Assembly: GCF_028330525.1 (NCBI RefSeq) | Contig: NZ_JAQMSD010000292.1 | Location: 1-33,051, forward strand | Origin: Spirulina sp. CS-785/01 | GTDB taxonomy: Bacteria; Cyanobacteriota; Cyanobacteriia; Cyanobacteriales; Spirulinaceae | Direction of reading: 5' to 3' | DNA length: 33,051 nucleotides | Translations under genes and position numbers: made by a program | Shown: in pieces, positions 1-33,051 of the stretch | How positions within the stretch are numbered: the stretch's first letter is position 1 | How the letters are laid out: each line of letters opens with the position of its first letter | Notes under the pieces: generated by a model | Seen by the model: the letters and a program-made list of their open reading frames with translations, nothing else | The model's database searches: none | What the model was told of the DNA's origin: nothing

Positions 1-140
1 CCGCCCCCTTACAGCTAATCCGGTCTAGAGAAACGACCAGTAGTGTTAATCCGCAATACCCCTGGAGAGCTATTCGCAGCTACGGGAAGGTTATCTCTCC
101 CCACTCCCCCACCTCACGAAGTAGGTGGGGGTCATTGAAT
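1..140 (+). mobile_element. possible right end of an IS200/IS605-type element
   Basis: A 9-bp perfect stem lies at 106-114 and 123-131 (CCCCCACCT / AGGTGGGGG) with an 8-nt loop, just downstream of the rpsA stop codon. No coding frame is convincing in the first 140 bases. Subterminal hairpins like this, followed by a short unpaired cleavage site, are typical of IS200/IS605 ends, and the tone of the sequence resembles the 3' ends of cyanobacterial tnpB elements. The rest of the element would lie left of the window. Alternatively the stem is only a 3'-end structure of the rpsA transcript, though no U-run follows it on the minus strand. The assignment is an inference from structure only. Confidence 0.3.
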
Positions 141-148
141 GGTGCAAC

Positions 149-1447
149 TTATTCCGTTGCACTAAAAACCGTTGCTTCCGGTTCTTCAGTTGCTTCCGGT
201 TCTTCAGTTGCTTCCGCCACCGTTTCTTCTCCCTCATCGTCGGCCTCAGTCGTTGCTTCGACTTCCGCCACGGGGTCTTCCGGTTCACTGACCGCTTCAG
301 TTTCGGTGGTTTCTTCGGTAGCTTCTTCAGTCACAGCTTCGGTGACTTCTTCGGTAGCTTCTTCAGTCACAGCTTCGGTGACTTCTTCGGTAGCTTCTTC
401 AGTCACAGCTTCGGTTTCAGTGGTGTCTTCCTCCACAGGACTTTCCACGACTTCTTCTGTCGCTTCCTCCGACGCAGTTACCACTTCTTCCTCAGTGGCA
501 CTCACCTCTTCTGCATCCGGATCAATCCCTTGCTCCTGTTGTAGCAGTTTTTGACGATATTTCTCCGCCATTTCTTCTGCTTTCTCGAAGACTAACTCCC
601 GATTCTTGAGCATATCACCCGGTTCGGGTTCGAGTTGCTTGGTGGACAGAGAAATCCGACCCCGTTCCGCATCAAGGTCAATAATCATCACCTTGAGTTC
701 ATCATTCACGGCAAAGACACTGTGGGGGGTGTCGATATGGTCGTGGGAAATTTCGGAAATGTGCAGCAGACCACTGACTCCGCCGATGTCGATAAATGCC
801 CCGTAAGGCTTGATTCCCCGGACTGTACCGACGACCACTTCGCCTACTTGCAGACCATTCATTTTCCGTTCCACTAAGGCGCGGCGGTGACTCAAGACGA
901 GGCGGTTACGGTCTTCATCCACTTCTAAGAATTTCAGGGGCAAGTCTTGACCCACTAAATCTTCTTTGGCCTGACGAGTGCTGATATGAGACCCCGGAAT
1001 AAAGCCCCGCAGTCCTTCAATCCGCACTAATGCCCCCCCACGGTTGGTGGCAAAGACATTAGAACGCACTGTGGCATCTTCTGCTTGGAGTTGGCGAACC
1101 CGTTCCCAAGCCCGTAAATACTCAATCCGACGAATAGATAAGGTTAACTGCCCATCTTCGTTTTCGTCAGTCAGAATGAAGAATTCCCTTGTCTCTTCAG
1201 CCTTTAGTACCTCTTCGGGATCATCAACGCGGTTGATGGACATTTCTTGAATGGGGATATAGGCGGCGGTTTTTGCCCCAATATCAATTAATGCCCCTCT
1301 CGGTTCCATACTGAATACCGTCCCAGGGACAATATCCCCTGGACTAAAATGGTAATCGTACTGATCCAAGAGAGCAGCGAATTCTTCATGGGTAAACCCA
1401 ATATCTTTTTTTTGATTATTGCTAGCAATTGTGTTCTGACTGACCAT
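149..1447 (-). CDS. rpsA: 30S ribosomal protein S1 with long acidic repeat tail
   Basis: Ribosomal protein S1 binds mRNA on the 30S subunit and helps initiation. Three S1 (OB-fold) domains are visible: residues about 37-106 (starts IVPGTVFSMEPRGALIDIG), 120-190 and 201-272 (GTVRGIKPYGAFIDIGGVSG). This three-domain layout is the usual cyanobacterial and plastid form of about 330-350 residues. Here the protein has 432 residues because about 120 residues of Glu/Thr/Val/Ala-rich sequence follow residue 310, including near-perfect 12-residue repeats of the type EEVTEAVTEEAT. The tail is strongly acidic and probably unstructured. The start ATG at 1447 has a purine-rich AGAGGAAA upstream. The gene lies in a minus-strand block with nrdR, psbT and psbB, separated from nrdR by a transposase remnant. 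Confidence 0.95.
   Translation of the reverse strand: MVSQNTIASNNQKKDIGFTHEEFAALLDQYDYHFSPGDIVPGTVFSMEPRGALIDIGAKTAAYIPIQEMSINRVDDPEEVLKAEETREFFILTDENEDGQLTLSIRRIEYLRAWERVRQLQAEDATVRSNVFATNRGGALVRIEGLRGFIPGSHISTRQAKEDLVGQDLPLKFLEVDEDRNRLVLSHRRALVERKMNGLQVGEVVVGTVRGIKPYGAFIDIGGVSGLLHISEISHDHIDTPHSVFAVNDELKVMIIDLDAERGRISLSTKQLEPEPGDMLKNRELVFEKAEEMAEKYRQKLLQQEQGIDPDAEEVSATEEEVVTASEEATEEVVESPVEEDTTETEAVTEEATEEVTEAVTEEATEEVTEAVTEEATEETTETEAVSEPEDPVAEVEATTEADDEGEETVAEATEEPEATEEPEATVFSATE
311..416. repeat. 36-bp tandem repeat inside rpsA
   Basis: Almost three head-to-tail copies of a 36-bp unit (311-346, 347-382, 383-416; the last diverges in its final bases). The unit is a multiple of three and encodes a 12-residue Glu/Thr/Val/Ala repeat in the C-terminal tail of S1, so copy-number change would keep the frame. 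Confidence 0.9.
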
Positions 1448-1625
1448 GTGTGTATTGTTTCCTCTGGGTTAGCTCCGTATTGTGTTGACTGAATTGATTG
1501 GGCGGTTTACAGTTCCTAGCTAAGTCGAAATAAGAACTCGAAATAAGAACTATTTTCGGTAAGTTTGACCTCTCCACTGGTTAAAATTAAAACTTCGTGG
1601 ATTCCCAACGATACAATGCTACGCA

Positions 1626-1949
1626 TCAGGCTAAAGCAATGATGCTTCGCGCTAGTCGTCTAGAGTTCCAAAGAGCCAATCTTTGGGGCAAGGCCAAAGC
1701 TACCCTACTGACCTTGGCTAGGTTTATACCTAACTGTATCTCTACTTTTCTTAACACCTTGGCTGCACCATAAGCATCAGCATTAATGGTTCTTCCCTGA
1801 GAATCTTGGTAAAATCCTCTTGTTTCCCGTTTTCCGGAGGGAGACCACCTTTCGGGTTTCTCACCAAATGTCGGTAGCCAATCATGACCTAAAAAAAGCT
1901 GATACAGGCTCTTCGTTATGATAACCAATGGTACGAGACTATTGTTCAA
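1626..1949 (-). pseudogene. tnpB: C-terminal remnant of an IS200/IS605 TnpB (OrfB) protein
   Basis: The frame contains a segment typical of the C-terminal end of a cyanobacterial TnpB-like group: LPTFGEKPERWSPSGKRETR, then RGFYQDSQG and INADAYGAAKVLRKV, where the NAD-x-x-GAA motif holds the last catalytic Asp of the RuvC-like nuclease, followed by LALPQRLALW. TnpB proteins have roughly 370-450 residues, and only about 80-100 C-terminal residues remain. No N-terminal RuvC motifs or TnpA gene are found beside it. The first residues of the open frame are probably not native. It sits between nrdR and rpsA, so it marks an old insertion into a conserved gene block. It is not expected to be functional. 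Confidence 0.75.
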
Positions 1950-2347
1950 GGATTTTGTTTAGAATCTAGTCTGTAGTTTATGAAAATGCCTTATGAAGGC
2001 TCAATATGGGGACTCAAGAGAGGGATAGGGTTTACTTTTGTCTGGCCTGAATGCAGGAGAGACACCAGTTAGTCTTTTCAGAAGATAGACGCTCAGAAGA
2101 TAGACCCTAGCAAACAACCGCCGACAGTTGAGGCAGGTTTCCTCTTGAGTGTGTACCTAATAGGGACAACCCTTTTTGATTCTCCTCTGCCTAAACCCCA
2201 GTTTTTAGACATCTCTCTAGACCTCTATCTCTAGACCTCTATGACGAGACCTCTAGGATGCGGTTATTGCTCCCATTTGAGTTTATCATTTTTTTGAATG
2301 CACAGAATTCTAATTCTAGCAGATTTTTGGGATGAATCTCACAATTC
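1950..2347. other. gene-free spacer between the tnpB remnant and nrdR
   Basis: About 400 bases without a supportable gene. It contains short imperfect direct repeats: two copies of an AGAAGATAGAC core near 2080-2105, and a run of TCTAGACCTCTA-like units around 2210-2255. It may hold the decayed remainder of the transposable element and the nrdR 3' region. No RNA gene or terminator with a U-run was seen. Confidence 0.5.
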
Positions 2348-2872
2348 TTAGGAAGGAGTCATCAGTCGTGAGGACGGGGGCGGGGTGTTGGATGACCAAT
2401 CTCCCTCTAAACCCGGTTCAAGCTGAGTTTGTAGATGGTTTAAGGTTTCGATGAAGTCTGCAACGCCTTGGAATTGGCGATACACGGAGGCAAAGCGGAC
2501 ATAGGCCACTTCGTTTTCCTGTTTGAGGGCGTGTAAGACTAATTCACCAATTTCTTGACTGCTGGCTTCTCGACTGGCTCGCTGTTGCAGTTTGGCCTCA
2601 ATTTCATCGACTAGGGTTTCGAGTCGTTGATGAGGAATGCCTGTTTTTTCACAAGCTCGCACGATGCCGCGCAGGAGTTTGGAGCGATCAAAGGATTCCC
2701 GTCTCCCTTCCCGTTTGACAACAGTCATGGGGACAAACTCAATGCGTTCATAGGTGGTAAAACGGTGTTTGCAGTACAAACACTCTCGTCTGCGCCGGAT
2801 GCTTTTCCCCGCTTCAGTGGAACGGGATTCCAGGACGCGACTTTCTGTATGTTGACAAGATGGACATTGCAT
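2348..2872 (-). CDS. nrdR: transcriptional repressor NrdR
   Basis: NrdR senses ATP/dATP and represses ribonucleotide reductase genes by binding NrdR boxes. The N-terminal zinc ribbon is intact (C3-P-S-C6 and C31-L-Y-C34), followed by an Arg-rich linker (SIRRRREC) and the ATP-cone domain at about residues 49-139 (starts [20 protein letters not shown]). The length of 174 matches the family, with a short Ser/Pro-rich tail. It lies downstream of psbT on the same strand. The ATG at 2872 gives the canonical MQCPSC start. Confidence 0.96.
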
Positions 2873-3079
2873 GATTCTTGGAGCATAAAAGGTTAAGGGC
2901 TAAGTTGCAAGCAACTTTAGCCGTAACACCCCTTTTTGACCCAAAAGAAAGTGATACGGCTAGTAATTGCCTGAAAGAACCCGAATTCCTCCCCATAAGA
3001 ATTAATACTTAGAGAAGGATTCATGCCTATTGTTGTTCTCTAGCGTTCTCTTGCTCAAGATGACTCTTACTCAAGCTGA

Positions 3080-3175
3080 CTATTTCTCAATCCGGGGGGG
3101 TTCCCGAAACGCAATAGCAAAGAAGAGAACACCAATGGCGCAAGCTAAAACCAAAATGTAAGCAACACTTTCCAT
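3080..3175 (-). CDS. psbT: photosystem II reaction centre protein T
   Basis: A 31-residue single-helix membrane protein. It begins MESVAYILVLACAIG and ends FREPPRIEK, which is the canonical PsbT sequence and exact length for cyanobacteria. PsbT sits at the PSII dimer interface next to D1 and CP47 and helps stabilise the acceptor side. It is located 225 bp downstream of psbB on the same strand, the usual psbB-psbT arrangement. A strong hairpin lies in the gap, so psbT may be transcribed partly on its own. No clear Shine-Dalgarno precedes the ATG (AT-rich leader). Confidence 0.96.
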   Translation of the reverse strand: MESVAYILVLACAIGVLFFAIAFREPPRIEK

Positions 3176-3243
3176 AATAAAAAATTAAATCAAGATACCT
3201 CTACTCCCTTAGTGTAGCAAGAAATGAACACATATCAACATAA

Positions 3244-3275
3244 CAAACAAGGAGGGAATGCTCCCTCCTTGTTTG
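3244..3275 (-). terminator. hairpin between psbB and psbT
   Basis: A perfect 14-bp inverted repeat (3244-3257 and 3262-3275; CAAACAAGGAGGGA and its complement) with a 4-nt loop. On the minus strand it is followed by a T-rich stretch (TTATGTT), so it can act as the psbB terminator or as a processing or stabilising structure at the psbB mRNA 3' end. Confidence 0.75.
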
Positions 3276-3292
3276 GCTGCCTGGCTAGGCTA

Positions 3293-3340
3293 GGTTAAAT
3301 TTCCGGTTAAATTTCCGGTTAAATTTCCGGTTAAATTTTC
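3293..3340. repeat. four tandem 12-bp repeats downstream of psbB
   Basis: Four consecutive copies of GGTTAAATTTCC (the last with a T/C change) in the psbB 3' untranslated region, just upstream of the hairpin. No coding frame uses them. Confidence 0.9.
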
Positions 3341-3400
3341 AGGGTTAACCTCTAGTAGGCTATCAATGTCTAGCTTTCAACGAGCGGAATGCTAGGCAGT

Positions 3401-4924
3401 CTAGGCTTTCACCCGTGTGGATTCGTCACCCACTTTCTGGAACACACCCCATTCCACTTGTTCTTCGATGTCGGGGTCGATCCCGGCGAAGACATCTCGG
3501 TAGAGGGTACGAGACCCGTGCCAGATATGTCCGAAGAAGAATAGGAGGGCAAAGACGGCGTGGCCAAAGGTGAACCAACCGCGAGGGGAGGTACGGAAGA
3601 CCCCATCCGAGTCTAAGGTTTCCCGGTCAAAGGCAAATGGCTCACCTAATTGCGCTTTCCGGGCGTATTTCTTGACTTTTAAGGGGTCATCAAAGGTTTG
3701 TCCGTCTAAAGCCCCGCCAAAGAAGGAAACGGTGACTCCGGCTTGCTCAACACTGTATTGAGATTCTGCCCGACGGAAGGGAATGTCAGCGCGGACTACT
3801 CCATCGGAGTCGGTTAAGACGACGGGGAAGGTTTCAAAGAAGTTGGGCATCCGACGGACGCTGAGTTCGCGGCCTTGGGCATCTTTGAAGACCGGGTGGC
3901 CTAACCATTCTTCGGCGATACCGTCTCCGGTATTCATCGGCCCAACGCGGAATAAACCGCCTTTGGCTGGGCTGTTGCCGATGTAGTTGTAGAAGGCCAG
4001 TTTTTCGGGGATTTTAGACCAAGCCTCAGAACGGCTATCCCCCGCGGCCATGTTGGCTTGTACCCGACGGTCAATTTCTTCTTGGAAGTAACCTTGATCC
4101 CACTGATAGCGGGTGGGGCCAAAGAGTTCAATGGGGGTAGTCGCGCTACCGTACCACATGGTTCCGGCTACGACGAAGGCGGCAAAGAAGACGGCGGCGA
4201 TACTGCTAGAGAGAACCGTCTCGATGTTCCCCATCCGTAAGGCTTTGTAGAGGCGTTCGGGGGGACGGACGGTTAAGTGGAATAATCCGGCGATAATGCC
4301 GACAATTCCGGCTGCAATGTGGTGTGCCACGACCCCGCCGGGGTTAAAGGGGTTGAATCCGGCGGCTCCCCATTCGGGGGCGACGGGTTCGACGTGGCCG
4401 GTGAGGCCGTAGGCATCGGAAATCCACATTCCGGGGCCAAAGAGTCCGGTGAGGTGGAATGCCCCAAAGCCGAAGCAGAGTAAGCCGGACAGGAATAAGT
4501 GGATGCCGAACATTTTCGGCAGGTCGAGGGCAGGTTCGCCCGTGCGGGGGTCTCTGAATAATTCTAAGTCCCAGTAAACCCAGTGCCAGCAGGCAGCGAG
4601 GAATAAGAGACCTGCGAGAACGATATGCGCGATCGCAACCCCTTCAAAAGACCAAATACCGGGGTCGGTGTACGGTTCTCCGGTGACGTTCCAACCGCCC
4701 CAAGAGGTAGTTACCCCTAAGCGGGCCATAAAGGGCATAACAAACATCCCTTGTCGCCACATGGGGTTAAGAACGACATCACTAGGATCAAAAACGGCCA
4801 ATTCGTAAAGGGCCATGGAGCCAGCCCAACCGGCCACTAATGCGGTGTGCATGAGGTGGACGGCGATGAGGCGGCCTGGGTCGTTAATTACGACAGTATG
4901 AACTCTGTACCAAGGTAGTCCCAT
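3401..4924 (-). CDS. psbB: photosystem II chlorophyll-binding protein CP47
   Basis: CP47 is the core antenna of photosystem II. It binds chlorophyll a and beta-carotene and passes excitation to the D1/D2 reaction centre in the thylakoid membrane. The protein begins [19 protein letters not shown] and has 507 residues, the standard length. The six-helix layout with conserved His ligands (for example [55 protein letters not shown]) and the large lumenal loop between helices 5 and 6 are all present. The start ATG has GGAGGAG a few bases upstream. psbT follows on the same strand. Confidence 0.98.
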
Positions 4925-4984
4925 CGACTACTCTCCTCCTATCGAAAATCTTGTTAGCGTGAGTATTTTTAGGAAGTATTTCCA

Positions 4985-5222
4985 TCGTCTAGACCCCAGA
5001 AACAGAGGGTAGGTTGTCCTGTGTCCTTTGTCAGGTGTCCTTTGTTGGGGTTGACCTTCCCCAACTGGCTGAACGATACAGCCATGATTCCCTTGCCGAA
5101 GGCTCAGGAATGTCTTTGCTTAATACTTCAAAGCTGGAAGTTGCTTCCCTTGGGAGGGTCGCATGACTCTCGGCTTCATGGAACAAACTGAAGCGAATAC
5201 GGTTCGCTTCCTTTTTTTAAAA
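4985..5222 (+). ncRNA. candidate structured small RNA upstream of psbB
   Basis: The plus strand here has no ORF but a run of hairpins: 5044-5050/5059-5065 (GTTGGGG, 7 bp), 5066-5071/5079-5084 (TGGCTG, 6 bp), 5087-5091/5107-5111 with an inner CCTT/AAGG, and 5125-5129/5137-5141. They are capped by a classic intrinsic terminator (stem 5190-5197/5203-5210, then CTTTTTTT). The terminator points along the plus strand, where no gene exists upstream, so it most simply ends a non-coding transcript divergent from psbB. I do not recognise it as tmRNA, RNase P RNA or SRP RNA; 6S RNA or a lineage-specific regulator are possible. The 5' end is not defined by a clear promoter. Inference from structure. Confidence 0.45.
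5190..5217 (+). terminator. intrinsic terminator of the candidate small RNA
   Basis: Perfect 8-bp stem GAAGCGAA / TTCGCTTC with a 5-nt loop, followed by C and seven T residues. The U-run is only on the plus strand, which fixes its direction. Confidence 0.8.
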
Positions 5223-5275
5223 GTTGTTTAAAGAAGTGTAAACGATTATGAGAGTGTTCTGCAAGTGGGATTATT

Positions 5276-5587
5276 TTAGGCCGAGGCACGATTAAACACC
5301 GTTTCGGCTTCCATGAGTTTAGCGATCGCTTGTTCTGCCGAAATTAATCGCTTTAAGACAACTTGGCCAATGCCGGAGTCGGAGTCGGCCAAATTGAGGG
5401 GACGCACTTCAATCATCAGCACGGCTTCTTCTACTTGATACAGCCATAACCGTTCCCCATGGTCTATAATCCCCAAATCCAGACGCAGGATGTCTGGCCG
5501 TCGTCGCCAAACGCTTTCATTCCACAGGCCGCCAAATTCCCAAACCCGGCCTACTCCCCAACCCTCTGAGAGAAAAAAGTATTTCAC
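5276..5587 (-). CDS. conserved hypothetical protein (103 aa)
   Basis: I do not recognise a named family. The protein starts at GTG (position 5587) with KYFFLSEGWGVGRVWEFGG, has a Trp/Arg-rich first half (ESVWRRRPDILRLDLGI) and a compact second half ending in a helix (AEQAIAKLMEAETVFNRA). There is no signal peptide or membrane segment, so it is probably cytosolic. Composition and codon use match the neighbours, and the sequence reads like a small folded protein rather than a shadow frame. It is divergent from the coiled-coil transporter gene at 5818. Confidence 0.65.
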   Translation of the reverse strand: MKYFFLSEGWGVGRVWEFGGLWNESVWRRRPDILRLDLGIIDHGERLWLYQVEEAVLMIEVRPLNLADSDSGIGQVVLKRLISAEQAIAKLMEAETVFNRASA

Positions 5588-5817
5588 GGTTACTCTAAAT
5601 GTGTGGTCTTTGCGTACAATGTCGAAAATGGCAGTGGTTTTCCGCCCTTAAAAGAATATAAGGATTTACAAAAATCTATCATTCGGGGGGATAACAGCGA
5701 AGAAGTAGCCTACAATCGACAGAGAACAGTCCACAACTTTCTCACAATCAGACGGTGTTGTGCAATCGGATTGTAGGTTTGTGAGAGTCAGTCGAATGGC
5801 GTAGAGGTCTATTTCTA

Positions 5818-7533
5818 ATGGGGCAACTGGATCAACAACCGGATCAGAATCCTGAAACGGCACAAGAGAATTTACAAGCAATTACCGAGGAACTCGAACA
5901 GCTTAAAAGTAGCTTGGTTCTGCAACTGCATCAAGAAATTGATCAACTGCAAAATCGCAAAACGCGACTTTTGGCAGAAACGGAGCAATTGGAGTTACAA
6001 CGCCAAGAAAAAGCGGAGCAGCAGCACGCCTTGGCTCAACAATTAGCTCCGGTGATTGCGGAACAGATTTTGGAGCATTTGCGCGATCGCTTGACTCAGG
6101 GATCAAATGCCTTTGAGGGGAGCGTCTCCAATGGGTCTTTAGATAATTACAATGACAACGCCTATCGGCTGATCGCGTCGTTAGATACGACATTGCGAAC
6201 TACCTTTAAAACCCTACAACAAGACCTCAACAGCTATCAAAGTTCCCTGTCTCAACAGTTGGGACAAATGTATAACTTGGAACAACAGGGAGAAGTCCTG
6301 CTCGATACCCTAGTTGACCGTTTAAAGGCAGAATTGCAACAAGATACGGTGAGTTCTCCCTCCTCTCCCACGGTGAAACCTCCCACGGTGAGACGGCCAG
6401 AACTCCCCCCTCCCCCGAAACCCCCCTCCCAGCGAGAGGGTCGTCCGACCAAACCCCCAGAATCCCAAAAATCCCCACAACCTCCGAAACGAGTTAGCAA
6501 ATCTCAAATCCAGTTGGGGTTTTTGCTCATTTTGTTATCTTCTTTGGCACTCTCGTTCCAGAATGTTGTTATTAAACTGATTTTATCCTCCTTCGCCCTT
6601 TTCCCTTGGCTATTTGGGGAACAATTTACCCTAGGAGGTTATATTTCTCCGGGGTTTGGCAACTCAATTTTGATTCTCTGTTTACGAATGGTGGTGGTTG
6701 TTCCCCTGATGTCGGTTCTCGCTCAATTTCTTTATCCGAACAGTTGGCCGGATATTCGCCGTTTTTTCCAGTCTGGGGATAAAGATGCCTATTGGAAAGT
6801 TGTCGGCTGTGGTTTCTTCTTGTTTGTCTCCTCGGTCTTCATTTACATGGCCTTAGGACAATTAACCCCTGGGGTGGCCTTAACTCTATTCTTCGTTTTC
6901 CCCATTGTCACTGTGTTAATGTCTTGGCTCTTTTTTGGTGAACGACCGTCTTGGGTACGTGCTGTTGCCACCGTTGTTGTTTTGGGAGGAGTTAGCCTCA
7001 TTCAGTTAGCCTCCGGTGGGGATACGGTGAGTTTATCTGGTGCCGGGGTGACATTTGCAATTTTAGCCGGGGTGACATTTGCGTTTCATGTTCTGTTGAT
7101 TCAAGCCTGTACCAAAAAATTACACCCTGTTCCTTTTAGTGTTCTCAATTTTGGGGTAATTTTGCTGTTTTCAGTCTTGTTTCTCTTACTGTTAATGGTA
7201 GCCCCGTTACCCACTAATATGCAGATTGAGGTTGATCCCACCATGCAAGTCAATATTCTGATTAGTGGTTTAGTTTTAGGTGGACTGACTCTCTTGAGTT
7301 ATCTGTTAAATAGTATTGGGATCACTTATATTGGGGCAGCACGAGCTTCTATTATTGGCGCGACTGGGCCAGCGTTAACCTCAATTGCTGCTTTGATTGT
7401 CATTGGAGAAGGATTAACCCAAGGAGAAACTTGGGGAATGGTACTGGTGACAGTGGGGGTTTTGATTTTGAATTTAGAACGGTTTTTTGCTCCTAAAGCG
7501 AAACCGCGTCAATCCCAACAAAATCAGAAGTAA
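5818..7533 (+). CDS. EamA/DMT-family transporter with N-terminal coiled coil
   Basis: The C-terminal two thirds (about residues 230-560) is a drug/metabolite-transporter (EamA) permease with about ten hydrophobic helices. It shows the two-repeat layout, for example LGQLTPGVALTLFFVFPIVT in the first half and ITYIGAARASIIGATGPALT in the second. The first 130 residues are a charged Glu/Gln/Leu-rich coiled coil, and a Pro-rich linker (about 185-225) joins the two. Typical EamA proteins have about 300 residues, so the cytosolic coiled coil is an added domain that could mediate oligomerisation or partner binding. The substrate cannot be told from sequence. The ATG at 5818 is the first in frame. The next gene follows after 34 bp. 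Confidence 0.85.
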   Translation: MGQLDQQPDQNPETAQENLQAITEELEQLKSSLVLQLHQEIDQLQNRKTRLLAETEQLELQRQEKAEQQHALAQQLAPVIAEQILEHLRDRLTQGSNAFEGSVSNGSLDNYNDNAYRLIASLDTTLRTTFKTLQQDLNSYQSSLSQQLGQMYNLEQQGEVLLDTLVDRLKAELQQDTVSSPSSPTVKPPTVRRPELPPPPKPPSQREGRPTKPPESQKSPQPPKRVSKSQIQLGFLLILLSSLALSFQNVVIKLILSSFALFPWLFGEQFTLGGYISPGFGNSILILCLRMVVVVPLMSVLAQFLYPNSWPDIRRFFQSGDKDAYWKVVGCGFFLFVSSVFIYMALGQLTPGVALTLFFVFPIVTVLMSWLFFGERPSWVRAVATVVVLGGVSLIQLASGGDTVSLSGAGVTFAILAGVTFAFHVLLIQACTKKLHPVPFSVLNFGVILLFSVLFLLLLMVAPLPTNMQIEVDPTMQVNILISGLVLGGLTLLSYLLNSIGITYIGAARASIIGATGPALTSIAALIVIGEGLTQGETWGMVLVTVGVLILNLERFFAPKAKPRQSQQNQK

Positions 7534-7567
7534 GTGTAGTCCTTTCAAGACTAAGGAGGAAGTTTAG

Positions 7568-7753
7568 ATGGGAAATTCTGAGTTTGCCGAGATTTTATCT
7601 TGGACTCCTGAAGCGAAGCAAAAGTTGAAGAATATTCCATATTTCGTGCGATCGCAAGCCCGTCAACGCATTGAAGAATTAGCACGAGAGGCGGAAACTT
7701 CGGTGGTGACGGTGGATATTGTGGAGCAAGCTCGCTTGGAGTTTGGACAGTGA
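7568..7753 (+). CDS. stand-alone PCP_red-domain small protein
   Basis: A 61-residue protein that consists almost entirely of the domain found at the C-terminus of ChlB, a subunit of light-independent protochlorophyllide reductase. The diagnostic pattern is [20 protein letters not shown] followed by [11 protein letters not shown] and a V-TVDIVEQA helix. In ChlB this domain helps position substrate; free-standing copies exist in cyanobacteria with no established role. A strong Shine-Dalgarno (AAGGAGGAAG) sits just upstream of the ATG. It is 34 bp behind the transporter gene and may be co-transcribed. The family call is firm, the function is not. Confidence 0.85.
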
Positions 7754-7756
7754 ATT

Positions 7757-7800
7757 GGGTAATGGGAGATGGGGGAGATGGGGAAGATGGGGGATATAGG
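7757..7800. repeat. G-rich low-complexity repeat
   Basis: Imperfect tandem GGGAGATG / GGGGAGAT units directly after the PCP_red stop codon. This is a short degenerate repeat of the kind common in cyanobacterial spacers. It has no coding role. Confidence 0.7.
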
Positions 7801-7979
7801 GAAAAAGAAGAACAAATAACCAAGAACTAACAACCAACAACTGTTCCCTTTTACTCCCCTTGACACAACCTATTGAGAAATACTAGAGATATGCGTTATG
7901 AAGGAGGGCATTTGGCCCGCTATTTTTTATCAACAAATAGAGCTAGGAAAGAGCTTCCCAAAAAAGATATTTTGGGACA

Positions 7980-8516
7980 TTAACTCGATGTTCCGAGGCG
8001 TTTTTGTAGGGACTCTACTCGTTTTTTGGCAATCGAATTATTGGGATCATAGTTGAGGGTTTCTTGATAGGCTTCTAAGGCAGCAGCAGGTTGTTTTTTC
8101 TTCTCGTAGGCATTACCTAAGTTATTTAAAGCAATGACATAATCAGGATAATTTTTTAAGGCTTCCTTGTAGTTCCGAATGGCTAAATCTGGTTGTTCTT
8201 GGGAATAATAACTATAACCCAGTGCATTGTAAATTAAAGCAATATTTTCTGGCTCAACTTCCTCCTTTTCCGCTTTTTTAATCGCCTTTTGAAAAAGCTG
8301 AATTGCTTGGACAAAAAGGTTTTTATCTAAATACAGACTGCCGAGTTCGTAGTATTCTTGAGCAGTGCCTTGCTCTTTTTGGAGCTTCTTCTGTAAACGA
8401 GAAAAGCGGCTTTCACGTCGGCGGACTCGGATAATTTGCTGGAAGACAAAAAAGGCAATCCCAGCTAGTAAAACCAGTAAGATGGAAACATAAAGAGTGG
8501 GTAAATATTCTTTCAT
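7980..8516 (-). CDS. ycf37: Ycf37-like TPR protein (photosystem I assembly)
   Basis: The protein has an N-terminal membrane helix (residues about 5-27, TLYVSILLVLLAGIAFFVF), a basic segment, and three or four TPR units (for example EYYELGSLYLDKNLFVQAIQ, NALGYSYYSQEQPDLAIRNY, ALNNLGNAYEKKKQPAAALE). This is the architecture and sequence of Ycf37, a thylakoid protein involved in photosystem I assembly or trimer stability. I chose the internal ATG at 8516 (MKEYLPTLYV, 178 residues) because it fits the family length; a longer frame to 8555 adds 13 non-conserved residues. It ends convergent with the G-rich spacer after the PCP_red gene. Confidence 0.85.
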   Translation of the reverse strand: MKEYLPTLYVSILLVLLAGIAFFVFQQIIRVRRRESRFSRLQKKLQKEQGTAQEYYELGSLYLDKNLFVQAIQLFQKAIKKAEKEEVEPENIALIYNALGYSYYSQEQPDLAIRNYKEALKNYPDYVIALNNLGNAYEKKKQPAAALEAYQETLNYDPNNSIAKKRVESLQKRLGTSS

Positions 8517-8588
8517 AATGCTTTGGTGACTGAACCCGTACAAATTTTGACGCAATTCTCAAGATATCATTATCTTTGACGGGTCTCA

Positions 8589-9368
8589 TCACCAATCGAG
8601 TCCCCAATACTCCCGTCGTTGGGGTAGCCATCCAGAGGTTTCCCATTGCGCGATCGCGCGATTCACCCGCAGATACAACTCACTCTGTTGTCTCCCCTTG
8701 GGAAGGGCAATAGAAAGGGGAGACATCCCTAAATTGACAGGAATAAGGCGATATTGGGGGTAGTCTTGCACCCAGCCCACCAAAACCGCGCGATCGCCCG
8801 CAAAAACCGCCACTTCTCCCGTTTCCAGTTTCTCCAATGCCTCCTGATAGGACTCCACCCCCAGCAGTTGAATATTAGGCATAGCGTGGCGGACCGTAGG
8901 AATCGTTCTCGATTGCTTTAAAACCGCCACTTTTAGCCCTTGTAAGTCGTTTAAACTATCGAGATCAGGATTTAGGGTGACAAACGTGGTGCTGTTGAGG
9001 TAATAATAACGGCTAAAATGAACTAGGCGAGCGCGGGCAGGAGTGGCGGTAAGATGCGCGATCGCTAAATCCACCTCCCCCTCCATCACCTCCTCTAAAC
9101 GGGCCTCATTGCTCACCGGTTTTAACACCACGGCCTCCGCACTCCCCAACAACTCCTCCGCCAATTTCCGCGCCATATCAATTTCGAGTCCCCGTAACTC
9201 CCCCCTCTCATCCCGAAACCCCAAAGGCCGCAAATTATCCTTAACCGCAATCACAATTTTCCCCCGTTGTTGAATGGTAGCCAATTCTGCGGCCCCCACA
9301 GGAGAGAGAGAAAGGGGAGAGATAAACAGCGTAAGGGCTAAACTCAGGTTAGCAAACTGAGATTTCAT
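8589..9368 (-). CDS. periplasmic substrate-binding protein (SBP_bac_3)
   Basis: Family 3 extracellular solute-binding protein, the type that delivers polar amino acids to ABC importers. A signal peptide ends near residue 26 (SPVGAAELA). The mature protein begins with the family pattern TIQQRGKIVIAVKDNLRPLG and contains GLEIDMARKLAEELLG, the ligand-contact loop GEVDLAIAHLTATPAR and the second-lobe start LQGLKVAVLKQS. At 259 residues it is full length. No permease or ATPase gene lies beside it, so the importer must be elsewhere or the protein acts as a sensor. The ligand cannot be predicted. Confidence 0.9.
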   Translation of the reverse strand: MKSQFANLSLALTLFISPLSLSPVGAAELATIQQRGKIVIAVKDNLRPLGFRDERGELRGLEIDMARKLAEELLGSAEAVVLKPVSNEARLEEVMEGEVDLAIAHLTATPARARLVHFSRYYYLNSTTFVTLNPDLDSLNDLQGLKVAVLKQSRTIPTVRHAMPNIQLLGVESYQEALEKLETGEVAVFAGDRAVLVGWVQDYPQYRLIPVNLGMSPLSIALPKGRQQSELYLRVNRAIAQWETSGWLPQRREYWGLDW

Positions 9369-9447
9369 AGGAGCTTTTAGAGTTGAGAGTTGAGAATGGT
9401 TGAACCACTCCAGACACAGAAGACACAGAGAGATCAGAGGAGAGAGA

Positions 9448-9972
9448 TTAAGTTTGGGGCAATCTATCTAAGATGAAATCCGCCGCACAACAGAGACTTC
9501 TTAAACCATTTCCCTGTTCCCACCAGCCTCTCACTTTACGAGGAGTCGCCCACAACTGCAAATGCTCTACCGGAGGATCAGCATAGAAACCCTCTTTCCC
9601 CTCCCCTAATAAAGCGGAACTCCAATGGGTAAAATGATCATGACTGAGCCGATATAAGGGGAAATTACCTAACTGGGGTACACCCCAACCATCTAAGGCG
9701 AAAAAAGCGTTAATTTCTAGACCTGCATTTTGGGCTTGTATTGCAGCTCGCATTCCCCCCACCACCCCCGCACTAAACGCAATGACGGCCACAGATTGAG
9801 AGGAGTGACTTCTTTTTTCTTGTAAAAAGCGATAAATCTCACCTCCGGCATAGGGGGGATGGGTGTGCGTCGGGAAAACCAGGACATTAGGTGCATTGAG
9901 AAACCCCATCTCTTGTAAAAAAGACTGGGTGAGAGCTTCCTCATGAAACCCCGGACAAAGAAGCAAACTCAT
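9448..9972 (-). CDS. alpha/beta-hydrolase-like conserved protein
   Basis: A 174-residue protein starting MSLLLCPGFH, then a beta strand and an AFSAGVVGG element around residue 67. This looks like the nucleophile elbow of an alpha/beta hydrolase (Ser67), preceded by the strand SVAVI. A possible acid/His region is SHDHFTHW. The fold is compact compared with normal hydrolases of 250 residues or more, so enzyme activity is unproven. Its ATG follows the stop codon of the TerD gene with no gap, so the two are very probably co-translated. Confidence 0.65.
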   Translation of the reverse strand: MSLLLCPGFHEEALTQSFLQEMGFLNAPNVLVFPTHTHPPYAGGEIYRFLQEKRSHSSQSVAVIAFSAGVVGGMRAAIQAQNAGLEINAFFALDGWGVPQLGNFPLYRLSHDHFTHWSSALLGEGKEGFYADPPVEHLQLWATPRKVRGWWEQGNGLRSLCCAADFILDRLPQT

Positions 9973-10572
9973 CTAACTATACATTCGTTCAATCTCCTGT
10001 AATCCCTGCACTTGAATGCCTTCTCCCACCGCTTGCATTTGCCAATCATCTCCCTCTCGGTATAACTCCGCCATGATCATCCCCGTCATGCCATCGTAAG
10101 ACCCCCCAGACAGGTTATACTGGGCAATCTCTTGATTGGTTTCTAAATTCACCAAGCGCACAAAGGCGTTATTGACGTGGCTGAAGTCTTGATTCCGTTG
10201 TTGAGACTTATAAATATTGACCACAAAGATTAATTTATGGAAATCAGCAGGCATTTGGGGTAGATCAACCACAATTTGCTCGTCGTCTCCTTCTCCTGCT
10301 CCCGTTAAATTATCCCCCAGATGGGTAATTGCCCCTGATGAGTGGCGCAGGTTGCCGAAGTAAATTAAGTTACTCCGGTTTTTGAGTTTCCCTTGTGCAT
10401 CGAGACAGAGGACTGAGGAATCGAGATCATAATCCTGTTGACCGGAAAAGAGGCCGAGAATGCCGCCTTTGCTTTCTGCGACATCCCAACCTAACCCTAA
10501 CAGCACTCGCTTTAGGCCGGGGGCTTCTTTGACGAGAGAAATGCGTTGTCCTTTTTTCAGATTGATTGACAT
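9973..10572 (-). CDS. TerD-family protein
   Basis: TerD-domain proteins bind calcium and are linked to tellurite resistance, stress response and phage inhibition. The protein starts MSINLKKGQRISLVKE and has GLGWDV and the Ca-site region YDLDSSVLCLD, later GDNLTGAGEGDDEQIVVDL and DGMTGMIMAELYREG, all typical of TerD. I use the ATG at 10572 (199 residues). A longer frame up to 10620 would read through a heptanucleotide repeat and give a non-conserved N-terminus. It is a single TerD gene with no terZABC neighbours. The alpha/beta-hydrolase-like gene abuts its stop codon. Confidence 0.9.
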   Translation of the reverse strand: MSINLKKGQRISLVKEAPGLKRVLLGLGWDVAESKGGILGLFSGQQDYDLDSSVLCLDAQGKLKNRSNLIYFGNLRHSSGAITHLGDNLTGAGEGDDEQIVVDLPQMPADFHKLIFVVNIYKSQQRNQDFSHVNNAFVRLVNLETNQEIAQYNLSGGSYDGMTGMIMAELYREGDDWQMQAVGEGIQVQGLQEIERMYS

Positions 10573-10579
10573 GGTTTGG

Positions 10580-10615
10580 GTAATGGGTAATCGGTAATCG
10601 GTAATCGGTAATTGT
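10580..10615. repeat. heptanucleotide STRR upstream of terD
   Basis: Tandem GGTAATC units (about four, the first ones variant) just upstream of the TerD start. Seven-base short tandemly repeated sequences of this kind are well known in cyanobacterial genomes. Confidence 0.85.
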
Positions 10616-10828
10616 TCCAACTATTTTATCTTAATGTCGCAAGAAGACCCTCAACTCGGTTGATGGGGCGAATTGCGACAATCAACTTGACAGACTGACA
10701 GAGGGGAAAAGACATTGATCTCCCTGTATCGTTCTCTGAAATCGGCTATTTTCTCGAATCCTGACGGAAAAAGGCGATAAACTTTACAATTAGTTTTACG
10801 TTTCGCAAACAATCTTAAACAAGGAATT

Positions 10829-11785
10829 ATGTCAACGATGCAGGTGGCGAGCAAGCCTCTGTCTGTTCCCAAACACTTTTTGAACCCTCCAGGGGGCTGG
10901 AATCCCAATGTCTGGATTGGTCTGGCTTCTGTGTCTATTTTTGCCCTGTCTTGTTGCGGGTATTGGCTTTGGGGATGGTGGAGTTGGTGTTGTTTTTGGC
11001 TGAATGTGCTGGCGGTGCATCTGTCAGGATCGGTGATCCATGATGCCTGTCATAAGGCTGCCCATTCTAACCGCATTATCAATGCTATGTTAGGGCATAT
11101 TAGTGCGTTGATGTTGGGGTTTGCCTTTCCGGTGTTTACCCGTGTTCACCTGCAACACCACGCCCATGTGAATGATCCCAAAAATGACCCGGATCATTTT
11201 GTGTCAACGGGAGGCCCGTTGTTGTTGATTGCTCCTCGCTTCTTTTATCATGAGGTGTTTTTCTTTAAACGCCGTTTGTGGAAGAAGTACGAGTTATTGG
11301 AGTGGTTTTTGAGTCGGTTATTTTTGGTGACGGTGGTGCTGGTGTCGCTGCATTTTGGCTTTTTTGCCTTTGTGGTGAATTACTGGTTTTCTCCGGCGTT
11401 GGTGGTGGGGATTACGTTGGGATTATTCTTTGATTATCTGCCCCATCGGCCTTTTGAGGAGCGCGATCGCTGGAAAAATGCCAGAGTCTATGCCAGTCCC
11501 CTCCTCAATCTCCTCATTATGGGGCAAAATTATCACCTCGTTCACCATCTCTGGCCCTCTATCCCCTGGTATTGGTATCAACCCGCCTACCAAGCCACTA
11601 AACCGTTATTAGAGTCAAAAGGAAGTCCCCTCTGTTCAGGACTTTTAGAAAGTCCCAAGGATTTTTGGGGCTTTGTCTATGATATTTTTATCGGTATCCG
11701 GTGGCATCGTTCCCACCCCAAACCGTCAACCCCGTTAACCGCCGAGAGGCCAGAGCAAAAGGTTGGCTCTCAAAGTGTTTTGTAA
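10829..11785 (+). CDS. crtR: beta-carotene hydroxylase CrtR
   Basis: CrtR is a membrane di-iron oxygenase that hydroxylates the beta-ionone rings of beta-carotene (and myxol) to make zeaxanthin-type xanthophylls. The desaturase-like histidine boxes are intact: H71-DAC-H75 with H79, VH107LQHH-A-H113, and YH236LVHHLWP. Segments such as FPVFTRVHLQHHAHVNDPK and FFDYLPHRPF are very close to known cyanobacterial CrtR. The length of 318 fits, with a slightly longer polar C-terminus. Several hydrophobic helices place it in the membrane. The ATG at 10829 has AAGGA upstream. It is divergent from terD. Confidence 0.95.
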   Translation: MSTMQVASKPLSVPKHFLNPPGGWNPNVWIGLASVSIFALSCCGYWLWGWWSWCCFWLNVLAVHLSGSVIHDACHKAAHSNRIINAMLGHISALMLGFAFPVFTRVHLQHHAHVNDPKNDPDHFVSTGGPLLLIAPRFFYHEVFFFKRRLWKKYELLEWFLSRLFLVTVVLVSLHFGFFAFVVNYWFSPALVVGITLGLFFDYLPHRPFEERDRWKNARVYASPLLNLLIMGQNYHLVHHLWPSIPWYWYQPAYQATKPLLESKGSPLCSGLLESPKDFWGFVYDIFIGIRWHRSHPKPSTPLTAERPEQKVGSQSVL

Positions 11786-11880
11786 CCGGGATTAATTACA
11801 CTGTATTGATGACCTGTGATGAGTTTTTCCATTCCTTGTGCGGCTCACGGACTGTTGCATCCGTCCCCCTTGCCTCTTAA

Positions 11881-11921
11881 ACGCTAGTCAGAGAATTCTC
11901 CCATCTCTATAATTTGCCATG
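11881..11921 (+). promoter_or_regulatory. consensus -10 box abutting the response-regulator start
   Basis: A perfect TATAAT lies at 11908-11913, with a 4-of-6 match TAGTCA at 11885-11890 (17-bp spacer). The ATG of the next gene is at 11919, so initiation about 6-7 bases past the -10 box would fall on the start codon. No Shine-Dalgarno is present. If used, this gives a leaderless mRNA. Inference from position only. Confidence 0.45.
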
Positions 11922-12596
11922 TCTTCTGATGCTTCCCCCAATCCTCTCCGTCTCCTCATTGTTGAGGATGATCCCATGATGCAGTTGGGGTTAGAACAAA
12001 ATTTAGCCCAATATCCCCAATTTACAATCGTAGGACAAGCAGAAGATGGCTACATTGCAGTGGAGGCCGCCCATCAACTCCAACCGGATTTAGTCATTAT
12101 GGATATTGGCCTGCCTCGCTTAGATGGCATCGAGGCCACAAAGCAAATTAAATCCTCCCATCCCGACATTCGGGTGGTGATGTTAACGTCTCACACGGTA
12201 CAAACGGAGGTCATTGCGGCGTTATCCAGTGGGGCAGATGCCTATTGTATCAAGGGGGCGGAGACTGATCGCCTGATTACGGCCCTAGAAGCAGCCGGAG
12301 AAGGGGCCAGTTATCTTGATCCCCAAGTGGCTCGCTTGGTGTTGGATAATCTGCAATCTCCCCGCCCCCCCAGTCCCTCGGATGCGACCTCTCCTCCCAT
12401 TACCAATTTATCCGAGCGTGAGTCGGAAGTCCTCAATTTGATTGTGCAGGGGAAAAGTAATACAGAAATTGCCAAGATTCTCTTTCTCAGTCCCAATACG
12501 GTGAAAACTCATGTCCGAGGGTTGATGAATAAGTTGTCTGTGGATGACCGGGTTCAAGCGGCAGTCGTGGCGTTGCGATCGGGTTTAGTACAGTAA
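11919..12596 (+). CDS. NarL/FixJ-family response regulator
   Basis: Two-component response regulator. The N-terminal receiver has the acidic pocket (E16, D17, D18), the phospho-acceptor D62 (VIMDIGLPRLDG), the switch residue T90 and the conserved K112. A Pro/Ser linker leads to a LuxR-type helix-turn-helix at about residues 163-220 (LSERESEVLNLIVQGKSNTE, then LSPNTVKTHVRGLMNKL). It therefore binds DNA after phosphorylation. No histidine kinase is adjacent (orphan arrangement). The distal plastid gene ycf29 belongs to the same broad class, but I cannot assign a named orthologue. The stop codon lies inside a heptanucleotide repeat, and a terminator follows at 12699. Confidence 0.92.
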   Translation: MSSDASPNPLRLLIVEDDPMMQLGLEQNLAQYPQFTIVGQAEDGYIAVEAAHQLQPDLVIMDIGLPRLDGIEATKQIKSSHPDIRVVMLTSHTVQTEVIAALSSGADAYCIKGAETDRLITALEAAGEGASYLDPQVARLVLDNLQSPRPPSPSDATSPPITNLSERESEVLNLIVQGKSNTEIAKILFLSPNTVKTHVRGLMNKLSVDDRVQAAVVALRSGLVQ

Positions 12597-12618
12597 ACAG
12601 TAAACAGTAAACAGTAAA
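12591..12618. repeat. heptanucleotide STRR over the stop codon
   Basis: Four exact copies of CAGTAAA. The first copy contains the TAA stop codon of the response-regulator gene. This is a short tandemly repeated sequence of the cyanobacterial type. Confidence 0.9.
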
Positions 12619-12698
12619 GTGAGGATTCGTTTTGCTTATTATAAACAGAAGCTCAGAACCCAAGCATAGCAAGGCTTTTAGCAATTTTAACCCCTCTT

Positions 12699-12724
12699 GA
12701 CGCTCTTAATAGCGTCTTTTTTTT
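12699..12724 (+). terminator. intrinsic terminator after the response regulator
   Basis: Six-bp stem GACGCT / AGCGTC (12699-12704, 12711-12716) with a 6-nt loop and eight T residues after it. It lies about 100 bp past the response-regulator stop codon on the same strand. Confidence 0.75.
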
Positions 12725-12803
12725 GCTTGATTTTGTAAAGAAATATTAAGCAAAAAAATTCTTAAAACTATATGTAATGTTGCGTAACTAAAAATTTAAC
12801 TTA

Positions 12804-12823
12804 AAACACTGTATATAGTGTTT
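12804..12823. promoter_or_regulatory. AT-rich dyad upstream of thrC
   Basis: A 7-bp inverted repeat AAACACT / AGTGTTT around GTATAT. The symmetric centre and the position about 35 bp before the thrC -35 box are compatible with an operator. No regulator can be named. The 12597-12922 spacer otherwise holds the STRR, the terminator and the thrC promoter. Confidence 0.35.
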
Positions 12824-12856
12824 TTATTTAATCCCGACTTTTTATATCGGGTATAT

Positions 12857-12886
12857 TTGACGCTGTTTTGTTGCCCGTGCTACTAT
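12857..12886 (+). promoter_or_regulatory. sigma-70-type promoter of thrC
   Basis: TTGACG at 12857-12862 and TACTAT at 12881-12886 with an 18-bp spacer. The predicted start near 12893 leaves a leader of about 30 nt that contains AGGA before the ATG at 12923. Confidence 0.55.
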
Positions 12887-12922
12887 CAAGCGCAATTGGA
12901 CAAAAGGACAGGAAAAGCAGCG

Positions 12923-14242
12923 ATGACACAGGCACTAGAAACTCAACTCAACACTCAGATCAAGAACAGCACCTCCGCCACCTTCACGAAATTAGTTTCT
13001 AAAGAAGGTGGTTTTGAGTACGACCTCGATCCCATTAATATTTGCGAAAATACCTTTGCTCCCCTAGAAGTAGCTTACGATTACGATAAAATCCGCGCCA
13101 CAGTCACACGGGAAACCATTGAGGCCGGCCCCAACTCCATTTGGCGGTATCGTCCTTTCCTCCCAGTCGCAACGGATAATGTCATTGATGTGGGAACGGG
13201 GATGACTCCCTTAGTCAAGTCCACTCGCTTGGCTCGTCGTCTGGGGTTGAAAAATCTCTACATTAAAAACGATGCGGTCAATATGCCGACGCTGAGTTTC
13301 AAAGATCGAGTTGTGTCTGTGGCCTTAACTCGCGCTAGAGAATTTGGTTTTTCTACTGTATCCTGTGCCAGTACCGGGAATTTGGCGAACTCTACAGCCG
13401 CCATTGCTTCCCATGCAGGTTTAGAATGTTGTGTCTTTATCCCGGCTGATCTCGAAGCGGGTAAAGTGTTGGGGACGCTCATTTATAACCCCATTGTCAT
13501 GGCCGTGAAAGGCAATTATGACCAAGTGAACCGTCTCTGCTCTGAAGTCGCCAACACCCACGGTTGGGGATTTGTGAATATTAACCTCCGTCCTTACTAT
13601 TCTGAAGGCTCAAAAACCTTAGCTTATGAAGTGGCAGAACAATTAGGGTGGCAATTACCTGATCACATTGTTGCTCCTATCGCCTCTGGTTCGCTCTACA
13701 CCAAGATTCACAAAGGTTTTAAAGAATTTGCGAAAGTTGGCTTAGTGGAAGATAAAGATGTTCGTTGCAGTGGAGCGCAGGCCGAAGGCTGTTCTCCCGT
13801 GGCTCAAGCCTTTAAAGAAGGTCGGGACTTTGTAGCCCCTGTGAAGCCCAATACCATTGCGAAATCCATTGCCATCGGGAATCCGGCTGATGGGGTGTAT
13901 GCTTTAGAACAAGCCCGGAAAACCAACGGCCACATTGAATCTGTCACCGATGCGGAAATCATCGAAGGGATTAAACTCCTCGCCGAAACTGAAGGCATTT
14001 TCACCGAAACCGCCGGGGGAACAACTATTGCAGTTCTCAAGAAATTAGCGGAAGAAGGGAAAATTGACCCCGATGAAACCACTGTTGCTTACATCACCGG
14101 AAATGGTCTGAAAACCCAAGAAGCGGTACAAGGCTACATCGGTGAACCCCTCGCCATTGACCCGAAATTGGACAGCTTTGAGCGTGCGTGGGACCGGGCC
14201 CAGACCCTCGAACGTCTTGACTGGCAACAAGTTTTAGTTTAA
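12923..14242 (+). CDS. thrC: threonine synthase
   Basis: PLP-dependent enzyme that converts O-phospho-L-homoserine to L-threonine. The PLP lysine is K127 in [10 protein letters not shown], and the phosphate-binding loop is seen in [14 protein letters not shown]. Further conserved blocks are [17 protein letters not shown] and [13 protein letters not shown]. The protein has 439 residues, normal for the cyanobacterial/archaeal-type class. The start at 12923 (MTQALETQ) is preferred to the frame opening at 12818: it has AGGAAAAG upstream, the earlier 35 residues are not conserved-looking, and a good promoter lies at 12857. A MoaD/ThiS-like gene follows 85 bp downstream on the same strand. Confidence 0.95.
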
Positions 14243-14327
14243 TTTTTGTTTGGTTCTTGGTCACTTGTTTAGGTGTTCCCTAAACAGGTGGCTTCTGTTT
14301 GCATCATCGTTTCAGTTGTATAACCTT

Positions 14328-14603
14328 ATGGCAATCAAAGTTTTAGTTCCGACTCCCCTACAAAAATTCACCAATAATCAAGCCACCATTGAAGCGACTG
14401 GGGGCAATGTTCAGGAGTTAATTGATTCTCTGGAGAGTGCTTGTCCGGGGATTAAAGATCGGATTTGTGATGAAAGTGGGAAACCCCGTCGTTTTCTCAA
14501 TCTCTATGTGAATAGTGAAGATATTCGCTTTTTAGAGGGGGTGGACACTCAGCTTAATGATGGGGATGAAGTGAGTATTGTTCCTGCCGTTGCTGGAGGC
14601 TAG
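14328..14603 (+). CDS. MoaD/ThiS-family sulfur-carrier protein
   Basis: A 91-residue beta-grasp (ubiquitin-like) protein starting [17 protein letters not shown] and ending in the diagnostic VPAVAGG. The exposed C-terminal Gly-Gly is adenylated by an E1-like enzyme and then carries sulfur as a thiocarboxylate. It is closer to free-standing carriers such as CysO/HcyS-like proteins than to molybdopterin MoaD, judging by its position directly after thrC rather than in a mo cofactor operon. The ATG at 14328 fits the family; a longer frame from 14250 is not conserved-looking. The role is inferred: sulfur donation in amino-acid or cofactor synthesis. Confidence 0.85.
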
Positions 14604-14636
14604 ATAAGCCATCACAGGTTTTTTATATTCTGTATT

Positions 14637-14668
14637 ATGTAGGGATGTTGCCAGCAATGTCCCTACAT
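14637..14668. terminator. hairpin after the MoaD-like gene
   Basis: Nine-bp stem ATGTAGGGA / TCCCTACAT (14637-14645, 14660-14668) with an inner TTGC/GCAA. Only a weak T-rich stretch follows, so it may end or stabilise the thrC-moaD-like transcript. Confidence 0.5.
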
Positions 14669-14759
14669 TATTGTGTTTATTAATAGTTGACTTTTCAAAC
14701 TGTCTGGGTGCAAGCCGCCGCGCCCTTACTGAATTACAATTAAGATTCCAGATTTTATC

Positions 14760-15137
14760 TTATTTTTTTTTACGTTTACGTTTCTTAGTCTCTGACTGAA
14801 TCGGTTTTTTCTTGTATCTATATTCTTTACTTTGAATGACTTTAATAACAGGATCATGTTGATTGGGTGGAATAATATCTTTTAAATGAATTGCCCCATC
14901 TTGATACATCAAATGTAATCGCCATCCTGATATTTTGTCAATATAAGCACGATAGACGGCTTCTTCATATCCCTTAATCCGATGTAATTGGGTTTTTGGG
15001 AAGTTACGTTGACGGTGACATTCGTTGTCTTCTAATTCTGCTAAGGCTTCCAGAAAATCATTACGAAATTCTAATGGTAAAGTTTTCCATGCTTCCCGAA
15101 TCACTCCATATTCATCATATAGAGGTTTATCGGCCAT
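14760..15137 (-). CDS. RelE-like protein, second of an overlapping pair
   Basis: A 125-residue protein with the layout of RelE/ParE-type toxins: N-terminal helices (AWKTLPLEFRNDFLEALAEL), then a strand segment with LHRIKGYEEAVYRAYIDK, the pattern SGWRLHLMYQDGAIHLKDII and a terminal helix. The last 15 residues are almost all Lys/Arg. Its ATG overlaps the end of the upstream gene by 11 bp, so the two are translationally coupled. Normal toxin pairs have an antitoxin; here both members look toxin-like. This is a fold-level judgement by eye. Alternatively it is a cyanobacterial family of unknown role. Confidence 0.6.
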   Translation of the reverse strand: MADKPLYDEYGVIREAWKTLPLEFRNDFLEALAELEDNECHRQRNFPKTQLHRIKGYEEAVYRAYIDKISGWRLHLMYQDGAIHLKDIIPPNQHDPVIKVIQSKEYRYKKKPIQSETKKRKRKKK

Positions 15138-15555
15138 TTTTGTTAGGGGTAATGGTTAATAACTCCTGTTGATAATACGATTCTGCTAATCCTTTGATGA
15201 CTTTATCTCTGTTGTTCTGATGGACAACTCGCAATAGGGTAATTATTGTTTGATTAAATAAGGGATCGTCATCAAAAAATAATAAGATTCGTAAATCTCT
15301 ATTGACTTTGAAGCTGTAAATTGACGCATGATAATGAGTTAACTCAATTTTTATTTTCTGCAATTTATGCTTAATTGAGTTAAAATTGCTATCTTGAATT
15401 AAAGCAATCAGAGAGTTGATTTTTTTATTTATTTGTCTTTGATTTTCAGCACTTAAATGCTTTAAATCTTTCTGAAATAATTGGGTTTCTTCAACAGTCA
15501 GTGTTTTTTCTGTATCTTCTTGAAATGGGTGTTGGAGTTCTAAGTTAGTTAACAC
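15127..15555 (-). CDS. RelE/HigB-like protein, first of an overlapping pair
   Basis: A 142-residue protein starting at GTG (15555) with AAGGAG nine bases upstream. After about 18 residues comes a typical RelE-type sequence: ETQLFQKDLKHLSAENQRQI, NKKINSLIALIQD, then the central strands YSFKVNRDLRILLFFDDD and LLRVVHQNNRDKV. Such proteins usually cut mRNA on the ribosome. A typical family member has 85-110 residues, so this one has extensions at both ends; its first 18 residues might supply a self-contained antitoxin-like segment. No separate antitoxin is seen in the 226 bp upstream. Confidence 0.6.
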   Translation of the reverse strand: MLTNLELQHPFQEDTEKTLTVEETQLFQKDLKHLSAENQRQINKKINSLIALIQDSNFNSIKHKLQKIKIELTHYHASIYSFKVNRDLRILLFFDDDPLFNQTIITLLRVVHQNNRDKVIKGLAESYYQQELLTITPNKNGR

Positions 15556-15781
15556 GGCGATTTACTCCTTTTACCTCTTAACCATTATACCAAGGGAACT
15601 ATTTAGCCGCTACACTATGAAAGATGGAAAATTCCTGACGGTGTGACGACTGATTGATCTGAAATTTGCTTGATTGGTATTTAACACGCTTATTGTAAGC
15701 TCTTTAGAGCTTACTACGAACGAATTAATAGTATTTGAATGGTTATATTTTGATGTAGTTTGCTTTTTTTGTGTCTATTAT

Positions 15782-16231
15782 TTACCGATGTTTCAGTGAC
15801 CAATCATAGGGAATGGTTGGATCAAATGGATCACGTCTTTGGATTTCTTGAGGATCATGGGGGATGGTGGCACAATTGGCTACAATGGCTTTACTTGTTC
15901 CCATTCCTTTAAAGCCATTCCAAATGAAGGGGGGAATGATGACTAAATTATAGTTGTCTTCTCCTAAAAAGATTTCTTGGATTTCTCCTTGGGTTGGTGA
16001 ATTTTCTCGGTCATCGTATAAGACGACTTTAATCATTCCGGAAATAACGGAATAATTGAGGGTCATTTCGGTGTGTAAATGCCAGCCTTTTATGACTCCG
16101 GGATAGACGGTTGAAAAGTAAATTTCTCCGAATTTATCAAAATGTTGGGCATCGTTGCGCAACATATGCAAAATTGTCCCCCGTTCATCGGGAATGCGTC
16201 GAAGTGGATGGATTTGGACACCTTCTATCAT
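15782..16231 (-). CDS. dTDP-4-dehydrorhamnose 3,5-epimerase-like cupin protein
   Basis: A 149-residue cupin related to RmlC/RfbC. It starts MIEGVQIHPLRRIPDERGTI, and has the His-containing strand GVIKGWHLHTEMTLNYSVI and the conserved VIIPPFIWNGFKG turn. RmlC proteins are usually about 180 residues, so this is the shorter family seen beside CDP-glucose dehydratases. It would epimerise a 4-keto-6-deoxy sugar made by the upstream gene. It is the last gene of the minus-strand cassette, 5 bp after the dehydratase stop codon. Confidence 0.82.
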   Translation of the reverse strand: MIEGVQIHPLRRIPDERGTILHMLRNDAQHFDKFGEIYFSTVYPGVIKGWHLHTEMTLNYSVISGMIKVVLYDDRENSPTQGEIQEIFLGEDNYNLVIIPPFIWNGFKGMGTSKAIVANCATIPHDPQEIQRRDPFDPTIPYDWSLKHR

Positions 16232-16236
16232 GATTT

Positions 16237-17220
16237 TTATTGAGGATTAATAGACAAATATTGTTGATACCAAGTGACGGTTTCTTGGAGTCCTTGGGCT
16301 AGGTTATATTTCGGAGTCCAGTTTAACAGAGTTTTGGCTCTTTTTGCGGATAAATATTGATGGGGGATTTCGTGTTTGGCTTCGTTTAAAATGCGGGGCG
16401 GGAGATCAGTGGTCTCCATGACTTGTAAGATTTGATTGACGACATCTAAGACGGTATCTTGGCTTTCGTTGCTGAAGTTAAAGGCTTTGCCGATAACGTC
16501 TGGGTTGTCCATTTGTTCGGCGAGTTCTAGGTAAGCATACACGGCATCTTTGACATAAAAATAGTCGCGGATGTATTGACCATCACTGCGAATAATGGGG
16601 TTTTCTTGTTGTAAAATGGAGCGTATTGTTCCGGGAATGAGACGATTAAAGTTTAAGTCGCCACCGCCGTATAAGTTGCCGCAACGGGTGATACAAACGG
16701 GGAGATTATAGGTGTTGTAATAACTGGCGGTGATGAGGTCGGCACAGCTTTTAGAAACGTCGTAGGGGTGTTGGCCTTGGAGGGGACTGTCTTCGGTGTA
16801 GGGGAGGGTGGGTTGTGTGCCGTAGGCTTTGTCACTGGAGGCGATAATGATGCGTTTGACGGTGGGGACGCGACGACAGGCTTCTAGGAGGGTCCAAGTG
16901 CCTTTGATGTTGGTTTCAAAGGTGGATAAGGGGTTGCGGTTGGCGATGCCGACGATGGTTTGTGCGGCGAGGTGAAATACGGTGTCGATTTCGTATTCGT
17001 TGAGGGTTCTTTCTAGGAGGGGGAAGTCTTCGACTGTTCCGGAGACTGTGGTCATTTGTTGGGTGATTTGGTCTTGGAATAGGCGGGATTGGGGGACGAA
17101 ATCCCGAATTAGGCCGATGACGGTGGACTGGCGATCGCACAATTCCTCACTCAACCAACTCCCTAATAAACCTGTACATCCGGTGACAAAAACCGGCCGA
17201 TCTTGCCAAAATTTACTCAT
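16237..17220 (-). CDS. rfbG: CDP-glucose 4,6-dehydratase-like SDR enzyme
   Basis: An extended short-chain dehydrogenase/reductase. The NAD-binding motif is [14 protein letters not shown], the acidic and HLAAQ motifs follow ([13 protein letters not shown]), and the active site shows ASSDKAYG and YDVSK (Tyr-x-x-x-Lys). The Asp-Lys after Ser-Ser is characteristic of CDP-glucose dehydratases (RfbG) rather than GDP- or UDP-sugar enzymes. Its 327 residues are slightly below the usual 350-360. It overlaps the cytidylyltransferase gene by 8 bp, which supports CDP-glucose as substrate. The product would be CDP-4-keto-6-deoxyglucose for a surface polysaccharide sugar. Confidence 0.85.
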
Positions 17221-17992
17221 TCCACAGTCTCCAAGGTGTGTTGTCCTGACTCCACAATTGTTTTAAGTATTCGTAGTCCCGCAGGGTGTCCATACATTGC
17301 CAGAAGTCTCGATGGTGATAGACGTTGAGTTGTCCATCTCGACTCAATTGTTCGAGGGGTTCTCTTTCTAAGACACAACTGGGATCATCGGGGAGATATT
17401 TGAAGAAGTCTCGGTTAAAGATGAAATATCCCCCACTGATAAAGGATTGTTTGACGCTGGGTTTTTCGCGGAAGGAAATCACGCGATCGCCTTCTATTCC
17501 TAACTCTCCATAGCGAGAGGGAGGCGATACGGCGGTGACTGTGCCAATATTCCCATGGGCGTGGTGAAAGGCCAATAATCGCTGCAAATCAATGTTACTG
17601 ACTCCATCTCCGTAGGTTAAAAGGAAGGTATCCCCGTCGATGTAGGGTTCGATCTGTTTTACCCTTCCCCCTGTCATGGTGTCTTGGCCGGTATTAATCA
17701 GGGTAACTTTCCAGTCGGTTTCGGGATGCGCGTCCAAAAACTCCACGTTGCCACTGCCTAACTCGACGGTAAAGTTACTATTGAGCCATTCGTAATTGAG
17801 GAAGTATTGTTTAATCATCTCCCCTTTGTAGCCTAAACAGAGGACAAATTCCTTAAACCCGTGATAGGCGTAGATTTTCATGATGTGCCAAAGAATCGGC
17901 TTCCCGCCAATGGGAATCATGGGTTTGGGTTTAAATTCCGTCTCCTCTCGCAGTCGAGTTCCTTTCCCCCCACACAGAATCACTACTTTCAT
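17213..17992 (-). CDS. rfbF: glucose-1-phosphate cytidylyltransferase
   Basis: Makes CDP-glucose from CTP and glucose 1-phosphate, the first step toward CDP-linked deoxy sugars. The nucleotide-binding start [18 protein letters not shown] is followed by [20 protein letters not shown], the class pattern, and later [11 protein letters not shown] (metal-binding Asp) and [13 protein letters not shown]. The length of 259 matches RfbF. It is the first gene of the cassette and is divergent from the J-domain gene at 18076 across an 83-bp gap that must hold both promoters. Confidence 0.93.
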
Positions 17993-18075
17993 AAGCCGAT
18001 CCCCGTTAAAATAACTTCAAGCATTGTTCCGTTGATATCACTCTTGAGTTGTAGCAGCTTACTGCATTTTGCCTC

Positions 18076-18612
18076 ATGTCTCAGGATGCAAAGTCCACTT
18101 CACGCAGCATACCCGTCCCCCAGGGCCTAGTCAACAGTTATTATGGTCTTTTGGGGCTACATCCGTCGGCCTCGGTGATTGAGATCAGACAAGCGTATCG
18201 GGAGTTAAGTAAAAAGTATCATCCCGATACGACGGAATTGCCGGAAACGATTGCAACGGCTAAGTTTCAGCAACTGAATGAAGCCTATGCCACGTTGAGT
18301 AATCCGGAACGGCGATCGCTGTATGATCTCAAAATTGGCTATTCTCGTTTCTCGGTGATCCAGCAACCGTTAGATTTAGATCGTCCGGTAAATGAGTATA
18401 ACCCCCACCGTTCAGCTTATCTGGATGCTAGCGATCGCCCTTTATCCGCCGGAGAATTGTTTGTTCTGTTCATTCTCGGATTAACGTTTCTCGGTTGTAT
18501 TCTTTTGGCCATTGTCATCGGGTTAACTCGCGGAGAAGCGGCCTTACGCATTCCCCAAGTCAGTACCCTGATTCCCCTATGGCACAATTTTTTAGTTTTT
18601 TTGAGTCTTTAA
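18076..18612 (+). CDS. J-domain protein with one membrane helix
   Basis: DnaJ-type co-chaperone. The J domain spans about residues 20-85 (NSYYGLLGLHPSASVIEIRQ) with the essential HPD motif at residues 49-51 (KYHPDTTEL) and the NEAYATLSNPERRSLYD end. A single hydrophobic helix at about 127-149 (LFVLFILGLTFLGCILLAIV) anchors it in a membrane. No Gly/Phe or zinc-finger region is present, so it is a type III J protein that recruits Hsp70 to a membrane site. The DUF3143 gene follows after 10 bp. Confidence 0.9.
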   Translation: MSQDAKSTSRSIPVPQGLVNSYYGLLGLHPSASVIEIRQAYRELSKKYHPDTTELPETIATAKFQQLNEAYATLSNPERRSLYDLKIGYSRFSVIQQPLDLDRPVNEYNPHRSAYLDASDRPLSAGELFVLFILGLTFLGCILLAIVIGLTRGEAALRIPQVSTLIPLWHNFLVFLSL

Positions 18613-18622
18613 ACTTGCAAAT

Positions 18623-18895
18623 ATGGTACTTCCTAATCCTGATACTCCGCTTTATAATCATCCCCTCCCGGAAATTGAAAATTGGCTGGTGAATTTGGGG
18701 TGTCAACAAGACCGCGATCGCGTGAACTGTTGGCGGATCAAGCAACTCCAGTGGGAGGCAGAAATTTGTTTAGAAATTGAAGAAATTGCGGTGCGCTATA
18801 TTAACGCTTTAGAAGGGAATCGAGATGTGGTACGTTCTTTTAAGTATTCTCTGAGTCGTGAGGATATCGAAGCGGCAGTTTTTTCTGGCCCATAA
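18623..18895 (+). CDS. DUF3143-family protein
   Basis: A 90-residue cytosolic protein of a family found in cyanobacteria. The pattern NHPLPEIENWLVNLGCQQDR, then WEAEICLEIEEIAVRYI and the end SFKYSLSREDIEAAVF is typical. The function is not known. It lies 10 bp after the J-domain gene and very likely in the same transcript. Confidence 0.85.
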   Translation: MVLPNPDTPLYNHPLPEIENWLVNLGCQQDRDRVNCWRIKQLQWEAEICLEIEEIAVRYINALEGNRDVVRSFKYSLSREDIEAAVFSGP

Positions 18896-18916
18896 CTCCA
18901 TGAGGAGGTTGATCTC

Positions 18917-19498
18917 ATGTCTCAAGTTACTTTAAATTTTGCCCCTGTTTTCCAACTGAACCGAGAGCAATTTTATCAACTTTGCCAAGCGAATCCCGAT
19001 TTGCAACTAGAACGAACTGCACAAGGGGAGTTAATTATTATGCCACCGACGGGGGGAGAAACGGGGCGACAGAATGCTAAATTAAATTTACAAATTAGCC
19101 TTTGGAATGAAGAACAGCAGTTGGGGGAGGTGTTTGATTCCTCAACAGGTTTTAGCTTACCGAATGGCAGCGATCGCTCCCCTGATGTCGCTTGGATCAA
19201 AAAGTCTCGTTGGCAAGCCATTCCTCCCGCAGAGCGAGAAAAATTGATTCCCCTTTGTCCTGATTTTATCATTGAATTAGTCTCCCCCAGTGATAATTTT
19301 CAAAACACCCAAAACAAGATGCTAGAATATCGGGACAATGGCTGTTTATTAGGCTGGCTCATTGACCGTAAGCGGCAAATTGTAGAGGTCTATCGACCCA
19401 ACCAACCTGTCGAAATTTTAGAATACCCTCAAAGTTTGCCAGGTGATCCCCTCTTGCCGGGATTCACCTTAAATTTAAGCCAATTTTGGTCTAATTAA
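18917..19498 (+). CDS. Uma2-family (DUF820) putative endonuclease
   Basis: Uma2 proteins have a PD-(D/E)xK nuclease-like fold and are strongly expanded in cyanobacteria; their role is unclear. Visible hallmarks are GELIIMPPTGGETG near residue 35, TGFSLPNGSDRSPDVAW with the conserved Asp, and CPDFIIELVSPSDN with Glu, followed by MLEYRDNGCLLGWLID. The length of 193 is standard. GAGGAGG lies 8-14 bases before the ATG. Confidence 0.92.
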   Translation: MSQVTLNFAPVFQLNREQFYQLCQANPDLQLERTAQGELIIMPPTGGETGRQNAKLNLQISLWNEEQQLGEVFDSSTGFSLPNGSDRSPDVAWIKKSRWQAIPPAEREKLIPLCPDFIIELVSPSDNFQNTQNKMLEYRDNGCLLGWLIDRKRQIVEVYRPNQPVEILEYPQSLPGDPLLPGFTLNLSQFWSN

Positions 19499-19550
19499 AG
19501 CCCATTAACTGTAAAGATTTAAGACAACTTATTGAATTTTCCAAAATAAT

Positions 19551-20261
19551 ATGATTTATCCAGGTGAAGTATTTGCACAAACTCAAGAATTTGACACGAA
19601 TATTCGGCAACTCTTGCCCTATTATGATGAAATGTTAGATGCCATTGTTCTCTGTTTACCGATTAAAGCTAAACGCATTTTAGAATTAGGGTTTGGCACA
19701 GGAGAACTAACCCGCAAAGTCTTACACCATTGTCCCGATGCTCATGTTACTGCTGTGGACTATTCCCCCCGAATGGTGGACTTTTTGCAAACGAAATTAG
19801 ACTCTCAAGGAGAGAAAGAGCGCGTAAAAGTCGTTCATCTCGATTTTGGTGCCTGGGCCAATGACGAGGCACATATTAATTTTACAGGTCATTTTGACGC
19901 AGTAATTTCCTCTCTGGCCATTCACCATCTCAGTGATAGGATGAAAGAGAAACTCTTGCATAAAATTGCTCGTTCCCTCAATCCGTCAGGATGCTTTTGG
20001 AATGCCGATCCCGTGTTACCTGAGTTCCCAGAATTAGCCGATATTTATAAACAATCTCGCCAAAAATGGGCGCAACAGCAAAATATTGATTTAGATGCAG
20101 TGAGGAGTAAAGTCGGCAAAAGTGAAACTCAAGGTTATTCGAGTCAAGATCAATTGATTACTTTAGATAATCAGTTACAGATGTTAGAAAAAGCCGGCTT
20201 TTCTAAAACTGCGGTAATCTGGAAATATTACAATTTAGCCGTTTTTGGAGGGTTGCATTAG
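19551..20261 (+). CDS. class I SAM-dependent methyltransferase
   Basis: A 236-residue Rossmann-fold methyltransferase. Motif I is ILELGFGTGELTRKVL (SAM binding), followed by VTAVDYSPRMVDFL (acidic ribose contact), and motif IV is FDAVISSLAIHHL. The Methyltransf_11/25-like core is complete. The substrate is not evident. The gene is plus strand and ends close to the start of the accessory island. Confidence 0.88.
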   Translation: MIYPGEVFAQTQEFDTNIRQLLPYYDEMLDAIVLCLPIKAKRILELGFGTGELTRKVLHHCPDAHVTAVDYSPRMVDFLQTKLDSQGEKERVKVVHLDFGAWANDEAHINFTGHFDAVISSLAIHHLSDRMKEKLLHKIARSLNPSGCFWNADPVLPEFPELADIYKQSRQKWAQQQNIDLDAVRSKVGKSETQGYSSQDQLITLDNQLQMLEKAGFSKTAVIWKYYNLAVFGGLH

Positions 20262-20271
20262 TCTCAGGATT

Positions 20272-20482
20272 TTAGATGTTAATCAGCTTTTTCAATTCGT
20301 TAATGTGGTTAGAAAACTTGAGCTTTCCTTGTTTTTGTTCTTGTTGGGCGGCTTGAAAATTCTGATAAATATTATCACGACGTTCTTCACGGAGATAATG
20401 CTGCAACAACGATTGTATCTCTTTTTTTTTCATCTGTAGAAAGATATTTGATTGCCTCAACTACATCATTAAATTTTGCCAT
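20272..20482 (-). pseudogene. antitoxin-like small gene, frameshifted in an A9 tract
   Basis: From ATG at 20482 the frame reads MAKFNDVVEAIKYLSTDEKK, then falls out of frame at nine A residues (20422-20430 on the plus strand). With eight A residues it would continue EIQSLLQHYLREERRDNIYQ and run to the stop at 20272, giving a 69-residue protein. This layout (short N-terminal helix-rich part, LRE-x-RRD, then NFQAAQQEQKQGKLKFSNHI) resembles small antitoxin-like families abundant in cyanobacteria. No toxin gene follows it. A second, 5'-truncated copy is at 22849. It is either a real frameshift, a slippage-prone phase-variable gene, or a sequencing error. Confidence 0.65.
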
Positions 20483-20976
20483 TGACTAAGCCTCATGGTA
20501 CTGACTTAACTTTTAATGATATCCTATTTCACCATACTGTCGTTAACTGGATGAATATGCAATTCAAGGAAGCATTAAGAGCAGCAGGTTTACTTAACCC
20601 CGGACGGACAACGTGGTACGGGGTTGCAACCGATGGTGTTCCCGTCTTTACGATATGGTTTCATGAAGTGCGACACATCAACGGGAGGTATTTTGCATGG
20701 TGGGATCACGAAGGGTTAAAAGATACAGATGGAGAACCGAAACTACGACAGAAAGGCCGCGCTTGGAATTATCTTGAATTGGCCGCAGAAAATCTGGGTA
20801 AACCCTGTCGTGCGGTTATCGTTCATCCGAAAATGACTGAGCAAGGAAATACCGGGGTTGCCTCTGCGGAGTATCCACATTCCACTATGAGCCGTATTGT
20901 GTTTAGGACGGTAGATATAGACGCATTGCAATTCATTGCTGAACTCTTACCAGAGGAGTCGATTACGATAAGCTAA
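20476..20976 (+). CDS. unrecognised protein (up to 166 aa)
   Basis: I do not recognise the family. The open frame has no ATG at its beginning; TTG codons at 20476 or 20482 or the ATG at 20551 are possible starts. The sequence is rich in aromatic residues (WYGVATDGVPVFTIWFHEV, GRYFAWWDHEGL) and ends in an acidic helix (DALQFIAELLPEE). There are no signal peptide or membrane segments. Base composition is more balanced than in the AT-rich genes to its right. It sits where the DUF4276 gene would be expected to continue, so it may mark a rearrangement junction. It overlaps the start of the antitoxin-like pseudogene on the other strand. Confidence 0.6.
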   Translation: MPLTKPHGTDLTFNDILFHHTVVNWMNMQFKEALRAAGLLNPGRTTWYGVATDGVPVFTIWFHEVRHINGRYFAWWDHEGLKDTDGEPKLRQKGRAWNYLELAAENLGKPCRAVIVHPKMTEQGNTGVASAEYPHSTMSRIVFRTVDIDALQFIAELLPEESITIS

Positions 20977-20996
20977 CGATGTCTAGAATAATACAT

Positions 20997-21458
20997 TTAT
21001 AAGTGATCGCGATCGCGCTTTAATTGTTCAACCACCGATTCCCCAAACCAATCGTGAAACGCTTCTGGCCAACTATACAGGAGTCCTTCAAACTCATACA
21101 TCATTAAGTATGCTAAAAAATTAGTTTGATCAATATCTTGCTCTAATGCTTGTTCAAGATATTCGCTTTTTTGATAGGGATCGCCACCCTCTGGAATTGA
21201 ACTTATACCAGGAAAGGTTTTGGGAAGACGATAAAAGTCAAACATTGTTGTCACAAATGCAGACCGATCTTCTTTGCATTTCCGTTGAATTTGCTTTTTA
21301 ATCACTTCATAACTCACAACTCCCCCTTTACCCGTGCGACTGGTTTTAATTACAATAGGATTTAGATAAATTTCAGCATTTTGTAATTCTTCTGCTAAGA
21401 CATCTCGAACAAAAGTTTCCTCCGTTTGACCTTCCACAAAAACATGAACTCGAATCAT
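20997..21458 (-). CDS. DUF4276 TOPRIM-like nuclease partner, C-terminally short
   Basis: DUF4276 proteins accompany AAA ATPases in mobile, defence-like modules and have a TOPRIM-like core. The protein starts MIRVHVFVEGQTEETFVRDV (the VEG-x-TE motif carries the catalytic Glu), then TGKGGVVSYEVI and FVTTMFDFYRLPKTFPG with the Asp of the metal site, and MMYEFEGLLYSWPEAF. It stops after 153 residues; family members are usually 200-220, so about 50-60 C-terminal residues appear missing. The ATG at 21458 overlaps the ATPase stop codon (ATGA), indicating translational coupling. Probable activity: metal-dependent DNA or RNA cleavage controlled by the ATPase, if the truncated form is active. Confidence 0.8.
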   Translation of the reverse strand: MIRVHVFVEGQTEETFVRDVLAEELQNAEIYLNPIVIKTSRTGKGGVVSYEVIKKQIQRKCKEDRSAFVTTMFDFYRLPKTFPGISSIPEGGDPYQKSEYLEQALEQDIDQTNFLAYLMMYEFEGLLYSWPEAFHDWFGESVVEQLKRDRDHL

Positions 21459-22552
21459 TGAGCAGGTTTCCCTCCCAAAATATTCTTGATCCAGAGTTCT
21501 CCCAAGGTATAATCTTCTAACCATTCAGTTAGTTTTGCTGCATTCAATCGCTGAAAAACCGATTGATGATCTTGACGATCTACAACAATAACGTCTTGAG
21601 CAGAAAACTGATTAATTAACTCTACCGATTGAGTCGAAAGAATGACTTGTTTATGCTTTGCAACTGACTTGATTAAACCCGCAAGTAAAGTAATGGCATA
21701 AGGATGTAATCCTAACTCCGGTTCATCTACTAAAATAGTTTCAGGTTGTAATTCACTGGGTTGTAAAAAAACAGTTGCTAAACAGATAAAGCGTAATGTT
21801 CCATCGGAAAAATAATGAGCTTTAAAAGGTTCATCTTTTCCCTTTTCTCGCCACTGTAACTCAATTTTATCAGAATTAGCCATAGAAGGCCGTAGAATAA
21901 AGTCTCCGAAAAATGGTGCAACTAAACGAATAGTCTTGACAATTCTTTGATAATATGTATTGTATTGTTTCTGTAAAAAATACAGAAATGCAGCCAAATT
22001 ACTAGCATCTGGTCTTAAATACAAAGTATCATTAATATTATGTAATTGTTTGATATAAGCCGTTTCGCTCGTATCGTGGAAATGATAAACACGCCATTGC
22101 TGCATAGCAGGTAAAATAGAGTGGTCAAGACTGGTTTGAGTGTCTTGTTGAATCTGGGTTTCTAAATGTCCATTGGCGATTTCTCTTTCTCCCAAATCAC
22201 GCGACCAAAAAGATTCTTTGGCAAACATCAGGCGATTATTTTTGGTAGGTTCAAAGGTTGCTAAATAACCTTGATCTCCAAAATAGAGTTTAATTTCTAA
22301 ATGGGGAGTGGTTTTCCGTCCAAAATGTAAGAGTACATCGGGTCCCCCTTCTCGACTGACAAAACGCTGTAAGTTTCCTTCTATCATTTGCTGCACCAGT
22401 TGAAAAAACTGAATAAAATTAGATTTTCCTGCACCATTACAGCCAATTAAAATATTCAGTGACTCTAAGACCAGATCGCCATCAGCAATAGATTTAAAAC
22501 CTTTCACAACAATGCGTGATAATTGTTTTTGCTTTAGTCCCGTGGTCATCAT
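21455..22552 (-). CDS. AAA-family (OLD/ABC-like) ATPase
   Basis: A 365-residue ATPase of the AAA_21/COG4637 type. Walker A is GCNGAGKS (37-44), the ABC-like signature region is HYFSDGTLRFICLAT (246-260), Walker B with catalytic Glu is ILVDEPELGLHP (273-284), and the sensor-like VILSTQSVELI follows. It ends GELWIKNILGGKP. These are the RecF/SMC-like features of the ATPases that work with TOPRIM or HNH nucleases in OLD, Gabija, Septu and related anti-phage systems. It is translationally coupled to the DUF4276 gene. All catalytic motifs appear intact. A defence role is an inference from family and arrangement. Confidence 0.88.
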   Translation of the reverse strand: MMTTGLKQKQLSRIVVKGFKSIADGDLVLESLNILIGCNGAGKSNFIQFFQLVQQMIEGNLQRFVSREGGPDVLLHFGRKTTPHLEIKLYFGDQGYLATFEPTKNNRLMFAKESFWSRDLGEREIANGHLETQIQQDTQTSLDHSILPAMQQWRVYHFHDTSETAYIKQLHNINDTLYLRPDASNLAAFLYFLQKQYNTYYQRIVKTIRLVAPFFGDFILRPSMANSDKIELQWREKGKDEPFKAHYFSDGTLRFICLATVFLQPSELQPETILVDEPELGLHPYAITLLAGLIKSVAKHKQVILSTQSVELINQFSAQDVIVVDRQDHQSVFQRLNAAKLTEWLEDYTLGELWIKNILGGKPAQ

Positions 22553-22595
22553 TTTTGGGAGTTGATTTATAGCTTGCTAAAACTTAGGCTTTATT

Positions 22596-22778
22596 TTAAT
22601 CTATATTATGGTATATTTGATTGAAGTTTCGTTTGATAGGGAGTCGAATCAATCTATTTTTATGAGCTTGTTGTTTTTTCTGTAAATCCCGAAATATAGC
22701 GTTCAAATCATAATTAAAAGATTGAGCATAGTCTTCCCGATGCTTGTGAATCTCCTCAAGAATTTCATTTCTGTGCAT
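22596..22778 (-). CDS. small antitoxin-like protein (60 aa)
   Basis: The protein starts MHRNEILEEIHKHREDYAQS, then FNYDLNAIFRDLQKKQQAHK. This pattern (IhEEIh..RE..A..F.YDL.AI...L...) is that of small proteins common in cyanobacteria and often annotated as antitoxins, usually paired with a PIN or RelE toxin. No toxin is next to it. It is directly upstream of the ATPase on the same strand (43 bp), so it could be the first gene of that operon and might regulate it. The C-terminal 10 residues are unusual. Confidence 0.6.
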   Translation of the reverse strand: MHRNEILEEIHKHREDYAQSFNYDLNAIFRDLQKKQQAHKNRLIRLPIKRNFNQIYHNID

Positions 22779-22848
22779 GATTAATTTTCCCCGCTTAATA
22801 GGTCATATTATCTTCTATAATAGAATTACTGACTTCCACTATTATTCC

Positions 22849-22983
22849 TCAATCATTTTTTTTTAATTCGTTAATGTGGTTAGAAAACGTGAGCTTTCCT
22901 TGTTTTTGTTCTTGTTGAGCGGCTTGAAAATTCTGATAAATATGATCACGACGTTTTTCACGGATATACTGCTGTAACAACAT
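22849..22983 (-). pseudogene. second, 5'-truncated copy of the antitoxin-like gene
   Basis: From about 22983 down to the TGA at 22849 the sequence is a close copy of 20272-20408: LLQQYIREKRRDHIYQNFQA against LLQHYLREERRDNIYQNFQA, with near-identical DNA. Homology stops abruptly at about 22983, where the end of the coiled-coil gene begins, so the first 25 codons are missing. The two copies bracket the ATPase/DUF4276 pair in the same orientation. Confidence 0.75.
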
Positions 22984-22999
22984 TGACGGTAATCGCGTT

Positions 23000-24388
23000 T
23001 CATGTTCCAATATGAGAATTCCTCTTTGGGTTCTGGCAATATTGACAAGGTTCCATTCCTTGTTCTTCAAATATTGCTGGAGTATTGCTGTTTTCAATAT
23101 TTCTTGAAGTATCTAACTTTAACACATAATCTGCCACCAATGCTTTCCAATAACTACAACCACGGTAAAAGTGATATTTTGAATTCACTTCACTAAGATT
23201 ACCAATGTAATCTCCGTTTAAGTGTCTAATTTGAGAAAATTTATCGATTTCTCTTTGCAAATTATTAATTTCAGCTTGTTTTTCCTCAATCTCTCGATCT
23301 AATCCTTTTTTCTTTTCTAACCATTCATAATACTGGCATTGCCATTGATCTAATTCTCCTTCTAGTTCTTGTAATTGATTGCTCAAAATGCTAATTTCGT
23401 TTTGTTGATTTCGTATAATATTTTTATACTGTTTTGCTTCTTCTTGTAAATTTGCTATTCTTTCTTCGTATCCTTTCGCTGTATTTTTTAACTTTTCAAG
23501 TTCTTTAATATATTGTTCTAGTGCTTGCTTTTCTTGAATAATCTTTTTAAATTGTCTAGACAAAAGCAAAATTTGTGTTTTTAAATCTTTAAATTCTTTG
23601 AAATTTTTATTATGAATAAAACTATTTAATTGATATTCATCTAATTTAGAGACTTCTTGTTGTGCAATGATACTCAATAAAGCCTCTACTTTATATATTA
23701 GAGTTAATCTAGAGGGGGTGATTTTACTAGACTGGCGTAATTTTGACAAATCATAAGTTAATCTTTCAACAAAATCCGCAGATGGTTTAGCATTCCTAGC
23801 AGATTGAACTAATGTATCAAAAATTCCTTCTATTTTCTGAAAATCTTGTTGAGATTGAATTGATGGTACAAAGCTCAACGCCTTTTGTACTGTATTTTGA
23901 AATTGATAAAAAACTTTATATTTTCTAGCCTTACGAGGTTCTAATTCTTTTTCTACTTCATTTTTTATAGAGCGTAGAGCTTCTATTGTCTTTACAAGAT
24001 TTTCCCTACTAACTTGATTTTTATTGCCTAATTTTTCTAAAGTACCTAAATACAGCCAAAGCTGGGAATCCAGCTTGTTTAATATATCTACTTGATTATC
24101 ATTATCTAATTGAGAAATAAATTCAGTTTTTTGTACCCGCTTTTGTAATGTATTAACTTTACTAGAAAGATTTCCTTTAAAACAACACAAAATTAATTCT
24201 ATCGACTGTTCGTAAGGAAAGGCATAATTAGCAAAGACTCCAAATAATGCCCAAAAGAACAGTGAACTTATTAAGAAAAATAATACTGAAAAGTAGGATA
24301 CTACTTTATCTGTAGAGTCAAGAGGCTCTAAATCTTCATCCCGTAAATTGTAGTAATGATTATTGACGAAAAAACTGATTTTTAACGT
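23000..24388 (-). pseudogene. membrane-anchored coiled-coil protein with C-terminal Cys/His cluster (3' part)
   Basis: The frame is open from 24388 to the stop at 23000 but has no ATG or GTG near its beginning (first TTG at 24190). It encodes a polar stretch, a membrane helix (about 24300-24230, FSVLFFLISSLFFWALF), then about 300 residues of Lys/Glu/Gln-rich coiled coil. A compact end contains YHFYRGCSYWKALVADYV and MEPCQYCQN (His, Cys, then Cys-x-x-Cys), similar in layout to Ada-type metal-binding ends. It appears to be the second part of the gene that begins at 24740, shifted by one base at a T6 tract. The function is unknown. It is strongly AT-rich. Confidence 0.6.
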
Positions 24389-24740
24389 TTACATTATCTC
24401 CAGGGCCTTCGTGATGTTGATTAGTACCGGACGGAGCATATTGAAAGATTTTCGGGTTTCCCATCTTTTCTTCTAACTGCTTATATTGCTCAACTAAGTT
24501 ATTCAACTCTTTTCTCAATTCCTCATCACTAGCAGTATAACTTAGGATTGTTGCTTCTAATTGTTCGGGATTTTGTTGAGCTTGTTCTAGTTGAAAAATT
24601 CCACCAATGTTCACTTGTAGATATTGCACTATCTGAGAACCAATATCTTGTAACGCACCATCAGTTATACCGTTGACTACTTTAAGAGTAATTTGCACCG
24701 CTTCTTTAGCTAAGGTTGCTGCTTCTAACATATTTGACAA
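24360..24740 (-). CDS. N-terminal part of the coiled-coil protein, cut by a frameshift
   Basis: A 126-residue frame starting MSNMLEAATLAKEAVQITLK. It has a helical first half (NGITDGALQDIGSQIVQYLQ), an acidic middle helix (LRKELNNLVEQYKQLEEKM) and a Gly/Asn/His-rich end (HHEGPGDNVNVKNQFF). Such ends lead into a second domain in several cyanobacterial proteins. It stops three codons after the T6 run at 24369-24374. Removing one T would join it in frame to the membrane-anchored coiled-coil sequence and give a protein of about 585 residues. Whether it is made as a short protein is unknown. Confidence 0.6.
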   Translation of the reverse strand: MSNMLEAATLAKEAVQITLKVVNGITDGALQDIGSQIVQYLQVNIGGIFQLEQAQQNPEQLEATILSYTASDEELRKELNNLVEQYKQLEEKMGNPKIFQYAPSGTNQHHEGPGDNVNVKNQFFRQ

Positions 24741-24961
24741 AACGATTTAATGTGTAACAGCTATTTCAAAGTATAGCTTTATCAGTTTAGATTTAGAGCC
24801 AACAGAATGTTAAAAAAAAATTAAATTTTCAGAAAGTCTTTATACTGTCTAAAAAGATGGTTCAACCTTTAGGGGAATCTCTAACTCATGATACTCCCTC
24901 TCCCCCTTGCTGAGAACGTTATAGTAGTAGATGCGGTCTATTTGACAAGGAGGGACATACC

Positions 24962-27568
24962 TTGACAGTTGCAATTGATAAACTGATTAACGAAGACATT
25001 ATGAAACCGGCTCGTTACTTAGGGAACGAGTTAGGATCAGTGCATAAAGACTGGGAGAGTGCCGACGTGCGTTGGGTGCTGACCTATCCCGAAATCTACG
25101 AAGTGGGGGCATCAAACTTAGGGCATATTATCCTCTACAATGTGATTAACGCTCAACCTCGGCAACTGTGCGATCGCGCTTATCTCCCCGACCGAGACTT
25201 AGCCCAGAAACTCCGCGACACCGAAACCCCCCTCTTTGCCCTCGAAGCCCGTCGTCCCCTCACCGATTATGATATTCTGGGCTTCAGTCTCAGCTACGAA
25301 TTAGGGGGAACGAATATCCTCGAAATGCTCGACTTAGCGGGAATTCCCCTCACTTGGCAAGACCGGAAAAACACCGATTTTCCCCTCATTTTTGCCGGAG
25401 GACAAACCGCGACATCCAACCCCGAACCCTTCGCTGATTTCTTCGATTTTATCGCCTTGGGAGACGGCGAAGAACTCCTCCCCGAAATTGGCCTCATTAT
25501 TGAAGAAGGGAAAAAAGCAGGACTCTCTAGAGAAGACCTCTTACTGGACTTAGCGCAAGTACCGGGGGTTTATGTCCCCATGTTCTATGATATGGCTGAG
25601 GATGGGTCAGTGCATCCCAACCGGCCCGACGTTCCCAAGCGGATTTTACGTCGTGTGGCCGCACCCATGCCAGACTATTCTATCGGCCTCGTTCCCTTAG
25701 TGGAAACCGTCCACGATCGCCTTACCGTCGAAATTCGTCGCGGTTGTACGCGGGGGTGTCGCTTCTGTCAACCGGGGATGTTGACGCGGCCTGCGCGGGA
25801 TGTTGAACCGGAAAAGGTGGTGGATACCATTGAAAAAGGGATGCGGGAGACAGGCTATAATGAATTCTCCCTGTTGTCTCTCTCTTGTTCCGACTATCTC
25901 TCCCTTCCTGCGGTGGGAATGGAGGTGAAAAACCGTCTCAAAGATGAGAATATTTCCCTCTCTTTACCCAGTCAACGGGTTGACCGCTTTGATGAGAATA
26001 TTGCGAATGTGGTCGGGGGTTTGCGACAAACTGGGTTAACCTTCGCACCAGAAGCGGGGACGCAACGGATGCGGGATGTCATTAATAAAGGACTCACCAA
26101 CGAGGAGTTATTACGGGGGATTAAAACCGCCGTTGAACAAGGTTGGGATAAGGTGAAACTGTACTTTATGATCGGTTTACCCGGTGAGACGGATGCCGAT
26201 GTGTTGGGGATAGCGGAAACCCTGCGCTGGTTGCGTCGGGAATGCGCCATGAAGGGACGTAAGAAGCTCAGTTTTAATGTTACCATCTCCAACTTTACGC
26301 CCAAGCCCCACACGCCGTTCCAGTGGCATTCTGTCTCGACTTCTGAGTTTGTTCGCAAGCAGGAGTTATTACGTCAGGAGTTAAAACAGGTGCGGGGAGT
26401 GAAAGCGAATTTCACCGATGTCCGGTTTTCTGCGATGGAGGACTTTTTGGGACGCGGCGATCGCACTTTGGCCCCGGTTATCCGTCGCGCTTGGGAATTA
26501 GGTGCAGGGATGGATGCTTGGATGGAAGGAATTGACCGTGCCTTTGATGCGTGGGAACAGGCCATTTCAGATTCTGGGTTAAGTTGGCGATATCGCGCTA
26601 TTCAAGCGGGAGAATGGAATATTATGGACTCCCAAAACACCCCCATTGAGTCGAAACGGAAGCGGAAACAGTACAGTTGGGATGAACGGTTAAATCGGCA
26701 TCTCCCGTGGGATCATATTAATACAGGAATTGATAAGGACTGGCTCAAGGGTGACTTACAACGCGCTTTAGACGCGGCCACCGTCCCCGACTGTGCCTTT
26801 GAAGGGTGTTCCCAATGCGGTATCTGTGGCGTTGATTTTGGGCATAATGTGGTTTATGAACCCCCACCGATTCCCGAATTTGCCGGACAGTTTGAACCCC
26901 CACAGCAGCGCGTACAACGGTTACGGGTGCGCTTTGGTAAGTTGGGAGAAAACCGTTTATTGAGTCATTTGGACTTAGTGCGTTTATGGGAACGGGTGGT
27001 GCGTCGTGCCTCGTTGCCTATCTCTTTTAATGGAGGATATCACCCGATGCCGCGTATTTCGATTACGTCCGCGCTTTCGTTAGGGATGACCAGTTCCGGG
27101 GAAATTGTTGATTTTGAATTGCGGGAACGCATGGATGCGAAGGAGTTTCAAGCGCGGTTAGTGGAACAGTTACCGATAGAGATTCCTATTTATCGTGTGG
27201 AGGAGGTCGATCTGCAAACCAAATCGGCGAATCGTCTCTTAGAAAAGGCCGAATATACGTTAGAGGTTGCTGCTGAGTCTCCTGACTGGGAAAACTGGAT
27301 TAATGCCGTTAATTCCCGTTCAGAAATTATCTTTGAGAAGACTACAAAATCAGGGAAAGTGAGGCAGATTAATTTGTGCGATCGCTTGCATTCTTTAACC
27401 TTAGACTCTCTCACCTCCGAAGGTGCTAAACTCCGCTATATCGGCAGTTACACCAACGATGGCAACATCTTACAACCGGAACACCTCATCTATATGTTAG
27501 AGCAGGTTTCTGGGCAAATTATCGAGTTATTACACGCTCACCGAGAAGGGTTAATTTTGGCTGAGTAA
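24962..27568 (+). CDS. radical SAM protein (TIGR03960 type) fused to DUF2344
   Basis: An 868-residue protein. The first part contains a cobalamin-binding-like domain and a radical SAM core with the 4Fe-4S motif C262-TRG-C266-RF-C269 (RRGCTRGCRFCQPG). A Cys-rich stretch (FEGCSQCGICGVDFGH, about residues 618-633) leads to the C-terminal DUF2344 domain (starts about 655, LRVRFGKLGENRLLSHLDLV). This fusion is standard in cyanobacteria, where it often precedes rne; the exact substrate is unsettled, and a tRNA or RNA modification role is suspected. The start is TTG at 24962, chosen because AAGGAGG lies about 8 bases upstream and the residues TVAIDKLINEDIMKPARYLG are conserved-looking. rne does not follow here. 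Confidence 0.92.
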   Translation: MTVAIDKLINEDIMKPARYLGNELGSVHKDWESADVRWVLTYPEIYEVGASNLGHIILYNVINAQPRQLCDRAYLPDRDLAQKLRDTETPLFALEARRPLTDYDILGFSLSYELGGTNILEMLDLAGIPLTWQDRKNTDFPLIFAGGQTATSNPEPFADFFDFIALGDGEELLPEIGLIIEEGKKAGLSREDLLLDLAQVPGVYVPMFYDMAEDGSVHPNRPDVPKRILRRVAAPMPDYSIGLVPLVETVHDRLTVEIRRGCTRGCRFCQPGMLTRPARDVEPEKVVDTIEKGMRETGYNEFSLLSLSCSDYLSLPAVGMEVKNRLKDENISLSLPSQRVDRFDENIANVVGGLRQTGLTFAPEAGTQRMRDVINKGLTNEELLRGIKTAVEQGWDKVKLYFMIGLPGETDADVLGIAETLRWLRRECAMKGRKKLSFNVTISNFTPKPHTPFQWHSVSTSEFVRKQELLRQELKQVRGVKANFTDVRFSAMEDFLGRGDRTLAPVIRRAWELGAGMDAWMEGIDRAFDAWEQAISDSGLSWRYRAIQAGEWNIMDSQNTPIESKRKRKQYSWDERLNRHLPWDHINTGIDKDWLKGDLQRALDAATVPDCAFEGCSQCGICGVDFGHNVVYEPPPIPEFAGQFEPPQQRVQRLRVRFGKLGENRLLSHLDLVRLWERVVRRASLPISFNGGYHPMPRISITSALSLGMTSSGEIVDFELRERMDAKEFQARLVEQLPIEIPIYRVEEVDLQTKSANRLLEKAEYTLEVAAESPDWENWINAVNSRSEIIFEKTTKSGKVRQINLCDRLHSLTLDSLTSEGAKLRYIGSYTNDGNILQPEHLIYMLEQVSGQIIELLHAHREGLILAE

Positions 27569-27621
27569 GATAGACAGGGTGGGCATTTTGCTCACCCTAG
27601 TTTGATGACCACAAAAGAAGA

Positions 27622-27820
27622 ATGAAACTACCTGACACTATTGTGATTCAGTGGAGTGACGAAGATCAGTGTTACTTGGTTCATTTACCAGAGTTTCCCA
27701 GTCAGAAATTTCACACTCATGGAGACACCTATCAAGAAGCACGCTTATAATGCTCAAGAAGTTCTAGAATTACTGGTTGAAGAAGAAAAAACGGGTTATA
27801 GTCTGGCAACCCAAACCTAA
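27622..27820 (+). pseudogene. hicB: HicB-type antitoxin gene with a one-base insertion
   Basis: The protein starts MKLPDTIVIQWSDEDQCYLV, then HLPEFPSQKFHTHGDTYQEA, which is the HicB core (partial RNase H fold), and stops at 27748-27750. The adjacent frame continues YNAQEVLELLVEEEKTGYSL to a stop at 27818. Deleting one C near 27742 would restore the expected YQEAAYNAQEVLELL. The C-terminal DNA-binding part is short or absent. No hicA is found beside it. It is an inactivated antitoxin relic. Confidence 0.7.
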
Positions 27821-27841
27821 CTTATCAATCGTAGAGCAATA

Positions 27842-28135
27842 ATGAAAGTTAAAAATTCATTAATTTCACAACGAGAAAAAATTTTAGAAATTGCAGCAAA
27901 ACATGGTACATTTAATGTGAGGCTTTTTGGTTCAGTTGCAAGAGAAGAAGAAAAAGAAGATAGTGATATTGATTTTTTAGTCGATTATGACATTAATCAA
28001 ATATCTCCTTGGTTTCCAGTGCGTTGAATTCGAGAATTAGAAGCTATTTTAGGGAGGAAAGTAGATGTAGTTACAGAAGGAGGATTAAAAGAAAGAATTA
28101 AAGCAGAAGTTTTAAAAGAGTCTATTCCTTTATGA
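27842..28135 (+). pseudogene. mntA: MNT-type nucleotidyltransferase with an in-frame TGA
   Basis: The frame codes for a minimal nucleotidyltransferase: VRLFGSVAREEEKEDSDIDF contains the GS and D-x-D motifs, and DYDINQISPWFP follows. A TGA at 28025-28027 interrupts it, after which the same frame goes on with IRELEAILGRKVDVVTEGGL to a natural end at 28135 (about 97 codons). MNT antitoxins AMPylate HEPN toxins. The next 12 codons (ATG at 28132) resemble the start of a HEPN (HepT) gene but end at once. The pair is therefore decayed unless the TGA is suppressed or an error. Confidence 0.75.
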
Positions 28136-28167
28136 GAAGCGATAAAAAATATTTTTTTCTACCTTAG
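28132..28167 (+). pseudogene. stub of a HEPN (HepT-like) toxin gene
   Basis: An ATG overlaps the MNT stop codon (TTATGA, ATG at 28132), the usual MNT-HEPN junction, and starts MRSDKKYF before a stop after 11 residues. No HEPN R-x4-6-H motif follows in any frame. Fragment only. Confidence 0.4.
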
Positions 28168-28217
28168 TTAACGTCCCAAATTAAATGCAGAAACAAAATT
28201 ATTAAAATGGAGGAAAT

Positions 28218-28427
28218 ATGTTAATTTTCTTTATTCATGGTGTCGCCACTCGTGATGTAAACTACGCACAAGGGATTCAACAATCTATTCACGACCATTT
28301 TTATACAACAAATCAAGCAATCCCTAATTTTCGTTCTAGTTTTTGGGGTGATATTCTCAAGGACGTTGATCAGTTATGGAATTATAATGCTAGTTTCTTT
28401 ATGAATTTATATGAATTTAAAAGATAA
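28218..28427 (+). pseudogene. truncated hydrolase-like ORF
   Basis: A 69-residue frame with GGAGG just before the ATG. It starts MLIFFIHGVATRDVNYAQGI and has SFWGDILKDVDQLWNY. The hydrophobic strand followed by HGVA is the beginning of an alpha/beta-hydrolase/lipase-like protein, of which only the first 50-60 residues remain; the rest (NASFFMNLYEFKR) looks like unrelated sequence after a deletion. It has no catalytic Ser motif. It probably has no enzyme activity. Confidence 0.5.
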
Positions 28428-28578
28428 TAGTGGAACAGTTCTATTGTTTATTAATGATTTAAAAATTCATCACGTTTATATTTTAGATAAAGAAATCGTA
28501 AAATTTGGAGGTTATGTAGGTTGGATTCATACAGAAGGATTGTTGAGTGAATTAGAATTTATAAAAAATAATCTGTAA
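28411..28578 (+). CDS. small ORF of unknown origin (55 aa)
   Basis: It starts MNLKDNSGTVLLFINDLKIH and ends GWIHTEGLLSELEFIKNNL. It overlaps the end of the truncated hydrolase-like ORF. It may be the surviving C-terminal part of the same or another decayed gene. It has an alternating strand/helix pattern and no known motif. AT-rich. Confidence 0.3.
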   Translation: MNLKDNSGTVLLFINDLKIHHVYILDKEIVKFGGYVGWIHTEGLLSELEFIKNNL

Positions 28579-28930
28579 GCATTTAGATGTTTGTGTTTAA
28601 TTACCAACCGCAAAAAAATTTTATTTTCTGTTTCCTGTAGAAATTCCTTTTAAAGAAGACTCATAACAACATTTTGCTTGACTCAATTTTGATTAAGTAG
28701 CAAATGAATAATTTTTCCTCATCAGAATGGAGGAGTAAAAAATAATATAGGACAATCTTAGACCAGATTCATGATTGACGGGTGAATGTACTCCACAGAT
28801 CACTAATCCAACTTAACTGCATAAACTCATTCCATTGAATGACCTGACTTTCTCACCTGAGAAAGACGGACACCTCGGAGATCATCCTTACTCTGTTAAA
28901 TAGAAGCGATGAATAGAATAGATTAAACTT
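28579..28930. other. gene-free spacer
   Basis: About 350 AT-rich bases with no convincing ORF. A small hairpin (CTTTCTC / GAGAAAG) lies near 28848-28865. It presumably holds the promoter of the exported repeat protein, but no clear -35/-10 pair stands out. Confidence 0.5.
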
Positions 28931-29497
28931 ATGTTTACTCTATACAAACTCCCTATATTAGTTGCTGTGAGTCTTGCATCTTGCTTAGGAATGAGTCTTT
29001 CTTTCCTAGACAGTAACTCTGTAAACGCACAAACCCAAGAGACACTGCAACCCCCCAAGCAACCGCAACCCACGGCAACTTTATCAAAACAAAATAATCA
29101 GATGGATGAGCAATTTGAACAGATGGATGAGCAATTTGAACAGATGGATGAAGAAATGGATGAGGAATTTGGACAAATGAATGAAGACTTTGGAGACATG
29201 GATCAATTAATGGACGATAACTTTGGACTAGACAATATGGAGAACGTGAACCCCGGAGTTGATGACAGTATGGATCAATTAGACCAAAATATGCAACAAC
29301 TTGATGAGAATATGCAAGAACTGGATGAAAATATGCGGCAAATGAATGAACAGTTAGAGCAAAATATGCAACGACTCGACCAAAAAATTCAGCGCATGAA
29401 CGAAGAACTCGGTGAGAATATACAAGATATGGAGGAGAATCAGGAAACAGTCGAGTCAGAAACCCCTAATCATTCTAACTCCTCTCACTCCGTCTAG
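28931..29497 (+). CDS. exported Met/Asp/Glu/Gln-rich repeat protein
   Basis: A 188-residue protein with a signal peptide (hydrophobic to about residue 24, cleavage likely near NSVNAQTQ). The mature part has almost no aromatic residues except in the repeats. It is built of seven-residue units such as QMDEQFE, then QNMQQLDEN and LDENMQE, giving a long amphipathic helix or coiled coil with a Met every 7-8 residues and many acidic residues. It ends in a His/Ser-rich tail (NHSNSSHSV). Function unknown; metal binding or a periplasmic coiled-coil spacer are possible. The first repeats are exact in DNA, so they are recent. Confidence 0.75.
   Translation: MFTLYKLPILVAVSLASCLGMSLSFLDSNSVNAQTQETLQPPKQPQPTATLSKQNNQMDEQFEQMDEQFEQMDEEMDEEFGQMNEDFGDMDQLMDDNFGLDNMENVNPGVDDSMDQLDQNMQQLDENMQELDENMRQMNEQLEQNMQRLDQKIQRMNEELGENIQDMEENQETVESETPNHSNSSHSV
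29101..29151. repeat. 21-bp tandem repeats in the exported protein gene
   Basis: Two exact copies and a partial third of a 21-bp unit encoding QMDEQFE. The unit is a multiple of three and allows in-frame copy change. Confidence 0.85.
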
Positions 29498-29575
29498 TCT
29501 GCTGACTTTTGTGGGGGTTAGGGCATATTGTACAGTGAATGAACACAGGACTCTCGCAAAAGGCAAAATTAACCC

Positions 29576-30016
29576 ATGGACGTACAATTTAGAGAATTTA
29601 ACCCCTTTGATCTGTGGATTTGGCTAGAATTTGAAAATTCTCCCTCTCCCATGGAACAGCAATATATTGAAGAACTCTTTAACTCTTGGTTTTTCCTAGG
29701 AAAACTGGGGGGGTTTAATGCGGAAAATCTACAAGTGATGGAGACGGGAATTGATATTAGCTACATGGACTATAACGACAACTACGAAACCAGTACCATG
29801 ATGGCCCCGATGCACAATATGGGAGAATTTGAATATTTGGAGTTTTGGGGACGTTGTTGGTTTGACTTGGGAACAAGTGATTTAATTGCCGTTGATATCT
29901 TAATCAATGCCCTAACCCAACTGAGTCATGATTATGTCCCCATTCGTCGCGTTATCTTCGGGGGAGAAAACGAAGGTTGGCCGGTCGGAAAGCAAAGTCA
30001 GGCCGTCTTTAATTAA
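29576..30016 (+). CDS. DUF3531-family protein
   Basis: A 146-residue protein starting MDVQFREFNPFDLWIWLEFE, which is the conserved beginning of DUF3531, a family of cyanobacteria and plants (chloroplast). It is rich in aromatic and acidic residues (FEYLEFWGRCWFDLGTSDLI) and ends near IRRVIFGGENEGW. No signal or membrane helix. The role is not established. The ATG choice is fixed by the family start. Confidence 0.88.
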   Translation: MDVQFREFNPFDLWIWLEFENSPSPMEQQYIEELFNSWFFLGKLGGFNAENLQVMETGIDISYMDYNDNYETSTMMAPMHNMGEFEYLEFWGRCWFDLGTSDLIAVDILINALTQLSHDYVPIRRVIFGGENEGWPVGKQSQAVFN

Positions 30017-30315
30017 CGGTGACAGGGAGGAGGTAGGACTCTCTCTCCCTTTCCATTCCTCCTCCCCCCCCATTCCTCTAAACTCATCTAGGACAATAGG
30101 GGACAAGATTTTAACAAAGTGTTACATCAACCCCCATCACTGCTAAAGTCGTTGAATTCCCGACACCCCTTGTCTTGACAAACTCAATAAAGACTCTATT
30201 TCGCCTTTCAGAGTTCCGAAAATATCGTAAAATTAGGGAGTATAGATCAAAATTAACAAAATTGAGTGCAATCTTGCCGAACTTAAACTAAGCAGGATTA
30301 CTTATTTATTTTAAT
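30017..30315. other. spacer upstream of the zinc-knuckle gene
   Basis: About 300 bases with no gene. It includes a pyrimidine-rich stretch (30040-30075), a perfect -35-like TTGACA at 30175 without a good -10 partner at 16-18 bp, and AT-rich sequence up to the ATG at 30316. Confidence 0.45.
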
Positions 30316-30696
30316 ATGGCTAGACGAAAAAAACGTTTCCCCTGTGGACATCGGGGATACGGACAAATTTGTCATAGGTGCGCCCAAAAAGAAGAAGAAC
30401 GTGCCAAAAAAAAGGAAGAGAAGCAGATGTGGGAAGCGACATTTGCGGCAGATTCCGTTGACTTAACAGATTTGCCTAAAAACGTTGTACTAAAAGCCCG
30501 TAGAATTATTGCCAGTCTTGAAAGACAACAAGATTATCGTCAATTTAGGGGAAAACGACTTAGGCACGATCGCTTTATTATCAGTATCCCTGTTACTCGC
30601 CATTATCGGTTACTCTGTCGAGATCGTGGCAGTAATTTAGTCCCCGAAGCGGTGATCTCCCACGAAGATTACAATGTTTGTAAGCCGGGCAGCTAA
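30316..30696 (+). CDS. zinc-knuckle protein with RelE-like C-terminal part
   Basis: A 126-residue protein. The N-terminus has a compact metal-binding motif (FPCGHRGYGQICHRCAQ: C10, H12, C19, C22). A highly charged Lys/Glu helix follows, and then a domain with the layout of RelE-type toxins (LPKNVVLKARRIIASLERQQ, RFIISIPVTRHYRLLCRDRG, VISHEDYN). This corresponds to a cyanobacterial family (DUF7682-like). Whether it is a toxin or a housekeeping RNA-binding protein is unknown. No antitoxin is adjacent. Confidence 0.75.
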   Translation: MARRKKRFPCGHRGYGQICHRCAQKEEERAKKKEEKQMWEATFAADSVDLTDLPKNVVLKARRIIASLERQQDYRQFRGKRLRHDRFIISIPVTRHYRLLCRDRGSNLVPEAVISHEDYNVCKPGS

Positions 30697-30770
30697 TTTC
30701 CCCCCTAAGACGACCTAAACCCAGTACACTGGACAAGGGGACTGCAAATTGACAAGCGCAAAAAGGGACG

Positions 30771-31934
30771 ATGCAAATTTATCTCGACTATAGTGCGACG
30801 ACTCCACAACGACCGGAAGTAACCGCCCAACTCAGCACCATGGCAACACAGCAATGGGGCAACCCTTCCAGCTTACACGCTTGGGGGGAACGGGCTGCTC
30901 TCGTCCTAGAAGAAGCAAGAATGCAGGTTGCCAGTCTCATTAACGCGGCCAACCCCAACACCCTACTGTTTACCTCTGGGGGGACAGAAGCGGATAATTT
31001 AGCAATTTTTGGCATTACCCGCCACTATACTACGCCACAACATTTGATTATCTCCTCGGTGGAACATTCGGCGGTGTCCGAACCGGCCAACCTCCTCGAA
31101 CAATGGGGATGGGAAGTCACCCGCTTACCCGTAAATGCCCAAGGCCGAGTCAATCCCTTAGAATTAAAGGCGGCGATTCAACCCAATACGGTTTTAATCT
31201 CGATTATCTACGGACAGAGTGAAGTGGGGACTTTACAACCCATTGAGGAATTAGCCCGCATTGCCCGGAGTCATGGGGTGTTATTCCATACCGACGCAGT
31301 ACAAGTGGCCGGACGACTCCCCCTCGATGTGCAGCGTTTGGGGGTAGATTTACTGTCCCTGTCTAGTCATAAATTGTATGGCCCCCAAGGGGTGGGGGCA
31401 TTGTATGTCCGGGAGGGGGTGGAGTTAGTCCCCTTGTTGAGTGGAGGGGGCCAAGAAGGGGGGAAACGGTCGGGGACCCAAGCAGTGCCTAGTATCGCCG
31501 GATTTGGCGTTGCGGCTGCCTTAGCGGGGCAGGAACTGGCCACAGAATTGCCTCGGTTGCGAGAATTGCGCGATCGCCTCTTTGATCATCTCGCCGACAC
31601 CCCCCACCTCACCCCCACCGGAGACCGACTCCACCGACTCCCCCACCATGTTAGTTTTTGTTTAACCAACCCCCAAGGCATCACCGGGAAAACCCTAGTC
31701 CGTCAAATGAACCTAGCCGGAATCGGCATCAGTGCCGGGTCTGCCTGTCACAGTGGCCAACTCAAGCCCAGTCCCATCTTAAAGGCCATGGGCTACCCCG
31801 ATGAGCAAGCCCTAGCCGGAATCCGCTTTTCCCTCGGCAAACCCACCACCCCCGAAGATATTGACTGGACCGCCATAGTATTCAAACAAGTCTTACAACG
31901 CATCATGCCTCAATTAGTTTCGGTCAAGTCTTAA
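30771..31934 (+). CDS. cysteine desulfurase (NifS/IscS family)
   Basis: PLP enzyme that takes sulfur from L-cysteine for Fe-S clusters and other thio-cofactors. It starts MQIYLDYSATTPQRPEV. Conserved sites are FTSGGTEADNLAI, H99 (VEHSAVSEP), the PLP lysine K201 (SSHKLYGPQGVGALYV) and the catalytic C326 in SAGSACHSGQLKPS. The length of 387 is typical. The last codons and stop lie inside a perfect 38-bp duplication. The gene is monocistronic as far as seen; iscU/iscR are not adjacent. Confidence 0.94.
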   Translation: MQIYLDYSATTPQRPEVTAQLSTMATQQWGNPSSLHAWGERAALVLEEARMQVASLINAANPNTLLFTSGGTEADNLAIFGITRHYTTPQHLIISSVEHSAVSEPANLLEQWGWEVTRLPVNAQGRVNPLELKAAIQPNTVLISIIYGQSEVGTLQPIEELARIARSHGVLFHTDAVQVAGRLPLDVQRLGVDLLSLSSHKLYGPQGVGALYVREGVELVPLLSGGGQEGGKRSGTQAVPSIAGFGVAAALAGQELATELPRLRELRDRLFDHLADTPHLTPTGDRLHRLPHHVSFCLTNPQGITGKTLVRQMNLAGIGISAGSACHSGQLKPSPILKAMGYPDEQALAGIRFSLGKPTTPEDIDWTAIVFKQVLQRIMPQLVSVKS

Positions 31935-31989
31935 TATTTAGGGCTTGCTAATTAGTTTCGGTCAAGTCTTAATATTTAGGGCTTGCTAA
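31914..31989. repeat. perfect 38-bp tandem duplication at the desulfurase 3' end
   Basis: Unit 1 (31914-31951) contains the final codons (LVSVKS) and stop of the desulfurase gene; unit 2 (31952-31989) is identical and lies in the untranslated region. Absence of any mismatch shows a recent event or an assembly artefact. Confidence 0.93.
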
Positions 31990-32447
31990 ATAACTCTAAA
32001 ATCCTTGCCTAATCAGGGTTGTGAGAATTTTGCCAAGCAAAAAAGGTCAAATTTGGCACTCAATTGGGGAAAAATCTCGCAAAAAAAAGCCCATTTGCCC
32101 TTAAATTTCACTGATCCTGATCCTCTGTTCCCTTGCCCTGTTCGCGTTAGCGTCCCGTCAGGGATAGCGAAGCCGTTCGCGGAGCGTCTCCGTGCTTGAG
32201 AAAGGGCTGTTCCCTGTTCCCTTACCTCACCAGCAAATGAACCCTTTTTCAGCACGCCCTATTTAACAATTATCGAACTCAACCCCTGCAAAGCAGAATT
32301 AATTCTACAACTCACTTTTATCCCCTGTTTAAAAACAAGAGGCTTTCAACATGAGTCCTGTAAAATGTGTCATGTGTGATAAGCGAGAGCTTGAAACACT
32401 TCACCCAATAGCCTGTAAGCGCGTAGAGACTCAAGCAAATAAGTTTA
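31990..32447. other. gene-free spacer with a dispersed palindromic repeat
   Basis: About 460 bases without a supportable gene. At 32140-32192 lies a GC-rich composite of short palindromes (GTTCGCGTTAGCGTCCCG, GGGATAGCGAAGCC and the following GTTCGCGGAGCGTCTCCG), which has the look of a repeat found many times in cyanobacterial genomes. The rest is AT-rich. Confidence 0.6.
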
Positions 32448-33051
32448 ATGTTAGCTTTTCCTAATTTAGTGGTTGTGAGTGCAGGGGCAATGGTTGTCCT
32501 AGGGTATGGAGTACCCGCGATGTCCCAAACATCGATCGCAGAGTCAGAACTAGATAAAACAACAGTGAAAGAACAGTCTGCTTTCTCCACTGTCACCCCA
32601 TCCGACTTTGACCCAGACCGAGATATCCCGTTGAATCCCCAAAATTCGCTAATGTCCGAACTCAGTGACGTTGAAGCAACCGTTTCTTTTGGCATTCCCC
32701 CAGAAATCGCCCATGAAACATTCTCCGATGAGTCCTTCTCGTCCTTGTCTCCATTAAGTTCCACCGTGTTTTCCTTGGAATTACCCCAGAGAACCTTTCA
32801 ACTCCCCCCTTCAGCCCAAGAAATTCGCTTCTCTTGGGAATCCGACCCCACCCCAGAAGACAGCCTCCTCGCTCAACAAGAGGAGACTCTAGGAGTCTCA
32901 GACCCCTCCCCCCTTCAGAAACCCGAACGTTCCGCCACCCCTCCAGACCCCCCAGCAAACCGCCCAGGAACAGTCCAGAAACCCGAACAAGAGGCCAGAA
33001 CCCCCAACCCCCCCAGAGAAGTCGCCCAAGACAACACCCCCACCCTAGAAC
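32448..33051 (+). CDS. proline-rich exported protein, 3' end outside the window
   Basis: The frame is open from the ATG at 32448 to the last base (201 codons). It starts MLAFPNLVVVSAGAMVVLGY, a hydrophobic export signal, with a likely cleavage near VPAMSQTS. The mature part is Ser/Pro/Glu-rich and low in order (for example PPEIAHETFSDESFSSLSPL), turning to strongly Pro-rich repeats late in the window (TPPDPPANRPG, QKPEQEARTPNPP). A globular domain may follow beyond the edge. A cell-envelope protein (such as an outer-membrane or TonB-like spacer) is possible but not shown. Confidence 0.65.
   Translation, partial: MLAFPNLVVVSAGAMVVLGYGVPAMSQTSIAESELDKTTVKEQSAFSTVTPSDFDPDRDIPLNPQNSLMSELSDVEATVSFGIPPEIAHETFSDESFSSLSPLSSTVFSLELPQRTFQLPPSAQEIRFSWESDPTPEDSLLAQQEETLGVSDPSPLQKPERSATPPDPPANRPGTVQKPEQEARTPNPPREVAQDNTPTLE

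Follow-up and report, generated by a model that had tools for sequence, protein, structure and literature searches.

The hairpin-rich region upstream of psbB in Spirulina sp. CS-785/01 is most likely the psbB mRNA leader and ends in a conserved predicted start-codon hairpin

The psbB locus and its promoter

The window analysed here is a stretch of 33,051 nucleotides of cyanobacterial DNA from Spirulina sp. CS-785/01, which carries on its minus strand the gene psbB encoding CP47 of photosystem II (3401-4924; Pfam PSII, E 3.3e-276), followed by psbT (3175-3080). Directly upstream of psbB lies a leftward ORF of 103 aa (5276-5587, minus strand), which returned no match in Pfam or NCBIfam; its position is kept in several relatives, as seen at loci L035 and L053. 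The stretch under study, 4985-5222, occupies the gap between psbB and this ORF, which ends at 5276. Further along, the plus strand encodes an EamA-type transporter with a long N-terminal coiled-coil and a proline-rich region (5818-7533) as well as a lone 61-aa PCP_red domain protein of the protochlorophyllide reductase subunit family (7568-7753). That the stretch is a mobile or repeated element was considered and rejected, as no second copy was present in its own genome at E 0.01 and no plasmid matched.

A psbB promoter is located on the minus strand at 5264-5228, consisting of TTGCAG (5264-5259), an 18-nt spacer and TACACT (5240-5235), followed by TCTTTAA. This promoter is conserved across cyanobacteria. 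The psbB upstream regions of 100 other genomes of the order, plus that of the window, were scanned with the pattern TTGCA-N17/18-TACACTTCTTTAA, allowing up to two mismatches, and 69 of these 101 genomes carried it as compared to 0 of 2,020 shuffles. The spacer measures 17 nt in 58 genomes and 18 nt in 11, the window belonging to the latter. Within its own genome, the window promoter is the sole site with zero mismatches, and no other occurs at three mismatches or fewer. Scanning public genomes for the exact pattern retrieved 27 contigs, 25 of which have psbB 74-314 nt downstream, while the remaining two end before psbB could appear. At the level of the class, most genomes carry the same promoter, deeply branching ones included, its ending usually being TTTAT. 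In Xenococcaceae cyanobacterium MO_188.B32 (L135:4481-5695), the psbB promoter and leader start are found twice, 1.2 kb apart, and a patatin-like ORF lies between the two copies on the opposite strand.

The -10 box and the predicted transcription start are overlapped by an HLR1-like (RpaB-type) site, TTTACACT-TC-TTTAAACA, at 5242-5225 on the minus strand. Counted by eye, this putative site agrees with 13 of the 16 specified bases of the consensus KTTACAWW-N2-KTTACAWW, as quoted from PMC13421787.

The psbB leader and the plus-strand reading

Minus-strand transcription would begin near 5228, at the conserved promoter. With the start assumed to lie 7 nt past the -10 box, the predicted 5' leader of psbB measures ~303 nt (5227-4925, minus strand; folding z -3.16) and holds the whole stretch 4985-5222, with a Shine-Dalgarno sequence and the start codon downstream. 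Because the conserved minus-strand promoter predicts a leader that covers it, the hairpin-rich stretch most likely belongs to the psbB (CP47) mRNA as its leader, read from the strand opposite to the one proposed in an earlier sequence-only reading, which had described a structured RNA divergent from psbB. The predicted leader, at 303 nt from promoter to start codon, compares to a median of 159 nt elsewhere (range 51-507). As a group, psbB leaders are modestly structured (mean z -1.5 in sense and -1.3 in antisense orientation, 80 leaders), and that of the window is among the ten most structured of the 80. Thus, the leader would be longer and more structured than most, with a genome-specific body that includes a repeat. 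Four psbB leaders (L040, L046, L060 and L061), measuring 314-334 nt, contain ~180 nt extra right after the promoter, bounded by GGTAAC at both ends. The extra segment precedes the leader start known from other species (AATCTTTCATTTTC) and looks like a small leader insertion.

Comparison of the window leader body with its orthologs revealed short words at chance level only, the ribosome-binding end excepted. Since the body lacks conserved sequence, its hairpins may do nothing. A conserved structure of the leader body was tried and dropped as a candidate, the orthologs offering no sequence similarity as a starting point. Part of one of the hairpins is made up of a degenerate tandem repeat of heptamers at 5015-5045, and similar repeats are found at many places in three relatives (G006, G020 and G035). 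Short tandemly repeated repetitive (STRR) heptamers occur in cyanobacteria. The repeat at 5015-5045 is like them in resembling repeats that are dispersed in relatives; unlike them, its copies are degenerate (~70% matches) and none is present elsewhere in its own genome at E 0.01. At the other end of the stretch, a stem-loop with a 9-bp stem (5190-5218) is placed near the 5' end of the leader, where it may protect or stabilise the psbB mRNA.

Several observations of the sequence-only reading were borne out. The stretch indeed folds into consecutive hairpins (plus-strand MFE -94.4 kcal/mol, z -2.7), it is crossed by short ORFs only, and the 9-bp stem at 5190-5218 is followed on the plus strand by CTTTTTTT, that is, it resembles an intrinsic terminator. 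However, the assignment to a divergent plus-strand RNA found no support, given that folding of the minus strand departs from shuffles no less than that of the plus strand (z -3.2 vs -2.7) and that conserved signals near the stretch are confined to the minus strand, namely the promoter (5264-5228) and the ribosome-binding region (4940-4915). The suggested link to photosystem II expression is retained in that the stretch most likely represents the psbB mRNA 5' leader, and is given up as far as a separate plus-strand RNA is concerned.

Alternatively, the plus strand could encode a regulatory RNA that is antisense to the psbB leader, starting near 4940-4990 and ending at the 5218 terminator; by pairing with the leader, it could control the psbB mRNA. 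Its terminator-like hairpin with CTTTTTTT and the plus-strand folding z-score of -2.7 are in line with such an RNA. However, no plus-strand promoter-like site was detected in 4500-5700 in a weak scan for which ~1 chance site is expected, the body sequence is not conserved, the minus-strand leader accounts equally for the hairpins, and the terminator has no counterpart in the other 81 orthologous leaders scanned (1/82 in total). We consider an antisense RNA improbable. The comparison of psbB upstream regions among relatives, proposed earlier as a check for compensatory changes, gave a leader body unlike that of orthologs and the terminator in this one leader; accordingly, the hairpins of the stretch are, as judged from sequence, particular to the Spirulina sp. 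CS-785/01 genome. An unusually located 6S RNA, or a member of any other known RNA family, is suggested by nothing but the size of ~240 nt and the serial hairpins; it can be practically dismissed, as the Rfam covariance-model search yielded 0 matches in the window at gathering score and, at relaxed threshold, two matches at chance level (E 3 and 4.5), both to unrelated families and neither to 6S.

We place high confidence in the account of a minus-strand psbB leader that originates at the conserved promoter and ends in a start-codon hairpin. The original finding is mostly explained as an unusually long psbB leader viewed from the wrong strand, whereby hairpins once attributed to a putative novel small RNA become part of the leader of psbB, a core gene of photosystem II.

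A predicted hairpin around the psbB start codon and its frozen codons

The leader is predicted to end with the Shine-Dalgarno sequence AGGAGG (4940-4935, minus strand), which is conserved in orthologs, and then a 6-bp hairpin, GTAGTC-GATGG-GACTAC (4931-4915, minus strand), formed together with the first codons of psbB (stem probability 0.99 in the window). In its general form, AGGAGG-N3-GUAGUC-R-AUGG-GACUAC, the arms pair perfectly around the AUG, which resides within the 5-nt loop, and the Shine-Dalgarno sequence is positioned just outside the stem. Of 186 psbB genes, 155 can form a stem of 6 bp or more across the AUG, as compared to 5.4% when the 22 bases upstream of psbB were shuffled, indicating that conservation of pairing exceeds chance. 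At the start of other genes in the same loci, a strict 6-bp stem was seen in 2 of 129 cases. The 71-nt start region of the window folds no better than its shuffles (z -0.14), and the evidence for the hairpin therefore comes from conservation and codon choice rather than from overall stability.

The coding side of the hairpin is remarkably constrained at the synonymous level. All 58 full-length psbB genes with the hairpin use CTA as codon 3, although this codon accounts for 13% of the leucine codons at their other positions; among the remaining leucine sites, the best conserved one reaches 59%. For codon 2, 55 of these genes have GGA and 3 have GGG, a codon still able to pair with U, whereas GGT and GGC, together accounting for 70% of glycine codons elsewhere, never occur at this position in combination with the hairpin. 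Codon 4 is free to vary. When codons 2-3 were recoded synonymously, the predicted probability of the stem fell from a mean of 0.89 to 0.13.

Most psbB genes carry an identical hairpin sequence, and covariation therefore seldom tests pairing. This identity would also be expected if the GTAGTC...GACTAC palindrome were kept as a primary-sequence or DNA motif rather than as an RNA hairpin, serving in protein binding, ribosome contact or interaction with a trans-acting RNA. Several features argue against such a motif. One clear compensated stem, GUAAUUC-AUG-GGAUUAC, is present at locus L198 (genome G261), in a lineage just outside the main hairpin-bearing clade. Several G-U changes in the arms preserve pairing, and where bases are inserted beside the AUG, both arms shift register together and still pair. 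Moreover, the commonest glycine codons GGT and GGC are avoided, while the pairing-competent GGG does occur. We thus regard a primary-sequence motif as rather unlikely and consider it probable, with good confidence, that selection acts on the hairpin as a structure.

No such hairpin occurs in f41, a group with small genomes that is similar to marine Synechococcus and Prochlorococcus and has TTG as codon 3. It is likewise missing in a lineage of family f66, in which codon 3 is TTA, and in the basal lineages sampled. In the L093 group and at L182, L183 and L191, the stem is broken, yet CTA is retained, a point against the hairpin account. Mapped on the tree, changes of hairpin and CTA are few, too few for statistics on their joint loss. 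A description of the psbB start-codon hairpin was not found in the open literature searched; as far as this literature shows, the hairpin is undescribed. The reassignment of the stretch also brings to light a start-codon hairpin of psbB whose synonymous codon choice is fixed in most of the cyanobacterial lineages sampled.

Possible roles of the hairpin and comparison with known systems

The hairpin would act on the initiating ribosome by slowing or gating initiation. That it controls translation we consider somewhat more likely than not, and its most likely role would be to determine or gate how fast a bound 30S subunit accommodates the start codon. Candidate signals are feedback from CP47 or from assembly, a protein or RNA ligand, and temperature. 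In Synechocystis, the translation efficiencies of psbB and psbC fall in the cold (PMC8651088), which fits a temperature signal, yet is not specific to psbB. Conservation of the start-codon hairpin in most cyanobacteria suggests that CP47 production is under a control not described so far, and the hairpin renders translational control of cyanobacterial CP47 directly testable. A more far-reaching and speculative proposal, to which we give a fairly low chance, is that most cyanobacteria use this hairpin to control CP47 synthesis, and that a factor signalling light or the assembly of photosystem II binds or opens it.

At the level of transcription, the closest known system is the psbB promoter of Synechocystis PCC 6803 and Synechococcus PCC 7942, that is, the same gene under RpaB/HLR1 control. 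According to a 2026 review, RpaB represses where HLR1 overlaps the transcription start, from -38 to +23 (PMC13421787), and psbB is among the RpaB-repressed targets with start-overlapping HLR1 in both strains (PMC13421787, citing Piechura 2017 and Riediger 2019). As in these strains, the HLR1-like site of the window lies over the predicted start, a position described for repression; unlike there, the site matches 13 of 16 consensus bases, and both start and binding are predictions from sequence. Located over the -10/start region, the site would let RpaB tune psbB, and RpaB, whose binding we infer here, probably does so in response to light.

At the level of translation, the cyanobacterial hsp17 RNA thermometer (PMC4477652) is likewise a small single hairpin at the translation start. 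The hsp17 stem contains both start codon and ribosome-binding site, whereas the psbB hairpin has its start codon in the loop and leaves the Shine-Dalgarno sequence outside the stem. The hsp17 hairpin is regulated by temperature; the likeness of psbB to it concerns the position and size of the predicted hairpin. In chloroplasts, control by epistasy of synthesis feeds back on photosystem II subunits at the step of translation (PMC12449265). This control has been described for chloroplasts and provides a parallel setting only for the cyanobacterial psbB hairpin. If the proposal made above were true, hairpin control of CP47 would represent the bacterial counterpart of the translational assembly feedback operating in chloroplasts.
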